Assembly (NCBI RefSeq): GCF_900184965.1
Contig: NZ_FXYA01000002.1
Coordinates: 1-64,000, forward strand
Length of the DNA: 64,000 nucleotides
Source of the DNA: Akkermansia muciniphila
GTDB lineage: Bacteria; Verrucomicrobiota; Verrucomicrobiia; Verrucomicrobiales; Akkermansiaceae
Direction of reading: 5' to 3'
Positions 1 through 64,000 of the stretch are shown here, piece after piece. Each line of letters begins with the position of its first letter. Within the stretch, counting starts at the first letter, position 1. The translations under genes were made by a program, and so were the position numbers. Below the pieces are notes generated by a model. That model was not told where the DNA came from and ran no database searches. It saw only the letters and a program-made list of their open reading frames with translations.

Positions 1-1
1 G

Positions 2-331
2 TATACGGCCGCCCCCGGCTACCTGATCCAGTCGGACGTGCTGGCGGTGCTGGGCAACATCCTGACGACGCGGGACGATACGTTTACGGTGCGCGCCTAC
101 GGGGAGCTGACCAACCGCGAAGGGGTGGTGCTGTCGCGCGCGTGGTGCGAAGCGGTGGTGCAGAGGGGGATCAACTACGTGGATCCGGTGAACAGCCCGG
201 AAACTCCTGCCCGGAAGGTCAACATGAAGAGCGGAGCGCTGGAGGATACGGAGCTGAGCGCCGTGAACAAGGCGTTTGGAAGAAAGTTCAATATCGTCTC
301 CTTCCGCTGGCTGTCCCCGGAAGAAGTGTAG
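2..331 (+). CDS. C-terminal fragment of a Verru_Chthon cassette protein A-like protein (5' end outside window)
   Basis: The frame is already open at base 2 and ends at a TAG at 329-331, so only the last 109 residues are present. The first in-frame start-like codon, a GTG at 38, is internal. The segment reads APGYLIQSDVLAVLG, then TRDDTFTVRAYGE, SRAWCEAVVQR and finally FNIVSFRWLSPEEV. From memory, this is how the long A protein of the Verru_Chthon cassette ends. That cassette is a Verrucomicrobia-specific gene set associated with type IV pilin-like proteins. The function is unknown. A terminator hairpin follows 30 bp downstream, so this is the last gene of its unit. The family call is by recognition and should be tested with the full gene. 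Confidence 0.55.
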   Translation, partial: YTAAPGYLIQSDVLAVLGNILTTRDDTFTVRAYGELTNREGVVLSRAWCEAVVQRGINYVDPVNSPETPARKVNMKSGALEDTELSAVNKAFGRKFNIVSFRWLSPEEV

Positions 332-360
332 CAAAGGGAGCGCGTTCCCATTCCGTTTCA

Positions 361-395
361 CGCCGCTTTTCCTTTCCCGGGAAAGCGGCGCTTTT
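361..395 (+). terminator. Rho-independent terminator after the Verru_Chthon-like gene
   Basis: A 9-bp perfect stem, CGCCGCTTT paired with AAAGCGGCG, encloses a 12-nt loop and is followed by CTTTT. It lies 30 bp after the stop codon on the same strand. The T run is short. Confidence 0.6.
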
Positions 396-1069
396 GCGTC
401 CGGAGAGCGGGGGAAGATATCAGGGCTGGATGAACGAAAGACGATTTTCCCCTGTTCCGGGGATAGTGGGGCTTTCTTCCCTTTTCCCCCTGCTTTGGAC
501 ATCTTCGGGAGTTTCGATAAGCCCGGGAAAAACCGGATCGACTTATTGAATACGGAGCCGACGTTTATTTCCTTTTAAGTTCAACAATAGCTCCGTAATG
601 CAACACATCAAATTCGGCCGGGGCAATTTCAACAAGCAGTTTCATATGCTCCTGTTCCCATACGGCCGTTTTCCTGAAATTCAGCCCCTGACCTGCATGG
701 ATGATCTGCGCCGCCTCTCCGCGCAACTAACCACAAACCTTCTTATCCGCGCGGCCGCCGTCCAGGCATTTGCTCCACCACGCATGGATAAGACTGACAT
801 TTGATGATGCTCCTTGCCTATATCCTTTCCTTAAAAAAGAAATCCCATTGTCTTTAGGAATTTTATCCCAGGCATCCCTACTTTGAGCTTGCACGGACAT
901 CTTCATTCATGTACTTCACAAAGGATATCAAAACTATTGGAACCATCAGCGCACGCTGCTGCACGGTTCAATGGATTTTCCCTCCGCCTTTTTCCCGCGC
1001 GGTTATCCTCCAAGGGTCACTGCCGGGGAAACCAAAACACTCTTTTCCTCATTCCACTTCCCAAAATAT
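396..1069. other. Long intergenic stretch without a convincing gene
   Basis: About 670 bp lie between the terminator and the start of the next gene. Several short open frames exist on both strands. One is a 59-codon ATG frame on the minus strand at 727-906 (QAQSRDAWDKIPKDNG near its start). None has a clear ribosome site or a recognisable motif. The stretch may hold a decayed gene. I see no tRNA-like cloverleaf. Confidence 0.4.
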
Positions 1070-1882
1070 ATGCGTATTTTACCCCTCCTGGCCTTTACCT
1101 GCCTTTTCGGAAGCATCTCCTTCGCCCAAGGACAAAGCCGCGCATCCTCCAGGCCGGAACCGGCCCAGCCGGCGGCCAATGCCCCGGCGTCCGATACTGT
1201 GGACAAATCCCTGTCCCCCGCCGCCGTCAACGGCATCCGGTTCGTCCTGAAGGAGCCCATGTCTCTTCCTTCTCCCATTTACATGCCTATTGATTCCAAA
1301 AGGCTGGAAAAAGTGGAAATCCGCGCCGCCCTTCCGGGACGCCGCAGCGTTTACCCCAGGAGCAAGATCATTACCCTGTTCGGTGGCCTGGACCAGAAAG
1401 GCATGCCGACCGATAAACTCGTCAGCAAGCCCCTGCCGGCCGATCTTGGCTCCAAAACCCTGGCTCTGGTGGGCAAAAACAGTAAAGGGGAATTGACGCT
1501 GGATTTTATTAATGAGTCGGAATTGCCGCTGAACTGCGTTTACATCCAGAACCTGACCGGCCGCACGTTCACCCTGGAGCTTCCCAAGCCTCCTTCAGGA
1601 GAAAAGAGCGCAATCGAACTGCCCAGCAAGTCCACTTACATTTTCGGCAAGAATGCCACAGACAGCAGTATTTCCCGCACTACCCCCGCCAATTTGACGT
1701 ACATGACCCGTTTGAAGAACGGCAAAGTCGTCAAGGTGAAGGACAGAGGCATGATGCTGACGACCTACCCGGGACGAAAAGTAGTCATGATTATTTCCCC
1801 GGATTCCACCGGGCGCACCGTCGTTTTGACGGAATTGATGATTTTCAAGGAAAGACCGGGGGCAGCTTCCTCAGACAAGTAA
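1070..1882 (+). CDS. Secreted protein of unknown function
   Basis: This 270-residue protein begins at the ATG at 1070, because the next residues form a classic signal peptide (MRILPLLAFTCLFGSISFAQ) with likely cleavage after AFA/FAQ. The longer in-frame start at 971 would put an unlikely extension ahead of it. After a Pro/Ala-rich linker (residues about 25-45) the body is beta-rich. Basic-aromatic stretches such as GRRSVYPRSKIITLFGG and a late YPGRKVVMIISPD can be seen. There are no catalytic motifs, transmembrane helices or known domains. It is expected to be periplasmic or outer-surface. It stands alone, with a terminator hairpin 64 bp after the stop. I do not recognise the family. Confidence 0.75.
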   Translation: MRILPLLAFTCLFGSISFAQGQSRASSRPEPAQPAANAPASDTVDKSLSPAAVNGIRFVLKEPMSLPSPIYMPIDSKRLEKVEIRAALPGRRSVYPRSKIITLFGGLDQKGMPTDKLVSKPLPADLGSKTLALVGKNSKGELTLDFINESELPLNCVYIQNLTGRTFTLELPKPPSGEKSAIELPSKSTYIFGKNATDSSISRTTPANLTYMTRLKNGKVVKVKDRGMMLTTYPGRKVVMIISPDSTGRTVVLTELMIFKERPGAASSDK

Positions 1883-1945
1883 GTTCTCTTCCAATATCCG
1901 GGAAGCCGGAAGCGGCTCTTGAGCATATCCGGATTATTCAGAAAA

Positions 1946-1974
1946 ACGGGCATTTCTGCCCGTTTTTTATTTCT
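1946..1974 (+). terminator. Rho-independent terminator after the secreted protein
   Basis: ACGGGCA, loop TTTC, TGCCCGT, followed by TTTTTTATTT. A run of A also precedes the stem, so it could work in both directions, although the opposing gene ends about 270 bp away. Confidence 0.8.
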
Positions 1975-2242
1975 CGTTTTGCTTCCCCAGCCGCTACTGA
2001 TCGAGGGAATAAACCACTCCGGACATTGTTCCGGCACGGGAACAACGCCCTCCATATTTCCCGCGGCTCCAATGCGGCAGGCGGACTGTTCCTGACGCCG
2101 GAAACGGTTCCCGCAAAAAAGCCAACGGAACCCCAATAGGGAGACAGGGCATTCCGCCTATGCTCCCATACGAAGAAAGAGGTCCTGAAGCCAGACGGTT
2201 CGCCGGAAGGTTCACTCGTTGCCCTCCGGCATCCGGGCAGGC
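1975..2242. other. Intergenic spacer between convergent genes
   Basis: The spacer lies between the terminator and the end of the minus-strand protease-like gene. Only short overlapping frames without start signals are present. I see nothing functional in it. Confidence 0.4.
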
Positions 2243-3415
2243 TTAATAAACTTTGGGCACCAGGCCCTGACGGCTCATCTTATCTTCCACTTTTCGCCGG
2301 TTTTCCTCCAGACGCCGGGCGTCATAGGAATCATCCACAGGCTGGGCCTCCGGAATGTTTTCTCCGCGTCCCGCCTTGTATTGCTGCACCTGCGGGAGCA
2401 CTCCTTCCACCAGTTCCCTGCATATCCAGGAAGGCAGGATATAGGTCTCCGTGCGTCCGGCCCGGCTCAGGGCCAACCCCACAAATTTTCCGTTGACGTC
2501 AATGACCGGGCATCCGGCCCGTTCCGGGAACAAGGTCATGTCCGACTGGATGACCAAAGGGAACTCATCCCTTTTCAGGCTCATCCGGTTGCCCATGGAG
2601 TTCATCATATCAAGGCGCTTTTGCGGGAATTTCACCACTTTGGGCCTGGGCCCCGTGAGGAGTTTTCCCTCCACCACCTGGTTCCGCCGCCTCACTTCCA
2701 CGGGAACCGTCTCACCGGGACGCACCCCGACCATGGCGGCACGGATGGAGTACATTCCGTCCACCGGCTTTCCATTCAGCTTCATCAGCACATCGCCGGC
2801 CATCAATCCGCTGCGGTGCGCGCCGCTGCCGGCTTCCACGCCGCCTATCATGACCCCCTCCCCGTCCCAGCGGGGATCGGAAACGATGCCGAGATAAGGC
2901 TGGTCATCCGCCCTCAGGCTGCGCTGGGCCACGGAAACGACTCCGAAGTCGCTAACATGCCCCGTGGGCGATACGGCTGCAATCACGTCCCCTTCCTTCG
3001 CCTGCACATAGGAATTCAAGTCAATGGGAGGAGCGGGAAGCCCCGGCACATCCATCATCAGCAGATCATGCTCCGGAAGGGCAAAGAGCACCTTGGCGTC
3101 ATAAACCCGCCCGGAAGAATCCACCAGCATGACCGGACGCCGCTCCTTCTGGAGATCGCTCAATTTGGTGAGGACCTTTCCCTTCCCCACAACCGTTCCC
3201 AAAGCCACCTGGGTATTGCCGGCAACCAGCGCCACCACGGACTGCCCCACCGGAACAGCCACTTTGTCCCATTCCCGGAAAATCTCCTTGGCCTGGCTGT
3301 CCAGCACGCTTTTGTCCTCCGGCGCAATCATCTGGTCCGGAGGCAGGGGAGAAGCTATTTCCTGGGCACACGCGGAAGCCGCCGCGAATGCCGCCCATAA
3401 ATATTTCATCATCAT
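2243..3415 (-). CDS. Degenerate HtrA-like protein with PDZ domain, probably proteolytically inactive
   Basis: 390 residues with an N-terminal signal peptide (MMMKYLWAAFAAASACAQ). Residues 50-125 resemble the first trypsin-like barrel, but the position expected to carry the catalytic His reads VLTKLSDLQ, with no His. An Asp remains in PEHDLLMMD (about 117). A PDZ-like domain spans about 174-253. The stretch that normally holds the catalytic Ser (usual form GNSGGPL) comes after the PDZ as PERAGCPVIDVNGKFVGL (about 298-314), with Ala at the Ser position. Known HtrA proteins place the PDZ after a complete protease domain. The start overlaps the end of the intact HtrA gene by four bases (ATGA), so the two are probably translationally coupled. 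An inactive partner, substrate-binding or regulatory role is inferred. Confidence 0.8.
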   Translation of the reverse strand: MMMKYLWAAFAAASACAQEIASPLPPDQMIAPEDKSVLDSQAKEIFREWDKVAVPVGQSVVALVAGNTQVALGTVVGKGKVLTKLSDLQKERRPVMLVDSSGRVYDAKVLFALPEHDLLMMDVPGLPAPPIDLNSYVQAKEGDVIAAVSPTGHVSDFGVVSVAQRSLRADDQPYLGIVSDPRWDGEGVMIGGVEAGSGAHRSGLMAGDVLMKLNGKPVDGMYSIRAAMVGVRPGETVPVEVRRRNQVVEGKLLTGPRPKVVKFPQKRLDMMNSMGNRMSLKRDEFPLVIQSDMTLFPERAGCPVIDVNGKFVGLALSRAGRTETYILPSWICRELVEGVLPQVQQYKAGRGENIPEAQPVDDSYDARRLEENRRKVEDKMSRQGLVPKVY

Positions 3416-4464
3416 CCTTGAGTTTGTTCCTGGTATTTCAGGCCGGACATCAGGTCGCCGCGCCTGCCGAATGTAAGATCCGCCTTGTAAGCCGTACCTT
3501 TCCTCACTACCACCAAGGGAACGGTTTCCCCCGGACGGTGCCTTCCCAGTTCACGGAGCATATCCCGCACGGAACGCAGGCTCCGGCTGTCCATGTGGGT
3601 AATGACGTCCCCCGGCCGGATGCCGGCGGCATCCGCCGGAGAATTCACCACAACATCTTCCACCACCACGCCGTCCACGCCCAGCACGTCCATCATGGCA
3701 AACCCGAGCACAGGAGATTCGGGGTCCGCCATGGGATGAAGGCCCAGCTGGCCCCAATGCCTGCCGGAGAGCAGTTTGTCCCAGTCTCTCCTGAAAACGG
3801 AAACAGGGACATGGTTGTTGATTTTCAACATAGGGCCAATGGAGGAATGGATGCCAACCAACCTGCCGGACAGGTCAAAGAGGGGACCGCCGGAATCTCC
3901 GCCAATCAGCGTGCATTCCGAAATAAGGAAGCGCTGCTTTCCGTCCGTGCACAATCTTCCCATGCGGATGGGCGCGCGGCGTTCCGGGTCAAATCCCTTG
4001 GAATGGCCCAGAGCCACCACAAAATCCCCCACATGAAGACTGTCGGATTCCCCCAGTTCCACATGGGGATAGTTTCCTCCGTCCATGATTTGCACCATGG
4101 CGGCATCCCGCGTGAAGTTGGCTCCCAGCACCCGGCCCTTGACTACGCGCCCGTCGGCAAAGACCACACGCATGATTTCATCGCCGCCCACTACATGGGC
4201 CGCAGTCAAAATCAGGCCCTGCGGAGTGACAATGACGCCGCTGCCCGTCTCCCCCCCGTCGGAAACCAGAGCCACTGTAGCAGCCGTAACGCTGGAGGCC
4301 ACTTTATGCACATGTTTCTGCAAATCCGCCATGGAAGAAACATTCCCCGCAAGGCCCGCCCCTCCCAACAACAGGGACACAAGCCCCCCAACGACCAAGT
4401 AGCGAAAACTCGTCATTCTCAATAATGATATCATGAAATTACCGATAATCGAATGATAGGACAT
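3412..4464 (-). CDS. HtrA/DegP-type serine protease with PDZ domain
   Basis: A periplasmic quality-control serine endoprotease of family S1C, 350 residues from the first ATG. The catalytic triad is intact: His90 in LILTAAHVVGG, Asp120 in NFTRDAAMVQ and Ser191 in GGDSGGPLFDLSG. One PDZ domain follows (about 240-330; VVVNSPADAAGIRPGDVIT). Residues 20-42 form a hydrophobic signal or anchor segment. Starts at 4434 or 4416 (MTSFRYLVVGG, with a GAGA just upstream) are equally plausible, and 4416 would give a more usual signal peptide. It is the first gene of a pair. The degenerate paralogue follows with an ATGA overlap, so both are likely made together. Confidence 0.88.
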   Translation of the reverse strand: MSYHSIIGNFMISLLRMTSFRYLVVGGLVSLLLGGAGLAGNVSSMADLQKHVHKVASSVTAATVALVSDGGETGSGVIVTPQGLILTAAHVVGGDEIMRVVFADGRVVKGRVLGANFTRDAAMVQIMDGGNYPHVELGESDSLHVGDFVVALGHSKGFDPERRAPIRMGRLCTDGKQRFLISECTLIGGDSGGPLFDLSGRLVGIHSSIGPMLKINNHVPVSVFRRDWDKLLSGRHWGQLGLHPMADPESPVLGFAMMDVLGVDGVVVEDVVVNSPADAAGIRPGDVITHMDSRSLRSVRDMLRELGRHRPGETVPLVVVRKGTAYKADLTFGRRGDLMSGLKYQEQTQG

Positions 4465-4645
4465 ATCCTACTGTATAAACGTTCAAAACGGCAGAATTTT
4501 GTCTATGGATTGCGACATGACGCCTCATCTTTTGCTTAGACCATTCCGGTTATTTATGATAAAGTCCATCCCACGGATGGGGTTAAACGACAAATCAAGG
4601 AAACGACATGACGCCTCCTGGAGGGAACGCATCCAAGATGGAGAA

Positions 4646-7237
4646 ATGTCTTCCCGTTCCCGGACGGAACGCAAAAAAAGGCCCGCTCCCCGTCCATCCT
4701 ACCCCGGGCTGCCGCAGGAAGATCCTGAGCCGGCCGTCATTCCCGGCCCTACCCGCAGAACGGGGAATTCCCGCAACGATCCTTCCCGGTATGACACGCC
4801 GCCCCAGCGACGAGCCTCCCGCTCGTCTCCGAAGGAAGATTTTGAAGACAGTCCGGAAAGAGAAAAAGAAAGCCGTCCCGCGCGCGCAGGAACCATGCGC
4901 AAGCCGCGTTTCACGCTTTTCGGAGCCCTGCTGTTCGTCCTGCTGATGCCGTTCCGCTTCATCGGCTCCCTGACGCGGAATATCCGCTGGTTCATCTGCT
5001 GGCCTCTGCGCATCCTTCTGGGATGCTGCTTCGTCGGCATCGTGATCGGGTCCATCTTGGTGTTCCTTTACGGCGCCATTTCCAACCGCTATGACATTTC
5101 CGAGGTAAAGAGCAACATTCCGGAACGCACGGTGATTCTGGACCGTAAAAACCGCACCATCGGCACCCTGCACGGGGAAAACCGCAAGCGGGTATCCCTT
5201 CAGGAAGTTCCTCCCATTTTTATTGATGCCCTGCTCCTGCGCGAAGACAACCGCTTTTACGACCATGGCGGCGTGGACTGGATAGGCGTGGGTCGCGCCT
5301 TTGCGCAGGTGCTCAAGCACAAGAGAGCTACGCAGGGGGCTTCCACCCTGACGATGCAGCTCGCTAAAATTACGTACAACCACCGGGAGCGCAACCTGCA
5401 TTCCAAACTGACGGAAGTAGCTCTGGCGAAACGCATTGAAGCCACTTACACGAAGGATGAAATTCTGGAGACTTACATCAACCGTATTTTCTGGGGGCAC
5501 ACCTTCCTGGGCATAGCGGCGGCGGCGCGGGGATATTACGACAAGGAACCCCGGGATTTATCCCTGGCGGAATGCGCCACCCTGGCCGGCATTATTTACG
5601 GCCCAAATGACTTCTCCCCCATCAAACACCCGGAAGAAGCCAAAAAAGTGCGCGATATCGTCCTTGGCCTGCTGAAAAACGAAGGCAAGATTACGGAAGT
5701 GCAATATCAGGCGGCCCTGGCGGAGCCTATCGCCACCCGGACGCCCCAGTCCCGGTCTGAGGAGAATTACGCCATGGGGCTCGTGCGCCGGGAGCTGGAC
5801 GCCATTCTGGAGGAAGAAGACATCCGCCTGGGAGGGCTGGTGGTTCACACCACATTGGACCTTGATCTGCAGAACGCCACGCTGGACGCCATCAACAAGC
5901 ACATGGACGCGCTGGAAGCCCGCAAGGATTTCAAGAAGCACCTGGCCTCCCTGCAGGCCAGGCGGGAAAAGAGAGGCATCCTGAAAAACAAGCTGACCAC
6001 CAAGGCGGAATATGAGGCATCCCTGGCCGCCTGGAAGGCGCTCCCTGCGGAACAGAAGGAAAAGACGCAGCCGCCGATGCCTAATTACATCCAATCCGCC
6101 GCCGTAGTCATGGACAATGCCACAGGGGCTCTTCTGGCCGTCGTCGGCGGCCGGGACGCGGAAGAATCCAAGCTGAACCGCGCCATTCAGTCCAGGCGGC
6201 AGACCGGTTCCCTGTTCAAACCGTTCATTTACGCCACGTTTTTCCAGCAGGGCAATTCTGCGGATACCCGCATTTCGGATGACAGGATTGCGTACGGGGA
6301 AATACGCGGAGCCGCCAACTGGTCCCCCCGCAATTCGGACGGAACGTATCGGGGCATGAAGCCGGCCTCCTTCGGCCTCATCCTTTCCCGCAACACCATG
6401 TCCGTGCGCATCGGCAACCGCGCCGGCTTGTCCAATGTCATTCAATCCGCACAACTGGCGGGCTTTCACGGAAATATTTCCCGCACCCCGGCCCTTTATC
6501 TGGGCACGTGGGAAGCGTCCCCTCTGGACATCGCCAGCGCCTACAGCGTTTTTGCCAACGGGGGCGTACGCCCCACGCCATACATCATTGACCATATTAC
6601 GGATTCGCAGGGCCAGCCGCGCTTCGCCATCACCAAAAGCAAGCGCACCGTCTATTCCCAGCGGGCGGCGAACATAACCTCTTCCATCCTCCAGCAGGTC
6701 TGCAAGCCCGGAGGCACGGCAGGAAAAATTACCGCGCTGGGCTTTAAATCCCCCTGCGGCGGCAAAACCGGAACCACGAATAATTATACGAACGCATGGT
6801 TCGCCGGATATACGTCCAACCTCACCTGCAGTGTCTGGGTGGGGTTCGATTCCTCCACCAAAATTCTGGAAAAAGGCTACGGAGGCACCCTGGCCCTGCC
6901 TGTCTGGGTGGATATTATGCTTGCCGCCCAGAAGGAAGGCTATCCCGCCAACGCCATCCGTACGCGTCCCGGTTCGGAAGGGCAGGCCGTACTCGTCTGC
7001 CGGGAATCCAATCAACTGGCCCATTCCGGCTGCCAGTACGCCAAGACTGCGTATTTTGAAACCTCCGCAGGCTACCAGGCCCCCGCCAACATGTGTGAAC
7101 AGCACATTCCCATGGCGGAACCGGATTCGGAAGAAAGCATTCCCTATGCGGAACCGCTGGACGGCAGCGACGATAACATCCCCCTGGCCGAACCCGTGGA
7201 AGAAACGGACGGCATCCCCTACGCCACCCCCATTTAA
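4646..7237 (+). CDS. Class A penicillin-binding protein (bifunctional transglycosylase/transpeptidase)
   Basis: This PBP1-type enzyme polymerises and crosslinks peptidoglycan. A long basic, Pro/Arg-rich cytoplasmic segment (about 1-110) precedes one membrane helix (about 115-145). A GT51 domain follows (EDNRFYDHGG near 199, GASTLTMQLAK). The transpeptidase domain has SLFK at Ser522, an SRN motif and KTGT at Lys707. The acidic C-terminal tail repeats IPMAEP, IPYAEP, IPLAEP and IPYATP. I chose the ATG at 4646 because GGAG lies just upstream, though the spacing is tight. In-frame starts as far up as 4499 are possible. An ATG at 4608 with a better GGAAA site is out of frame. The gene is divergent from htrA, and rmuC follows after 17 bp. 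Confidence 0.93.
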   Translation: MSSRSRTERKKRPAPRPSYPGLPQEDPEPAVIPGPTRRTGNSRNDPSRYDTPPQRRASRSSPKEDFEDSPEREKESRPARAGTMRKPRFTLFGALLFVLLMPFRFIGSLTRNIRWFICWPLRILLGCCFVGIVIGSILVFLYGAISNRYDISEVKSNIPERTVILDRKNRTIGTLHGENRKRVSLQEVPPIFIDALLLREDNRFYDHGGVDWIGVGRAFAQVLKHKRATQGASTLTMQLAKITYNHRERNLHSKLTEVALAKRIEATYTKDEILETYINRIFWGHTFLGIAAAARGYYDKEPRDLSLAECATLAGIIYGPNDFSPIKHPEEAKKVRDIVLGLLKNEGKITEVQYQAALAEPIATRTPQSRSEENYAMGLVRRELDAILEEEDIRLGGLVVHTTLDLDLQNATLDAINKHMDALEARKDFKKHLASLQARREKRGILKNKLTTKAEYEASLAAWKALPAEQKEKTQPPMPNYIQSAAVVMDNATGALLAVVGGRDAEESKLNRAIQSRRQTGSLFKPFIYATFFQQGNSADTRISDDRIAYGEIRGAANWSPRNSDGTYRGMKPASFGLILSRNTMSVRIGNRAGLSNVIQSAQLAGFHGNISRTPALYLGTWEASPLDIASAYSVFANGGVRPTPYIIDHITDSQGQPRFAITKSKRTVYSQRAANITSSILQQVCKPGGTAGKITALGFKSPCGGKTGTTNNYTNAWFAGYTSNLTCSVWVGFDSSTKILEKGYGGTLALPVWVDIMLAAQKEGYPANAIRTRPGSEGQAVLVCRESNQLAHSGCQYAKTAYFETSAGYQAPANMCEQHIPMAEPDSEESIPYAEPLDGSDDNIPLAEPVEETDGIPYATPI

Positions 7238-7254
7238 TTGCTTATTTTTTCCTT

Positions 7255-8499
7255 ATGATTTCCCCATTTTTTCCCTGGTTCCTGGCCTTTTTGCTGCTGA
7301 TCGCCTGCGTGGCGCTGCTGGTTTTGCTGCTGCGGTACCGGGACCGCTCCGTCCGCCTCGAAGCGGAATCCCGTTCCTGGCAGGAACGGGCGGAAGACAG
7401 AACACAAATGCTCCGCCGGGCGGAAGAAGTGCTGAAAGATTCCTTCGCCGGCATCAGCGCGGAAGTCCTCCGGAACTCGGAAAAACAATTCCTGAATCTG
7501 GCGGAAACGCGTCTGCAAAGCCAGCGCCAGCAGGCCAATCATGACCTGGATTCCCGCAAACAGGCTATTGAGTCCATGCTGAAGCCGGTGAGCGAATCCC
7601 TGAAACTGGTCCAGTCCCGGCTGGGAGAGATGGAAAAGGAACGCGTGGGTGCCTATACGGACCTGAAAACGCAAATCCGCTATATTCTTTCCGGCAATGA
7701 AGCCCTGAAAAATGAAACCGCCAGGCTTTCCCAGGCTCTGCACCACAACAGCGTTCGCGGCCAATGGGGGGAACTCCAGCTGCGCCGCGTGGTGGAACTG
7801 GCGGGAATGGTGGAGTACTGCGATTTCACGACTCAGGAAACCCGTTCCAGAGAGGAGGAACGGATACGGCCGGACATGGTCATTCACCTTCCTGGAGGCC
7901 GTTCCATCATCATTGACGCGAAAGCGCCCATGGCTTCCTACCTGAATGCCGGGCAGACGGAGAATCCGGAAGAGCGCAGCCAGTGGATGGCACGCCATGC
8001 CGCAGACGTCAGGAGGCATTTGCAGCAATTAAGCGCCAAGAATTACTTTGCCCAGTTTTCCCCATGCCCCGAATTCGTCATTATGTTCCTGCCCGGGGAA
8101 TCCTTCTTCCAGGCGGCTCTGGAAGCAGACCCCACCCTGATTGAATTCGGCGCGGAGAATAGGGTCATTCTTTCCACTCCATCCACCCTGATTGCCCTGC
8201 TGAAAGCCGTCGCTTACGGCTGGAAGCAGGAGCAGCTGGCGGATAACGCCAAGAAAATTTCGGAAGCGGGCGCGGACCTGTTCAATACCTGCTCTATCCT
8301 TTCCGGCCATTTTTCCTCTCTGGGCAAGAGCCTGAACCAGGCGGTAGCCCAGTACAACAAAACCGTTTCCTCTTTTGAACACCGGTTCATTCCCCGGGCT
8401 CAGAAGTTGAAAAACCTGGGCGTCACCTCCACGAAGGAACTTCCCCGCGCCCTGGAAGACATTACCGAACAGGCCAAATCTGCGGACATTCCGTCCTGA
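7255..8499 (+). CDS. rmuC: RmuC family protein
   Basis: 414 residues with an N-terminal membrane helix (about 2-24). A long charged coiled-coil stretch (about 35-130) and the RmuC nuclease-like core follow. Recognisable core motifs are RGQWGELQLRRVVELAGM (about 165-182) and RPDMVIHLPGG followed by IIIDAKAPM (about 205-225). RmuC proteins limit recombination at inverted repeats and are thought to act as nucleases. The Asp/Lys pair in IIDAKAP fits the PD-(D/E)XK-like active site proposed for the family. It starts 17 bp after the penicillin-binding protein gene and is probably co-transcribed. The C-terminal end carries a further helical region. Confidence 0.9.
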   Translation: MISPFFPWFLAFLLLIACVALLVLLLRYRDRSVRLEAESRSWQERAEDRTQMLRRAEEVLKDSFAGISAEVLRNSEKQFLNLAETRLQSQRQQANHDLDSRKQAIESMLKPVSESLKLVQSRLGEMEKERVGAYTDLKTQIRYILSGNEALKNETARLSQALHHNSVRGQWGELQLRRVVELAGMVEYCDFTTQETRSREEERIRPDMVIHLPGGRSIIIDAKAPMASYLNAGQTENPEERSQWMARHAADVRRHLQQLSAKNYFAQFSPCPEFVIMFLPGESFFQAALEADPTLIEFGAENRVILSTPSTLIALLKAVAYGWKQEQLADNAKKISEAGADLFNTCSILSGHFSSLGKSLNQAVAQYNKTVSSFEHRFIPRAQKLKNLGVTSTKELPRALEDITEQAKSADIPS

Positions 8500-8653
8500 A
8501 AGAGCAACAACCATGCGGCTTTCCCTCTCTGCCCATTTCCGGGCCGGGAAAATACAGCCCTAAAGAATCCCCCGCAGACGTTTTCCTGCGCCTGAAAGAA
8601 TCTTGATGATACAGAGGAATTCGGTTTCCGGAACTCTGCCCCAGCCGGAAATT

Positions 8654-9355
8654 TCAAGAATTTTTATGAGCGGGAACGGGAGACGGCAGGCTGTTTTCAT
8701 CATGCAGCCGGGCAGATAATTCCCCCGCAGAGGCGCACACCGGCACCCGGAAAGCGTCCAGAGCGGAACGGGAGCTGTAGCCCCACCCCACCAGAACAAG
8801 CCGTGTTCCGGCGTTCACGGCCGTGTTGCCGTCATGGGCGGAGTCCCCCACCATGCACACCTGCGCAGGAGCCCTGCCCCAGGAGCGGATGATGGACAAC
8901 AGGGAGTCAGGGTCCGGCTTGCGCGGAAAACGTTCGGAAAATCCCATCACTTCCCGGAAGGGAATTTCAGGCAGGATATGGCGCACCAGCGGCACCGTAA
9001 CCGCATGGGGCTTGTTGGATAAAACACCCAGAGGATGGCCTTCTCCGGCCAGGGACAGAAGCATTTCCCGGATGCCGGGGTACGGCACCGTACCCTCCTG
9101 CCAGGTGTGCGGGTATTCGCGCATGAATCCCCGGTGCACTGCTTCAAAAGCTTCCTCCGGCACATTTCCATTGAAATAGCCTTTCAGGGAAGCCAGGCAA
9201 AGCTCCCGGGCCCCCTTGCCCACCATTTCCCGGATGGCGTCCACGGAATGCTCCGGATACCCCAGCGCTTTCAAGGCCAGGTTCAGGCCGCGGGCGATAC
9301 CGGGAATGGAGTCCACCAGCGTCCCGTCCAGGTCAAAAACAAAACCCGTTTTCAT
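8654..9355 (-). CDS. HAD-superfamily phosphatase, phosphoglycolate phosphatase-like
   Basis: 233 residues with all four HAD motifs: DLDGTLVD (Asp nucleophile at residue 9, acid/base at 11), the Ser of VLSNKP, Lys in RKPDPDSLL and the acidic GDSAHDGNTA. A helical cap sits between motifs I and II, as in the Gph/PGP subfamily. 2-Phosphoglycolate is the textbook substrate, but related enzymes act on other sugar phosphates, so the substrate is not settled. The gene begins four bases after the lpxA stop, which indicates one transcript with the envelope genes upstream. That coupling may be incidental. Confidence 0.85.
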   Translation of the reverse strand: MKTGFVFDLDGTLVDSIPGIARGLNLALKALGYPEHSVDAIREMVGKGARELCLASLKGYFNGNVPEEAFEAVHRGFMREYPHTWQEGTVPYPGIREMLLSLAGEGHPLGVLSNKPHAVTVPLVRHILPEIPFREVMGFSERFPRKPDPDSLLSIIRSWGRAPAQVCMVGDSAHDGNTAVNAGTRLVLVGWGYSSRSALDAFRVPVCASAGELSARLHDENSLPSPVPAHKNS

Positions 9356-9359
9356 GGAT

Positions 9360-10139
9360 TCAATGGCAGAACCCCCGTTCGGAAGTTTCCACGAACTGGA
9401 TGATTCTCCTCAGGCAGGCATTTTCCGCATAATCCGAATGCCGCAGTTCCTCCAGAGCTTCATGAACGGTCAGCTTTTTATTGACGAAAAGCTTTTTATA
9501 GCACATGCGCACGGCTTTCAGGTCTTCTTCGGAAAAGCCGCGCCTCTGCATGCCGATGGAGTTAACGGACCGCGTTACGGCCGGATGGCCTTCCACGATC
9601 GTGTACGGCAGCACATCCTGGCTCACGCGGGCCATCGCCCCCACCATGGCATGTTCTCCAATGCTCACAAACTGGTGTACGGCGCAGCATCCCGCCAGAA
9701 TAGCGTAATCCCCCACCGTAACGTGGCCGGCGGCAGTAGCGAACCCGGAAAAAATCACATGATTGCCGATCTGGCAATCATGCCCGGCATGGCAGGAAAC
9801 CAGGAAAAGGTTGTTATTCCCTATCCGCGTTGCGCCGCCAATATCCGTAGCCCGGTTGATGGTGGCGTTTTCCCGGAAGACATTGTTATCCCCCACTTCC
9901 AGATAGGTCGGCTCCCCCTTGTATTTCAAATCCTGGCTTTTCAGGCCAATGACGGAAAACGGGAAAAATTCGTTGCCGCTGCCAAAGGAGGAAGGACCGT
10001 CGATAACCACATGGCTGTGCAGCACGCAGCCGGGCCCCAGTTTGACATGTTCCCCGACAACGCAAAAGGGACCGATTTTAACATCATCCGCGATCTCTGC
10101 AGTAGGATGCACTACTGCCGTTGGGTGTATTTCTGGCAT
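9360..10139 (-). CDS. lpxA: Acyl-[ACP]--UDP-N-acetylglucosamine O-acyltransferase (LpxA)
   Basis: LpxA catalyses the first step of lipid A synthesis, moving a hydroxyacyl chain from ACP to UDP-GlcNAc in the cytoplasm. The 259-residue length is typical. The N-terminal two thirds are hexapeptide repeats of a left-handed beta helix, starting HPTAVVHPTAEIADDVKIG. The conserved catalytic His lies in CHAGHDCQIGNH, and VNSIGMQRRGFS with a C-terminal helical domain completes the family pattern. No other lpx genes are nearby. It sits in a minus-strand run with a LolC/E-like permease upstream, which suggests an outer-membrane biogenesis unit. Confidence 0.95.
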   Translation of the reverse strand: MPEIHPTAVVHPTAEIADDVKIGPFCVVGEHVKLGPGCVLHSHVVIDGPSSFGSGNEFFPFSVIGLKSQDLKYKGEPTYLEVGDNNVFRENATINRATDIGGATRIGNNNLFLVSCHAGHDCQIGNHVIFSGFATAAGHVTVGDYAILAGCCAVHQFVSIGEHAMVGAMARVSQDVLPYTIVEGHPAVTRSVNSIGMQRRGFSEEDLKAVRMCYKKLFVNKKLTVHEALEELRHSDYAENACLRRIIQFVETSERGFCH

Positions 10140-10205
10140 AGCTGAAACAAGTATGAAACAAATTCAGGTGATTAAAAGCCTAAACCCCGCACGACCGCCT
10201 TTTTA

Positions 10206-11072
10206 TCACATTTGGCCGGAAGCGGCCGCATAAGCCTCCATCTCAGGCAGCCAGGGAATCAGCAGAACGTAGATGAGTTGAAGGCACAGAATAACCAGCG
10301 CCAACGTCATCACCACTTTGCGGGGCGTCAGGGGGCTGTTCAGCACATCCGTAGTCCCCAGCTTCCTGTCCCAGGGAGTGAAGCCGAAGCGGCGCACCCA
10401 CCACCAGGAAAAGAACAGGGCCAGCAGCATCAGGGAAGGAGCAAAACACCCCAGGCCAAGCACCATGACGAACAGGGAGCGCCGGAATGCCGTGGGGAAA
10501 GAAAGACGCCCTCCCCGGTAGTCCCTGACGGAAACGCCCAGCATGGCTTTTCCCGGGGTTGTTCCCAATGTACCAAGAAAGGCGGTTTCAACGAGAACCA
10601 TCGGGAGGCAGAGGTAAAGCAGAGCTTCATAGGAACCAGGAAGGAAACCAGGATTGAAAGCCAGGCCGAAAACTCTGAGCACGGACAAATACAGCGTCAT
10701 GTGCATCATGATATCCGCCATTCTGCCGAGAAAACGGACGTACGCATACGGAACCACCAGCGGCGCTCCCTCCTCCGAGGCCGTCCCCCCTTCTTCCTGC
10801 GGGCAATCCGCATCCGCGGCAAGCGCCGGAGCCTGCGCTTCCCCTGCGTTTTCCAGTCCCTCTTCCTCCCGGTTCCGCCGTTCTCCTTCTCCCCTGCTGA
10901 CGGCGCCTGCCCCCTTCAATGCCGGAAGGTCACGGATACATACCCATTCCGGGCACCCGGCATGCCACGCCCGGGCGTTTTCCGGAATGAGGCCCGCCTC
11001 CAGCATGGAAATGACCTCCACTTCCGGCAGAGGCCCCTTCTGTTCATGACCCTGAATCCAGTAAATATCCAT
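10206..11072 (-). CDS. GYF_2 plus RDD-family membrane protein
   Basis: 288 residues. The first 50 form a GYF_2-type domain (MDIYWIQGHEQKGPLPEVEV, later EWVCIRDLP), typical of bacterial proteins that present a Trp/Pro-binding surface in the cytoplasm. A charged Glu/Ala linker follows. The C-terminal half is an RDD-like membrane domain with about four helices, beginning YVRFLGRMADIMMH and including TTPGKAMLGVSVRDYRGG. RDD proteins are mostly uncharacterised; some act as Na+/H+ antiporters. The gene lies 12 bp after the LolC/E-like gene and is surely in the same transcript. The role is unknown. Confidence 0.82.
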   Translation of the reverse strand: MDIYWIQGHEQKGPLPEVEVISMLEAGLIPENARAWHAGCPEWVCIRDLPALKGAGAVSRGEGERRNREEEGLENAGEAQAPALAADADCPQEEGGTASEEGAPLVVPYAYVRFLGRMADIMMHMTLYLSVLRVFGLAFNPGFLPGSYEALLYLCLPMVLVETAFLGTLGTTPGKAMLGVSVRDYRGGRLSFPTAFRRSLFVMVLGLGCFAPSLMLLALFFSWWWVRRFGFTPWDRKLGTTDVLNSPLTPRKVVMTLALVILCLQLIYVLLIPWLPEMEAYAAASGQM

Positions 11073-11084
11073 AGGCGATTCCTG

Positions 11085-12710
11085 TTACATGCTGCGCAGG
11101 GAGCGGGCCGGATCCTGGCGCGCCGTGATCAGGGCAGGAATGATGGATGCCACCACGACCATGACAAAAGCTTTCACCGCCTGCCATGCCAGCTCCGCCC
11201 AGTCAATCACCACCGGGATATTCGCCGTGCCGTGGAAGGCCACGGGGAACGGGTCAAAGCCTATTCCCGCCAGAAAACCCTGAATCTGCATACGGTATTC
11301 CAGTACCAGCAGCCCCAGCCCTACCCCCAAGAGGGCTCCCACAAAACCGATGATGACGCCCTGCCACAGGAAGACGCGCACCACCTGGAACGGCGTGGCT
11401 CCCAACGCCTTCATCACGGCGATTTCCTTTTTCCTCTGGATGGAAACGGTAAACATCACCGCCATAATGCAAAAAGCGGAAATCAGGGAAATGAAGGACA
11501 GGACAAAGCTCATCATCATGCGCTCCTTCTGCATCAGTTCAAACCACGCGTTAAAGCGGTCATGCCAGGTTTCCAGCGTCCATGCGGAAGAAGGCTTCTC
11601 CTTTTCCAGCGCCTGCATCACGGGGGCCAGCATTGTTTCCACATGGTAAGGGTCTTCCACGCGCAGGGCCACGGCCTGCACCACGTCATCCTCATACCCC
11701 AGCAATTCCTGGCCGATGACCAGCGGAATGAACAAGTCAGGGCTGGGCGTATGCTGGGAAGCCCGGTAAATTCCAATCACCTCCAGGTCCTTCGGCATCA
11801 CCAGCTCCTTGATCTTGCGGAAACATTCCATATCCGCCTCATTCCTTGCCCCGGCCTTGAAACCGCTCAAAACGGTTTCCCATTCCTTCCGCGTGCCCTG
11901 CGGAAAGGCCACCCTGCCGTTGTCCGCAAGCTCTCCGTCGTTCAGCACGGCAAGCAGATCCATCAGGCAGGAACGTTCCGCATCCCTGCGCGGGACGGAC
12001 AACAGCCCGTTAAGCAGGGAAAAGGCCCTGTCCACGGAGGCTCTGTCGGCCGTTTCACGCTCTCCCTCCGTCTTCAGGGATTTACCCCACTCCTTCAAAT
12101 CCTTGAGTTCCTGCGCGTTTTTCTCCGCCAGCATCGGTAGCTCCGTCTGCTGGTAGGCGTGGGAAATTTCCTGGAAATTGCGGGTCGTATAAACCCGGAT
12201 AACATCCCCCACCTTCAATCCCATATTCTCCGCCACAATGGAGGAAACCACAGCTTTTTCCCCCATGTCCAGTTCCGCATCGCCGGCGACCACCAAACGC
12301 TTCAAATCCTCCAACTGGGCGGCGTTTTCCGTATCAATGGCCCGGAAAAAGCAGGGCCTCTGCCGCCCCTGCACATCCGCCAGCGCATAGTCTTCTATCA
12401 GGGCGTAGGCGGACTGGACGCCGGGAACGTGCCTGAGTTTCTCCCCCAAATCCAGCCAGTCCGGAATCACTTCCCTAACGCCGAAGTCGTTCCGGTAACA
12501 TACCTGGACGTGCGGGGAGTGCGCAAACAGATTCCCCTGAATTTCCTTCTGGAGGCCTCCCATGACGGACAACACGACGATGAGCACCATTACCCCCAGA
12601 GAAACGCCCAGCAGGCAAATCAGGGTAATAATGGAAAAGAAAGTCCGCAACGGGTTCAAATACCGCAGCGCCAGGCTCAGGCTGATGTACCGGCTCAATA
12701 GGTTCTTCAT
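11085..12710 (-). CDS. LolC/LolE-like lipoprotein-releasing ABC permease with a large periplasmic insertion
   Basis: A MacB/LolC-type permease that would extract lipoproteins from the inner membrane for delivery to LolA. Helix 1 lies at about 25-50 (TFFSIITL... to VLIVVLSVMGG). The periplasmic domain follows, then helices 2-4 from about 405 onward with the conserved RKKEIAVMKALGAT loop. The end, ITARQDPARSLRSM, is the usual FtsX-family tail. At 541 residues it is about 130 longer than E. coli LolC or LolE. The excess is a charged helical insertion at about 185-305 between TTRNFQEIS and MPKDLEVIGIYRA. The ATPase partner LolD is not in this run. It heads the unit with the GYF/RDD gene, lpxA and the phosphatase. 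Confidence 0.88.
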   Translation of the reverse strand: MKNLLSRYISLSLALRYLNPLRTFFSIITLICLLGVSLGVMVLIVVLSVMGGLQKEIQGNLFAHSPHVQVCYRNDFGVREVIPDWLDLGEKLRHVPGVQSAYALIEDYALADVQGRQRPCFFRAIDTENAAQLEDLKRLVVAGDAELDMGEKAVVSSIVAENMGLKVGDVIRVYTTRNFQEISHAYQQTELPMLAEKNAQELKDLKEWGKSLKTEGERETADRASVDRAFSLLNGLLSVPRRDAERSCLMDLLAVLNDGELADNGRVAFPQGTRKEWETVLSGFKAGARNEADMECFRKIKELVMPKDLEVIGIYRASQHTPSPDLFIPLVIGQELLGYEDDVVQAVALRVEDPYHVETMLAPVMQALEKEKPSSAWTLETWHDRFNAWFELMQKERMMMSFVLSFISLISAFCIMAVMFTVSIQRKKEIAVMKALGATPFQVVRVFLWQGVIIGFVGALLGVGLGLLVLEYRMQIQGFLAGIGFDPFPVAFHGTANIPVVIDWAELAWQAVKAFVMVVVASIIPALITARQDPARSLRSM

Positions 12711-13046
12711 GAATAACGCGGCACACCTTGCCTGATTGCGCTCCCCTTTCCAAGCCTAAAACATGTTCCGGAAAACGGGCGGCCTTTCTTCTGCCGCGCA
12801 ATCAGGCAGAAAAGGGACATCCCATCTTTTCCTGCGTTGGGAACTTTCCTGTGCCCCGCGCCCGGAAACCATCCCGCGCCAGAATTATTCCCTGCATGCA
12901 AACGGATGGGAAAAACAGGAGAAAATCATCATATCCTGTTGACTTCTATTTTTATAGGTGTATCCATAGGTTTAATTGCTAAATGGCGCACCTTATCACA
13001 AAATTATTGTTGATAAACAGAAATTATTTAAAGATAGCCAATTAGA
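12711..13046. other. Divergent intergenic region between the LolC/E-like gene and the RHS gene
   Basis: 336 bp must hold promoters for both directions. The half next to the RHS gene (about 12930-13046) is strongly AT-rich, while the half next to the permease is GC-rich and contains a spaced inverted repeat. I could not fix a convincing -35/-10 pair. The RHS start has no good Shine-Dalgarno site. Confidence 0.5.
12729..12808. repeat. Spaced 13-bp perfect inverted repeat upstream of the LolC/E-like gene
   Basis: TGCCTGATTGCGC at 12729-12741 is mirrored exactly by GCGCAATCAGGCA at 12796-12808, with 54 bp between. It lies in what would be the 5' leader of the permease transcript, 19 bp before the start codon. 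It could form a leader hairpin that masks the start region. Confidence 0.55.
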
Positions 13047-16000
13047 ATGAAATCTAACTTTTCCATCTGCAACAGCGTCCGGGGCAATCATCATCTTGGT
13101 TTTACCGTTACGCCGGTTTTACAGAAGAGGGAGGGCGAATCGTCCGTCTCCTTTTCCTATAATCATGCCGCTCCGTCCTATCCCGGAGACGTGATGCCGG
13201 AAACCTCCAAACAAATTCAAGTAGGGGAAGGCGGAGGGGATACCCGTCTATACGTACTGACGGCCACCGGCACGGTGGATGACCAGGCCACGATTTCAGT
13301 AGCGGGGCAAAGCTATACGTCACCCTCAGGCGCCGGAGTAAGAATTAACGGCAGCTTCCCCGGCATCAAGGCCGGGTTTTATACAGTGTCCGTCTCCCAC
13401 ATCAACATTGACTATCCTCCCAGGGGGAACGTCTCCTTCCTCAGTTGCACCGTAGGCCCAGCCAGCGCCATCTCCATCACGCCTGAAGAGAACGACCCGC
13501 CGCAGGAATGCGATTGCGACTGCCCGCCGTGCTCCTGCAATTCGGACGGTGAAACTGCTCCCGGAGGCGCCCCCTTCAGCAGCGGCGCCCCAGTCAGCGG
13601 CCGCTCCTCCCTGCGCCGTTTCTTTTCCGATCTGACCTCAACCTCCGGAGGCAGCGGGGTGATGCGGCAATCCTCCGTTAATGACATGGCCTGGTCGGCG
13701 CAGTTCGGCGTGTTCCGCGGCATATCCCACATGCCGGCGGGACGTCTGGAAATTTCAGCCCACCGCTCTTTCTCCCCGGATTTATCCTCCCCGGCAGGCT
13801 TGGCCCTGCGGCATCCGCTAGCCACCTTCCTCGCGCTGCCGGAAGGGGGCATGGCGCCCAACATGCTGGTTGCTCTGCTGGATGGGGCCAGTTACACCAA
13901 CTACATGCTTGACGGCACGGGAAGCGCGTTTTTCCCGGTAGGCGCATCGGGCATCACAACGACCATCCTGGCCCCCGTCCCGGCCATGAGCAGGGAAGCG
14001 GAGGCATGCAGCCTTGAGCAGGCCGCCTTCATCCGCGCTTCTTATGCGGGCGGAGGCGCCGCCTTTTACTCTCTTTCCACAGGGCAATGCGAAGGCTATA
14101 TCTCCGCGGGCGGGTATTTGATGACCGCATCGGAAGGCGAAAATTACCTGGCGATTGTTCGTGGCGAACACGGCGTTATCCGTCAAATATGGAACACCTG
14201 GGATGGGCTGGCGGATGTGCTCCCCCTGGAAGGAGGAGGGTATGCCATCAGCATTTATCCGCCCGCGCAGGTCATGGAACCGGAGGAAGAAGGAGCCCTG
14301 TTCACCGTTGAAGGGACTCCGGCGAAAATCTTCACAGTGACGGGAGACGAAGCTTTGCAAACCCTCGTCATCTCTGAACGCGACAACACGTTGCCGGCCA
14401 CTGTACCCGACTTCGTGACCAAATGGACATGGTCGCAAGAAGCCTGGAGCATGGCGGAAGGAACAGGAGAAGATGCCGTTGAAACGCGGAGGGAACGTCT
14501 TCAACCGGAGGAAGATTCGCAGGAAAACCGCTACCGCGTCCTCACCCGTCTGATGAAAAACAATGTGGTGGCCTCCTGCACGCTTGAGGAATATGAAACG
14601 ACCATCACCGGAGAACACCTGCTGAGCCGCACGGAAGGGTACGGAGCCGAAGGGGCGTTGACTACTGTTTACTCCTATGATGACTCCGGCCGGCTTATCT
14701 CCTCTGCTTCTCCCAACGCGGGGGAACATAAAACCGTCTACGATGCCGCAGGACGCCCGGTGCTGGAAAACAGCCCATGGGGAGCCAACGGATTGCGGAC
14801 AGTAAGCACAAAGTACCGTGACAGCGCCGCAGGCTACACCAATGAACCGGCTGAAATAAAAATCCAGCTCTCTACCGTTTCCGCAGTCAACACGTTAAGC
14901 CTTGCGGTATATACCTATGCGGAAGAAAACCATGTCAAACGCGTGGAAAAGCGTGAAACGGCGGCAGGCTCTTCCGTCACGCAGCTCAGCGTTACGGAAA
15001 CCTGGCTGGCCGGCGCGCCGAATGCCTTCGCGGCGGGACGCCTCAAGATGGAACAGGCCGTCAACGGCGTACAGACTCATTATACCTACGCCCCAACCAC
15101 AGATCATGGGGCCCTCTACAGCGTCACGGCGGAAACGCGCATCAACGGAGAACCCGTTCCCGGCCAGTCAACCCGCCGCGTCAGCTACATCACCGCTGAA
15201 GGAAACACCGCAAGGGAAGAAAACCTCGTCCTGCTCCCCACGGGCGAGTGGAGGCAAACCGGCGGCGCTTCCTACTCTTACGACCTTCTCAACCGCCGTG
15301 TGGAAACGGTGCGCGACAATGGCCGCACTTCTTCCCGCGCCCTGACCTGCACAGGAGAACCCCTTTGGGAAGTTGACGAAGATGGCGTACGAACGGATTA
15401 CGCTTATAACACCGCCCGGCAGCTCATTGAAACCACGCGCAGCGAAATAAACGACGGGACTGACGTCGTCACTCCGGAAACGATCACGGCGTATGAACGC
15501 GATGCGGCAGGACAGATAATAAGCGCGACGACCCACATCGGGCCGATGCGGACAACCGAGGAAACTGCCTATGACCTGCTGGGCCGCGTGACCCGCAAAA
15601 CCGATGTGCTGGGCCGCGTCACAACAACCAGTTACAGCGAAGACGGACTGACGGTTACGACAACCACGCCATCAGGGGCGACGCTCGTCAATACATACAA
15701 CACAGACGGGAGCATCGCGCATGAATCCGGCACAGGGCAAAGGGAGCTCTACCACATTTATGATTTTATCAGAGGCCTGCGCCACACTACCCGGCTGGCA
15801 GACAACACAACCATCCTGAAACAGGACATTCGGGACGGCCTCGGACAAACCATTACGCTGACTTCTCCCACCACCCTGGAAAACACCTATCTCTATACCC
15901 GCAGCGTTTACAATGCGCTGGGCCAGCTCACCCGCCGCACGGAAGGGACCCAGGCTCCGGTGGAGTATGAGTATGACAGCATGGGAAATCTGGCCAGACA

Positions 16001-18890
16001 AACCGTTGTGCTCGACTCGGCGTCTCCGGCGGATGCGGCAAAAAACCGCATCCAGACTTTCCAGACAGCCTGGGAAGAACGTGAGGACGGCGTCTATCAA
16101 AACGTCGCCGCTGCCCGCAACAATACGGCGGGCAACATGTTAAGCAGCGCTGTCAAACGGCTGGTTACGGAATCCGCCGTTCTGCAAAACAGGCAAATCA
16201 CCATCGACGAACGCGGCCATGAAAGCATCCGGTGGACCGAATATGGGCAGGGCGCGGTGCGCGTGGAAAAAAGCAGCGTGCCCACCTCCGACATTACAGC
16301 TTCCTCTACCGTCGTGGACGGCTTCACAACTTCAGAAACGGATAATCGGGGAATCGTCACCGCCTTCACCCGCCGCTACACGGAAACCGGCCTCGTCCGG
16401 ACGGTCACGGATGGCAGGGGGAACACTTCCACCACTCATACGGACATTGCCGACCGCCCGATTGCCGTAACTGATGCTGCCGGCAATACGACAACCACGA
16501 CCTATTGCGCGACCAGCGACAATCCCGCTGTCGTCACAAATGCCCTGGGCAACACGGCCAACTATGCCTACGATATCAGGAACCGTAAAACAGCGGAATA
16601 CGGCACGGCCATCCAGCCAGCCCTGTTCGCCTGGGACGATGCAGACCGCCTTATCAGCCTCACCACCTTCCGCATAGACGAAGAAACGATCATTTCCGAC
16701 CCATCCGATCTTTCCGGCGGAGACACTACCGTCTGGACTTACCATGACGCTACCGGGCTGGAATTGGGCAAGACTTACGCCAACGGCCGGGGAACCGTCC
16801 GGACCTACGATGCCAACAACCGCCTTGCCACGGAAACGGACGCGCGCGGCATCGTCACTACCTATACATGGAACGCGGCGCAAGGCCTTCTCACAAGAAT
16901 CGGCTTTTCCGACGGCACGCCGGAACAGGCCTTCTCCTACAACATCCTCGGCCAGCTCACGCAAGTGACGGACGCCTCAGGCATACGTACCTTCTCTTAC
17001 AATGAATACAGCGACCCCGTACAGGACAGCGTCACGGTGAATGGCGCCGTCTTCCCTCTCGTGGAAACCCTGGACGACTACGGTCGCAGCATCGGCTACG
17101 TCCTCAAACGCGGCGCCAGCGGCAATGCCCAAATCGCCTCCTGGGGCTACGCGCCGGACGGGCGCATCAACAGCGCGGGCTTCATGCACAGCGGACAGAA
17201 CCGCATCTTTGAATATAACTATCTGGCAGGAAGCAATCTGCTGGAAACCTTGACGATGCCCAACGGCATGACGCTGGAACAAAGCTATGAAGCCAAACGT
17301 GACCTGCTGGCGGACATGGACTATAACCGCGGAACAACCCTCGTCTCCCGCCGCGCCTATGCCTATGACGCCCTGGGGCGGCCAACCGCCCGCACCCTCA
17401 TCCGCCAGGGAACCACACGCCGCGACGTCTTCTCCTACAACGGGAGAAGCGAGCTTGCCGCGGCCACCCTCGGCACGGACGCTTACGCCTATGACTATGA
17501 CAACATAGGCAACCGTAAGACAGCGCGGGAAATAGAGGAGGAATTCGCTTACACGGCCAACGAACTCAACCAGTACACAAGTATTGAGCAATCCATTCCC
17601 AACTCTTCCCTCTCCCCCCGGGAACAGCCTTTTGTCCCCACCTATGACGCTGACGGCAACCAGACGAAAATCAGAACCGCTACCGGCGTCTGGACGGCGG
17701 AATACAACGCGCTCAACCGTCCCGTGCGCTTCACCCGCACGGCGGAGGACGGCACGGTGACCACTGTCACCGGCGACTACGACTACATGGGACGCAGGAT
17801 CTTCAAAAAAGTGGAAACCACCGTCGCCGACCCTGAAACGGGAGAAAGCACGACATCCGTCATCCTGAACCACCGCTACCTTTACCGGGGCTATCTGCAA
17901 ATCGCGGCCCTCGATCTCACGCGAACGACGCTCAACGCCTTATGGTACATCCTGTGGGACCCGACGGAACCTGTCGCCACGCGTCCGCTGGCTATCCAGA
18001 CGGCGGGCAGCTGGTTTGTCTACGGCTGGGACTTGACCAAAAACGTGATGGAACTCTACAAGAGCAACGGAACCATCGCGAATTCCTACTCCTACGCCCC
18101 CTTCGGCGAAGTCACGCAAAGGGGCAACATCACCAATCCCCTTCAATGGAGCAGCGAGGCATATGATGCCGAGCTGGGGATGGTATATTACAACTTCCGG
18201 TTCTATAATCCCAGAGAGGGGAGGTGGATAAGTAGAGATTTCCTGACAACTCCCAATCTTGTCGATTTCGTGTTTAATTCACCCATCAGCATTATTGATG
18301 TACTTGGTGCATGGGGGAGTGGTACTCAAGGCGACCCTTCATCAAAAGAACTCCCTGGACATTCCGACTTAGGTAGTCTATCAGGATTTGATTACGCTAA
18401 AGAAGATGATGGGCTTACCAATCCTTATATACAACCATGGCGACACTTCAAGCACTTGGCAGAAGCAGAAAAGGAACTTCTCAATGCTACGCGAAGCTGC
18501 GATAAAAATAAGTTCGAAAGTTATATGCACCAAATGCAAGACTTTTATTCGCACTATGCTAATGGATATCGATGGTATTTGGGAGGGCACATACTGGATG
18601 GAACAAAACCCGATAATCCCCATAAACATTCAACAGCTTTTCAAGAAGCCAAGAATCGGACCCTTATGTGGGAAGGAAATTGGTTGGTATGTTGCTGCAA
18701 AAATGAAAAAGGAGACTGGATTAAAAATGAAAAAAATAAAACTCAATGCGAAAGGCTGGAAATTCCTGAATCGGCCTATCCCATCAAGGAGGAACCGCCC
18801 GGTCCCATTCAAAAGTTAGGAGAACGTATTGGAGAAGCTACAAGAACAATGCCTATAACGACTGGAAAGAACTTACTGATAACACGATAA
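13047..18890 (+). CDS. RHS/YD-repeat protein with a variable C-terminal putative toxin tip
   Basis: 1947 residues. An N-terminal beta-rich domain (1-150) leads to a Cys cluster (ECDCDCPPCSC, about 155-165), a serine/glycine-rich region, then many YD repeats from about 540 to 1700 (YSYDDSGRLIS, YDLLGRVTRKTD, YNALGQLTRRTEG). The shell ends at RFYNP near residue 1721. RHS shells encapsulate a C-terminal toxin. The last 225 residues here are AT-rich DNA unlike the shell. They contain H1828-xxx-D1832-xxx-H1836 (YMHQMQDFYSH) plus WRHF and GHILDG, resembling zinc-dependent phospholipase C or P1-nuclease-like metal sites. No signal peptide is seen. A toxin role is inferred. A small membrane protein six bases downstream is the likely immunity partner. 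Confidence 0.93.
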   Translation: MKSNFSICNSVRGNHHLGFTVTPVLQKREGESSVSFSYNHAAPSYPGDVMPETSKQIQVGEGGGDTRLYVLTATGTVDDQATISVAGQSYTSPSGAGVRINGSFPGIKAGFYTVSVSHINIDYPPRGNVSFLSCTVGPASAISITPEENDPPQECDCDCPPCSCNSDGETAPGGAPFSSGAPVSGRSSLRRFFSDLTSTSGGSGVMRQSSVNDMAWSAQFGVFRGISHMPAGRLEISAHRSFSPDLSSPAGLALRHPLATFLALPEGGMAPNMLVALLDGASYTNYMLDGTGSAFFPVGASGITTTILAPVPAMSREAEACSLEQAAFIRASYAGGGAAFYSLSTGQCEGYISAGGYLMTASEGENYLAIVRGEHGVIRQIWNTWDGLADVLPLEGGGYAISIYPPAQVMEPEEEGALFTVEGTPAKIFTVTGDEALQTLVISERDNTLPATVPDFVTKWTWSQEAWSMAEGTGEDAVETRRERLQPEEDSQENRYRVLTRLMKNNVVASCTLEEYETTITGEHLLSRTEGYGAEGALTTVYSYDDSGRLISSASPNAGEHKTVYDAAGRPVLENSPWGANGLRTVSTKYRDSAAGYTNEPAEIKIQLSTVSAVNTLSLAVYTYAEENHVKRVEKRETAAGSSVTQLSVTETWLAGAPNAFAAGRLKMEQAVNGVQTHYTYAPTTDHGALYSVTAETRINGEPVPGQSTRRVSYITAEGNTAREENLVLLPTGEWRQTGGASYSYDLLNRRVETVRDNGRTSSRALTCTGEPLWEVDEDGVRTDYAYNTARQLIETTRSEINDGTDVVTPETITAYERDAAGQIISATTHIGPMRTTEETAYDLLGRVTRKTDVLGRVTTTSYSEDGLTVTTTTPSGATLVNTYNTDGSIAHESGTGQRELYHIYDFIRGLRHTTRLADNTTILKQDIRDGLGQTITLTSPTTLENTYLYTRSVYNALGQLTRRTEGTQAPVEYEYDSMGNLARQTVVLDSASPADAAKNRIQTFQTAWEEREDGVYQNVAAARNNTAGNMLSSAVKRLVTESAVLQNRQITIDERGHESIRWTEYGQGAVRVEKSSVPTSDITASSTVVDGFTTSETDNRGIVTAFTRRYTETGLVRTVTDGRGNTSTTHTDIADRPIAVTDAAGNTTTTTYCATSDNPAVVTNALGNTANYAYDIRNRKTAEYGTAIQPALFAWDDADRLISLTTFRIDEETIISDPSDLSGGDTTVWTYHDATGLELGKTYANGRGTVRTYDANNRLATETDARGIVTTYTWNAAQGLLTRIGFSDGTPEQAFSYNILGQLTQVTDASGIRTFSYNEYSDPVQDSVTVNGAVFPLVETLDDYGRSIGYVLKRGASGNAQIASWGYAPDGRINSAGFMHSGQNRIFEYNYLAGSNLLETLTMPNGMTLEQSYEAKRDLLADMDYNRGTTLVSRRAYAYDALGRPTARTLIRQGTTRRDVFSYNGRSELAAATLGTDAYAYDYDNIGNRKTAREIEEEFAYTANELNQYTSIEQSIPNSSLSPREQPFVPTYDADGNQTKIRTATGVWTAEYNALNRPVRFTRTAEDGTVTTVTGDYDYMGRRIFKKVETTVADPETGESTTSVILNHRYLYRGYLQIAALDLTRTTLNALWYILWDPTEPVATRPLAIQTAGSWFVYGWDLTKNVMELYKSNGTIANSYSYAPFGEVTQRGNITNPLQWSSEAYDAELGMVYYNFRFYNPREGRWISRDFLTTPNLVDFVFNSPISIIDVLGAWGSGTQGDPSSKELPGHSDLGSLSGFDYAKEDDGLTNPYIQPWRHFKHLAEAEKELLNATRSCDKNKFESYMHQMQDFYSHYANGYRWYLGGHILDGTKPDNPHKHSTAFQEAKNRTLMWEGNWLVCCCKNEKGDWIKNEKNKTQCERLEIPESAYPIKEEPPGPIQKLGERIGEATRTMPITTGKNLLITR
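17985..18212 (+). repeat. 3' end of the RHS core, copy 1 of a 228-bp direct repeat
   Basis: This segment recurs at 20317-20544, offset by exactly 2332 bp, with four mismatches that I counted by eye. It encodes PLAIQTAGSW through RFYNP, the last part of the conserved RHS shell. The two copies diverge completely right after FYNP, where the toxin tip begins. Confidence 0.95.
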
Positions 18891-18896
18891 ATTCCT

Positions 18897-19298
18897 ATGA
18901 TTAAAGGTTTACTTGTTTATTTGAAAATTCATTTCATAGCCAGTCTTCTTTTTTGCTTGATTGGCAACATTCAGGGTGTTCTTTTCGGAATACCCCTTTA
19001 TGGTGTATTTCAATCTTATATTTTGATTCTTGCAATCAAAAAAGAAATATGGAAGATTTATCCATGGATACACAAATCAGACTTATTGCTTGCCTCGTTT
19101 TTCATGGTTGTTTTCACTATTTCTATTATACTGAACATCTTATATATGTTCTGTAAAAATTATTTTCCAACTTTAGAAATGCTTAATTCGTGTACTCATG
19201 TGCTATACTTTGGATTATGGGGAACCGTGATTTACATACTTGTTACCCTTCCTCTGATTATTAGAATTTTTGTAAGGAAGTTAAATGATAACTTCTAG
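18897..19298 (+). CDS. Small four-helix membrane protein, candidate immunity protein for the RHS tip
   Basis: 133 residues starting six bases after the RHS stop, in the same AT-rich DNA. Four hydrophobic helices can be seen at about 8-28, 35-50, 62-88 and 103-125 (for example FIASLLFCLIGNIQGVLFG and LLASFFMVVFTISIILNILY). No known family is recognised. Position directly after a polymorphic toxin tip is the standard place for a cognate immunity gene. An integral-membrane immunity protein would suit a toxin that attacks lipids or the membrane, which agrees with the phospholipase-like motif upstream. This is inference from context only. Confidence 0.7.
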   Translation: MIKGLLVYLKIHFIASLLFCLIGNIQGVLFGIPLYGVFQSYILILAIKKEIWKIYPWIHKSDLLLASFFMVVFTISIILNILYMFCKNYFPTLEMLNSCTHVLYFGLWGTVIYILVTLPLIIRIFVRKLNDNF

Positions 19299-19365
19299 GC
19301 GTAATTTTCATCTTATGGAATAGATTCATCAAGAAGATTTGATTAATTTATTTTGTCAAGAATAA

Positions 19366-19601
19366 CACCTCCAATGGCATTTCAAATATGTTAACATTGG
19401 AAACCTTCTCAGAATCAAGAAAATTATAGATTATTTCCGTGATACTTTCGAGTTACGTCGATATACTTGAGAAGGGTAATTGGAATTGGTATTCATAAAT
19501 CTGAAAGCGAAGCTAATAATCTTGCAAAAAAGATACTCAAAAGAATACCCCTATGGAATGCCAAGAAAAAACACTTAAATGTTAAATGTATAAAACATTA
19601 A
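19366..19601 (+). pseudogene. Frameshifted remnant, probably of an old RHS toxin tip
   Basis: Two overlapping open frames join if one frameshift between 19443 and 19467 is allowed. Frame one (19366-19470) reads HLQWHFKYVNIGN then RIKKIIDYFRDTFELRRYT. The second (19443-19601) reads VIGIGIHKSESEANNLAKK then ILKRIPLWNAKKKHLNVK and ends one base before the next ATG. Neither has a start codon. The lysine-rich end placed just before a small gene mimics the end of a toxin tip followed by its immunity gene. The family is unknown. About 65 bp of featureless AT-rich DNA separates it from the gene upstream. Confidence 0.35.
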
Positions 19602-19602
19602 T

Positions 19603-19944
19603 ATGGAATTACTTAACGAATATCTTTTACTGCCTAGCTTAGAGACAGGGCAAATGGAGTGGCTCAAACTGGAACTTTATTTTGATCAAAAAAGTGGTTA
19701 TATCTATCCAAAACTATACGCAAGGGATAAATTTCTCGTTAAACGTGATATTAATAAAACGAAAGAGACCAAAGAATGGCTTTGGTTTGAAGAATGTGGA
19801 TGGTTCTTTCCTTTAGATTCGTATATTCTTACAGACTCCGAAACTGAAGCTTTGAATGTGGTTAAACAATATATAGAATGTAAATGGAATGGAAACAACA
19901 TTCCGATAAACATAATTGATAAAATAAAAGAATCTACATGTTAA
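19603..19944 (+). CDS. Small acidic cytosolic protein, candidate immunity protein
   Basis: 113 residues beginning one base after the stop of the decayed tip remnant. There is no signal peptide or membrane helix. The middle is rich in Trp and Glu (KETKEWLWFEECGWFFPLD), and the end is charged (IPINIIDKIKESTC). Size, composition, low GC and position fit an orphan immunity gene left behind when its toxin tip was displaced. I recognise no family. In RHS loci, bacteria commonly retain old immunity genes as protection against kin that still carry the matching toxin. Confidence 0.6.
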   Translation: MELLNEYLLLPSLETGQMEWLKLELYFDQKSGYIYPKLYARDKFLVKRDINKTKETKEWLWFEECGWFFPLDSYILTDSETEALNVVKQYIECKWNGNNIPINIIDKIKESTC

Positions 19945-20162
19945 TCTTAAAAAAGAAAGACTGTTGCATGAAGCTTCATGATGGTTGCTACATGCGAAAC
20001 ATTGTCTATGCAACTAATCGAGAACAAGAAGTTGTCGTAATAACAGAAGTTCTTGTGGATCTTCTTCTTTCGCCTACAAGTGTCTCCTATGAGAGTTCAT
20101 GCCCCTGTTGGTTAACCAAGAGTATTCTAAAAAAGAAGATTTCTGACAAAGCGTATGGTTAA
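19938..20162 (+). CDS. Possible small protein of unknown function
   Basis: A 74-codon frame whose ATG overlaps the end of the preceding gene (ATGTTAA). It is Cys-containing and lysine-rich (MLILKKKDCCMKLHDGCYM; later SYESSCPCWLTKSILKKK). There is no recognisable domain and no clear ribosome site. The overlap resembles translational coupling, but in AT-rich DNA such frames also arise by chance. It may be real or a remnant. Confidence 0.25.
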   Translation: MLILKKKDCCMKLHDGCYMRNIVYATNREQEVVVITEVLVDLLLSPTSVSYESSCPCWLTKSILKKKISDKAYG

Positions 20163-20316
20163 CTAAAGTTTGTAAGGCTAATCTTCTTTCCGTAAGATTG
20201 ATCTGAAACTTTCAATTACATTTCGATAAGTCGCCCTCCATATTCCGATATCTTGATAGGAACGCTCGTTATTGTAGTGATGTATATATGTACATCTAAC
20301 GAGATTCGACGCCCCC

Positions 20317-20544
20317 CCGCTGGCTATCCAAACGGCGGGCAGCTGGTTTGCCTACGGCTGGGACTTGACCAAAAACGTGATGGAACTCTACAAGAGCAAC
20401 GGAACCATCGCGAATTCCTACTCCTACGCCCCCTTCGGCGAAGTCACGCAAAGGGGCAACATCACCAATCCCCTTCAATGGAGCAGCGAGGCATATGATG
20501 CCGAGCTGGGGATGGTATATTATAACTTTCGGTTCTATAATCCC
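20317..20544 (+). repeat. Copy 2 of the 228-bp RHS core-end direct repeat
   Basis: It matches 17985-18212 with four substitutions and no gaps. It begins abruptly after a run of seven C and ends at the codon for the Pro of FYNP. Recombination between the copies would replace the metal-site tip and its downstream gene with the orphan tip. Confidence 0.95.
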
Positions 20545-21068
20545 GTGGATGGAAGGAGGACTTCGAGAGATCCAATCGGGGAATTAGATGGAGGTGTAAA
20601 TTTATATATCATAGCAGCAAATTCCATACTTAATGATTTTGATATATTGGGGAATTCTTGTTTTTCTGATTGCCTTAATGACCATGATTACACATCGTTA
20701 ATAATAGATAGTTTATTGGCTTACATGCTGGGAGGACCATACCTAAATCATGGGTACCAGCTCTTTTCGATGTTATGGGTTATCCAAATTTAGCACGTCG
20801 AGCTAGGGTGGGCATAAAAATGGGGAAAAAGACTATAACGACAATACCAAGTACATTATCGGTTACCCTAAGGGCTGGTGGCAGAAGTTTATTGCGAACC
20901 ATAGGCCGTGTGGTTTCTCCTATTGCCGTTCTTATGACGGCCTTGGACGCTATCATAGCTGGGTACTGTGGGTGGCATTGTTTTTGGAATGATTGTTATA
21001 ATAAAAAGACTGATAACATGTGGGATAGGATTTATAATAAAATAAACGAAATATTTAGAAATATGTAA
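20317..21068 (+). pseudogene. Orphan RHS tip with duplicated core end, inactivated by one frameshift
   Basis: The first 228 bp repeat the end of the RHS shell. Then VDGRRTSRDPIGE, GGVNLYIIAANS and DFDILG give the classic RHS boundary, more canonical than in the full-length protein. The tip continues to LAYMLGGP near 20738, where the frame goes astray and stops at 20793. One extra base there would join it to PKSWVPALFDVMGYPNLARR and on to GGRSLLRTIGRVVSPIAV, ending at 21068. The restored GGPIPKSWVP is a sensible join. No ATG lies upstream (the frame opens at 20281, and only a TTG at 20365 is available), so it is a silent cassette that could be expressed only by recombination into the shell gene. 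Confidence 0.8.
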
Positions 21069-21098
21069 AACATTAGTATTTGATTCTTTAGATTCGTT

Positions 21099-21476
21099 AT
21101 GAAAAAACACCGAAAAGTAATTTCATATTATATAGAACTTTTCAAGGCTAAACGTTTAGACCGCTGGTATAGGAGAACTCTGCAAAAAAGATCATACACT
21201 ACTTTTATTGAACAATGGGAAAAACAGAATGGAAAAGCAGATTATGATCTTCTGAAAAAATTTGCAAACATAATGGAATTGCCTAATTATTATATTTTCC
21301 CGATGGATAGAATGCATATTCTTTTTTGTTCCCCTTATTCCGATCTGAGAGAAGTAGAAGCAATTATTCTTTTAGAAGAAAATGGCATTAAAGATTTAAC
21401 AGTTGAAACAATAAACACAAAATATAAATATGCTAAATATATTTTTAGCAAATGCCAAATGCAATCATCGCAATAG
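21099..21476 (+). CDS. Small cytosolic protein, candidate immunity protein for the orphan tip
   Basis: 125 residues, 30 bp after the orphan tip, in AT-rich DNA. A basic start (MKKHRKVISYYIELFKAKRL) is followed by EKQNGKADYDLLKKFANIM, IFPMDRMHILFCSP and DLREVEAIILLEENGI. There is no signal peptide or membrane helix. The middle faintly recalls small acyl-carrier-like DUF1493 proteins, but I would not assign it. Position after a tip makes immunity the most economical reading. It is the last gene of the AT-rich island; GC content rises again at the next gene. Confidence 0.6.
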   Translation: MKKHRKVISYYIELFKAKRLDRWYRRTLQKRSYTTFIEQWEKQNGKADYDLLKKFANIMELPNYYIFPMDRMHILFCSPYSDLREVEAIILLEENGIKDLTVETINTKYKYAKYIFSKCQMQSSQ

Positions 21477-21697
21477 CAAAACCACTTATTTTTTGTTATC
21501 TCTCCTCAAACCCATATGAGAAGAAAGCTTCTATTGGCGTGGGACAGAGACACTCATTCTCATCATCATTTTACGGAATTTTTTACTTCAGTATTATTTC
21601 ACCAATCTCCCTCTGTTGCTCATCCAAGCAATGCGCTGAATATCAAAAGCCAGAATCTTTTGAAAATCTGACGCCAAGACTATTCTGCATTATTCCG

Positions 21698-22663
21698 TTA
21701 TTCTTTTCCGGCGGCAGGCTTCCACTCCATGCACAGCCAGCGGGCCATGGAAGCGATCATCCGGTCACAAGCGGATTCAGAATCCTTTGAATCCCTGATG
21801 AACATGGAAACCGCCATTTTCCGTCCGTTGGGAAGAACAATGATTCCGACGTCATTGCGGGCGGTAACGCCACCCCCCGGAAGCGAGAATCCGGACCCCG
21901 TTTTATGCGCCACCACATAATCCCGCGGCAGCTGTCCTTTCAGACGTTCATGGCCCGTAGAACAACCGGCCATGATGTCCCAAAGAACATGTTGTGTGCC
22001 TTTTTTCAGAATTTTACCTTCGTCAAACGCGCGGAGAAGAGAGTTCATGGCCGACGGGCGGCTTGAGTTGGCATACTGCAAGTCGCGGTTCCGGTGTATT
22101 TCATCTTCCGTAAACCGGACATTAATGCCGTCAATACCCCATTCCGTCAAATCCTTCTGCACGGCCTGCGGCCCTCCAATAAGGCTAAACAGGAGGTCGC
22201 AGGTATTGTTGTCGCTTTCCTGGACAGTCACCTTCAGCAGTTCCTTCAGAGAAAAATCGCCGCCTTGCGGGGAACGCTCCCGGAGAGGGCTCCAGGTATC
22301 TTTCACCAGTTGTTCCGGACGGATGCGGATGATCTGTTCCAGATTCATGACGCCCTGGTCCACCCGCTTCAAGACGGACAAGGCCAGCACGAATTTGACG
22401 ACGCTCTGCATGGGATAGGCCGCCTCATCCCCCACCGCGACGGTTTCCCCCGTATCCAGCATTTCCGCAGCCATGCCCACACGGGCTTTCAGGGAATGAG
22501 CCAGTTCTTGAACGGCGGAGGAATCCGCTGCGGAAACGGAAGCCGGAGAAGACATGCCCCCCTGAGAAAAAACACCAAAGAGCATGATGCAACCGCATAG
22601 ATAAGCACCGGTGGAAATCATGGACACCATTCCATACCACGCCCACAGCAACCGCAACAACAA
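21698..22663 (-). CDS. Class A beta-lactamase (A2-like)
   Basis: A periplasmic serine beta-lactamase of 321 residues. The active-site motif is SVVK (Ser87, Lys90), then SDN at 150-152, a Glu at 186 in FTEDEIHRNRD matching the deacylating Glu of class A, and HKTG at 253-256. The TEDEIH form of the omega loop resembles the CfxA/CblA/PER subgroup found in Bacteroidota and other gut anaerobes. The N terminus is hydrophobic. Starts at 22630 or 22621 are possible alternatives to the first ATG used here. The gene borders the AT-rich RHS island but has host-like GC. Resistance is plausible but unproven. Some such genes are intrinsic. Confidence 0.92.
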   Translation of the reverse strand: MLLRLLWAWYGMVSMISTGAYLCGCIMLFGVFSQGGMSSPASVSAADSSAVQELAHSLKARVGMAAEMLDTGETVAVGDEAAYPMQSVVKFVLALSVLKRVDQGVMNLEQIIRIRPEQLVKDTWSPLRERSPQGGDFSLKELLKVTVQESDNNTCDLLFSLIGGPQAVQKDLTEWGIDGINVRFTEDEIHRNRDLQYANSSRPSAMNSLLRAFDEGKILKKGTQHVLWDIMAGCSTGHERLKGQLPRDYVVAHKTGSGFSLPGGGVTARNDVGIIVLPNGRKMAVSMFIRDSKDSESACDRMIASMARWLCMEWKPAAGKE

Positions 22664-22750
22664 TCTATCCCCCCTTTTTTCCTTTCCACGTCATCCGCAA
22701 GCCGGGCACAAACCTTGCCTCCCGCCCGGCTTCCTGATAAGAAGGAAAGC

Positions 22751-23254
22751 ATGCCCCATCTCCTTTCGGAAACCCTCGTCTGGTGCGTCACCCTGCTGTT
22801 ATTCGGCATGGGGCTGATCGGCACGCTCATCCCCATGCTTCCCGGCATTATCATCATTGCGGCCGGGTGCGTCTGGCAGGGAGTCATGGGAAAAGAGAAT
22901 CTGGCGTGGTGGGAATGGACCGTCCTGGCGCTGCTGGTGGCGGGAGGCATGGTCATTGACAAGCTTTCCGGAGGCATGGGCGCCAAAAAATTCGGCAGCA
23001 CTGCCGCCGGAATCTGGGGAGCCATGATCGGCGCCGTGGCGGGGAGCCTCCTTTTCTCCCCCATCGTAGGCCTTTTGTTCATGCCGTTCCTGGGAGCGCT
23101 GCTGGCGGAACTTACCTTTGCCAGAAAGGATATCATGGACGCCTTCAGGGCCGGTTCCGGAGCGGCGCTTGGGATGCTTGCCGGCCTGCTGCTGGAATTT
23201 ACCTGCGGCCTGCTCATCATCGCCTGGTTCTGTTCCTGCTGTTTCCTGTTTTAA
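22751..23254 (+). CDS. DUF456 family membrane protein
   Basis: 167 residues from the ATG at 22751, chosen because AAGGAAAG precedes it; a longer in-frame start at 22715 has no such site. It is almost entirely hydrophobic, with glycine-rich paired helices (GMGLIGTLIPMLPGIIIIAAG, GAMIGAVAGSLLFSPIVG, GMLAGLLLEFTCGLLIIAW). The PMLPG motif and GGMGAKKFGSTAAGIWG fit DUF456, whose members resemble glycine-zipper membrane proteins of unknown role. It is divergent from the beta-lactamase and independent of the next gene, which starts 166 bp later. Confidence 0.82.
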   Translation: MPHLLSETLVWCVTLLLFGMGLIGTLIPMLPGIIIIAAGCVWQGVMGKENLAWWEWTVLALLVAGGMVIDKLSGGMGAKKFGSTAAGIWGAMIGAVAGSLLFSPIVGLLFMPFLGALLAELTFARKDIMDAFRAGSGAALGMLAGLLLEFTCGLLIIAWFCSCCFLF

Positions 23255-23419
23255 TGTCAAAAAGAAACCGTAACCGTACCCTGCGGAAGCCGTCGGCAGG
23301 AACAACGGAGTTTCTCCGTCGCTGAAAGAAACACAGTTTCCCCAACGTATTCCGCAAAACGCCGCCTCTCCCGTCCGGTCGAACGGCTAGGTTCTCTCAT
23401 TCCCCCATTTTGCCAGCTT

Positions 23420-23740
23420 ATGGATGCACCTGTTCCTATACCCGTCGCCATGATGGCAGGTTTCATGATTCTTGGCGTCATTCTTTCCATGGGGAAATGT
23501 TCTTTCCTCATCACAGGCTGCAACATGATGAGCAGAGAGCAAAAAAGACAGTATGATGAACAGGCGCTGTGCCGGTTCATGGGGAAAATCATGTACTGCC
23601 TCGCCTTCACCATGCTGCTCTGGCTTGCCAGCATCCTTCTCCAGAACTCCGTGCTTCTGTCCGCATCCCTGTGCTTTCTGGCGGGAAGCATTGCGTTTGC
23701 GGTCATTTACGCCGGCACCGGAAGCCGATTAAAAAAATAA
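23420..23740 (+). CDS. DUF3784-like small membrane protein
   Basis: 106 residues with three hydrophobic helices (about 9-30, 55-75 and 80-98). Between helices 1 and 2 is a cytosolic stretch ITGCNMMSREQKRQYDEQAL. The pattern of a helix followed by LITGYNTMSxEEK and a C-terminal helical pair is what I recall for DUF3784 proteins, which are common in gut bacteria and of unknown function. The upstream 165 bp has no gene. The fucosidase begins 57 bp after it. Confidence 0.7.
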   Translation: MDAPVPIPVAMMAGFMILGVILSMGKCSFLITGCNMMSREQKRQYDEQALCRFMGKIMYCLAFTMLLWLASILLQNSVLLSASLCFLAGSIAFAVIYAGTGSRLKK

Positions 23741-23796
23741 CGCTTTTTACACCAGCTTTCTTTTACTTTTATCATACGCAATATTCATCTTCTCTC

Positions 23797-26163
23797 ATGA
23801 ACATCCCTGCAACCTTGAAACATTCCTTCCTCCTCTGCCTTTTCGCCGCAGCCGTCCCCCTCCGGGCCATTCCGGCCCCCATGCAGGTCACCGCCTCCAC
23901 CCCCGCCCGGGTATGGACGGAAGGATACGGCACGGGCAACGGAAGGTTGGGCATCCTCTCTTTCGGCGTTTTCCCGAAGGAAACCGTCGTCCTCAATGAA
24001 GGAAGCATTTTCGCAAAGAAAAATTTCCAAATGAGGGAAGGCGCCGCGGAAGCTCTGGACAAGGCGCGCGAACTTTGCAAGGAAGGAAAATACCGCAGTG
24101 CGGACCAGCTATTCCGTAAGAATATCCTTCCCCCCGGCAACATTGCGGGGGATTACCAGCAGGGGGGGCGTCTCCAGGTGGAATTCCAGGGGCTCCCCTC
24201 ACCTTCCTCCTATCAGCGTACGCTGGATATGCGGCGGGGCAAGGCAACCACCCGCGCCCAATTCGGCACTGGGGAATTGACCACAGAAATCCTGGCGGCT
24301 CCGTCCAGCGACTGCGCCGCCTACCACATTGCCTGCACAATGCCGTCCGGATGCCGCGTTTCCCTGAATCTGGAACACCCGGATCCGGCTTCCCGAATTG
24401 TTGCGCAGCCGAATGGCTGGACGCTGGAAGGACAGGGAAGCAACGGAGGCACCCGGTTTGAAAACACGGTGGTCATCCTGGCTCCCGGAGCCTCCATTAC
24501 CCGCAAAGGCTCAACAATTATTCTTGATTTCGCCCGGGAAGTGCTGGTGCTTTCATCCATTTCCACAGATTACAATATCCGGAAGCCGGAAGCTCCCCTG
24601 ACGCATTCCCTGGCGGCTAAAAACGCGCGAATCCTGGCAAAAGCGCAAAAGGCGGGATGGAAAAAACTGGCGGCGGAAACGGAAGATTATTTTTCCCGGC
24701 TCATGACGCGCTGCCAGGTGGATCTGGGAGATTCCCCAGCCGGGGTCTCCGCCATGACCACCGCCCAAAGACTGGAGCGGGTCAAACAGGGAAAGAAGGA
24801 TCCGGATCTTCTGGAACAGCTTTTCCAGTTCGGCCGCTTCTGCACGATTGCCCACACCAGGCCGGGGCAGCTTCCCTGCGGTTTGCAGGGATTATGGAAT
24901 CCGGAGCTGAGGGCGGCGTGGATGGGCTGCTATTTCCTGAACATCAACAGCCAGATGAACCAGTGGCCCTCCCATGTCACCGGGCTGGGAGAATTCCAGA
25001 ACTCCTATCTTGATTTTGTCCGCAGCCTGCGCCCCCACGGAGAGGAATTCGCGCGCTTCATCAAACGGGACGGCTTCTGCTTCGGCCACTATACGGATTG
25101 CTGGAAACGCACCTATTTTTCAGGCAACAATCCGGAATGGGGGGCCAGCCTCATGAACGGGGCGTGGGCATGCGCCCACCTGGTGGACAGCTACCGTTTC
25201 ACCGGAGACCGGGAAGACCTTAAAAAATCGCTGCCCATTCTGGAATCCAACGCGCGTTTCATCATGTCCTGGTTTGAAGATGACGGCGAGGGCCGTTACC
25301 TTTCCGGTCCCGGCGTATCGCCGGAGACCGGATTTTACGCGCCGGACGGCACAGGCCCCAACGTGCTTTCCTATGTTTCCAACGGCGCTTCCCATGACCA
25401 GCTTCTGGGCAGGGAATCCCTCCGCAATTACATTTACGCCTGCGGGGAGCTGGGCGTACAAACGCCTACTCTGGTTAAAGCCATTCAATTCCTCAGGAAA
25501 ATTCCCCAGCCTGCCATCGGCCCCGACGGAAGGGTACAGGAATGGAGGCAGCCTTTTGAAGAAATGCAGAAGGGCCACCGACACATCAGCCACCTTTACG
25601 GCCTGTTTCCCGGCACGGAATGGGACGTTCTCAATACGCCGGAATACGCGGGGGCTGTACGCAAGTCCGCCGATTTCCGGCGCAAGTACGCGGATATGGG
25701 AAACAATGGCATCAGGACGGGATGGAGCACGGCGTGGCTCATCAATCTTTACGCCGCCCTGGGCGACGGAAACGCCGCAGAGGACAGGATGTACACCATG
25801 CTGAGGCACTACATCAACTCCAACCTTTTTGACCTCCATCCCCCGTTCCAGATAGAAGGAAACTTCGGCTTTTCCTCCGGCGTGGCCGAATGCCTGATCC
25901 AGAGCCGGGTCATGCAGGACGGGTTCCAGGTTATCCTGCTGGCCCCGGCCCTGGCAGACGACTGGAAGAAGGGTTCCGCCACGGGATTGCGCACGCGGGG
26001 CGGGCTTAAGGTGGATTTGTCCTGGCAAGACGGCCGGGTGCAGGCCACGGCTACCGCTACGCGTCCGGGCAAATTCCGGTTCATGCATCGAGGCCGGAAA
26101 AAGGATTTGTCCATGAATAAGGGAGAAACGGCGCGTCTTGATTTTCCTCCGCTTTCCCATTAG
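23797..26163 (+). CDS. Secreted GH95 family glycosidase (alpha-L-fucosidase-like)
   Basis: 788 residues starting at the ATG at 23797, which gives a signal peptide (MNIPATLKHSFLLCLF through PLRA). GH95 enzymes remove alpha-1,2-fucose, or in some members galactose, from mucin and milk glycans by inversion. Family landmarks are GNGRLGILSFG near residue 48, NINSQMNQWP near 384 (the Asn pair of the active site), QEW with Glu582 as likely acid, and GHRHISHLYGLFPG. The usual FQIDGNFGG motif reads FQIEGNFGFSSG, so the expected catalytic Asp is Glu687. Activity may differ. It heads a run of secreted hydrolases: the peptidase gene starts 14 bp later. Confidence 0.92.
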   Translation: MNIPATLKHSFLLCLFAAAVPLRAIPAPMQVTASTPARVWTEGYGTGNGRLGILSFGVFPKETVVLNEGSIFAKKNFQMREGAAEALDKARELCKEGKYRSADQLFRKNILPPGNIAGDYQQGGRLQVEFQGLPSPSSYQRTLDMRRGKATTRAQFGTGELTTEILAAPSSDCAAYHIACTMPSGCRVSLNLEHPDPASRIVAQPNGWTLEGQGSNGGTRFENTVVILAPGASITRKGSTIILDFAREVLVLSSISTDYNIRKPEAPLTHSLAAKNARILAKAQKAGWKKLAAETEDYFSRLMTRCQVDLGDSPAGVSAMTTAQRLERVKQGKKDPDLLEQLFQFGRFCTIAHTRPGQLPCGLQGLWNPELRAAWMGCYFLNINSQMNQWPSHVTGLGEFQNSYLDFVRSLRPHGEEFARFIKRDGFCFGHYTDCWKRTYFSGNNPEWGASLMNGAWACAHLVDSYRFTGDREDLKKSLPILESNARFIMSWFEDDGEGRYLSGPGVSPETGFYAPDGTGPNVLSYVSNGASHDQLLGRESLRNYIYACGELGVQTPTLVKAIQFLRKIPQPAIGPDGRVQEWRQPFEEMQKGHRHISHLYGLFPGTEWDVLNTPEYAGAVRKSADFRRKYADMGNNGIRTGWSTAWLINLYAALGDGNAAEDRMYTMLRHYINSNLFDLHPPFQIEGNFGFSSGVAECLIQSRVMQDGFQVILLAPALADDWKKGSATGLRTRGGLKVDLSWQDGRVQATATATRPGKFRFMHRGRKKDLSMNKGETARLDFPPLSH

Positions 26164-26177
26164 GATTTTCTTCCTGC

Positions 26178-27269
26178 ATGACTTTTCCAACTTCCGCCAT
26201 GCATTTCTTTTCCATGACCTTCAGGCTCAGTCTGCTCATGGCGGTGGTCTGCATCGCCCTCAGCTCCTGTTCCAAGCTTTTTTCTCCCCGCGGAAGCGGA
26301 GAAATACCGGACACGGACCAAACGGAAACGCTCCTGAAAGCGCATGTATTCCACCTGGCGGATTCCATTGGTGAACGGAACGTCTACCACCCCGGCGCCA
26401 TGGAGCGTTCCGCCCGCTACATTGAACAAAAACTGGAGGAAATGGGTTATGCCGTCACGCGCCAGGCTGTCCATATCCCACCCTCCGGAGAATTCGGCGC
26501 CGTCAAGGACTGGACGGCATATAATCTCATCGCCATCAAGAAAGGGACCTCCCCCCGGCCAAAAACGCTCATCGTCGGCGCGCATTACGATACCAAAGTG
26601 GGCATGGACAACTGGCACGACCACGGCCCCGCCCGGCCTTCCCGCACCGGAACGCCGGGAGCCAATGACAACGCTTCCGGCGTAGCCGCCCTGCTGGAAA
26701 CGGCACGCGCCCTTGCAGCAACTTCCACCCTCCACGATGTTTGCCTAGCGGCCTACGCCAATGAAGAGCCTCCCTTTTACCAGACGCCCGCCATGGGCAG
26801 CGCCGTGCATGCCAAATCCGTCTCCCTTCATCCGGGCAGGGAAAAAATCATCGGCATGATTGCTCTGGAAACGCTGGGCTGCTATTCTCCCCGGGTGAAT
26901 AAAAAACGCCAATCCGCCGTAGTTGCCGGATTGGCCGGCCTGCCGGACCGCTGCGACTATGTTGCCTTCCTCTCCACCAACACGGGCCGCAAACTGGCAC
27001 GCTCCTGCGCGGAGGAATTTTCCACTTTAAGCCGTTTTGCGGTGCGTTCCGCCGTGTTCCCGTATTACGCCCGCGGCGTTTCCTGGTCTGACGACTGGGG
27101 ATACATGAAGGAGGGCATCCCCTCCTTTGCCGTCACGGATACGGCCTTCCTCCGTTGCGACGATTACCATGAAACCAGCGATACGGCTGAAAAGCTGGAC
27201 TATCCCCAGTTTGCAAAAGTAGTGCAGGGACTTTCCAAACTCATCATTTCACTCGCCAACAAACCATGA
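26178..27269 (+). CDS. M28 family zinc peptidase lipoprotein
   Basis: 363 residues. A hydrophobic signal ends in LSSCSK, a lipobox, so it is likely membrane-anchored on the periplasmic or outer face. Zinc ligands of the M28 aminopeptidase fold are visible: His in VGAHYDTK, bridging Asp in PGANDNASGVAA, Glu-Glu in AANEEPP-like YANEEPPFY and a late His in DDYHETSDT. It probably trims N-terminal residues from peptides such as those released from mucin. The start could also be 26199 or 26214, which give more compact signal peptides. The stop overlaps the esterase start by ATGA. Confidence 0.88.
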   Translation: MTFPTSAMHFFSMTFRLSLLMAVVCIALSSCSKLFSPRGSGEIPDTDQTETLLKAHVFHLADSIGERNVYHPGAMERSARYIEQKLEEMGYAVTRQAVHIPPSGEFGAVKDWTAYNLIAIKKGTSPRPKTLIVGAHYDTKVGMDNWHDHGPARPSRTGTPGANDNASGVAALLETARALAATSTLHDVCLAAYANEEPPFYQTPAMGSAVHAKSVSLHPGREKIIGMIALETLGCYSPRVNKKRQSAVVAGLAGLPDRCDYVAFLSTNTGRKLARSCAEEFSTLSRFAVRSAVFPYYARGVSWSDDWGYMKEGIPSFAVTDTAFLRCDDYHETSDTAEKLDYPQFAKVVQGLSKLIISLANKP

Positions 27270-28300
27270 ACATGAACCCGGTATTCTTCTCCGCTTTTTT
27301 TCCGGCATTCGCCTGCGCCGCAGCCGTACCTCCTGAACCATCCGCGCTGGAGGCCATCTGCCCGCCCTCAGAGGGAAAAGCCTTTCACTCTGGATGGATT
27401 TCCCTGGGACTGAAAGCGGCGGATCTGAAAGAAAAACAAGTCTCCGCCGGACACATTACGGATGTGGGGGAAGCGCAGGTTCTGCTTCACTTCCCCGCCG
27501 GATGGAAGCCGCAAGACAGGCGCACGGCCCTGTGTATCTTTCCGGGAGGGGGGTATTCCATCCAGGCCATTGAAAAGGAAGGCAGCCGCATTGCCGGCTG
27601 GGCGGCGGAACACGGCATGGTGGGGGTTGTCGTGAAATACCGCGTTTCAGGAACCAGCAATGCCTTGGGGAAGTTTCCCGGTCCTCTGCTGGACGCCCGC
27701 CAGGCCCTGAGGACCGTGCGGGAAAACGCCTCCTCCCTGGGAATTGACCCTCTCCGCATCGGCGTCATGGGCTTTTCCGCAGGCGGCCATCTGGCGGCCA
27801 TGACCTCTACGCTGTGGAACCGCACCCTGCCGGAAGAAGCGGAAAATCCGCTGAAAAACATTTCCGCCCGTCCGGATTTTTCCATGTTCATCTATCCCGT
27901 CATTTCCATGGCGCCCCATACAACCCACGGGGGAACGCGCAACAAAATATTGGGCCCCCATCCCTCCCCGGCCCTGGAGGAGATGTGTTCCGCGGAGCGG
28001 CAAGTGACGAAACAGACGCCCCCGGTCTTCCTCGTCCACGCTCTGGATGACGGCGTTTCCTGCGCCAATAGCAGGTTGATGGAACAGGCCTGCCGGAATA
28101 AGGGGGTTCCCGTCAGCCTTAATCTCTATCCCACGGGAGGCCACGGGTATGGCATGGAAAAACGCGGGCATCCCACGGATCAATGGCCGGATGCCGCCGA
28201 ACAATGGCTCAGGGAACAGGGGTTTCTTCCTTCCCCGGCTTCTGCCCGCGGGGGCGCTCCTTCCGGCGCCGTCCCCTCCTCCGGAACACGGCGGGAATGA
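27266..28300 (+). CDS. Secreted alpha/beta hydrolase, carbohydrate esterase-like
   Basis: 344 residues with a signal peptide (MNMNPVFFSAFFPAFACAAA). The alpha/beta-hydrolase core has the oxyanion stretch FPGGGYSIQAIEKEG, the nucleophile elbow GFSAGGHLA, an Asp in HALDDGVSCANS and His in PTGGHGYG. The layout is that of acetyl-xylan or bifunctional carbohydrate esterases (BD-FAE-like). In this context it may remove O-acetyl groups from mucin sugars, which would expose them to glycosidases. Translation is coupled to the peptidase through an ATGA overlap. The C terminus ends in a Pro/Ser/Gly-rich tail. The substrate is inferred. Confidence 0.85.
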   Translation: MNMNPVFFSAFFPAFACAAAVPPEPSALEAICPPSEGKAFHSGWISLGLKAADLKEKQVSAGHITDVGEAQVLLHFPAGWKPQDRRTALCIFPGGGYSIQAIEKEGSRIAGWAAEHGMVGVVVKYRVSGTSNALGKFPGPLLDARQALRTVRENASSLGIDPLRIGVMGFSAGGHLAAMTSTLWNRTLPEEAENPLKNISARPDFSMFIYPVISMAPHTTHGGTRNKILGPHPSPALEEMCSAERQVTKQTPPVFLVHALDDGVSCANSRLMEQACRNKGVPVSLNLYPTGGHGYGMEKRGHPTDQWPDAAEQWLREQGFLPSPASARGGAPSGAVPSSGTRRE

Positions 28301-28371
28301 ATGCGCTAGGACCCAGGTGTGCCGCACCGCAGGGTTGACCGGAACCGGGTCCAGTGGTACTTTTTCCGGGC

Positions 28372-31101
28372 ATGAGTGCGCCCGAAAAGAATTATAAAGA
28401 CACCATCCTGTTACCGGAAACCGGCTTCCCCATGAGAGGGGATCTGACGAAAAACGAACCCGTACGCCTGAAAAAGTGGGAAGACACCGGGCTGTACGAA
28501 CGCATTTTGTCCCGCAGGATGGCCCAGGGCGCACCCCGGTTCCTCCTTCATGACGGGCCCCCCTTCGCCAACGGGGATGTGCACATGGGCACCGCCCTGA
28601 ACAAAATTCTCAAGGATCTGGTCCTGAAATCCAAAACCATGGCAGGCTACGCCGCCCCCTATGTTCCGGGCTGGGACTGCCACGGCCTTCCCATTGAATT
28701 CAAGGTAGTTCAGAAGGCCCGTGACCTGGATGCGGCTGAAATCCGTCGGCGCTGTGCGGAATTCGCCAAAGGATTCATTGACATTCAGCGCACTTCCTTC
28801 CGCCGCCTGGGCGTGTTCGGCGACTGGGAGAATCCCTACCTGACCATGAAGCCGGCGTATGAGGCCAACATCCTGCGCGTGTTCGCCAAACTGGTGGAAG
28901 ACGGAGCGGTGTACCAGAGCCGCAAACCCGTCCAATGGTCCTATGGGGCCTATACGGCGCTGGCGGAAGCGGAAATAGACTACAAGGAAAAGGTCAGCAC
29001 CTCCGTTTTCGTGCGCTTCCCGCTTCTGGACAATCCCCTGGGGCTGAAAGCCTCCATGGTCATCTGGACCACTACTCCGTGGACGCTGCCCGCCAACGTA
29101 GGTCTCGCCCTCCATCCGCGTTTCACCTACGTGGCAGGCAGGTTCATGAAGAACGGCCAGACGGAAAACCTCGTCATCGTCAAAGAGCTGCTGGATGCCT
29201 TCGCTCAGAAAACGGGCTGGGCTCTTGCGGAAACCATCCGTGAATTCAAGGGAGCCGAACTGGAAAACTGCGAAGCCCGGCATCCCTTCCTTTCCCGAAC
29301 GTCAACAATCATCCTGGCGGATTTCGTCACCACGGACACCGGAACCGGCATCGTCCACATCGCGCCCGGCCACGGCGCGGACGACTATAACGTGGGACGC
29401 CAATACGGATTGCCCGTCCTCTCCCCCGTGGACGACGACGGCAAATACACGGAGGAAGTGGGCGTGCCCTCCCTGGTGGGCAAACATGTCTTTGACGCCA
29501 ATAAGGACATCATTTCCATGCTGGAACAGGACAACAACCTCTTCGGCGTGGAAGAATACCGCCACCAGTACCCGCACTGCTGGCGTTCCAAGACGCCTAT
29601 TATTTTCCGGGCCGTGGAACAGTTCTTCATCTCCATGGACAAGCTCCGCCCGCAGGCCCTGGAAGAAATAGACAAGGTGCAGTGGCTGCCCTCCTGGGGC
29701 CGCAACCGCATTTACGGCACGGTGGAAGCCAGGCCGGACTGGTGCATCTCCCGCCAGCGCACCTGGGGCGTGCCGCTGCCCGTCTTCTTTGACGAAAACG
29801 GCAAAGCCGTCCTGGACGCCGCTCTGGTTCGCAAAATCGCGGATATGGTGGAGAAACACGGTTCCAACATCTGGTTTGAACTCTCCGATGAAGACCTGTG
29901 CGAACGCCTCGGCCTGCCGAAGACCTGGAAAAAGGGCAAGGATACGCTGGACGTCTGGATTGATTCCGGCAGTTCCCATATGGCCGTCATGGACAACCGC
30001 CCCGGGCTGGACGCGCCGGCGGACCTTTACCTGGAAGCTACGGACCAACACCGAGGCTGGTTCCAGAGTTCCCTGATGCTTTCCGTCGCCTGGCGCGGCA
30101 AGGCTCCGTACAAGGCCGTGATGACCCACGGCTTCGTCGTGGACAAAGACACCGGGAAAAAAACCTCCAAATCTGACGCCAAGAGCGGCAAACCCATTGA
30201 CGCGGCCTATTACTACGACAAATACGGTGCAGACATCGTGCGCCTGTGGGCCGCTTCCGTGGATTGGCAAAATGAAGTCCCCTTCGGGGAAGACCTCTTC
30301 AAGCAGGTGACGGAACCCTACCGCCGCCTCCGCAACACCCTGCGCATCCTGCTGGGCAACATCAGCGGATTCGATTTCGCCGCGCAGGCAGTCGCCCCGG
30401 AACACATGCCCCTCCTGGACCGCTGGATTCTGGAACGCCTGAACGCCGTCATCAGGGAAACGCTGAAGGCCTATGAAGCCTATGACTTCCGCAAGGCGTT
30501 CAGCGCCATCAACCAGTTCTGCACCAGCGACCTGTCCGCCCTGTACGTGGACACCACCAAGGACCGCCTGTACTGCGACTCATCTTCCTCCGTTCGCCGC
30601 CGCGCCACACAAACGGCCATGACCATCATCTTCAAGGCTCTGTGCCGTCTGCTGGCTCCCATCCTGGCCTTCACGGCGGATGAAGCCTGGGAATACGCGG
30701 GATATGAAGGCAGCGTGCATGAGCAGGACTTCCCCGCCCCCATGCCGGAATACGATACCCAGGAGGCGACCTCCGTCATTTCCCGTCTCCAGGAAATCAA
30801 GTCCGTCATTCAGGTAGCCATTGAAGAACAGGTGAAGGCCAAGGTATTTTCCAAAAATAATGAGGCCTCCATCACTCTGAGCGTTCCCGTGAATGAGAGC
30901 GAAGACGTCGTGGCGCTTCTGGAAGACCGGGCGTTTGCCACGGAGTTCTTCATCATCGCGGACCTTGACGTGAAAACCGGTCCGGAACTGGCAGCCTCCG
31001 CCGCAAAAACGGAACATGCCATGTGCCCGCGCTGCCGCCGGTATGAACCGGCGGCGGAAGGCGGGGACGTATGCGAACGCTGCGCGGAAGTTCTTTCCTG
31101 A
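28372..31101 (+). CDS. ileS: Isoleucine--tRNA ligase
   Basis: 909 residues from the ATG at 28372. A GTG at 28354 in the same frame is less likely. The class I synthetase signature HIGH appears as GDVHMGTALNKIL. The editing domain follows (WTTTPWTLPANVGLA), then the HIGH-domain return with SRQRTWGVPLPVF, and KMSKS appears as KKTSKSD. The C-terminal zinc finger has four Cys (CPRCRRY, VCERC). It charges tRNA-Ile. The gene is followed 30 bp later by lspA, the classic ileS-lspA pair. I saw no T-box or other leader in the 71 bp upstream. Confidence 0.97.
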   Translation: MSAPEKNYKDTILLPETGFPMRGDLTKNEPVRLKKWEDTGLYERILSRRMAQGAPRFLLHDGPPFANGDVHMGTALNKILKDLVLKSKTMAGYAAPYVPGWDCHGLPIEFKVVQKARDLDAAEIRRRCAEFAKGFIDIQRTSFRRLGVFGDWENPYLTMKPAYEANILRVFAKLVEDGAVYQSRKPVQWSYGAYTALAEAEIDYKEKVSTSVFVRFPLLDNPLGLKASMVIWTTTPWTLPANVGLALHPRFTYVAGRFMKNGQTENLVIVKELLDAFAQKTGWALAETIREFKGAELENCEARHPFLSRTSTIILADFVTTDTGTGIVHIAPGHGADDYNVGRQYGLPVLSPVDDDGKYTEEVGVPSLVGKHVFDANKDIISMLEQDNNLFGVEEYRHQYPHCWRSKTPIIFRAVEQFFISMDKLRPQALEEIDKVQWLPSWGRNRIYGTVEARPDWCISRQRTWGVPLPVFFDENGKAVLDAALVRKIADMVEKHGSNIWFELSDEDLCERLGLPKTWKKGKDTLDVWIDSGSSHMAVMDNRPGLDAPADLYLEATDQHRGWFQSSLMLSVAWRGKAPYKAVMTHGFVVDKDTGKKTSKSDAKSGKPIDAAYYYDKYGADIVRLWAASVDWQNEVPFGEDLFKQVTEPYRRLRNTLRILLGNISGFDFAAQAVAPEHMPLLDRWILERLNAVIRETLKAYEAYDFRKAFSAINQFCTSDLSALYVDTTKDRLYCDSSSSVRRRATQTAMTIIFKALCRLLAPILAFTADEAWEYAGYEGSVHEQDFPAPMPEYDTQEATSVISRLQEIKSVIQVAIEEQVKAKVFSKNNEASITLSVPVNESEDVVALLEDRAFATEFFIIADLDVKTGPELAASAAKTEHAMCPRCRRYEPAAEGGDVCERCAEVLS

Positions 31102-31131
31102 ACCGCATCCACTCCATTTCCCGACCTTTAT

Positions 31132-31905
31132 ATGGACCCCCAGACGGAAAAAGAACCCGCCCCCCATAAAAAAACTCCCCCCGGCTGGCTCTGGTGGAGT
31201 TTGCTGGGCGCAGGGCTGTATGCGCTGGACCAGGCCAGCAAGCTGTGGATTATCCGCCGCTTCCCGCTGAACTACCTGAACGAAAAGCTCCATAAGTACG
31301 CCTATCTGCCGGACTTTCCGGGCTTCCAGCACATCAATGCGGACGGCACGCTGGACTTCGCCACGAACGGACGCATGCCGGAAGCGGAACTGGCTCGGCT
31401 CCCGGATCTGAATCCAAACACGGTGGACGCCCTGAACAAATTGAGGGAACTGGAACCCATTTCCTTCCTGGACGGGACCATGAACATTACCCGCGTGCAC
31501 AACACGGGCGTTGCTTTCGGGCTGGGGAACGGCACCGTCTGGTCCAGCTATCTTTTCCTGGCGGTTCCCGTGCTCGCTATCGTGGTCCTGGTCGTGCTTT
31601 ACCGGAAAAACTTCTTCCACACGGCATGGCTCAAGCTGGCCTATGTTCTGCTGCTGGCGGGCGTAGCCGGCAACCTGACGGACCGCCTGATTCAAGGCTT
31701 CCTGATTCCGTATGAGCAGCAGCACGGCTTCTTCACCAAGCTGATGAACGGTTACGTGGTGGACTTCATTGACGTCACCATCCCCCTCTTCAACTACCGC
31801 TGGCCCGCCTTCAACGTGGCGGACTCCTGCATCTTCGTAGCGGCAATTATTTTCTTCATCGCCAGTATTTTCTCCGCCAGGAATAAAGAAGAAAAAACAT
31901 CCTGA
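31132..31905 (+). CDS. lspA: Lipoprotein signal peptidase (LspA) with an inserted segment
   Basis: This inner-membrane aspartyl protease cleaves prolipoproteins after diacylglyceryl transfer. Helix 1 carries ALDQASKLWII (about 31-41). The conserved NITRVHNTGVAFG is at about 118-130. The catalytic Asp residues are D185 in GNLTDRL and D232 in FNVADSC. The length of 257 is far above the usual 150-170. About 70 residues lie between helix 1 and the NTGVAFG motif (including DFATNGRMPEAELARLPD), and a further loop follows GNLTDRL (PYEQQHGFFTKLMNGYV). Active-site residues are all present. Several lipoproteins in this window are its likely substrates. Confidence 0.95.
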   Translation: MDPQTEKEPAPHKKTPPGWLWWSLLGAGLYALDQASKLWIIRRFPLNYLNEKLHKYAYLPDFPGFQHINADGTLDFATNGRMPEAELARLPDLNPNTVDALNKLRELEPISFLDGTMNITRVHNTGVAFGLGNGTVWSSYLFLAVPVLAIVVLVVLYRKNFFHTAWLKLAYVLLLAGVAGNLTDRLIQGFLIPYEQQHGFFTKLMNGYVVDFIDVTIPLFNYRWPAFNVADSCIFVAAIIFFIASIFSARNKEEKTS

Positions 31906-31912
31906 AACGCCC

Positions 31913-32575
31913 ATGACCACCCGGCTCGCCATTCTGTCAGGACTGCTTTTGTGCGGGAGCCTCGCCTCCGGCAAAAATGAATTGTCCTTCAAGGAAACGG
32001 TAGTTCCGGTAAAGGCGGCTCCGGACCAGGACAGCATCACCGCCACCTTCCCCTTCACCAACACGTCCGGCACCCCGGTCACTATCAGTAAAATCCATGT
32101 TTCCTGCGACTGCACCACCGCCGGAGCGAAGGATAACAAGCTGACGTATGCCCCTGGGGAATCCGGCGTCATCAGTGCCGTGATGAAAACCGGCAATTTT
32201 TCCGGTACCGTGGACAAGGACATGACGGTGCATGCCAACGGCTCCGCCTACAAGCTGGTGATACGCGCGCAAATCCCGGACATCATCCGGATGGAGCCCC
32301 GCAAGCTGGAATGGGCCAGGGGAGAAGCCGCCGCGCCCAAAACCATTAAAATCACCATCTCCAAAGAACTGCCCGTCAACCTGACCACGGTGGATTTGAC
32401 GGGAGACGCCTTTGACTACGAACCTGTGACCGTGAAAAAAGGCAGGGAATATAAAATCATCGTCACCCCCAAATCCACGGCCAAACCGGCCTTCAACACC
32501 ATCTGGGTGCGCACGGATTCTACCGTGCCGCGCTACAAGCGCCAAATGGGGTTCCTGGCCATCAAAGAAAACTGA
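31913..32575 (+). CDS. DUF1573 domain exported protein
   Basis: 220 residues with a signal peptide (MTTRLAILSGLLLCGSLASG). The DUF1573 motif is clear: FPFTNTSGTPVTISKIHVSCDC begins at about residue 44 (quoted in part: TISKIHVSCDCTTAG), followed by PGESGVISAVMKTGNFSG. These domains adopt an immunoglobulin-like fold of the ASPM/MSP type, and their role is unknown. A second Ig-like half (EPRKLEWARGEA onward) ends the protein. It starts seven bases after lspA and lies 17 bp before the rhodanese gene. This lspA-DUF1573-rhodanese order suggests one transcript. Confidence 0.87.
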   Translation: MTTRLAILSGLLLCGSLASGKNELSFKETVVPVKAAPDQDSITATFPFTNTSGTPVTISKIHVSCDCTTAGAKDNKLTYAPGESGVISAVMKTGNFSGTVDKDMTVHANGSAYKLVIRAQIPDIIRMEPRKLEWARGEAAAPKTIKITISKELPVNLTTVDLTGDAFDYEPVTVKKGREYKIIVTPKSTAKPAFNTIWVRTDSTVPRYKRQMGFLAIKEN

Positions 32576-32592
32576 CATCCGCCCTTCCTTCC

Positions 32593-33075
32593 ATGAGAGA
32601 CGCTTTTTCCACCGCTCTGAAACTCCTGCTGGCCGTATTTCTGCTGGCCGTAGGCGTCGCCGCGCTGGACCTGCGCGTCATCCAGCCGTTCCGCACGCCG
32701 CCCTGCAACCCGGAAACGCTGGTGGAAGGGCACGTGTGCCTCTCCCAGATATTAAAGGAATGGCCGGGGAAAATCCTCTGGATAGACGCCAGAAAACAGG
32801 ACGACTTTGAACGCCATACCGTCACACAGGCTCCCGTTTACCCCATCCGCCCGGCAGATGCCAATTACCAGGAACTCCTGGCGAATGCCATGGAAGCCCT
32901 GATGACGGCAGAGGACAGGGGATTCTGCATCGTCATCTTTTGCAGCAGGGACTGCACCTCCAGCGCGGCCGTGGCCAATGAACTGAAAAAGCCGGAATAC
33001 GGCATCCGAGCGCCCATTTTCATTCTGGAAGGGGGCTGGGATGAATTGCGCAAAGAACCCTCACTCGTACCATAG
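32593..33075 (+). CDS. Membrane-anchored rhodanese-like protein
   Basis: 160 residues. A single N-terminal helix (about 8-26) anchors a rhodanese domain. WIDARKQDDFERH (63-75) is the usual entry motif, and the active loop starts at Cys117 in IFCSRDCTSS, with a second Cys at 121. Rhodaneses carry sulfane sulfur or act as redox or binding modules. The loop here is of the single-domain size. The stop lies two bases before the cysteine desulfurase start, so the two are very likely coupled, and sulfur handling between them is a reasonable guess. The predicted topology would place the domain outside the cytoplasm unless the helix is inverted, which leaves that idea open. Confidence 0.85.
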   Translation: MRDAFSTALKLLLAVFLLAVGVAALDLRVIQPFRTPPCNPETLVEGHVCLSQILKEWPGKILWIDARKQDDFERHTVTQAPVYPIRPADANYQELLANAMEALMTAEDRGFCIVIFCSRDCTSSAAVANELKKPEYGIRAPIFILEGGWDELRKEPSLVP

Positions 33076-33077
33076 CC

Positions 33078-34304
33078 ATGCTTGACACAGCAACCATTCG
33101 CCCGCAGTTCCCCATTCTGGAAACCAGCGTGCACGGCAAGCCTCTCATTTACCTGGACAATGCGGCCACCACGCAAAAGCCCCTGGCCGTACTGGACGCC
33201 ATCCGCCATTACTACGATACGGAAAACGCCAATGTGCACCGCGGTTCCCACTACCTGAGCCAGCTCGCGACGGAAGCGCATGAAGAATCGCGGGAAACGG
33301 TGGCGCGGTTTATCAACGCGCCGGAAACGGCGGAAGTCCTGTTCACCTCCGGCTGCACGATGGGCATCAACCTGGCGGCGGATACCATCGCCGGGTCCGG
33401 CATGGTCAAACCGGGAGACGAAGTCATTGTTACCGCTTCCGAACACCATTCCAACATCGTTCCCTGGCAAATGCTGTGCGAACGCACGGGCGCCGTCCTG
33501 AAAGCGGTTCCCCTGACGCCGGGCCAGACCCTGGACATGGAAGCTTACCGGAACATGCTTTCCCCCCGCACCCGCATCGTAGCCGTGGGACACGTCTCCA
33601 ACACGCTGGGGACAGTCAATCCCGTGCGGGAAATGACCGCGCTCGCCAAAGCGAACAGGCAGGAAACCATCGTGCTGATTGACGGGGCCCAGGCTGTCTC
33701 CCATATGAATGTGGATGTTCAGGAACTGGGCTGCGACCTGTATGCCTTTTCCGGCCACAAGCTGTACGCGCCCACCGGCATCGGCGCGCTGTGGGGGAAA
33801 AGGGAGCTGCTGGAAAAACTGCCGCCGTGGATGGGCGGCGGGGAGATGATCAAGGAAGTCACCTTTGAAAAAACCGTTTACAACGACATTCCTTTCAAAT
33901 ATGAAGCGGGAACGCCCAACATAGGCGGGGCTGTGGGTCTGGCGGCCGCCATCCGCTACGTCTCCGGACTGGGCCTGGACAACATCGCCGCCCATGAACA
34001 GAAACTGACGGATATGGCGGTGGAAGGCCTGAAAGCCATGCCGCGCCTGACCGTACTGGCGCCGGACGTGCCGCACAGCGCCGTGGTCTCCGTTCTGGCG
34101 AAGGGCATCCACCACTATGACCTGGGTACGCTGCTGGATCAGATGGGGATTGCCGTAAGAACCGGGCACCATTGCTGCCAGCCGCTCATGTGCGCCCTGG
34201 GCACCACCGGGACAACCCGCGCCTCCTTTGCCCTGTACAATACGGAAGAGGAAGTGCAGACCTTCCTCAAATCCATGAACCGGGCGCTGGACATGCTCTC
34301 CTGA
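33078..34304 (+). CDS. sufS: SufS-type cysteine desulfurase
   Basis: A PLP enzyme of 408 residues that takes sulfur from cysteine to alanine and holds it as a persulfide for Fe-S cluster assembly. Family features are YLDNAATTQKP near the start, ANVHRGSHYLS, TASEHHSNIVPWQ, PLP-binding Asp in VLIDGAQAVSHM, Schiff-base Lys in FSGHKLYAPTGIG, and the active Cys in RTGHHCCQPLM. These are of the SufS/CsdA group II type, not IscS. No sufBCD genes are within the window. It is preceded by the rhodanese gene with a two-base gap. Confidence 0.94.
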   Translation: MLDTATIRPQFPILETSVHGKPLIYLDNAATTQKPLAVLDAIRHYYDTENANVHRGSHYLSQLATEAHEESRETVARFINAPETAEVLFTSGCTMGINLAADTIAGSGMVKPGDEVIVTASEHHSNIVPWQMLCERTGAVLKAVPLTPGQTLDMEAYRNMLSPRTRIVAVGHVSNTLGTVNPVREMTALAKANRQETIVLIDGAQAVSHMNVDVQELGCDLYAFSGHKLYAPTGIGALWGKRELLEKLPPWMGGGEMIKEVTFEKTVYNDIPFKYEAGTPNIGGAVGLAAAIRYVSGLGLDNIAAHEQKLTDMAVEGLKAMPRLTVLAPDVPHSAVVSVLAKGIHHYDLGTLLDQMGIAVRTGHHCCQPLMCALGTTGTTRASFALYNTEEEVQTFLKSMNRALDMLS

Positions 34305-34341
34305 ACCACCCTCCCTTCCCTTTTTATTTACACCGCTCATC

Positions 34342-36075
34342 ATGAAAACGGTTTCCATCCTTCTTTTAGGACTGGCCATAGGCCTTTCCGGCTGTTCCCT
34401 GCACCAGCGGCAGGAAATGGAGTACGCCCATTACCAGGATGACGCCGCAGCCATCCGGGAAGCCCATGCCGCATGGCTCATTCTTTCCTCTCCCCAACGC
34501 AGCCGGGAATGGCCGGAAGCCCGGAAAAAATATAACGCGTGCATTCGGGAGCTGGCCTCCCACTTGAAGGAAGCCAAACGCAAAGGGGGCATGAATGAGG
34601 CGAAGCGCCTGAGCCTTCCCTTCGTCATTGAAAAATCCTCCTACGCCAGGGACAGCAATCCGTGGTTCTATGAGGCCATTTTCATGTCCGATGAAGTGGA
34701 CCCCACCTTCCGCCTGCGGGAAAGCGTAACCGTGGAGGGAATGGGCATACCGCTGGCGGGGCTGGCGCCCCGGGGCGGCTCCCTCCCACATGCCAACGTG
34801 CTTAAGGACAACGGCAACGTGCACACGCTGACAGCCATTCTGGACTTTGACCGCATGGTGGACGGCAAACCTACCCTCCGCACCATTCCGCGCCTGATGA
34901 ATGAACATATTTTCATTGGCAAAAACAAGGTGCGGCAGCCGCTGGCGGCCAATTTTTCCGTCCCTATCGCCCTGTTCTGGAAGCTTTCCGACGCAGACGG
35001 GACGGAACTGCTGGGGGCATTCCGCCCGAAAAAGGCCATCAATACGATGGGGCTTTATTTTTCCGAACCCTATGACCCCCGGAAAATACCCGTGGTTTTC
35101 ACCCACGGCCTGATGTCCGGCCCCGCCACCTTCGCCAACCTGACCAACCGTCTCCTAGTGGATCCGGTCATCCGGGAAAACTACCAATTCTGGTTCTTCG
35201 GCTATCCGTCCGGGCTGGCCTGGACCATTCCGGCCAGCAGGCAGCGGCAAGCCCTGAAGGAGCTCATGCAGGAATACAATCCCCGCGGCACATCCAGGGA
35301 AATGAACAATATCGTCATGGTGGGGCACTCCATGGGCGGCCTCATCACCCGCTTCAACAATTCCACCAAACCCTGGACGCTGATGAAGGGAGTATTTGAG
35401 CTTTCTCCGGAAACGTTTGAGGGAATGACGCTGGAAAACTGGAAGAAAGGGCTGGCCCCCCTCCATTATGATGAACAAACGCTTGAACGGCTCCAGAATA
35501 ATTTCATCTTTTCCCCGCCCCAGGGAGTCACGCGCATCGTGTACATGGCCACCCCGCACCGCGGTTCCACTTTCGCGGACAACTGGATAGGAAGACTGGG
35601 CCAGCGCCTGATTGACCTCCCCTCGGACATGCTGGAAGAAGTCACCCGCATCGCTACACTCAGCCGCGGCATGTTCCTACTCAATCCGTTGAAAATGAAA
35701 GACGAGCTAACCAGCATCCGCCAGCTTTCCCCGAACTCATCCCTGGTCAAATACATGTCTGAACTGCGCGGTTCTCCCAATGTTCCCGTTCATTCCATCA
35801 TCGGAGACAGAGGCAGGAATGACACGCCCAATTCCTCCGACGGAGTGGTCAAATACCAGTCCTCCCATCTGGACTGGAGCGCCAGCGAAAAAATTGTTCC
35901 TTCCGGGCACAGCGTGCAGGATGACCCGGCATCCGCCGTGGAACTGCGGCGCATCCTCCGGGAACACCTAGTCAAGGTCAAAGGCCGTAAAACGCTGGAA
36001 GAAGCGGACGCACGGGCCGCTACCCCGGTATGGCAAACCAATCCCTCGCCTCCCCTCATTCTGAAAAGGCCCTGA
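34342..36075 (+). CDS. Lipoprotein alpha/beta hydrolase (lipase/esterase-like)
   Basis: 577 residues. The signal peptide ends in a lipobox (LGLAIGLSGCSLH), so the protein is lipidated. The hydrolase core starts near 245 (VVFTHGLMSGPATF), with the nucleophile Ser330 in MVGHSMGGLITRF. YMATPHRGSTFADNW follows, as in triacylglycerol lipases and PGAP1-like esterases. A likely acid and base are Asp in SSDGVVKYQ and His in VPSGHSVQDD. The first 240 residues form an extra domain without known motifs (FRLRESVTVEGMGIPLAGL). The substrate is unknown; lipid or acylated glycan are options. It begins 38 bp after sufS, and a small membrane protein gene follows after 13 bp. Confidence 0.85.
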   Translation: MKTVSILLLGLAIGLSGCSLHQRQEMEYAHYQDDAAAIREAHAAWLILSSPQRSREWPEARKKYNACIRELASHLKEAKRKGGMNEAKRLSLPFVIEKSSYARDSNPWFYEAIFMSDEVDPTFRLRESVTVEGMGIPLAGLAPRGGSLPHANVLKDNGNVHTLTAILDFDRMVDGKPTLRTIPRLMNEHIFIGKNKVRQPLAANFSVPIALFWKLSDADGTELLGAFRPKKAINTMGLYFSEPYDPRKIPVVFTHGLMSGPATFANLTNRLLVDPVIRENYQFWFFGYPSGLAWTIPASRQRQALKELMQEYNPRGTSREMNNIVMVGHSMGGLITRFNNSTKPWTLMKGVFELSPETFEGMTLENWKKGLAPLHYDEQTLERLQNNFIFSPPQGVTRIVYMATPHRGSTFADNWIGRLGQRLIDLPSDMLEEVTRIATLSRGMFLLNPLKMKDELTSIRQLSPNSSLVKYMSELRGSPNVPVHSIIGDRGRNDTPNSSDGVVKYQSSHLDWSASEKIVPSGHSVQDDPASAVELRRILREHLVKVKGRKTLEEADARAATPVWQTNPSPPLILKRP

Positions 36076-36088
36076 TGCAGGAAATCAA

Positions 36089-36550
36089 ATGCTCTTGTCC
36101 ATGCAAGACTTCCTCTCCTCGCTCCTCTCATCCATCATATACGGCGAAATAACGTCCAAAACAAAAAAGGAAGAACATTTCCTGAATAAAAAGAAGACCC
36201 GGGAAACCGTCAAAAAATATCAACTCCCCGCGGGGATCATCGCTTACTCCTTCAGCCTTTTGCTGCTCCTGCTGATAGCAGCAGCGATTTTCCAGTCAAA
36301 AGGCCAACCCATAACGGCTCTGTTTCTGGGGTCCCTGTATGTCCTGACGTTAACAGAGGGGACGGCATTATTCATCCGCCTTCTCTGCCGCTGCCGGAAA
36401 AGCTGGAACGAACAGGATTTTTACCTCTCCGTGGCCGTCTGCGGCAACATGCCGCCGCGTCGGTTGAAACAACTGAAATTCCTTCTGATCATTACGGCCT
36501 GCTCCGGTCTGGCCTGTTCAGCCTTCCTTTTCCTGGCTACCCTGATTTAA
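36089..36550 (+). CDS. Small membrane protein of unknown function
   Basis: 153 residues. A lysine-rich cytosolic segment (KTKKEEHFLNKKKTRETVKK) is followed by three hydrophobic helices, at about 50-72, 78-98 and 130-150. The loop between helices 2 and 3 has CRCRKSWNEQDF. An alternative start is the ATG at 36101, which gives MQDFLSS. No family is recognised. It is tightly packed after the lipoprotein hydrolase and 160 bp before the pseudokinase gene, so it may belong to the hydrolase transcript. Confidence 0.7.
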   Translation: MLLSMQDFLSSLLSSIIYGEITSKTKKEEHFLNKKKTRETVKKYQLPAGIIAYSFSLLLLLLIAAAIFQSKGQPITALFLGSLYVLTLTEGTALFIRLLCRCRKSWNEQDFYLSVAVCGNMPPRRLKQLKFLLIITACSGLACSAFLFLATLI

Positions 36551-36710
36551 CCGGCCGGTTGAGGAAAAGGGAATGCCGCGGACGGACATGATTGGCGCCC
36601 GTCCAGCATCAGGACATCCCCTCCGCCAAAATATGCCTGCCTATAGAGTTGCTCCCGGTGGGGAATTTAAGGTAGAGTGGAGACCGATACTATTCCACCT
36701 GCCTTTTTCC

Positions 36711-38354
36711 ATGCCTGCCGACGATTCCCTCCCCTTGGACCAGCTTTCCTCTCTCTTTCCCCAATTGGAAAATATCCAGCTTGTCGGAGCCAAAGGCCCC
36801 CAGCAAATCTTTACGGCTACCCTGAAATCCAACTTTGCTCCCGTCATGCTGCGGGTAGTTCCCACGGAAGAAGCCGGCATCTTCGGCTGGGATCCAGAAT
36901 TCATCGTCCGCTCCCTCACCATCGTGGAACAATCCCATCAGGGGCTTCTGCGCGTTTATGAAACAGGACAGGCGGGACCGTTTACTTTCATCATTTCCGA
37001 GCACTCCCCCTACCCGCGTCTGGCGGATATGGCCACCCTTCCCCAAATATCTCCCCAGGCGGCGCTCAACCTGGTGCGCAACATGGCGGAAGGACTGCTG
37101 ACGCTCCACCGGAAAAACATTTTTCACGGGGGCATTACGCCCAAGCTGATTTGCCTGCGCGAAGACGGCGGAGACGCCCTGCTGCTGCCCATCAACATTT
37201 ATCCCGCCCAATCTCCGGTGGATATGGGGGACTTCGCCTCTCCGGAGTGGGTCACCGGGGCGGAAACCACGTTCACGCCGGGCATGGATATTTACGCGCT
37301 GGGGCTGGCGCTCTACATTCTGCTTACCCGCAAAACGCCGATGGAAGCGGGTTTTGCCATGCCCTCCTCACTGATCAAATGCAGCGATGCCGTGGATTCG
37401 GTAGTCTCCCGCGCCATCAATCCGGATACCCGGGAACGCTACCGGGACCTGGGGAATTTCATCACGGATCTGGATAAAGCCATTGCCCATCCTTCGGGAA
37501 GAAACGCGGCAGCCATCCCTCCGCCGCCATCTTCCCCGGCCATTCCGGTTCTGAACATGCAAAAAGGGCAGTCCAATATCTATTACTATCTCATTCCGGC
37601 CCTGATCATAGGCATTGTGCTGACCTATACCTGCATCCTGTATAAGAAGGATGTCGTCAAAATGCGCAATGATTATAATGAGCAGGTGCAGAAGGAAAAT
37701 AACGCGAAAGCGGAAGCGGCAAGACAGGCGAACAGGGAAGCGCTCCGCCACGCCCCGTCCGCCGCGAAACACGCCGCTGCGGCCATTCCTTCACCTGTTC
37801 CGTCCGCACGTCCGGAGCAGGCGCCGGCAGTTCCCAAAGTTTCCGGGGAACCCGGCAAAGTCAACTGGAGCCTTCAGCCCGGCGTCAAGGTGCGCCAGAG
37901 TTCCAACCGCAATATGCTGGCAGCTTACGGTCCGGAAAAGGCCGTTGACGGCAATACCAGCTCCAGGATTTCCGATGTTTCCATCAGCGCCACAGGCGTG
38001 GTTGAAGGAAAAACCGCCTGGTTCGGCATTGACTTCGGCAGGGAAACCAACCGCACTATAGAAAAGGTGGTCATTTACACGCCGGCCAATCTGACGCTGC
38101 TGGGCACCATGGAAAACTTCAAGGTCATCCTCTACGACAATGACAAAAACGTGCTGGCGGAAAAAACCTTCAGCACTACTCCTTCGGAAAAATCCACCAA
38201 CATCACTTCCTGGGAACTGGACGCTCCAGTCAAAGCGCGCGCCTTGCGCGTGGAATCCTCAAATCCGTCCCACCCGCTGGCGTTGACGGAAGTGGAAGCG
38301 TACGGACCGGAAGATGCGGAGGACACACCGGTTCCCGCATCTGCGGAAAAATAA
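36711..38354 (+). CDS. Membrane pseudokinase with a C-terminal F5/8 type C (discoidin) domain
   Basis: 547 residues from the ATG at 36711. A 5' extension to 36573 is open but reads unlike protein. Residues 10-265 follow a Ser/Thr protein-kinase fold: ALNLVRNMAEGLLTLHRKN, then HGG at 139-141 where HRD should be, SPEWVTG, and DIYALGLALYILLT. The ATP-binding Lys position reads VMLRVV, and no DFG is found, so catalysis is unlikely. A membrane helix (about 292-315) is followed by an Ala/Glu/Lys coiled segment and Pro/Ala linker. The discoidin domain (about 385-535; YGPEKAVDGNTSSR, WFGIDFGRET) would lie outside. A sensor or scaffold for extracellular glycans is inferred. Confidence 0.85.
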   Translation: MPADDSLPLDQLSSLFPQLENIQLVGAKGPQQIFTATLKSNFAPVMLRVVPTEEAGIFGWDPEFIVRSLTIVEQSHQGLLRVYETGQAGPFTFIISEHSPYPRLADMATLPQISPQAALNLVRNMAEGLLTLHRKNIFHGGITPKLICLREDGGDALLLPINIYPAQSPVDMGDFASPEWVTGAETTFTPGMDIYALGLALYILLTRKTPMEAGFAMPSSLIKCSDAVDSVVSRAINPDTRERYRDLGNFITDLDKAIAHPSGRNAAAIPPPPSSPAIPVLNMQKGQSNIYYYLIPALIIGIVLTYTCILYKKDVVKMRNDYNEQVQKENNAKAEAARQANREALRHAPSAAKHAAAAIPSPVPSARPEQAPAVPKVSGEPGKVNWSLQPGVKVRQSSNRNMLAAYGPEKAVDGNTSSRISDVSISATGVVEGKTAWFGIDFGRETNRTIEKVVIYTPANLTLLGTMENFKVILYDNDKNVLAEKTFSTTPSEKSTNITSWELDAPVKARALRVESSNPSHPLALTEVEAYGPEDAEDTPVPASAEK

Positions 38355-38701
38355 TGATTCGGCAGCGCTGTCCCCGGTCGGAAACACCTCCTGGAGCCAA
38401 GCAGAAGGCCATCGCCTCCTTTCCTCCTCCCGAAATGAGAGTTGGGCGGCGCCGGAAGGAAAGTCACGCGCTGCGTTCCGGAATTGGCTTCGCGTATGAA
38501 ACTGTCCGGCTCCTGCTTTCTTTTCTTGAAGACCTTTAGATCCAGTGCGGGAAAATCTGAAAGAACGCATTCGCTCCGGGCCCGCCCTCTCTCCTCACCC
38601 CCGAAAAAGCGCTTCCACCCCATATGAACTGCGGGAAAATATCTTGAAGCGGCTGTTGCTCCAGCGTCCTTTTCCCCATTCAGAAAGAGCAACACTCCGA
38701 A
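38355..38701. other. Intergenic region between convergent genes
   Basis: About 350 bp lie between the end of the pseudokinase gene and the rplS terminator. Several overlapping frames are open on both strands, none with a start signal or known motif. I see no RNA gene here. Confidence 0.4.
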
Positions 38702-38738
38702 AATAAAAAAACCCGGCGCCGCCTCACGGCGGGCCGGG
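38702..38738 (-). terminator. Rho-independent terminator of rplS
   Basis: Read on the minus strand, a GC-rich stem (CCCGGCCCGCCG with GGCGGCGCCGGG, one bulge) encloses TGAG and is followed by TTTTTTTATTT. It lies 24 bp after the rplS stop. Confidence 0.88.
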
Positions 38739-38762
38739 CCAGCAAAATAGCAATTCTTCCGA

Positions 38763-39110
38763 TTACCGGTTGGCGGACTTCACAATCATGGCATCCTTGC
38801 CGATGCGGCCGCGCAGGTAGTGAAGTTTGGCGCGGCGGACTTTGCCGCGGTTCACGACTTCAATCTTGGCAATGCGGGGAGTATGCAGGGGGAATACGCG
38901 TTCCACGCCTTCGCCGTAGGAAATCTTGCGGACGGTGAAAGCTTCATTGATGCCGGAACCGCGCTTGGCGATCACAATGCCCTGGAAAATCTGGATACGT
39001 TCCTTGCCGCCTTCAATAACACGAGTGTGAACCTTGATGGTATCACCTACGTTAAATGGGGTCACATCCGCCTTGAGTTGCTCTTGCTCGATTTTATTGA
39101 TAATGTTCAT
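38763..39110 (-). CDS. rplS: 50S ribosomal protein L19
   Basis: 115 residues, the normal length. It begins [16 protein letters not shown] and contains the L19 signature [17 protein letters not shown], then [15 protein letters not shown] and [15 protein letters not shown]19 sits at the subunit interface of the ribosome. It is not accompanied here by rpsP, rimM or trmD, the usual partners in many bacteria, and appears to be transcribed alone with its own terminator. Confidence 0.98.
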
Positions 39111-39219
39111 CTTGTGTTATCTATTGCTGGTGAATATCAGTAAAAGGAAAACTTACGGGACGCAGAATATGAGCCATAATCCCCTAAAAGGCAATCCAAA
39201 TTTGCCATACGTCCTTAAT

Positions 39220-40758
39220 TTATTTTTTCGGCGGGGCCGGCGGCGGAGCCACTCTGGCGAGCCACTCCTCCAGCGCCGGAAGAAAAGCGGAGGAAGACAT
39301 GAGGCCCCGGATGCCGTCCGCCCGCTGCAGAAAGGCCTTGTTCCCGCCCCGGGCCCGTTCCGCCAGCAGGATTTCCAGCAGCAGGCGCGCGCGGGTGCGG
39401 GCATTGGCCGCGCCGTCCAGGGCGGAGGAAAGAAACTCTCCGGCGCGGGCCGGTTCCTTCCGGTACAGGCATTCCAGAGCCAGAGCTTCATAAAGGCAGG
39501 AGAAAGGGGCTTTCCGGGCGGACTCCGTCAGACGCGCTGAACGGTCCTTCCAGCGGTCTCCAAACTGCACGGAGGAAGCCCACCACCCCTGGAAATAACG
39601 GTCTTCTTCCGTCGGCTCCACGTCCATATCCTTCATGCGGGCGTATGGACGGTACAGGGGGTCTCCGAACACCACCCCCTGCCAGGACAGCACAGGCATG
39701 CTCATCCAGGAGGCCTCCGCCACGGTATAGCCGTCCAGGAGGCGGTCCACAAAAATATCAAAGCGGTGGCAGGCGCCCAGGAACGGCTCATACACGTTTC
39801 CCACCGTCACAGCAGCCCCCTTTTCCAACAGGGCGGAACTCCACCCCTTGCCGGGAACCTTGAAATCGGCGGCGCTGAAAGAATGCAGGTGCATGGCTAT
39901 CGCCCCGGGCCGGAAGCGGAACGAAGGGTCTGAAAACGGTCCGTTCGCCTTCCCCGCATACCACCCGCAATAAAGAGCCGTATCCCGGCTCAGGGGGAAT
40001 TTTTCCGGCAGAGTCTGAGGCCAGTCGTCCAGATAAACGGGAATGCCCGCCTCCCTCACGCGCTTGAACACGTCATCCATCCACCGGTCCCCCTGGGCAT
40101 AGGGGCCGCCCCGGTCCACAACAGCCCACCCCCATAAACCCTGTTTCTCCACCTTCGCCGGCTCCGTCACCAGCCGCATGCAGGTATCGGGCGTCAGGCC
40201 GTCCAGGCGGCATACCAGAAACGAAGGAAGACCGGCCCCCACAAAATCCTCCCTCTTATTAAAATAGGGATTCACCTGCCAGGATTTCCTTTCATAACCG
40301 CTCACCGCCAGCAGCGCCAGTTCGGAATCCACCGCCGCCCGGTCCGTCTGCATCTGGTTGACCCCTTTCCCGGGCTGGGGAGCGGGCGTTTCATGCCGAA
40401 TCTTCATCGGCAGATCCGCCATCAGCGCCAGCACAAAAATCTTCCGGTCCATCAAGGGGGAGGACGCAATGCCGGAAGGCGTCCACCACCGTTGTTTCCG
40501 CGCCGTCTCCAGCAGCGGGACGCGAATCGTCTCCTCATACTCCTTCCGCGAAATTTCGCCGGTCATGGGGCAATCCAGAGAAACAAGGTTCCCTTCCGGA
40601 ACGCCGCGCACCCGCGCATATTCCCTGGCCATGCGGCGGCTCAACTCGGATTTTCCGTTATAAACCACGGCCACATGAGCAGGCAGCAGCTCATAGGCAC
40701 ACGCGGCGGAAAACCACGACGCCAGCAGAAATAACACGGCTAATCCACTCCTGTACAT
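39220..40758 (-). CDS. TIGR03790 family secreted protein
   Basis: 512 residues from the ATG at 40758, chosen for GGTAGGGG just upstream and because MYRSGLAVLFLLASWFSAACA is then a clean signal peptide. Family pattern: AHVAVVYNGKSELSRRMAREY, RGVPEGNLVSLDCP, YEETIRVPLLE and VLALMADLPMKIRHE. Later parts include LVCRLDGLTPDTCMRLV and MHLHSFSAADFKVPG. TIGR03790 proteins are exported and uncharacterised. Some resemble caspase- or gingipain-like folds, but I see no secure His/Cys dyad here. A helical C terminus (residues about 440-510) has TPR-like regularity. It stands alone between rplS and the propionate cluster. Confidence 0.8.
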   Translation of the reverse strand: MYRSGLAVLFLLASWFSAACAYELLPAHVAVVYNGKSELSRRMAREYARVRGVPEGNLVSLDCPMTGEISRKEYEETIRVPLLETARKQRWWTPSGIASSPLMDRKIFVLALMADLPMKIRHETPAPQPGKGVNQMQTDRAAVDSELALLAVSGYERKSWQVNPYFNKREDFVGAGLPSFLVCRLDGLTPDTCMRLVTEPAKVEKQGLWGWAVVDRGGPYAQGDRWMDDVFKRVREAGIPVYLDDWPQTLPEKFPLSRDTALYCGWYAGKANGPFSDPSFRFRPGAIAMHLHSFSAADFKVPGKGWSSALLEKGAAVTVGNVYEPFLGACHRFDIFVDRLLDGYTVAEASWMSMPVLSWQGVVFGDPLYRPYARMKDMDVEPTEEDRYFQGWWASSVQFGDRWKDRSARLTESARKAPFSCLYEALALECLYRKEPARAGEFLSSALDGAANARTRARLLLEILLAERARGGNKAFLQRADGIRGLMSSSAFLPALEEWLARVAPPPAPPKK

Positions 40759-40924
40759 GCCCCTACCATACCTCATCTCCCGGGGCAATCAAGCAGGTGA
40801 AAAGGACGGCCGCGAATTCGCCATTTTTCCGCTTTTCGCTTCACATCCTAAAAAAATCCGCTTTAATAACTCTTGATGTATTGCAGGCCTCCCCCCTGCA
40901 TTCCCCTATAACCATCACACGCAT

Positions 40925-41347
40925 ATGATTCAGCAAATTGACCATATCGGCATCGCCGTCAAGAGTCTTGACGCCACCGTTCCCTATTACCGCGATGCGC
41001 TCGGGCTCGGCGAGCCCCACATTGAGGAAGTCCCCACTCAAAAGGTCCGCGTCGCCATGTTTGACGTTGCCGGCGTCCACATCGAACTGCTCGAACCCAC
41101 CTCTCCGGAAAGCGCCATCGCCAAGGCTATTGAGAAAAAAGGGGAAGGCATCCACCACATCGCTTTCAAGACCAATGACATCGCCGGAAATATCTCCCAG
41201 GCCAAGGAAGCGGGCCTTACCGTGCTGAACGATCCGCCCGTCCCCGGCGCCCACAACACGCAGGTCACCTTCCTGCATCCCAAGTGCACCTTCGGCGTCC
41301 TGACCGAGTTCTGCCAGCACCCCGGCGGCTGCGAATGCGGCAAGTAA
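40925..41347 (+). CDS. mce: Methylmalonyl-CoA epimerase
   Basis: 140 residues of the vicinal oxygen chelate fold. It interconverts (R)- and (S)-methylmalonyl-CoA, linking methylmalonyl-CoA mutase to the decarboxylase. Metal ligands are the His in QIDHIGIAVKS, Glu in VHIELLEPTS, His in GIHHIAFKTND and Glu in LTEFCQHP. The C terminus GGCECGK is Cys-rich. It is the first gene of the propionate cluster and starts 31 bp before the carboxyltransferase. Its position makes the methylmalonyl substrate of the pump secure. The mutase is not in the window. Confidence 0.95.
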   Translation: MIQQIDHIGIAVKSLDATVPYYRDALGLGEPHIEEVPTQKVRVAMFDVAGVHIELLEPTSPESAIAKAIEKKGEGIHHIAFKTNDIAGNISQAKEAGLTVLNDPPVPGAHNTQVTFLHPKCTFGVLTEFCQHPGGCECGK

Positions 41348-41378
41348 CATTCTCCCTATTCACCATACCACTATACCA

Positions 41379-42944
41379 ATGGCTATTGATCCCAAATTGA
41401 TTGACGATCTGAACAGCCGCCGCAAGAAGGTGATCCTCAGCGGCGGTCAGGAAAAGATCGACAAGAGACACGAAAAGGGCGAAATGACGGCCCGCGACCG
41501 CATGGGGTACCTCTTTGAGGAAGGCACCTTCTCGGAAATCGGCATGCATGTGCGCCACAACTGCCACAACTTCGGCATGGGCAAGAAGGAAATCCCCGGC
41601 GACGGCGTCGTTTCCGGCTTCGGCCTGGTGGACGGCCGTCCGGTGGCTTGCGCTGCCTCCGACTTCCTGGCCCAGGGCGGATCCCTCGGCTACATGCACG
41701 CCATGAAAATTGCGGATGCCCAGAAGTACGCCCTGAAGGCCGGCATCCCGATGGTGACCGTGAACGACTCCGGCGGCGCGCGCCTCCAGGAAGGCGTGGC
41801 GGCCCTTTCCGGTTATGCCCAGGTGTTCTACAACAATGTGCTTGCCTCCGGCGTGGTTCCGCAAATCTCCATGATCCTGGGCCCCTGCGCGGGCGGCGCG
41901 GCCTACTCCCCCGCCCTGACGGACTTCATCATCATGCGCAATTCCGGCAACGCCGGCATGTACATCACCGGCCCCAAGGTGATTGAACAGGTCACGTATG
42001 AAAAATGCACGATGGACGACATCGGCTCCGCCGCCATTCACGCCACCGTGTCCGGCAACGTCCATTTCGTAGCGGACAGCGACGCGCACGCCATGGACAT
42101 CCTGAAGAGGCTGCTTTCCTTCCTTCCTTCCAACAACACGGAAGAACCGCCTCACAAACTGGACACCCCGCTTGACCTGAGCGCAGACGAAGGCATGAGC
42201 GACCTGATTCCCGGCGACAACCGCACGCCGCTGGACGTCCAGCCCATCATCAGCCGCCTGGTGGACAACGGGGACTTCCTGGAAGTGCATAAGGACTTCG
42301 CCAAAAACGTCGTCGTCGGCTTCGGCCGCATCTGCGGCGTAGTAGTCGGCATCATCGCCAACCAGCCCAACGTGAAAGCCGGCTGCCTGGATATCGACTC
42401 CTCCGACAAGGCCGCACGCTTCATCCGCTTCTGCAACGCATTCAATATTCCGTTGGTGAACCTGGTGGACGTGCCCGGCTTCCTGCCCGGCAAGAACCAG
42501 GAACGGGGCGGCATTATCCGCCACGGCGCCAAACTCATCTTCGCCTATTCCCAGGCCACGGTGCCCAAAGTCACCCTGATCATGCGGAAAGCCTACGGCG
42601 GCGCCTACATCGCCATGTGCTGCAAGGATCTGGGCGCTGACGCCGTCTTCGCCTGGCCCGGCGCGGAAATCGCCGTCATGGGCGCGGAAGGCGCCGTTCC
42701 GGTGCTCTACGGCCGTGAATTGAAGGCTGTGGAAGACCCGTCGGAAAAAGCCAAGCGCCAGGGAGAACTCCTTGAAGAATACCGGGAAGCCTTCTACAAC
42801 CCGTATGTGGCGGCCGGCATGGGGCAGATCACGGAAGTCATCAATCCGGAAGAAACCCGCGCCAAAATCGCCTTCGCCCTGCGCACCCTGCTGAACAAGA
42901 AGGAAGTGCGCCCGGCCAAGAAACACGGCAACATTCCGCTCTAA
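41379..42944 (+). CDS. mmdA: Methylmalonyl-CoA decarboxylase alpha subunit (carboxyltransferase)
   Basis: 521 residues of the acyl-CoA carboxyltransferase family. It moves CO2 from methylmalonyl-CoA to the biotin carrier. It shows the family's two crotonase-like halves: DSGGARLQEGVAALSGY with GPCAGGAAYSPA in the first half, and VDVPGFLPGKNQERGGIIRHGAK with MRKAYGGAYIAMCCKDLG in the second. These fit the propionyl-CoA carboxylase beta/MmdA type. Neighbours encoding a gamma or delta membrane anchor, a biotin carrier and a Na+-pumping beta subunit show that this one works in the decarboxylating direction. The start at 41379 lacks a strong ribosome site. Confidence 0.95.
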   Translation: MAIDPKLIDDLNSRRKKVILSGGQEKIDKRHEKGEMTARDRMGYLFEEGTFSEIGMHVRHNCHNFGMGKKEIPGDGVVSGFGLVDGRPVACAASDFLAQGGSLGYMHAMKIADAQKYALKAGIPMVTVNDSGGARLQEGVAALSGYAQVFYNNVLASGVVPQISMILGPCAGGAAYSPALTDFIIMRNSGNAGMYITGPKVIEQVTYEKCTMDDIGSAAIHATVSGNVHFVADSDAHAMDILKRLLSFLPSNNTEEPPHKLDTPLDLSADEGMSDLIPGDNRTPLDVQPIISRLVDNGDFLEVHKDFAKNVVVGFGRICGVVVGIIANQPNVKAGCLDIDSSDKAARFIRFCNAFNIPLVNLVDVPGFLPGKNQERGGIIRHGAKLIFAYSQATVPKVTLIMRKAYGGAYIAMCCKDLGADAVFAWPGAEIAVMGAEGAVPVLYGRELKAVEDPSEKAKRQGELLEEYREAFYNPYVAAGMGQITEVINPEETRAKIAFALRTLLNKKEVRPAKKHGNIPL

Positions 42945-42964
42945 CATCCATCTCGACGGATCAT

Positions 42965-43411
42965 ATGTTACTCACAACACTCGCCTTTGCACAGGGCATC
43001 GCCAACGTCATGAACAATCTGAACTATCAGATTGTCGGCATTATGGTGGTCATGATGTGCCTGGGTGGCCTGGCCGTCATTCTGACCATCAGCGGCTCCA
43101 TCGCCGCCGCCATTCAGAACAGGGTCAAAGCCAAAACCGCCGCTCCCGTAGCCGCGCCTGCCGCCGCCCCCGCTGCGGCGGGCAAACCGGGCATGACTCC
43201 GGAAATGCTCGCCATCCTCTCCGCAGCGGTGGACTCCGCCATGACGGAGCTCACGCCGGAAATGGTGGCCGTCATCTCCGCCGCCGTGGACGCGGGCCTG
43301 GACGGCATGAGCCACCGCATTGTGGAAATCAAGCAATCCCCGGGCTCCGGCTATGCGGCCGCAGGCAGGGCGGAAATCTTCGCCTCCCACCGCATTCGGC
43401 CTTCCCGTTGA
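42965..43411 (+). CDS. Small membrane subunit of the Na+-pumping decarboxylase (OadG/MmdD-like)
   Basis: 148 residues. One membrane helix (about 22-50; IVGIMVVMMCLGGLAVILT) is followed by an Ala/Pro linker and a C-terminal cytosolic part. This is the OadG-like organisation in which the small subunit holds alpha and beta together. The short motif with EMVAVISAAV, found near the end of such subunits, occurs twice here: TPEMLAILSAAVDSAM (about 74-89) and TPEMVAVISAAVDAGL (about 92-107). The end HRIVEIKQ and ASHRIRPSR is basic. It lies 20 bp after the alpha gene. Confidence 0.87.
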   Translation: MLLTTLAFAQGIANVMNNLNYQIVGIMVVMMCLGGLAVILTISGSIAAAIQNRVKAKTAAPVAAPAAAPAAAGKPGMTPEMLAILSAAVDSAMTELTPEMVAVISAAVDAGLDGMSHRIVEIKQSPGSGYAAAGRAEIFASHRIRPSR

Positions 43412-43485
43412 ACTACAGCATTATTCACCCTTACCCCCGCCCCGGCGGGAACCATTTAACTTAATACTCCATACCATACATTATC

Positions 43486-43887
43486 ATGAAGAAACTTCGC
43501 ATCACCGTAGACGGCAAGGTATTTGACGTATCCGTAGAACTCCTGGACCAGGTATCCTCCACTACCGCAGCCCCGGCCCCGGCTCCCGCGGCCGCTCCCG
43601 CTCCTGCCGCATCCGCCCCCGTAGCCGCCCCAGCCCCGGCTCCCGCACCTGCGCCCGCTCCGGCCGCCGCCGGCGCCGGAGACGTGCCCAGCCCGCTTGC
43701 CGGCAAGGTTGTTTCCCTGGACGTGGCCGCTGGCGCCTCCGTGAAGGCCGGCGACCAGATTCTGACGCTGGAAGCCATGAAGATGAACACCATCATCTAC
43801 GCTCCCGCCTCCGGCACGCTCACCGCTTTCTGCGTAAACCCGGGTGATACGGTTCAGGAAGGACAGGCTCTGGCCAAGATCGGTTAA
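43486..43887 (+). CDS. mmdC: Biotin carrier subunit of methylmalonyl-CoA decarboxylase
   Basis: 133 residues. A short N-terminal module (MKKLRITVDGKVFDVSVELL) is followed by a flexible Pro/Ala linker of about 40 residues and the biotinyl domain. The modified Lys is in LEAMKMNTIIYAP (about residue 99). This subunit carries carboxybiotin from the alpha subunit to the membrane beta subunit. The linker's alternating AP repeats give reach and are typical of gut decarboxylases. A biotin ligase gene two positions downstream would modify it. Confidence 0.95.
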   Translation: MKKLRITVDGKVFDVSVELLDQVSSTTAAPAPAPAAAPAPAASAPVAAPAPAPAPAPAPAAAGAGDVPSPLAGKVVSLDVAAGASVKAGDQILTLEAMKMNTIIYAPASGTLTAFCVNPGDTVQEGQALAKIG

Positions 43888-43965
43888 TCCCGGCGGCAAC
43901 CGCCCGGGACCTCCAACAGTTCCGGGCTCCGACTCAGATAACAAACCGCTACAATAACATTCCGT

Positions 43966-45630
43966 ATGAGTCTTTTTGATTCATTAATCACCTTTTTACA
44001 GGGGATGGGCGTCTTCTCCCTATCATGGCAAATGGTAGGGATGTGGGGCATTGCCATCCTGCTCCTGTATCTGGGTGTAGCCAAGCAATATGAACCTCTC
44101 CTGATGGTTCCCATTGCTTTCGGCGCCCTCATCGCCAACATTCCGGACAACGGAATGCTCATCACCCAGCTGAACCAGCAGGTCATTTCCTCCAATGAAC
44201 AGGGGGAAGTAACCTCCACGTCCCTGAACAACGTGGGCTACCTGCGCGTTCATGTGGCTCCTCTGCAGCAGGCGCCCGCCAAGGTGCCGGCCAATCTGAC
44301 CACGCCGGAAGCCCGCGCCCAGTATCTGGAAACCATGCAGCAGCCCATGCAGGTTTATCCCGGCAGCCAGCTGACCGTTTCCAAAATCAAGTCCGTGCGG
44401 GAATCCCAGGAAAAAGCCAAAGCTGACGCCGCCCGTCTGGGAGACGACAGTCTGACGGTGGATCCCAACCTGAAGGACTTCCAGAACGTGACGGAGGACA
44501 ACGGCAATGAGCCGGTCTTCCTGCTCACGAACGGAGAAGGAACCACCGTCGTCCGCCAGCAGGGAGTCAATTACTTTGACACCACCGGCAACCGTGTTCC
44601 CGTGAACCTGAAAACGCAGAAGCTGGAGCCCCTGGTGGTTTCCGCCGCAGGCAAATACGTGGCCGTAGGACAGCATACCCAGGAACTTCTGGTCACCTCC
44701 ATCCACGGGGGCCTGTATGACTGGATCGGGCTGGGCATCAAGGCTGAAATTTTCCCGCCCATCATCTTCCTGGGCGTAGGAGCCCTGACGGACTTCGGCC
44801 CGCTGCTCGCCGCACCGCGCACCCTGCTTCTGGGCGCGGCGGCCCAGGTGGGCGTAGCCGCCACATTCTTCATGGCCCTGTTCATGGGCTTCAACCCGAA
44901 TGAAGCCGCCTCCATCGGCATCATCGGCGGAGCTGACGGCCCCACCTCCATCTTCCTGACGATGAAGCTGGCTCCGCACCTGCTGGGCGCCGTGGCCGTG
45001 GCCGCATACACGTACATGTCCCTGGTTCCGCTGATACAGCCGCCCATCATGGCGTTGCTGACGACCAAGAAGGAGCGCCTCATCCGCATGAAATCCCTGC
45101 GGACGGTCAGCAAGAGCGAAAAACTGTTCTTCGCCGTGCTGGTAACCATTGTCACCATTCTGCTGATTCCGGACGCATCCCCGCTCATCGGCATGCTGAT
45201 GCTCGGCAACTTCCTGCGCGAATGCAAGGTGACGGAACGCCTGGTTCAGGCCTCCCAGAATGAAATCATCAACATCGTCACCATCTTCCTGGGAACCTCC
45301 GTGGGTCTCACGATGCAGGGAGACCGCTTCCTGCAGGCGGAAACGCTGCTGATCATTCTGCTGGGCATTGTCGCCTTCGGCGTGGCCACTGCGGGCGGCG
45401 TCATCGCCGCCAAGCTCATGAACCTCATCTGGCGCAAGAATCCGGTCAACCCCCTCATCGGGTCCGCAGGCGTCTCCGCCGTCCCGATGGCGGCCCGCGT
45501 CTCCCACAATGTGGGCCAGAAGTACGATCCCTCCAACTATCTGCTCATGCACGCCATGGGTCCGAACGTTGCAGGCGTGATCGGCACCGCGGTCATCGCG
45601 GGCTACTACATCGCCACGCTGGCGAAATAA
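43966..45630 (+). CDS. mmdB: Na+-pumping decarboxylase beta subunit with a large inserted domain
   Basis: This membrane subunit decarboxylates carboxybiotin and exports Na+. N-terminal helices (VGMWGIAILLLYLGV; YEPLLMVPIAFGALIANIP) match OadB/MmdB. The family would continue directly to LYDWIGLGIKAEIFPP, but about 180 residues intervene (about 62-245; for example VAPLQQAPAKVPANLTTPEA and VFLLTNGEGTTVV). After that the match resumes: GVGALTDFGPLLAAP, the Na+ site region ASIGIIGGADGPTSIF, and GNFLRECKVTERL. Total length is 554 against roughly 375-435 in most relatives. The insert would lie in the loop between the second and third segments, probably periplasmic. Confidence 0.93.
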   Translation: MSLFDSLITFLQGMGVFSLSWQMVGMWGIAILLLYLGVAKQYEPLLMVPIAFGALIANIPDNGMLITQLNQQVISSNEQGEVTSTSLNNVGYLRVHVAPLQQAPAKVPANLTTPEARAQYLETMQQPMQVYPGSQLTVSKIKSVRESQEKAKADAARLGDDSLTVDPNLKDFQNVTEDNGNEPVFLLTNGEGTTVVRQQGVNYFDTTGNRVPVNLKTQKLEPLVVSAAGKYVAVGQHTQELLVTSIHGGLYDWIGLGIKAEIFPPIIFLGVGALTDFGPLLAAPRTLLLGAAAQVGVAATFFMALFMGFNPNEAASIGIIGGADGPTSIFLTMKLAPHLLGAVAVAAYTYMSLVPLIQPPIMALLTTKKERLIRMKSLRTVSKSEKLFFAVLVTIVTILLIPDASPLIGMLMLGNFLRECKVTERLVQASQNEIINIVTIFLGTSVGLTMQGDRFLQAETLLIILLGIVAFGVATAGGVIAAKLMNLIWRKNPVNPLIGSAGVSAVPMAARVSHNVGQKYDPSNYLLMHAMGPNVAGVIGTAVIAGYYIATLAK

Positions 45631-45666
45631 CCAGAATTAAAATTATTACCGGCCTCGGCCCGTCCC

Positions 45667-46446
45667 ATGAATTCGGCAGCCCCATTTTCCAGCCCTCCGG
45701 AGGAGGAAGGACCATGCGGCGACTGGACTTATCATGAATGGGCCGAGGCTTTTTCCACCAATGACCTGGCCCGCTCCCTGCCCCCGGGGCATATTGCCGT
45801 CTGCCGCGTCCAGACAGGAGGCCGGGGCAGATTCAACCGCAAATGGATAGGGGATAAAGGCGGCCTGTGGGCATCCTTCACCGTTCCCCTGACCGCTCCC
45901 GCGGATGCAGCGGCCGGCGTGCACTGGGGCCATTTGCCCCTGGTTGCGGGACTGGCCCTGTTCAACATGCTCCGCGGCATGGGGCTGGATTCCGTACGCC
46001 TGCGCTGGCCGAACGACCTGCTGGCGGGCAAATCCAAACTGGCGGGAATACTGGTGGAACGCCCGGCGGAGCACATGGCCGTCATCGGCATCGGCATCAA
46101 TGTTTTCAATGATGTAGCCTCCATCGCCGGGGAAATCAAGGACCCTCCGGCAAGGCTGTCGGATCTTGTTCGGAACTGCCCTTCGCTTCATGCCGTCATG
46201 GCTTCCCTGGGCAGTCATTTGAACCAGGTTCTCTCCGTCTTTTCCCGCGGCGGCATCCCCGCTCTCCAGGAGGGTCTGGCCCGGGCATGGGCCGGAGAAA
46301 GGCCGGTTTCCATTCTTACGGATGATGAAACCGTCCGGGGCATTTTTACAGGGATTGACGATCAGGGCAATCCTGTGCTATCCCTGCCGTCCGGCGCCGT
46401 CCGCGCCGTGCCGGCGCACCTGATCAACAGGCTTCTCGAAGAATGA
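45667..46446 (+). CDS. birA: Biotin--protein ligase (catalytic domain only)
   Basis: 259 residues that attach biotin to carrier lysines through biotinyl-AMP. Motifs are FSTNDLARS, the nucleotide loop QTGGRGRFNRKWIGDKGGLW, LRWPNDLLAGKSKLAGILVE and GIGINVFND. There is no N-terminal helix-turn-helix, so it is a non-regulatory ligase. The SH3-like C-terminal domain (GIFTGIDDQGNPVLSLPSG) is present. Placement between the beta subunit and the CoA-transferase gene fits production together with the biotin carrier encoded upstream. Confidence 0.93.
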   Translation: MNSAAPFSSPPEEEGPCGDWTYHEWAEAFSTNDLARSLPPGHIAVCRVQTGGRGRFNRKWIGDKGGLWASFTVPLTAPADAAAGVHWGHLPLVAGLALFNMLRGMGLDSVRLRWPNDLLAGKSKLAGILVERPAEHMAVIGIGINVFNDVASIAGEIKDPPARLSDLVRNCPSLHAVMASLGSHLNQVLSVFSRGGIPALQEGLARAWAGERPVSILTDDETVRGIFTGIDDQGNPVLSLPSGAVRAVPAHLINRLLEE

Positions 46447-46506
46447 GCCTGCCGCTCCGTTTTTACACGGGGTTTCTTTCTTTTTCATCCAACAAAAATC
46501 ACTGAC

Positions 46507-48003
46507 ATGAGTTACAAGGTACTGACACCAGAAGAAGCAGCAAGCCTGATCAAGCATGGCCACCATATTGGGCTGAGCGGATTCACTCCCGCCGGAACGG
46601 CCAAGGCCGTTACGGCCGCGCTGGCAAAAATTGCAGAAGCGGAACACGAAAAGGGGAACCCCTTCCAGGTGAGCGTTTTCACCGGCGCTTCCACCGGCGA
46701 TTCCTGCGACGGGATCCTTTCCCGGGCCAAGGCGATCCGCTACCGCGCTCCCTACACCACCAACGTTGACTTCCGCAAGGCGGTGAACAACGGGGAAATC
46801 GCCTATAATGACATCCATCTGTCCCAGATGGCCCAGGAAGTGCGCTACGGGTTCATGGGCAACGTGGACGTCGCCATTATTGAAGCCTGTGAAGTCACGG
46901 CTGACGGCAAAATTTATCTGACGGCCGCGGGCGGGATCGCTCCCACCATCTGCCGCCTGGCAGACAAAATTATCGTGGAATTAAACGCCGCCCACAGCAA
47001 GAGCGCCATGGGCCTGCATGACGTTTACGAACCCCTGGATCCTCCCTACCGCCGTGAAATTTCCATCTTCAAACCCAGCGACCGCATCGGCAAGCCGTAC
47101 ATCCAGGTTGACCCGAAGAAGATTGTGGGCGTGGTGGAAACCAACTGGCCGGACGAAGCCCGCTCCTTCGCCGCAGCGGATCCCCTGACTGATAAAATCG
47201 GGCAGAACGTGGCCGATTTCCTGGCCGCCGACATGAAACGGGGCATCATTCCCTCTACATTCCTGCCTCTCCAGTCCGGCGTAGGCAACATCGCAAACGC
47301 GGTGCTGGGCGCCCTGGGCCGCGACAAGACGATTCCCGCGTTCGAGATGTACACGGAAGTCATCCAGAACTCCGTCATCGGCCTGATCCGGGAAGGCCGC
47401 GTAAAGTTCGGCAGCGCCTGCTCCCTGACCGTAACGAACGACTGCCTGGAAGGCATTTACAGGGATATGGACTTTTTCCGCGACAAACTGGTGCTCCGCC
47501 CCTCGGAAATATCCAACAGTCCGGAAGTTATCCGCCGTCTCGGCGTCATCTCCATCAACACCGCCATTGAAGCCGACATTTACGGGAACGTCAACTCCAC
47601 GCACATCGGCGGCACGAAGATGATGAACGGCATCGGCGGCTCCGGCGACTTCACGCGCAACGCCTACATCTCCATTTTCACCTGCCCGTCCGTTGCCAAG
47701 GACGGCAAGATCAGCGCCATCGTCCCCATGGTTTCCCACCATGACCATACGGAACATGACGTCAATATCATTATTACCGAGCAGGGGGTCGCGGACCTGC
47801 GCGGCAAGAGCCCGAAAGAACGCGCCCAGACCATTATTGAAAACTGCGTCCACCCGGATTACAAAAACATCCTCTGGGATTACCTGAAGCTGTCTGACGG
47901 CAAAGCCCAGACGCCGCAATCTATCAAGGCCGCTTTGGGCATGCATGCCGAACTGGCCAGGAGCGGAGACATGAAGAATGTCGACTGGGCCCAGTATAAG
48001 TAA
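46507..48003 (+). CDS. Acetyl-CoA hydrolase/CoA-transferase family (succinate- or propionate-linked)
   Basis: 498 residues of the class I CoA-transferase family that includes AarC, Cat1 and ScpC. N-terminal ISLSGFTPAGTAKAV-like region reads IGLSGFTPAGTAKAV, followed by TGASTGDSCDGIL. The active-site Glu is expected in MYTEVIQNSVIGLIREGRV, with substrate loops QSGVGNIANAVLGAL and GGSGDFTRNAY. It would swap CoA from propionyl-CoA or succinyl-CoA to acetate or succinate. In this cluster a propionyl-CoA:succinate transfer would release propionate and regenerate succinyl-CoA for the mutase. The exact acceptor cannot be read from sequence. A terminator follows. Confidence 0.9.
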   Translation: MSYKVLTPEEAASLIKHGHHIGLSGFTPAGTAKAVTAALAKIAEAEHEKGNPFQVSVFTGASTGDSCDGILSRAKAIRYRAPYTTNVDFRKAVNNGEIAYNDIHLSQMAQEVRYGFMGNVDVAIIEACEVTADGKIYLTAAGGIAPTICRLADKIIVELNAAHSKSAMGLHDVYEPLDPPYRREISIFKPSDRIGKPYIQVDPKKIVGVVETNWPDEARSFAAADPLTDKIGQNVADFLAADMKRGIIPSTFLPLQSGVGNIANAVLGALGRDKTIPAFEMYTEVIQNSVIGLIREGRVKFGSACSLTVTNDCLEGIYRDMDFFRDKLVLRPSEISNSPEVIRRLGVISINTAIEADIYGNVNSTHIGGTKMMNGIGGSGDFTRNAYISIFTCPSVAKDGKISAIVPMVSHHDHTEHDVNIIITEQGVADLRGKSPKERAQTIIENCVHPDYKNILWDYLKLSDGKAQTPQSIKAALGMHAELARSGDMKNVDWAQYK

Positions 48004-48056
48004 TTCCCGCATGCCGTCATTCGCATTGGCATCCATGAATTCACGCTGACTACTCA

Positions 48057-48095
48057 GGACCGCTTCCGCAAAGGGAGCGGTCCTTTTCCTTTTTT
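48057..48095 (+). terminator. Rho-independent terminator ending the propionate cluster
   Basis: GGACCGCT and AGCGGTCC pair perfectly around an 11-nt loop and are followed by TTTTCCTTTTTT. It lies 54 bp after the CoA-transferase stop. Confidence 0.88.
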
Positions 48096-48123
48096 CCGTT
48101 CCCCGCTCCCCCGTCTCTTCATC

Positions 48124-48825
48124 ATGAACTGGATGATTTACCCCGCCGCCAAGGCTTTCATCAAAGTCTGCGCCGTCCTTTTCGGCGCGGGCGTCGCAAC
48201 GGCTGTCCTTATCCATCTGTTCATGCCCTGGTTCCTCCGCTCTCCCCGGACAGCCGCGCCCTTCCTGCTTTTGGGGACAGGGGCGGAATTGCTCTCCATC
48301 CTTTCCCTGTCCCTCCTCCTATTCTGGGGCGCCAGAGTTCTGCTGGCCTCCCGGGGAAGCAGGATAACAAGAAATCTGAGCGTGCTGGCCTTGCTGCCCG
48401 CCCTGTACGCGCTCCTCATTCCCTTTGCGGGCATGCCCGCCCCATCGCAATACACGGAAATGGACAGGGTTTGGGAGATCCTCCTCCTTCTGGCGGCCGT
48501 CACTTCTTTTTTTTCCTTCCCTTATACGGCGGGATACGGCGCCGCAGGCAGAAAATTATTCCTGTCCTGGGGAATTGCGGCGGCGGGCTGCGGGTTGCAG
48601 AGCGCCCTGTTCTTTCTCGCCGTCCTGTTGCGGCAGTTCCTGTCCACCGCGGTTCCCTCCCTGGCTGCGCCAACTGCATGGCTGGCCGTTCTCCTGTCCT
48701 GCGGCCTGGAAATCATGCTGGCGGCCCTTTCCGTCATTCTGGCGCGGCGCCTGTTCAAAAATGTCATGTCCATAGCGTCCATGCCGGAACCGATGGATCC
48801 CGCCATGCCGGGCAACCGCCCCTGA
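48124..48825 (+). CDS. Multi-helix membrane protein of unknown function
   Basis: 233 residues with about six hydrophobic helices spread along the chain (for example VCAVLFGAGVATAVLIHLF, LLSILSLSLLLFWGARVLL, LQSALFFLAVLLRQFL and WLAVLLSCGLEIMLAALSV). There is a basic loop RGSRITRN and a short acidic/proline-rich C terminus (MPEPMDPAMPG). No family was recognised. It starts 29 bp after the terminator and is probably transcribed separately. The next 240 bp, before rfbA, hold no gene I can support. Confidence 0.72.
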   Translation: MNWMIYPAAKAFIKVCAVLFGAGVATAVLIHLFMPWFLRSPRTAAPFLLLGTGAELLSILSLSLLLFWGARVLLASRGSRITRNLSVLALLPALYALLIPFAGMPAPSQYTEMDRVWEILLLLAAVTSFFSFPYTAGYGAAGRKLFLSWGIAAAGCGLQSALFFLAVLLRQFLSTAVPSLAAPTAWLAVLLSCGLEIMLAALSVILARRLFKNVMSIASMPEPMDPAMPGNRP

Positions 48826-49068
48826 CTTCCTCCCTGCCTTCATGTTTACAGCCAGTTGGAAGGGGTTACCCCCAGTCCGCGGCATGAATACGTGAACCGC
48901 TCACGGCATGAAAGGCTTTTACGGCCTTGAGCAGACAACGTCCGGAAATTTCCGCCGGCACGGCCACCGCATGGAAAACATCGCCGGGAAGCAAACCGCC
49001 CCCTCCCACGAAAACCAAGGGATTTGCAGGGTCGCCCCTTCCAGTTCCCTTGCTGACCTCAGACAGCC

Positions 49069-49932
49069 CTATTTCACCAATTCATCCAAATACCGGCCAT
49101 AACCGTTATTGTTCATGGCTCCGGCCTGGGAACGCAGCGTCTCCGGGGAAATCCAGCCGTTATTAAAGGCTATCTCCTCCAGGCACGCCACCTTGAACCC
49201 CTGGTGATGCTCCAACGTGCGAACGAACATGGAAGCCTCCAGAAGGGTATCGTGCGTGCCCGTATCCAGCCACGTATAGCCGCGCGCCAGCTTTTCCACG
49301 CGCAACAGGCCCTGCTTCAGGTATTCCTGATTCACGGAGGTAATTTCCAACTCGCCCCGGGAGGACTTGGGAATCCTTTTGGCGATCTCCACCACCCGGT
49401 TGTCGTAAAAATAGAGGCCCGTCACCGCCATGTCCGATTTGGGCCTCAGCGGTTTTTCCTCAATGGATACCGCCTTCCCCTCATCATTGAATTCCACTAC
49501 CCCGAAACGCTGCGGGTCATGCACCTGGTAACCGAAAATGGTCGCTCCGCTCGTCAGTTTGGCGGCCCGCCTCAGCTTCTCCGTCAGGCCGCGCCCGTAA
49601 AAAATATTGTCCCCCAGCACCAGGGCTACGGAATCCTTTCCGATGAACTCCTCTCCAATAATAAATGCCTGCGCCAGCCCCTCCGGCCTGGGTTGCTCCC
49701 TGTATTCAAAGGAGACGCCGAACCTGCTGCCGTCCCCCAGCAAATCCCGGTACAGGGGCAGGTCCCGGGGCGTGGAAATGATGAGGATTTCCCGTATTCC
49801 GGCCAGCATCAGCACGGAGATGGGATAATAAACCATCGGCTTATCGTAAACGGGCAGCAGTTGCTTGCTGACGGAAAGCGTAACGGGATGCAGCCGCGTG
49901 CCGCTTCCCCCGGCCAGAACAATACCTTTCAT
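49069..49932 (-). CDS. rfbA: Glucose-1-phosphate thymidylyltransferase
   Basis: 287 residues that make dTDP-glucose from glucose-1-phosphate and dTTP, the first step to dTDP-rhamnose and related sugars. The nucleotide loop is [17 protein letters not shown], followed by [18 protein letters not shown] and [10 protein letters not shown]. The domain is complete through [14 protein letters not shown]. An AGGAGG site five bases before the start overlaps the rfbB stop, so translation is efficient and coupled. rfbC and rfbD do not follow in this window; 240 bp separate it from the opposing membrane-protein gene. Confidence 0.96.
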
Positions 49933-49937
49933 ATCAA

Positions 49938-49943
49938 CCTCCT
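49938..49943 (-). promoter_or_regulatory. Strong Shine-Dalgarno site of rfbA
   Basis: AGGAGG on the minus strand, five bases before the rfbA ATG and overlapping the TAG of rfbB. It is unusually good for this window, where most genes have weak sites. Confidence 0.85.
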
Positions 49944-50994
49944 AGCCATTGGTTCCAAGACGTTCCAGGCGGTATTCCCCGGACAGGATGCCCCGCCACC
50001 ATTCCTCATGGTCCAGATACCACTGAATGGTCTTTCTGAATCCGGAAGAATGGTCCTGGCGCGGAGCCCATCCCAATTCCCTCCGTATTTTGGAAGCGTC
50101 AATCGCATAGCGCAGGTCATGGCCCGGCCTGTCCTGAACAAAGGTGATTTGCTCCCGGTAGCTCCGGCCGTCCGTTCGCGGCCGCAATTCATCCAGATGG
50201 GAACACAGCAGCTCCACCAGTTCCAGATTGGTCTTCTCGTTATTGCCGCCGATGTTGTACGTCTCTCCGGGTTTTCCGCAGGAAACGACCTTCAGCAGCG
50301 CCTCGCAGTGATCCCCCACATACAGCCAATCCCTCACGTTTTCCCCTTTGCCGTATACAGGGATGGGGTCCCCGCCCAGCGCTTTCAGGATAACGACGGG
50401 GATCAGCTTTTCCGGGAACTGGTAAGGGCCGTAATTGTTGGAACAGTTGGTGATCAGCACGGGCAGCCCGTACGTATCGTGCCAGGCGCGCACCAGGTGG
50501 TCGCTGGAAGCCTTGCTGGCGGAATACGGGGAATGGGGGCGATACGGCGTGGATTCCGTGAACAGGCCTTCCTTTCCCAGGGAGCCGTACACCTCATCCG
50601 TGGAAATGTGATGGAAGCGGAAGCGCTCCTTTTTCTCCCCTTCTAGGGAGCGATAATATTCCAGGGCGGCCTGAAGCAAGGAAAAAGTGCCCATGACGTT
50701 GGTGGTCATAAAGTTTCCCGGATCGTCAATGGAACGGTCCACATGGGACTCCGCCGCCAGGTGCATTACCCAGTCCGGCCCGTACTCCCGCAGGGTGCGG
50801 CTCATCAGGGAAGCGTCCCGGACGTCGGCGTGCAGAAAGCGGTATGCCGGGGAATCCGCCAAACCGTCCAGGGAATGGATGTTGCCGGCATAGGTCAGGG
50901 CGTCAATATTCAGGACTTCATGGCCGCGCTCCAGCAGCAGCCTGACCAGATTGGAGCCAATGAATCCGGCGCCGCCCGTAACGATAACTTTCAT
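49942..50994 (-). CDS. rfbB: dTDP-glucose 4,6-dehydratase
   Basis: 350 residues from the ATG at 50994, where the Rossmann start [20 protein letters not shown] begins; the longer open frame to 51033 is not needed. It oxidises and dehydrates dTDP-glucose to the 4-keto-6-deoxy sugar. Catalytic features are the Thr-Asp-Glu in HISTDEVYG and the Tyr-Lys of [12 protein letters not shown]. Other landmarks are [13 protein letters not shown] and [13 protein letters not shown]. It is the first gene of the rfbB-rfbA pair, reversed from the common order. The downstream rfbC and rfbD steps must be encoded elsewhere. Confidence 0.96.
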
Positions 50995-51047
50995 AGCACT
51001 GTTTTCAGGGAAAGATGCGGCGCCATTATACAACAGCGGCGTTTTTT

Positions 51048-51093
51048 TTCAAAACAAATCCGCCCATGCCGCGGGAACGCAGCGGCATGGGCG
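51048..51093 (-). terminator. Terminator-like hairpin after pfkA
   Basis: A perfect 12-bp stem on the minus strand (CGCCCATGCCGC with GCGGCATGGGCG, 9-nt loop) begins 34 bp after the pfkA stop and is followed by GATTTGTTTTG. The T run is imperfect, so it may be a weak terminator or a stabilising structure. Confidence 0.65.
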
Positions 51094-51126
51094 CGGAAAA
51101 GCGGGGATCCGTAACCGCAGAGACGG

Positions 51127-52089
51127 CTAGCAGCTCAGCTCCCGGCAAAGGTTGATGATATCCTGGTTCACGGAGTACTGCTGCCCGGCCACGGAATCCA
51201 GGGAGGCATAGCCGTACTGGCCGTCATGATACACCATGATCTGGTTGATGTCCCCATTGTTAAGAGCTTCCACGGCGCGGGTGGCAAAACGGGTCCCCAT
51301 CAGGCGGTCACGGGCGGTGGGGGAACCGCCGCGCTGCACATGGCCCAGCACGGTCAGGCGGGTATCCATGCCGGCGCGTTCCGTCAGCCAGCGGGTCAGG
51401 TACTGCGCCACGCGGGTGCCTTCCGCCACCACGGCAATGATGCAGCTTCCCTCCTCATTGATGACAGGCTGGAGGCGCTTGTAAATGGATTCCAGGTCAT
51501 ACGGAATTTCAGGGACAATGCAGATGTCCGCCGCGCTGCAAAGAGCGGTGGTCATCGCCAGATAGCCGCAGTCCCGGCCCATCGTTTCAATCACGAAAGC
51601 GCGGTGATGGGAACGGGCCGTATCACGAACGGAATCAATGCAGTCCAGAATCACGTTCTGGGCCGTGTCCACGCCCAGGCAGTAGTCCGTACCGGCAATG
51701 TCGTTGTCAATCGTGGCCGGAATACCGGCGAAAGGCACTTCAAAATCATTGAAAAAGTCGTTCAGGGCGCGGAAAGAGCCGTCTCCGCCCATAATGATGA
51801 GCTTGTCGATGTTGCGTTCCTTCAGATGCTCGTAGGCCTGCCTGCGGAATTCGTAGTCGAAAAAGCGCTTGGACCGTGAAGAACGGAGGAGAGTTCCGCC
51901 CCTGTAGATCATGTCGCTGGTCAGCTCCCGGGTAGCTTCCTTGATTTTTCCATCAATCAGTCCTTCCAAACCGTCATAAACAACGTACGGATTCATTCCA
52001 AGCTGGCGGGCATGGTCCACTGCCGCCTTGATCGCCGGGTTCATTCCGGCGGCGTCGCCGCCAGATGTCATAATGGCTATTCCACTCAT
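51127..52089 (-). CDS. pfkA: ATP-dependent 6-phosphofructokinase
   Basis: 320 residues, the usual size of bacterial PfkA. It phosphorylates fructose-6-phosphate in glycolysis. The phosphate loop reads MTSGGDAAGMN (the more usual form is SGGDAPGMN). IIMGGDGSFRA contains the GGDGS that marks ATP use, where PPi-dependent enzymes have GGDDT. The catalytic segment is GIPATIDNDIAGTD, followed by ETMGRDCGYLA and VLGHVQRGGSPTARDR. The gene stands alone, with a hairpin after it and rfbB 133 bp downstream on the same strand. Confidence 0.95.
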   Translation of the reverse strand: MSGIAIMTSGGDAAGMNPAIKAAVDHARQLGMNPYVVYDGLEGLIDGKIKEATRELTSDMIYRGGTLLRSSRSKRFFDYEFRRQAYEHLKERNIDKLIIMGGDGSFRALNDFFNDFEVPFAGIPATIDNDIAGTDYCLGVDTAQNVILDCIDSVRDTARSHHRAFVIETMGRDCGYLAMTTALCSAADICIVPEIPYDLESIYKRLQPVINEEGSCIIAVVAEGTRVAQYLTRWLTERAGMDTRLTVLGHVQRGGSPTARDRLMGTRFATRAVEALNNGDINQIMVYHDGQYGYASLDSVAGQQYSVNQDIINLCRELSC

Positions 52090-52199
52090 AAGTAATAAGG
52101 TTAACTTGTCCGGGGGGAAATGTTACCGGGCGGAACAAATAATGCAAGCGCGGAGTTTTTACTGGCGCAATAAACGGTAACGCTTCATGATGCGGAGGC

Positions 52200-52931
52200 A
52201 TGAACGACACTGCAGCAGCCATTCTGAAAGCCACGGCCGCCCTCCGGGACGGCACGGAACGGCTCCGGTTCGGAGCTCCGGTCCATGTTACCTACAACCC
52301 TCTTACTTATGCATGGAACCCGCATGAACAGTATGTGCGCACCTATGGAAACGGGGAAAAGGGCCATTTGTTCCTGGGCATGAATCCCGGCCCCTTCGGC
52401 ATGGCCCAGACGGGCGTCCCCTTCGGGGAAGTGGATGCCGTCGTCAACTGGCTGCACATCCGCGGAGAGGTGGGGCGTCCGGAACATACCCATCCCAAAC
52501 GTCCCGTGGAAGGCTTCGGCTGCCCCAGGTCGGAAGTCAGCGGCCGCCGCCTGTGGGGACTTTTCGCGGAAGCTTTCGGCACCGCGGAAAACTTCTTCCG
52601 GCACAATTACGTGGCCAATTACTGCCCGCTGATCTGGATGGGCGCCACCGGGGCCAACATCACGCCGGACAAACTGCCGGCGGAACAGCGCGCCGCCGTG
52701 GACGCGGTATGCATGGAGCACCTGCTTTCCCTCATCACCATCCTGAATCCCCATACGCTGGTAGGGGTGGGAGCCTACGCCACGCAGAAACTGCGGGACG
52801 CCGCCTCCCGGCTCCCCGGCAAGAACTTCACCATCGGCACGTTGCTCCACCCAAGCCCCGCCAGCCCCATCGCCAACAAACTCTGGCCGGAACGCCCCAT
52901 CCAGCAGCTTAAGGAACTGGGCATTTTATAA
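52200..52931 (+). CDS. SMUG1-like single-strand-selective uracil-DNA glycosylase
   Basis: 243 residues. The uracil-recognition loop GMNPGPFGMAQTGVPFG and the late HPSPASPIANKLWP are those of SMUG1, better known from animals and found in scattered bacteria. The first loop carries Asn in place of the Asp of family 1 enzymes. It excises uracil and some oxidised uracils such as hydroxymethyluracil from DNA. Other features are HKRPVEGFGCPRSEVSG-like text (PKRPVEGFGCPRSEVSG) and NYVANYCPLIWMG. It is divergent from pfkA. A GCGGAGG site precedes the start. Confidence 0.92.
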   Translation: MNDTAAAILKATAALRDGTERLRFGAPVHVTYNPLTYAWNPHEQYVRTYGNGEKGHLFLGMNPGPFGMAQTGVPFGEVDAVVNWLHIRGEVGRPEHTHPKRPVEGFGCPRSEVSGRRLWGLFAEAFGTAENFFRHNYVANYCPLIWMGATGANITPDKLPAEQRAAVDAVCMEHLLSLITILNPHTLVGVGAYATQKLRDAASRLPGKNFTIGTLLHPSPASPIANKLWPERPIQQLKELGIL

Positions 52932-53268
52932 AGAATGGGGAGGTTAGAGCGGAGAGTTCCGTGACATGAAAGGAATCACCGGAGCAACAAGCCGGAAATT
53001 TGCGGTTCATGCTGTTCACCTGCGGCAATTCCCGCGCCACGGCGGGAGCGGGCCCGTGTTTTCAAACAATGATTGAGACGCGGCGCCGGCGTCACCGGGG
53101 CGGAGAAGGACATAAACGCCTCCCCGCCTCCATTGCAAAAACAGCCTTCCGCCAGACCAATCATCATCTTTAGCCGGAAAACCCTCCGCTCTCCCCCGCA
53201 GGCCTTTTTACTGGACAGGGAGAAAAGGGTTCCGTACAGTTTCCGCGATCTTCAAGCGTTCCGAATTT
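52932..53268. other. Intergenic region upstream of gatB
   Basis: About 340 bp of GC-rich sequence. There is no convincing gene on either strand and no clear riboswitch or tRNA. The gatB promoter is presumably in the last 100 bp, but I could not identify it. Confidence 0.4.
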
Positions 53269-54735
53269 ATGGCAATTTCAGATTACATCGTGACCATTGG
53301 CCTGGAAGTCCACTGCCAGATCAAGACAAAGAGCAAAATGTTCTGCTCCTGCGAAACCGGCTTTGGCTTTGAACCCAATACGCGTGTGTGCCCCACCTGC
53401 CTGGGGCTGCCGGGCGCCCTGCCCGTCCTGAATGAATTCGCCATTGAACGCACGCTGCTGACCGGCCTGATGCTGGGATGTTCCAGCCCGGAGATTTCCC
53501 AGTGGGACCGCAAGAATTATTTCTATCCGGACATGGCTAAAAATTACCAGACCTCCCAGCTGGATCTTCCGCTGTGCCTGGGCGGGGAAGTGCCCCTGTA
53601 CCCCTGGTCCTATCCTAATGACGTAATCAAAGCCGGCGTCCCCCCTTTCCGCACCGTGAAGCTGACCCGCATCCACCTGGAAGAAGACGCGGCGAAGATT
53701 ACCCATCACGCCAATTATTCCCTGATCGACTACAACCGCGCGGGGTCCGCCCTGATGGAAATCGTTTCCGAGCCGGACATCGACACCCCGGAAGAAGCCT
53801 ACGCCTATCTCAAGTCCCTCCAGCAGATTCTGAATTACGGGGATATTTCCGACGCGGACATGGAAAAGGGCCAGATGCGGTGCGATGTGAATATTTCCCT
53901 GCGTCCCCACGGACAGAAGGAACTGGGAGCCAAGGTGGAAATGAAGAACATCAATTCCATGTCCGCCGTCCGCAGAGCCCTTCATGATGAAATCCGGCGC
54001 CAGGCGGAAGAACTGGACATGGGCATTCCTCAAATCCAGTCCACCCGCCGCTGGGACGACGAACGCGGAGAAAGCGTCGTCATGCGCACCAAGGAAGACG
54101 CGCACGATTACCGTTATTTCCCCTGCCCGGATCTGGTTCCCGTATGCACGGCCCCCCTGGTGGAGAAGGTGCGCGGACAGATTCCCGAGCTGCCCCAGGA
54201 ACGGCAGAAACGCTTCATGGAGGAATATGGCCTGAGCGAGTATGACGCCAACGTGCTGGTGGGGGATCTGGAGCTGGCGCGCTTTTTTGAAGAGGCGGCG
54301 CGGGGAACCGCCAGCGGCAAAAAAATCGCCAACTGGGTTATCAACAACATTTCCGCCGTGCTGAACGAAAAAGGCATGAGGCCGTCTGAATGCCCGGTAA
54401 AACCCGGCGCCATCCGGAAGCTGATCGCCATTATTGACGACGGCACCGTTTCCAACAACCAGGCCAAGGACGTATTCGCCAAGATGTGGGATGAACCGGC
54501 CCTCGCCGCAGCGCAGGCCGCCAAGCTGCTGGGCTTTGAAAAGGCGGATTCCTCTTTTCTGGACGGCATCGTGCGGGAAGTTATTTCCGCCAATCCGGAC
54601 AAGGTGGCGGAAATACAGGGAGGCAACGAGAAGCTCCTGAACTGGCTCACCGGCCAGGTCATGAAGGCCGCCAAAGGCAAGGCCAACCCGAAAATCGTAA
54701 CGGAAGCGCTGAAACAGGCCCTTTCCCTGAAGTGA
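53269..54735 (+). CDS. gatB: Aspartyl/glutamyl-tRNA(Asn/Gln) amidotransferase subunit B
   Basis: 488 residues. GatB activates misacylated Glu-tRNA-Gln or Asp-tRNA-Asn and accepts ammonia from GatA. Signatures: TIGLEVHCQIKTKSKMFCSC (first Cys pair of the zinc site), NTRVCPTCLGLPGALPVLN, DRKNYFYPDMAKNYQ, DYNRAGSALMEIVSEPD and QSTRRWDDERGESVVMRTKE. The C-terminal YqeY-like helical tail (about 330-485) is complete. gatA and gatC are not adjacent, as is common outside Gram-positives. Its presence implies indirect charging of Gln and/or Asn tRNA. Confidence 0.97.
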   Translation: MAISDYIVTIGLEVHCQIKTKSKMFCSCETGFGFEPNTRVCPTCLGLPGALPVLNEFAIERTLLTGLMLGCSSPEISQWDRKNYFYPDMAKNYQTSQLDLPLCLGGEVPLYPWSYPNDVIKAGVPPFRTVKLTRIHLEEDAAKITHHANYSLIDYNRAGSALMEIVSEPDIDTPEEAYAYLKSLQQILNYGDISDADMEKGQMRCDVNISLRPHGQKELGAKVEMKNINSMSAVRRALHDEIRRQAEELDMGIPQIQSTRRWDDERGESVVMRTKEDAHDYRYFPCPDLVPVCTAPLVEKVRGQIPELPQERQKRFMEEYGLSEYDANVLVGDLELARFFEEAARGTASGKKIANWVINNISAVLNEKGMRPSECPVKPGAIRKLIAIIDDGTVSNNQAKDVFAKMWDEPALAAAQAAKLLGFEKADSSFLDGIVREVISANPDKVAEIQGGNEKLLNWLTGQVMKAAKGKANPKIVTEALKQALSLK

Positions 54736-54789
54736 CCCCAAACAAAGAGCCGCTTTCCTTCCCGGTTTCCGGCTCCAGCCCGCAGGGCA

Positions 54790-56520
54790 TCACGGTTTGA
54801 ACAGCTTCCTGTTCCCGGCCAGGGTATTCCATACCTGCTTCACTTCCCCGGCCAGCGTCTGCTTCATCATGGCAAGGGAAAAGTCCGCGGCCTGGCCCAT
54901 GCTGATGTAAGGAGGCAGGGCAATGGCGTCCCTGTCCACATGCGCGTCGAGCAGAGCGGCGCCGGGATAATTCAGGAACATGTCCACCATCTGATCCACC
55001 TGGCTGGATTTGTCCAATAAAAATCCCTTGATGCCGACGGCATCCGCCACGGCGGCAAAAGAGGGATTATTCAGATTGATCTGCCATGGGATCAGCCCGG
55101 CCGCCTGCATTTCCAACTGGATGAAATCCAGACAGTCATTGTTATACACCACGATTTTCACCGGCAGCCTGTACTGCACGATCGTGATGAGATCCCCCAG
55201 CAGCATGGACAGGCCGCCATCTCCGCACAGGGCAATTACCTGACGTCCGGGGTATTCCATCTGCGCCCCGATGGCCATCGGCATGGCATTGGCCATGGAG
55301 CCATGATTGAAGGAAGCCAGCGTCCTCCTGCCCGGCGTAGCGCACAGGAACCTTGCGCTCCAGATGCAGGGGGTGCCGGTATCTACCGTAAATACGGCGT
55401 CGGATGCCGCATGCCTGTTCAAGGCGGTCGTGAGCTGTTCCGGACGGATGGGAGACTCCTTGTCATTTCCTTCCATATAGGCGTTCATATCCCTCACGTC
55501 CCTGGCGTGGCGTTTCAGGGAGGCGTCCAAATGCCCGGAATCCGTTTTTTCCTGCACCATGTTCAGCAACGCCTCCGCCGTGACGGAAACATCCCCGCAA
55601 ATGCCCAGGTCCAGGCGGCAGCGGCGGCCCAGCACTTCCCCGCGCCTGTCAATCTGCACGATTTCAGGTTTGGTGGGGATGAAATTGAAATAGGGAAAGT
55701 CTGTTCCCCACAACACGATCATGTCGCTTTCATGCATGGCCTTGTAGGCGTCTCCCCACCCCAGCAGCCCCGTCATGCCGATGCCCAGGGGATTGTCATG
55801 CTCAAAATAATCCTTGCCCCGCCAGGTGTAGGCAATCGGGGCTTTCAAACGGTACGCGAGCTTGACAACCTTGTCTTCCGCGCCCGCGCACCCGGCGCCG
55901 CAGAAGAAAGTGATACGGCGGTGGTCATCAAGCATCCGCGCCAGAAGGGATACGGATTCATGCTCAGGAACAACACTCTCCCGGGTATAAGAAGGAGGAT
56001 GAACCATGTGCTTCATCTCCGCGGGGGCATCCGCAATGTCTCCGGGCAGGACGACGACGCCTACGTCGCGCCTGGCCCACGCGTGCTGAATGGCGGACAT
56101 CACTATGCCCGGAGCCTGGGAAGCTTCCGAAACCAGTTCCGCATATGCGCTGCATTCCTTGAAAAGCTGTTCCGGATGCGTGGCCTGGAAATATTCCATG
56201 CCCACCTGGCTCTGCGGGATGTGGGAGGCGATGGCCAGCACCGGAGCATGGTTCCGGTGGGCGTCAAACAGGCCGTTGATCAAATGGAGGTTGCCGGGGC
56301 CGCTGCTGCCGCAGCATACAGCCAGGTTCCCGCTCAGCTGGGCTTCCGCGCTCGCGGCAAATGCCGCCGCTTCCTCATGCCGCACATGAATCCATTCAAT
56401 GGTCTTCCTCCTTCTCAAAGCGTCCGTAACGGGGTTCAGGCTATCCCCCACAATTCCGTAAATTCGCTTAATTCCCGCCTTTTCCAAAATTTCAACGATC
56501 TGATCGGCTACCCTGTGCAT
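54790..56520 (-). CDS. poxB: Thiamine-diphosphate pyruvate dehydrogenase (quinone)/pyruvate oxidase
   Basis: 576 residues from the ATG at 56520, where VADQIVEILEKAGIKRIYGIVG matches the family start (shown in part: MHRVADQIVEILEKAG); an in-frame ATG at 56556 adds 12 residues. Three domains follow. The N-terminal one has the catalytic Glu in HVRHEEAAAFAAS. The middle FAD-binding one has FFCGAGCAGAED. The C-terminal ThDP site has ALCGDGGLSMLLGDL and VVYNNDCLDF. It would convert pyruvate to acetate and CO2 with electrons to quinone. Similar proteins include acetolactate synthases, but the overall pattern favours PoxB. Confidence 0.88.
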   Translation of the reverse strand: MHRVADQIVEILEKAGIKRIYGIVGDSLNPVTDALRRRKTIEWIHVRHEEAAAFAASAEAQLSGNLAVCCGSSGPGNLHLINGLFDAHRNHAPVLAIASHIPQSQVGMEYFQATHPEQLFKECSAYAELVSEASQAPGIVMSAIQHAWARRDVGVVVLPGDIADAPAEMKHMVHPPSYTRESVVPEHESVSLLARMLDDHRRITFFCGAGCAGAEDKVVKLAYRLKAPIAYTWRGKDYFEHDNPLGIGMTGLLGWGDAYKAMHESDMIVLWGTDFPYFNFIPTKPEIVQIDRRGEVLGRRCRLDLGICGDVSVTAEALLNMVQEKTDSGHLDASLKRHARDVRDMNAYMEGNDKESPIRPEQLTTALNRHAASDAVFTVDTGTPCIWSARFLCATPGRRTLASFNHGSMANAMPMAIGAQMEYPGRQVIALCGDGGLSMLLGDLITIVQYRLPVKIVVYNNDCLDFIQLEMQAAGLIPWQINLNNPSFAAVADAVGIKGFLLDKSSQVDQMVDMFLNYPGAALLDAHVDRDAIALPPYISMGQAADFSLAMMKQTLAGEVKQVWNTLAGNRKLFKP

Positions 56521-56621
56521 GTAGCTTAGACACCGTCCAATCTCCCACGGATTCATTCTTATGTGTCATCCTCCCGCCTTTTCCGTACCGGAGAAAATAC
56601 CTGCGGTTACCCTCCCGATAT

Positions 56622-56660
56622 AAGAAACAATAAGGCCGCCGCCTTTGTCAGGCAGCGGCC
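56622..56660 (-). terminator. Rho-independent terminator of the PEP-CTERM gene
   Basis: On the minus strand GGCCGCTGCC, loop TGACAAA, GGCGGCGGCC (one mismatch) and then TTATTGTTTC. It lies 33 bp after the PEP-CTERM gene stop and before poxB. Confidence 0.8.
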
Positions 56661-56692
56661 CATGAATTGACGGGTTTTCCGGTGGGAAACCG

Positions 56693-57442
56693 TCAGGAAC
56701 GGCGGCGGCGCATCATCAGGGCGGCCAGGCCCAGGATTCCCAGAGAAGCGGAGGCCGGCTCCGGAACCTGAAGCCCGGCAAAACCGGCAATCTGTTCCGC
56801 GCCAAGTTTTTCATCCGTCCATTTAACTTCACCCCATGTAAGGTTGGGATTAATCCAGCTGCTAATGGGGTTGGCGTTGCCGTTCATGTTGCCGTTGTAG
56901 GACAACGTGTCAAGCAGAGAACCATTCACATAGACATCCACAGACTGTCTCTGGTCTGCGCCCGTGACGGACAAAGTAACGTTAAGAAGACCTCCACCCA
57001 AAACAACGGAAGTTTCAGAAACGTCCCCACGGTCTTGAGTAAAAGACCCGTTAGAAGTATTCAAGTTTCCATCTCCCATGCCAAGCTTGGCATCTGAAGT
57101 CAGATACAGGGCATTTGCCCCGTAGCTTTGATTTGCGTTGCGTCCATAATAACCGAACAGAGCGGTTTGGGCTCCTTGCGTTAAGGAAGAGGTGTCCAGC
57201 CAGAGGGAGATCGTGTAACTGGAAGCATAAAAATTAGCACCATAAGGAATGGAACCAGCAGGAATAGCGTTGCTTGAAAGACTTCCGAACGTCATCTCTT
57301 TTCCCAGAGCAACACCTTCAGTTGTTGTCATCGTACCGGAATTGTAAAGCGTTCCGGACTCCGGAGCAACAGAGCCGGGGTCCGCCAATGCCGGCACGGA
57401 GCAACAAGCAGCAATAACCATTAATGCTAAAGTCTTTTTCAT
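56693..57442 (-). CDS. PEP-CTERM sorted surface protein with a LamG/concanavalin-like domain
   Basis: 249 residues. It has a signal peptide (MKKTLALMVIAACCSVPALA) and a C-terminal sorting signal: VPEPASASLGILGLAALMM followed by RRRRS. PEP-CTERM proteins are processed by an exosortase and often surface- or exopolysaccharide-associated. The middle is a beta-sandwich of the LamG/concanavalin type (YTISLWLDTSSLTQGAQ; VDVYVNGSLLDTLSYNG). A sugar-binding or adhesin role is inferred. It is divergent from a secreted glycosidase and shares an AT-rich spacer with it that contains a duplicated palindrome, so the two may be co-regulated. Confidence 0.88.
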   Translation of the reverse strand: MKKTLALMVIAACCSVPALADPGSVAPESGTLYNSGTMTTTEGVALGKEMTFGSLSSNAIPAGSIPYGANFYASSYTISLWLDTSSLTQGAQTALFGYYGRNANQSYGANALYLTSDAKLGMGDGNLNTSNGSFTQDRGDVSETSVVLGGGLLNVTLSVTGADQRQSVDVYVNGSLLDTLSYNGNMNGNANPISSWINPNLTWGEVKWTDEKLGAEQIAGFAGLQVPEPASASLGILGLAALMMRRRRS

Positions 57443-57496
57443 TTTTATGTATGATGGACTGATTTGTTAGAGGAATATTCTCTGCCCTTCATATAT

Positions 57497-57511
57497 CGGA
57501 TTCCTAATCCG
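57497..57511 (-). promoter_or_regulatory. Palindromic operator-like site, copy 1
   Basis: Read on the minus strand: CGGATTAGGAATCCG, a perfect 6-bp inverted repeat around AGG. It is about 55 bp upstream of the PEP-CTERM start codon, close to where a promoter would be. An almost identical site lies 238 bp away. Confidence 0.55.
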
Positions 57512-57734
57512 CCCTTTTTTCTCTCAACTGGGAAAGATGGAAAGAACTCTTTTTTATTCTCTAAACAAATTTTCAATATGCTTATTTTCTGCAACTTATG
57601 AAAAAATATAAATGAAGCGCAGAATAATTTTTTTTTGCAGCCGCTTTGAAATTGCTGTTTAGAAACAGAAATCCTTTTTCTCAGAAGAGAAAAATCGTGA
57701 TAATATCTTCATATCTGAAATGTTAGGTTGACCT

Positions 57735-57749
57735 CGGATTAGGAATTCG
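57735..57749 (+). promoter_or_regulatory. Palindromic operator-like site, copy 2
   Basis: CGGATTAGGAATTCG, 14 of 15 identical to copy 1 read in the opposite orientation. It lies 147 bp upstream of the glycosidase start and directly follows TTGACCT. The mirrored placement on a divergent promoter region suggests one regulator for both genes. Confidence 0.55.
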
Positions 57750-57896
57750 GTTGTCTTTTTCCAGCCCTCAAAAAAACAACATAATATTTTCATATTCAAT
57801 AAGAATCACTCTTCTCCCCCTCCACTTCCAAGACCTTTTTCTTGAAAAAGAACCTGCCCCAAATTATGCTCCCGCTAGCTGTAATATCATTTCATC

Positions 57897-60434
57897 ATGA
57901 AATTTTTCAAAACAACCATTGCCATGGCAACCCTGCTGGGCTGTCTGCCCACGTCTCCGGCAGAAGTTGCCTTTCCGGGGCCTGCTCCCGGAACAGCCAA
58001 CGCGGAACAATCCGCTTCCGGCTATACTCTTTCCAATAATATCCTGACGGCCAAATTTATCCTTCGGAACGGCAGTCTTTCCTTCGGGGGAATGACTTCC
58101 AAACTGGGGCCCGTCGCCAAGGCAGGGGGAGACTTATTTATCATCAATCTTCAGGATGGACGGAGCATTAAATCCTCCGATCTGAAAGCGGGAAACGTCA
58201 AGTTCACCGCCCTCCAGCCCAATCCCAAAGCGTTCAGGCTGGCTGACCGCTTCCCGGGAAAAGCCGTCAGCGCCACGTTTCAGGCTCTGAACGGCGCCCT
58301 TCGCATCTCCTGGCGCGCCGTGCTCAGGGATCATTCCCATTACCTGCGGCAGGAACTCCGCCTGGCATGTACGAAACCCATCCAGATGAAAAACATCATA
58401 GCGATGCAATATGACCTGGTAGAAGGGAAAGCCGGAGCGCCCTCCGTCTCCGGCAACGCCAGAGGCGCGCTCATCGTCAATGACCTGGCGTTCACTGCCC
58501 TGGAAACTCCCATGGGCATCAATACTGTGGGGGGCGCCGGAAATACGGCAGGGGGAGAAACCGCCAGCTGGAGAGCGGACAAGTGGTCCACAGCTTCATG
58601 GACAGGAAATTTCAATGTTCCCCAGGAACTGAAAAAGCAGTACGGAGAACAGGTTTCCAGTGCGGAAGGCCCGGTTTCCATTGACGGCAAAGGCGTATGC
58701 GCCGTCACCTTCCAGTATAAGGGAGGGGACAAGGGCAACAACAAGCTGAACCTCGCCGGCGTGCAGCTCCTTTCCTCCAAGGGGGCCGTCCTTGATTCCG
58801 ATTTCCACAACGGCAACACCGGAGATTCCAATGCCGGCAACACTTACACGGTGCAAGTTCCCTCCAGGGGAAATTACATTCTGCGCTACTGGGCCCAGAC
58901 CAAGAGCGAACCGATTGCCAGCAAGGGGGAAATCACCTTTTCCCTGCCCGTGCGCACGCTGGAGGAAAAGCAGGAAGCCCAGGCGGGCGAATCCCGGCTG
59001 GCCCAGGGTCTCTGGAGCCGTAAAACCACCATGCAGCCCGGGGAAATATGGGACGTATCCTCCGTTCTCGGAATCTTTGCCCCCGGCCAGCAACGCCGCT
59101 CCTTCCTGGCCTATATGGAACGGGAACGCGTGATGCCCTACCGCCCCTTCATCCATTATAATTCCTGGTATGAACTGAACATCAACCGCAACAATGATTC
59201 GGACCCCGCCAAGCGCATGACGGAAGAACAATGTCTGGCCGTCCTGAAAGACTGGCAGGAACAGTTTTTCCAGAAACGCGGCATGTCCATTGACGCCTTC
59301 GTCTGGGACGACGGCTGGGATGAATTCAACAGCCTGTGGGATTTCCACAAGATGTTCCCGCAGGGCTTCAAGCGCATTGACGCCGCCGCCGGAAAACAAA
59401 AGGCCGGCATCGGCACGTGGCTGGGGCCGGTGGGGGGCTACGGAGCCTCCAAGGGCAAGCGTCTCGCCCACTGGAACGTGAAGCATCCGGACAACAAAAT
59501 CGGCAACTTCCAGCTCTCCAACAAGGAATATTTTGACGCCTTTGTGGGCCGCTGCTCCCAGATGGTGAAGGACTACCATATGAAGTACTTCAAATTCGAC
59601 GGCATCAGCACCCACTTCCATGCCAAGGGGCCCGGCAACGAGGAGGATGCGGAAGGCATCATCCGCGTGCTGAACGCCCTGCGCAAGAAAAAGGGGGATC
59701 TTTACATCAACTGTACCGTAGGGACCTGGGCATCCCCCTTCTGGTTCCGTTACGCGGATTCCGTATGGAGGCAGGAGAATGACTTCGGCACCATCGGAAC
59801 GGGCGACAACCGCGACAAATGGATTACCTACCGCGACCGCCTGGTGCATGAAGTCTTTGTGCAGGGCTCCCCGCTGATGCCCATCAATTCCATGATGACT
59901 CACGGCCTGATGGTCACTAAATTCGGCCCTCCGGCATGCATGCCCCGCGACCCGGAAAACGTCAAGAAAGAACTCCGCTGCGCCACCGCCTGCGGCACTT
60001 CCCTCCAGGAGCTTTACGTGGATCGGGACCTGATGAACGCCAACGGAGGAGTCCTGTGGGACGAACTGGCCAAGGGGATCAAATGGATCCGCCGCAATGC
60101 GGACGTTTTGGACGACGTGCACTGGGTAGGCGGCAATCCGTGGAACAGGGAAACTAACGAAGGGTCCGTATACGGCTGGGCCGCATGGAATAAAAACAAG
60201 GCCACCCTGGCCCTCCGCAATTCCTCCGACCAGGAAAAGAGCCTGACCGGCACCCTGCGCAGCATCCTGGATATTCCCGCGAACGTCAAGGGCTCCATCA
60301 CCTTCAAGGATTCCTATGACGACCAGCGGACGCTGGACGGCTTCTCCGGCAGTTCCGTAAATATTGACAAGGAACTCTCCTTCACGCTGAAGCCCTTTGA
60401 AGTGCTGGTGTACGAAGGAGGCAAGGTCAAATAA
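57897..60434 (+). CDS. Secreted clan GH-D-like glycoside hydrolase with an NPCBM-like module
   Basis: 845 residues with a signal peptide (MKFFKTTIAMATLLGCLPTSPA). A beta-sandwich N-terminal domain is followed by an NPCBM/CBM51-like insert (about 255-345; KGGDKGNNKLNLAGVQLLSS, YTVQVPSRGNYILRYWA). A TIM barrel then begins with RPFIHYNSWYELNINRN. Barrel motifs AFVWDDGWDEFN and YFKFDGIS (Asp568, expected nucleophile) resemble GH27/GH36 alpha-galactosidases, especially the divergent group often mislabelled enterotoxin. Other TIM-barrel families from mucin degraders, such as GH181 sialidases, are not excluded. A strong terminator lies 57 bp after the stop. Confidence 0.72.
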   Translation: MKFFKTTIAMATLLGCLPTSPAEVAFPGPAPGTANAEQSASGYTLSNNILTAKFILRNGSLSFGGMTSKLGPVAKAGGDLFIINLQDGRSIKSSDLKAGNVKFTALQPNPKAFRLADRFPGKAVSATFQALNGALRISWRAVLRDHSHYLRQELRLACTKPIQMKNIIAMQYDLVEGKAGAPSVSGNARGALIVNDLAFTALETPMGINTVGGAGNTAGGETASWRADKWSTASWTGNFNVPQELKKQYGEQVSSAEGPVSIDGKGVCAVTFQYKGGDKGNNKLNLAGVQLLSSKGAVLDSDFHNGNTGDSNAGNTYTVQVPSRGNYILRYWAQTKSEPIASKGEITFSLPVRTLEEKQEAQAGESRLAQGLWSRKTTMQPGEIWDVSSVLGIFAPGQQRRSFLAYMERERVMPYRPFIHYNSWYELNINRNNDSDPAKRMTEEQCLAVLKDWQEQFFQKRGMSIDAFVWDDGWDEFNSLWDFHKMFPQGFKRIDAAAGKQKAGIGTWLGPVGGYGASKGKRLAHWNVKHPDNKIGNFQLSNKEYFDAFVGRCSQMVKDYHMKYFKFDGISTHFHAKGPGNEEDAEGIIRVLNALRKKKGDLYINCTVGTWASPFWFRYADSVWRQENDFGTIGTGDNRDKWITYRDRLVHEVFVQGSPLMPINSMMTHGLMVTKFGPPACMPRDPENVKKELRCATACGTSLQELYVDRDLMNANGGVLWDELAKGIKWIRRNADVLDDVHWVGGNPWNRETNEGSVYGWAAWNKNKATLALRNSSDQEKSLTGTLRSILDIPANVKGSITFKDSYDDQRTLDGFSGSSVNIDKELSFTLKPFEVLVYEGGKVK

Positions 60435-60490
60435 AACCGGCCGGCCCGCACGCCCGGCCAAGCCGGAACGGCGCTGGAAAAACATGTTGA

Positions 60491-60522
60491 GGGAGGCGGG
60501 TATCCCGCCTCCCTTCTTTTTT
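60491..60522 (+). terminator. Strong Rho-independent terminator after the glycosidase
   Basis: GGGAGGCGGG, loop TAT, CCCGCCTCCC, then TTCTTTTTT. A perfect 10-bp stem. Confidence 0.95.
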
Positions 60523-60543
60523 CCCGCCCGCACAGAGCCCGGG

Positions 60544-61197
60544 TCAGAATGTTTTTTCAAACGTCACCGCTTCCAGCGGATTGGCAGGGTTGACCGGCAT
60601 CACCAGGCATTCCGCACCTTCCCCGCCCGGGTACAGCGTCAGGCTGCCGCCGGAGGAATAGACGATGGAGATGCCGTAATATCCCCCTTTTTTCACCAGA
60701 GACCAGGTGCCGCGGCAGGAAGAAACGAGGTCCTCCTCCAGCACGGAAAGGTTCTCCCTCTCCTCCGGGCGGGAAATCCACCTGCCCCATGCCTCCGGAC
60801 GGGGAAAGGAAGAAATCTCGCACGTCCCGTCTTCATTCAGGAGAAGCGTGGAAGAACTGACCTGGAAAAAACGCTTCAGCTCCGGAGGGCGGAAAAACCA
60901 CCGCTCCCTGGGGGAGGATTCCACCTCATACTTTCCGGACAGGTCCCGCAGGTCCGGCTTCTGAATCCACAGGAAAGTTTGTTGACACGCCGCCTGGCGG
61001 CACGCCAACCCCACCACGGCCAGCAGGGAAAGGAACGCCAGAACAAACGCCCACAGAGCCAGCCGCTTCCTCCACCACGCATAAACGGCGGCCAGCCCCG
61101 CCACGCTGCCCGCGCAAACCCAGAACCCCCAGGAACGGGAAAGGAAGGTCAGGGCATCCGCCAGCACGGAAAATCCATGAGAAAGATCATTCCACAT
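60544..61197 (-). CDS. Membrane-anchored protein of unknown function
   Basis: 217 residues. Two N-terminal hydrophobic helices (about 22-40 and 46-66; LALWAFVLAFLSLLAVVGL) are followed by Cys residues in LACRQAACQQ and a beta-rich domain. That domain starts LSGKYEVESSPRERWFF and includes LLLNEDGTCEISSFPRPEAWG and YYGISIVYSSGGSLTLYPG. The pattern of a KYEV strand, NEDGTCE and a final hydrophobic strand recalls small lipocalin-like META or DUF sensors, but I do not assign a family. It is convergent with the glycosidase and divergent from the ATPase. Confidence 0.75.
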   Translation of the reverse strand: MWNDLSHGFSVLADALTFLSRSWGFWVCAGSVAGLAAVYAWWRKRLALWAFVLAFLSLLAVVGLACRQAACQQTFLWIQKPDLRDLSGKYEVESSPRERWFFRPPELKRFFQVSSSTLLLNEDGTCEISSFPRPEAWGRWISRPEERENLSVLEEDLVSSCRGTWSLVKKGGYYGISIVYSSGGSLTLYPGGEGAECLVMPVNPANPLEAVTFEKTF

Positions 61198-61364
61198 AGG
61201 CGCTCCAGAATCTCCGGAACATGGTTAAAGTCAAGACAACAATGCCGCCTTTCAAAGCACGGCCCGCGGGCCGCGCCCCGCGGAAAAACTCCCGTCATGA
61301 CCCCGGAAAATATTCCTCCGCACTTTTCTCACGGACTCCAATCAGGTAAAGAAGCATCTGAACC

Positions 61365-64000
61365 ATGAAAAGCGCAGCACATCATCAGGGGCTTTCGGAA
61401 CAGCAGGTTCTGGAAAACCGGACCAGATACGGAGTCAACATCCTGACTCCCCCGGAAAAGGAGCCCCTGTGGAAGCAATTTCTGGAGAAATTTTCAGACC
61501 CCATCATTAAAATTCTGCTGGTGGCCCTGTTCCTGTCCGTAGGCGTGGCCTGCTATCAGTTCCTTACCGGAGCGGAACCGGCCAGCGTCTTTCTGGAGCC
61601 CGCGGGCATCCTGGCGGCCATCCTGCTGGCCACCTGCGTGGGCTTCGCCTTCGAGGTAAGCGCCAACAAAAAGTTTGAAATCCTGAACCAGGTCAATGAC
61701 GACACCATGGTCCAGGTCATCCGCGGCGGCAATATCTGCGAATTGCCCCGCCGGGACGTGGTGGTGGGCGATATCGTCATCCTGAACACAGGGGAGGAGG
61801 TTCCGGCGGACGGCGTCCTGCTGGAAGCCGTTTCCCTCCAGGTCAACGAATCCACGCTGACGGGGGAACCCCTCATCGGCAAAACCACGAATGAGGCGGA
61901 ATTCAAGAAGGACGCCACCTACCCCTCCAACCACGTTCTGAAAGGAACAACCGTGGCGGACGGCCACGGCGTCATGGAAGTGACGTCCGTGGGGGACAGG
62001 ACGGAATACGGCAAGGTTTATGAAGGCTCCCAGATCGACAACAAGGTGCAGACGCCCCTCAACCGCCAGCTTTCCAGGCTGGGCGACCTCATCACCTGGG
62101 CCAGCTACGCTATCGCCGCCCTCATCATCATCGGGCGGCTTACCCTGTACTTCTCCCACCTGCCCGGCCCCGTGGAATGGCTGGGCGCGGGGACCTATAT
62201 TCTGAATACCGTCATGATCGCCGTAACCGTCATCGTCGTCACGGTGCCGGAGGGGCTGCCCATGAGCGTCACCCTGAGCCTGGCGTTGAGCATGAAGAGC
62301 ATGCTTGCCAACAACAACCTGGTGCGCAAGATGCACGCCTGCGAAACCATGGGGGCCGCCACCGTCATCTGCACGGACAAGACGGGCACCCTGACGCGCA
62401 ACCAGATGAACGTGTACAAGGCTGACTTTTACGGGTTGGGGGACGCCGCCCCGGCGGAAAACGAGCTGGGGAAACTGATCCGGGAGGGAATCGCCGTCAA
62501 CTCCACCGCCTTTCTGGATTACGCGGACCCGGAACATATCAGGGCCCTGGGCAATCCCACGGAAGGAGCGCTCCTCCTGTGGCTGCACGGGCTGGGCGTG
62601 AATTACCTGGACCTGCGGGAAAACGCCCGCGTGCTGGAACAGCTTACTTTCTCCACGGAACGCAAGTACATGGCCACCGTGGCGGAATCCCCCCTGCTGG
62701 GCAAAAAAGTCCTTTACGTGAAAGGCGCGCCGGAAATCGTGCTGGGCCTCTGTTCCACCGTCCTGACTCCGGAAGGCCAGGTTCCCGCCGCGGACATGCG
62801 CCCCTCCATTGAGAAACAGCTCCTGGCCTATCAGAACCAGGCCATGCGCACGCTGGGCTTCGCGTACCGCGTTCTGGAGGATGACGCCCCGGTATTCGAG
62901 GACGGCCGCATCATCCGCAAGGATCTGGTTTATCTGGGCATCGCCGCCATTTCCGACCCCGTCCGGGACGATGTGCCCCAAGCCGTGAAGGACTGCATGG
63001 ACGCGGGCATCCGCATCAAGATCGTCACGGGGGACACCCCCGGCACCGCACGGGAAATAGGGCGCCAGATCGGCCTGTGGACGGAGGAGGACACGCCGGA
63101 CCGCCTGATGACGGGAGTGGAGTTTGAGCAGACCCCGGATGCGGAACTGCTGGACCGCGTGATGGACCTGAAAATCATGTGCCGCGCCAGGCCCATGGAT
63201 AAGGAACGGCTGGTCAAGCTGCTCCAGAAGAAGGACCAGGTAGTGGCCGTCACCGGGGACGGCACCAACGACGCCCCCGCGCTGAACGCCGCGCAGGTGG
63301 GGCTTTCCATGGGGGACGGCACCACCGTAGCCAAGGAAGCCAGCGCCATCACCATTCTGGACAATTCCTTCATGAGCATTTCCCGCGCCGTCATGTGGGG
63401 GCGTTCCCTGTACAGGAATATCCAGCGCTTCATCGTCTTCCAGATGACTATTAACGTGGCGGCCTGCCTCATTGTGCTCATCGGCGCGTTCCTGGGCACG
63501 GAATCCCCCCTCACCGTCACGCAGATGCTCTGGGTGAACCTCATCATGGACACCTTCGCCGCGCTGGCGCTGGCCTCCCTGCCGCCGGACGAACGCGTGA
63601 TGCGGGACCCGCCGCGCAAGACGACGGACCACATCATCACCCGCCCCATGGGGCGGAACATTCTGGGCGTGGGCATCCTGTTCGTCGCTTTCCTGTTCGG
63701 CCTGCTGCAATATTTCAAGCATGCGGACATTACCAGCCTCACGCAGTTCAGCCTCAGCGGCTACTTCCACAGCTACCTGGACTTCTCCACCCCGGAACAT
63801 GAACTGACAGGTTATGAACTGTCCCTGTTTTTCACCATTTTCGTCCTGCTCCAATTCTGGAACATGTTTAACGCCAAAGCATTCAACACGCACCAGAGCG
63901 CCTTTGCACGCATGGGCGCCAGCATCGGGGGCTTCGGGGTGGTGGCTTTGCTCATCCTGGCCGGGCAATACCTCATCGTCACCTTCGGCGGCAAGATGTT
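61365..64000 (+). CDS. P-type calcium-translocating ATPase, PMCA-like (3' end outside window)
   Basis: At least 878 residues, still open at the window edge. This is the real gene here; a long open frame on the opposite strand is its shadow. Order of features: N-terminal cation-ATPase domain (LSEQQVLENRTRYGVNIL), M1-M2, actuator domain with LTGEPLIG, M4 with VTVPEGLPMSV, phosphorylation at Asp338 in CTDKTGTLTRNQ, nucleotide domain (MATVAESP, YVKGAPEIVL), hinge VAVTGDGTNDAPAL, and M6 WVNLIMDTFAALALA. PEGL in M4 and the Asn/Asp of M6 match the single Ca2+ site of plasma-membrane-type pumps. It would export Ca2+. The short C-terminal cytosolic end is missing. Confidence 0.95.
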   Translation, partial: MKSAAHHQGLSEQQVLENRTRYGVNILTPPEKEPLWKQFLEKFSDPIIKILLVALFLSVGVACYQFLTGAEPASVFLEPAGILAAILLATCVGFAFEVSANKKFEILNQVNDDTMVQVIRGGNICELPRRDVVVGDIVILNTGEEVPADGVLLEAVSLQVNESTLTGEPLIGKTTNEAEFKKDATYPSNHVLKGTTVADGHGVMEVTSVGDRTEYGKVYEGSQIDNKVQTPLNRQLSRLGDLITWASYAIAALIIIGRLTLYFSHLPGPVEWLGAGTYILNTVMIAVTVIVVTVPEGLPMSVTLSLALSMKSMLANNNLVRKMHACETMGAATVICTDKTGTLTRNQMNVYKADFYGLGDAAPAENELGKLIREGIAVNSTAFLDYADPEHIRALGNPTEGALLLWLHGLGVNYLDLRENARVLEQLTFSTERKYMATVAESPLLGKKVLYVKGAPEIVLGLCSTVLTPEGQVPAADMRPSIEKQLLAYQNQAMRTLGFAYRVLEDDAPVFEDGRIIRKDLVYLGIAAISDPVRDDVPQAVKDCMDAGIRIKIVTGDTPGTAREIGRQIGLWTEEDTPDRLMTGVEFEQTPDAELLDRVMDLKIMCRARPMDKERLVKLLQKKDQVVAVTGDGTNDAPALNAAQVGLSMGDGTTVAKEASAITILDNSFMSISRAVMWGRSLYRNIQRFIVFQMTINVAACLIVLIGAFLGTESPLTVTQMLWVNLIMDTFAALALASLPPDERVMRDPPRKTTDHIITRPMGRNILGVGILFVAFLFGLLQYFKHADITSLTQFSLSGYFHSYLDFSTPEHELTGYELSLFFTIFVLLQFWNMFNAKAFNTHQSAFARMGASIGGFGVVALLILAGQYLIVTFGGKM

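Follow-up and report, generated by a model that had tools for sequence, protein, structure and literature searches.

In the HtrA protease DegS, loop L3 shifts when the PDZ domain binds a peptide, and the L3 of a given subunit contributes to switching its neighbour's active site. According to the excerpted text of PMC11642142, the HtrA homotrimer both senses and cuts, with the PDZ signal activating its own as well as the neighbouring subunit, which makes effects in cis and in trans hard to separate; in DegS, L3 comprises residues 176-189, and Arg178 and Gln191 belong to an inter-subunit activation cluster. The closest known case to the locus described here is the MamE/MamO pair of Magnetospirillum, likewise formed by an active HtrA and an inactive partner with a trypsin fold (PMC4794232, excerpted text). 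In the same excerpt, MamO promotes MamE-dependent proteolysis, a precedent for the mechanism proposed below, but it acts through a C-terminal transporter domain and not through its protease domain, which counts against that mechanism. Pseudoproteases are there described as having arisen independently in three magnetotactic taxa (PMC4794232), so that the present genes would add another such pairing.

The window, a stretch of 64,000 nucleotides of Akkermansia muciniphila DNA, carries this pair as two overlapping genes with the following features:

3412-4464, minus strand: active HtrA partner gene, 350 aa, with a hydrophobic N-terminus, a trypsin-like protease and a C-terminal PDZ
4195-4197, minus strand: codon of catalytic His90 of the active partner (alignment position)
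4105-4107, minus strand: codon of catalytic Asp120 of the active partner (alignment position)
3892-3894, minus strand: codon of catalytic Ser191 of the active partner, in GGDSGGPLF (alignment position and DNA)
3475-3714, minus strand: PDZ at the C-terminus of the active partner, residues 251-330 (Pfam PDZ_2)
3412-3415, minus strand: ATGA overlap of the pseudo-HtrA start and the active HtrA stop (ORF coordinates and DNA)
2243-3415, minus strand: pseudo-HtrA gene, 390 aa (ORF, Pfam, family alignment, AlphaFold2 model)
3155-3169, minus strand: TKLSD at the dead His site, residues 83-87 (TKxSE/D across the family)
3065-3067, minus strand: Asp117, the triad Asp still present (family alignment)
2921-2923, minus strand: Arg165, end of the strand GVVSVxxR, aligned with DegQ R164 (alignments)
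2636-2902, minus strand: nested PDZ, about residues 172-260, at the L3 position (Pfam, model, family profile)
2381-2593, minus strand: second-barrel segment 3' of the PDZ, about residues 275-345 (model, VIA, dN/dS)
2507-2524, minus strand: dead Ser site ERAGCP, residues 298-303, with Ala300 at the Ser position (family alignment)
2453-2467, minus strand: conserved SRAGR, residues 317-321, family ARxxR (family alignment)

The first-pass annotation had read an active HtrA with a full triad, coupled by an ATGA overlap to a degenerate HtrA without the His and with Ala for Ser, and all of this holds: the triad aligns as H90/D120/S191, both ORFs lie on the minus strand and share the four nucleotides, and the downstream product has Ser/Asp/Ala at the triad positions (Ser replaces the His, Ala replaces the Ser and the Asp is retained). 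The upstream gene combines the triad, the trypsin-like domain and the C-terminal PDZ of an HtrA; its product matches the whole Trypsin_2 profile (Pfam, E 3.8e-26) ahead of the PDZ, and the NCBIfam model degP_htrA_DO with E 6.6e-44, yet under the curated cut-off (150.5 vs 416.2 bits). In the downstream protein, Trypsin_2 (best stretch 73-153, with a second stretch counted) and PDZ_2 (173-248) both score above gathering, and a new Lys84 stands at the dead His site, two residues ahead of the Ser at the His position. The Ser-region, ERAGCPV (298-304), is C-terminal to the PDZ, which splits the second barrel into two halves; the protein has neither the His-Asp-Ser triad nor the PDZ C-terminal to the protease domain of HtrA (S1C) proteases.

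With MamO the pseudo-HtrA shares an HtrA-like protease fold in which the triad has degenerated. Unlike MamO, it carries no TauE-like, C-terminal transporter or other extra domain detected by Pfam, its PDZ is nested in the protease, it has no magnetosome tie, and the NCBIfam MamO model gives 22.6 bits, far under its cut-off of 800. DegS, DegP, DegQ and AlgW (HtrA, S1C) share with it the trypsin-like barrels and a PDZ of the PDZ_2 type, and are its best structural matches, but the HtrAs aligned here run from protease to PDZ, whereas in the pseudo-HtrA the PDZ sits at L3 and the His and Ser are gone. A PDZ nested in the protease is found in the S41 proteases. CtpB (S41) and SpoIVB (S55) are also PDZ-regulated bacterial proteases, of other protease families (PMC6581720, excerpted text). 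The NCBIfam SpoIVB model, spore_IV_B, scores 14.6 against the window protein, short of its cut-off of 305.25. Among plants, Deg5 and Deg8 form a mixed hexamer. These are two HtrA paralogs, one of them without a PDZ, as in the second pair of the window genome, but the excerpted text of PMC3640471 presents the two as proteases, each with a catalytic triad.

The position of the PDZ ahead of the Ser-region, another element of the first-pass annotation, is recovered by Pfam, the DegQ alignment, the family profile and the AlphaFold2 model alike. Against DegQ (4a8a), pseudo-HtrA residues 77-165 align to chain residues 73-164 and residues 277-316 to 164-203, targets that are adjacent in DegQ, whereas residues 186-249 align to its later PDZ. 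This single-sequence comparison gives low scores for the protease pieces (4.3 and 1.8 bits); an 81-row family profile returns the same order, for instance with 66.0 and 30.6 bits for the protease pieces of a DegP-like protein and 59.7 for the PDZ. Two Arg of the pseudo-HtrA, one on each side of the PDZ, both align to one HtrA Arg in the DegQ comparison, a point against the L3 mechanism proposed below. Arg165, which closes the strand and stands opposite DegQ R164 in the alignment, would by spacing correspond to the L3 Arg178 of DegS, and the SRAGR motif, from its place after the GxN strand, probably marks the start of the HtrA loop L2.

The AlphaFold2 model of the pseudo-HtrA (pLDDT 86.2, pTM 0.77) adopts the trypsin-like double-barrel fold of HtrAs, with Z from 20.9 to 22.2 among the 50 VIA matches listed. 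Residues 37-342 superpose on PDZ-less DegS (2rce) with Z 21.9, 180 residues aligned to the 198-residue chain and rmsd 3.7, and residues 52-338 on the MamO protease domain (5hm9) with Z 21.8, 173 of 189 residues and rmsd 2.4. The structural comparison rests on VIA and not on Foldseek, where HtrAs also lead the ranking (E near 1e-14) although TM is 0.25-0.35 and rmsd 6.7-23, values that we attribute to the altered place of the PDZ in the chain. As far as the model tells, the region after the PDZ is trypsin-like, and its absence would have spoken against the first reading; the prediction supports this segment as the one that completes the trypsin fold.

A family sample was assembled from 151 loci, which gave 123 distinct members by identical core sequence, the window included; nine loci (L022-L030) whose matches cover the PDZ only were left out of the counts. 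Many of the members are close relatives and not independent (greedy clustering leaves 105 groups at 90% identity, 78 at 70% and 47 at 50%). The nested PDZ is common to the 123 members, and none of them keeps the catalytic His or the catalytic Ser. At the positions aligned to DegS Arg178 and Gln191, 122 of them have R and 117 have Q, respectively, and the distance from this R to the Ser-equivalent is 124-152 residues, against a median of 20 in the partners. The pseudo-HtrA gene has an HtrA directly upstream in 109 members and is fused to one in nine, while four are cut by a contig end and one is unlinked; of the 118 partners, the 113 readable in full all have an intact triad. The fusions occur in both orders (L194 has the reversed one), which supports a physical partnership. 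For the fusion L113, the AlphaFold model reached pTM 0.69 over 758 residues from a shallow alignment of 23 rows, apparently above the 0.45-0.5 that we estimate, without computing it, for two freely tumbling halves; VIA on this model covered mostly the active half and added nothing about the interface. A mixed alignment (A4) was set aside, as its consensus and invariant columns show that pseudo-only rows were aligned to the fusion's active half.

The pair co-occurs widely, and not only in the phylum of the window but also in Planctomycetota, with members from at least two phyla; a failure to co-occur in other genomes, which would have contradicted the first-pass annotation, was not seen. Among 387 genomes of the window's phylum, at least 69 pseudo-HtrA and at least 69 partner copies are confined to one identical set of 37 genomes, and 67 of the 69 stand in partner-then-pseudo order on the same strand; the partner cut-off was placed post hoc at a score gap (225.6 vs 192.8 bits), and the copy numbers are lower bounds, with the best 5-7 candidates scored per genome. 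Even in the unlinked case of this phylum (G056) the partner is retained elsewhere in the genome, and at the genus level both orthologs occur in the same 15 of 76 genomes. In Planctomycetota, 73 pseudo-HtrA rows were collapsed by hand to at least 56 copies, merging second pieces of one ORF. The count there is softer because the partner scores leave no clean gap, and the partner list, made of all rows above 200 bits plus two lower ones (G503, G637) that fit a known pseudo-HtrA, favours pairing by its own rule. Six pseudo-HtrA copies lie apart from their partner in that phylum, and three genomes have a partner-like HtrA (200-206 bits) with no pseudo-HtrA match at E 1e-30, which indicates that linkage is not absolute. 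In a GTDB scan, the 80 relatives listed of 123 all bear Planctomycetota, Verrucomicrobiota or Kiritimatiellia titles, a range that depends on the family-specific pattern used, NIARxxR. Co-occurrence and gene order are near-obligate, and a partnership of pseudo-HtrA and HtrA is strongly supported.

In a sampled tree the partners form a clade (support 0.999) apart from eight ordinary HtrAs drawn from the same phylum sample, which speaks for a dedicated partner. The mirror-tree correlation (r = 0.866, 115 pairs) is weak support, since the random-permutation control leaves the shared species tree in. When joint descent was examined with paralog quartets, no more than 29 of 52 agreed, many quartets having near-zero signal and some conflicting (window genome vs G051), and a joint duplication of the pairs does not follow from them.

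The modelled fold, the co-occurrence and the fusions support the first reading of a pseudoprotease partner of an active HtrA, and we consider it rather probable that the pseudo-HtrA is a dedicated regulatory subunit which binds its HtrA and relays PDZ signals to it. The two genes would then encode a two-part HtrA, with the upstream product as the cutting subunit and the downstream product as a dedicated non-catalytic one, presumably periplasmic, whose protease fold would be retained as a binding scaffold and whose dead site may have been rebuilt around the new Lys and the Asp, probably in contact. In this subunit a PDZ sensor would take the place of loop L3. Docked directly on the partner as an HtrA neighbour would be, it may switch the partner on or off in trans when a putative ligand occupies the PDZ embedded in L3. 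A single L3 mechanism may not fit all members, considering that the partner in the second pair of the window genome (L039) lacks a PDZ and that the number of PDZs in the insertion varies, with two copies in the fused ORFs L177 and L178 and four in L185.

These same exceptions might be expected of a substrate adaptor, in which the PDZs and the dead cleft bind clients and pass them to the partner without allosteric switching: extra PDZs would be extra client-binding sites, and next to L039 the pseudo-HtrA could supply the sole PDZ. A plain adaptor, however, needs no insertion at the L3 position, which is the site throughout the 123 members, and we regard it as the less likely explanation. A stand-alone role acquired by repurposing (binding of metal, ligand or envelope), with co-transcription as the only tie to the HtrA, could call on the MamO protease domain, repurposed for metal binding in the excerpted text of PMC4794232, and on the few genomes where the two genes are unlinked; the equal copy number in 37 genomes, the fusions in both orders and the retention of both genes when unlinked make it improbable.

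An enzyme whose centre has changed, the Ser being replaced by Cys and the new Lys acting as base, might be suspected from the Cys present at the Ser position in 78 of the 123 members (among loci titled Planctomycetota or Kiritimatiellia, in 58 of 59) and from Lys84, present in 122. The remaining 45, however, have Met, Ala, Val or Ile, Ala in the window, and the lone member without the Lys also lacks the triad Asp, a single case that suggests a structural ion pair and not a base; such an enzyme appears very improbable. Companion Cys columns were only partial (27, 16, 8 and 7 of 78), and a disulfide is left unclaimed for this reason. The loss of the catalytic residues could also be read as the decay of a duplicate of the upstream HtrA, but the pseudo-HtrA is under purifying selection, with a median dN/dS of 0.058 vs 0.082 for the partner (45 non-independent comparisons within the genus) and of 0.008 in the barrel segment that carries the dead Ser, the lowest of four segments tested. 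These values and the conservation in 123 distinct members of at least two phyla rule out a decaying pseudogene for practical purposes, and the Pfam domains and the size of the family do the same for a chance ORF.

Returning to the regulatory subunit, a more general proposal can be put forward tentatively: a split HtrA in some Verrucomicrobiota and Planctomycetota, made of a blade and a dead-HtrA sensor with one, two or four PDZs in L3 and signalling in trans only, to which the near-invariant Cys of Planctomycetota may add a redox or thiol-binding input. No description of a pseudo-HtrA/HtrA pair was found among the matches listed in the open-access literature searched. In contrast to the homotrimer that senses and cuts, evolution appears here to have parted these roles between a cutting and a sensing subunit, and the natural fusions, which exist in either order, make the system available for study as a single chain. 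The pair would represent a family of pseudoproteases far outside the magnetosome examples.

The two genes of the pair, which overlap by 4 bases, are the following:

3412-4464, minus strand: active HtrA partner, with Pfam Trypsin_2 at residues 74-205, PDZ_2 at 251-330 and the triad H90/D120/S191.
2243-3415, minus strand: pseudo-HtrA, with Pfam Trypsin_2 (two stretches counted, the best at 73-153) and PDZ_2 at 173-248.

In the pseudo-HtrA, the segment 275-345, which follows the PDZ, aligns with the Ser-region of HtrAs. A transglycosylase/transpeptidase (penicillin-binding protein) gene at 4499-7237, plus strand, diverges from the pair, and neither Pfam nor NCBIfam gives a match (E<=1) to a 303-aa ORF at 971-1882, plus strand. 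A second pair is found in the same genome (L039, G000:C116:39168-40870), where a PDZ-less HtrA of 254 aa overlaps a pseudo-HtrA of 339 aa.

A first search of 59 genomes, including the source genome, gave some match in 47, many of them PDZ-only. A motif taken from 13 of 33 aligned full-length examples was then scanned through the genome collection of GTDB, described as covering 84,980 species, giving 134 pattern matches, of which 123 were confirmed; the 80 listed all come, judging from titles, from Verrucomicrobiota, Planctomycetota or Kiritimatiellia. Together with other loci, and after exclusion of 9 PDZ-only ones, 151 loci yielded 123 distinct core sequences, the window's included, which form 47 greedy clusters at 50% identity. 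Among these cores, the His position is occupied by Ser in 121, Asn in 1 and Thr in 1, and the Ser position by Cys (78), Met (19), Ala (17), Val (7) or Ile (2), followed by Gly in 123/123. Loci whose titles name Planctomycetota or Kiritimatiellia have Cys at this position in 58 of 59 cases, versus 20 of 64 verrucomicrobial loci, as grouped by hand from titles and handles. The ARxxR motif is kept at 121/123 and 123/123, and the triad Asp in 122/123, as is a Lys two residues ahead of the His position. Since the single sequence without this Lys also lacks the Asp (Leu/Asn), and all 113 partners with a readable His carry Ala at the Lys position, this one exception suggests that Lys may have taken the place of His in an ion pair with the buried Asp. 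A member outside the 123, L194, lacks the His but, as judged by eye, shows Ser in the Ser column.

The domain order already read by the first-pass annotation was recovered by further comparisons. With phmmer, residues 77-165 and 277-316 of the window pseudo-HtrA abut in the DegQ chain, the first ending and the second beginning at 164. Both pieces score low (4.3 and 1.8 bits), and that of the PDZ falls on DegQ's later PDZ. For the three chains displayed, two from H. pylori HtrA and one from a DegP-like protein, the family profile of 81 rows agrees on this order: in the DegP-like protein, profile positions 28-129 and 241-297 fall on neighbouring protease stretches (66.0 and 30.6 bits), and 130-234 on PDZ1 (59.7 bits). 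An AlphaFold2 model built with 80 relatives (pLDDT 86.2, pTM 0.77) predicts strands on both sides of the PDZ, at 60-165 and 288-328. In VIA-align this model fits HtrA protease domains with Z of 20.9-22.2 among the 50 rows listed, including PDZ-less DegS 2rce (model residues 37-342, 180 aligned, 198-residue chain, rmsd 3.7) and MamO 5hm9 (52-338, 173/189 aligned, rmsd 2.4). The later strands and these fits therefore indicate that, in the predicted fold, the second barrel draws its remaining part from the sequence beyond the PDZ. The review PMC11642142 places loop L3 of DegS at residues 176-189, a stretch that includes Arg178, and assigns Gln191 to the activation cluster. Since R164 and Q177 of DegQ are spaced as 178 and 191 are in DegS, the PDZ stands in the place of L3. 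From the Arg to the Ser equivalent, pseudo-HtrAs span 124-152 residues (median 133) and partners a median of 20, up to 28. Beyond the PDZ lies another Arg, R277, which phmmer likewise places on DegQ R164, so that either Arg is a candidate equivalent.

A partner HtrA lies directly upstream, on the same strand and at most 310 bases away, of 109 of the 123 pseudo-HtrAs, with a 4-base overlap in 18 of these adjacent cases; large negative gaps follow from the longest-ORF choice of starts. The rest are fused to the partner (9), cut off by a contig end (4) or without a nearby partner (1). Across the 118 partners, the catalytic His could be read in 113, the Asp in 116 and the Ser in 117; the unread positions belong to four ORFs truncated where a locus or contig stops (L010, L013, L100, L106) and to the split partner L108. 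In this last locus (2-687), two short ORFs of the partner stand beside an intact pseudo gene, through a sequencing error or a broken partner. A quick, unrooted FastTree build took in 45 of the 123 pseudo-HtrAs, drawn at random and stripped of their PDZ, together with 43 partners and 8 ordinary HtrAs of same-phylum genomes; each of these three groups formed a single clade (support 0.998, 0.999 and 0.883). These separate clades indicate that the partner is a distinct HtrA subfamily, and this sampled tree gives no sign that the pseudo family arose within it more than once.

Both proteins also occur together across genomes. In the window's genus, 15 of 76 genomes contain the pseudo-HtrA (E<=1e-10), and the same 15 a partner ortholog (E<1e-100), while one further genome, G013, has at the cut-off of the partner search only an ordinary HtrA. 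Neither was matched in the other 61 genomes, nearly all of 1.7-2.8 Mb, an apparent joint loss or, in some, the result of incomplete assemblies; 14 genomes of the genus carry two pseudo copies each. Among 387 genomes of the phylum, the pseudo-HtrA (E<=1e-30) and a partner-type HtrA (at least 225 bits, the next score being 193) are found in the same 37; an alternative profile at 1e-20 gives 39, the two extra being PDZ-only matches. The 69 copies of each are ordered partner-pseudo in 67 cases; G279 holds both in one ORF in reverse order (L194), and G056 has them on different contigs, with a kept partner 49% identical to that of G050. In Planctomycetota, the second phylum searched, 50 of 294 genomes have the pseudo-HtrA (E<=1e-30) and all 50 a listed partner, at a partner threshold that is not clean, two low-scoring rows having been admitted as fitting known pseudo-HtrAs. 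Of 56 pseudo copies there, 49 are adjacent or fused, 6 apart and 1 (L184) within a three-domain ORF; three genomes have a partner-like HtrA without the pseudo-HtrA.

Beyond the first 9, fused ORFs were found at L174 (same gene as L186), L177-L183, L185, L194, L195 and the odd L184, a single ORF (547-2958) whose protease-like stretches are degenerate, triad-like and dead, in this order. Three Planctomycetota fusions, L185 (253-3681), L177 and L178, are very long, with tandem PDZs inside the dead protease: two between its halves in L177 and L178 and four in L185 (whole-protein Pfam PDZ_2 stretches, 4 in L177 and 5 in L185). The L113 fusion (758 aa), modelled with 23 paired rows, reached pLDDT 82.5 and pTM 0.69, against our estimate of ~0.45-0.5 for freely floating halves, which suggests that the two modelled halves may pack in a defined way.

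Median dN/dS was estimated for both genes in the window's genus (pseudo 0.058, partner 0.082; Nei-Gojobori, ten loci, 45 non-independent comparisons). By part, on 42-44 comparisons, the pseudo-HtrA gives 0.050 for the first barrel part, 0.047 for the PDZ, 0.008 for the post-PDZ segment and 0.031 for the tail. A crude hydropathy test finds an N-terminal hydrophobic stretch in 67 of 83 unfused pseudo-HtrAs (domain start before residue 110) and 75 of 109 partners; at the cut-off of 1.8, the window partner scores above (2.47) and its pseudo-HtrA just below (1.67). A periplasmic location of the pair is likely.

Among the matches listed in the open-access literature, the pair is undescribed, and the excerpts available of PMC6411480 (a PDZ survey), PMC6581720 and PMC13271334 contain no account of it. 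The main alternative role for the pseudo-HtrA would be that of an adaptor. In the preferred reading, the non-cutting pseudo-HtrA would bind its partner in the manner of an HtrA neighbour. In DegS, according to the review PMC11642142, a PDZ signal shifts L3, and Arg178 then touches the LD' loop of the neighbour; the Arg and Gln of this DegS-type network are retained in 122/123 and 117/123 pseudo-HtrAs. A precedent for the principle, with a different mechanism, is the dead HtrA-like MamO, since PMC4794232 reports that it promotes MamE-dependent proteolysis through its transporter domain. In the pair described here, the activity of the partner would instead be controlled from the PDZ of the pseudo-HtrA, located at L3 itself.
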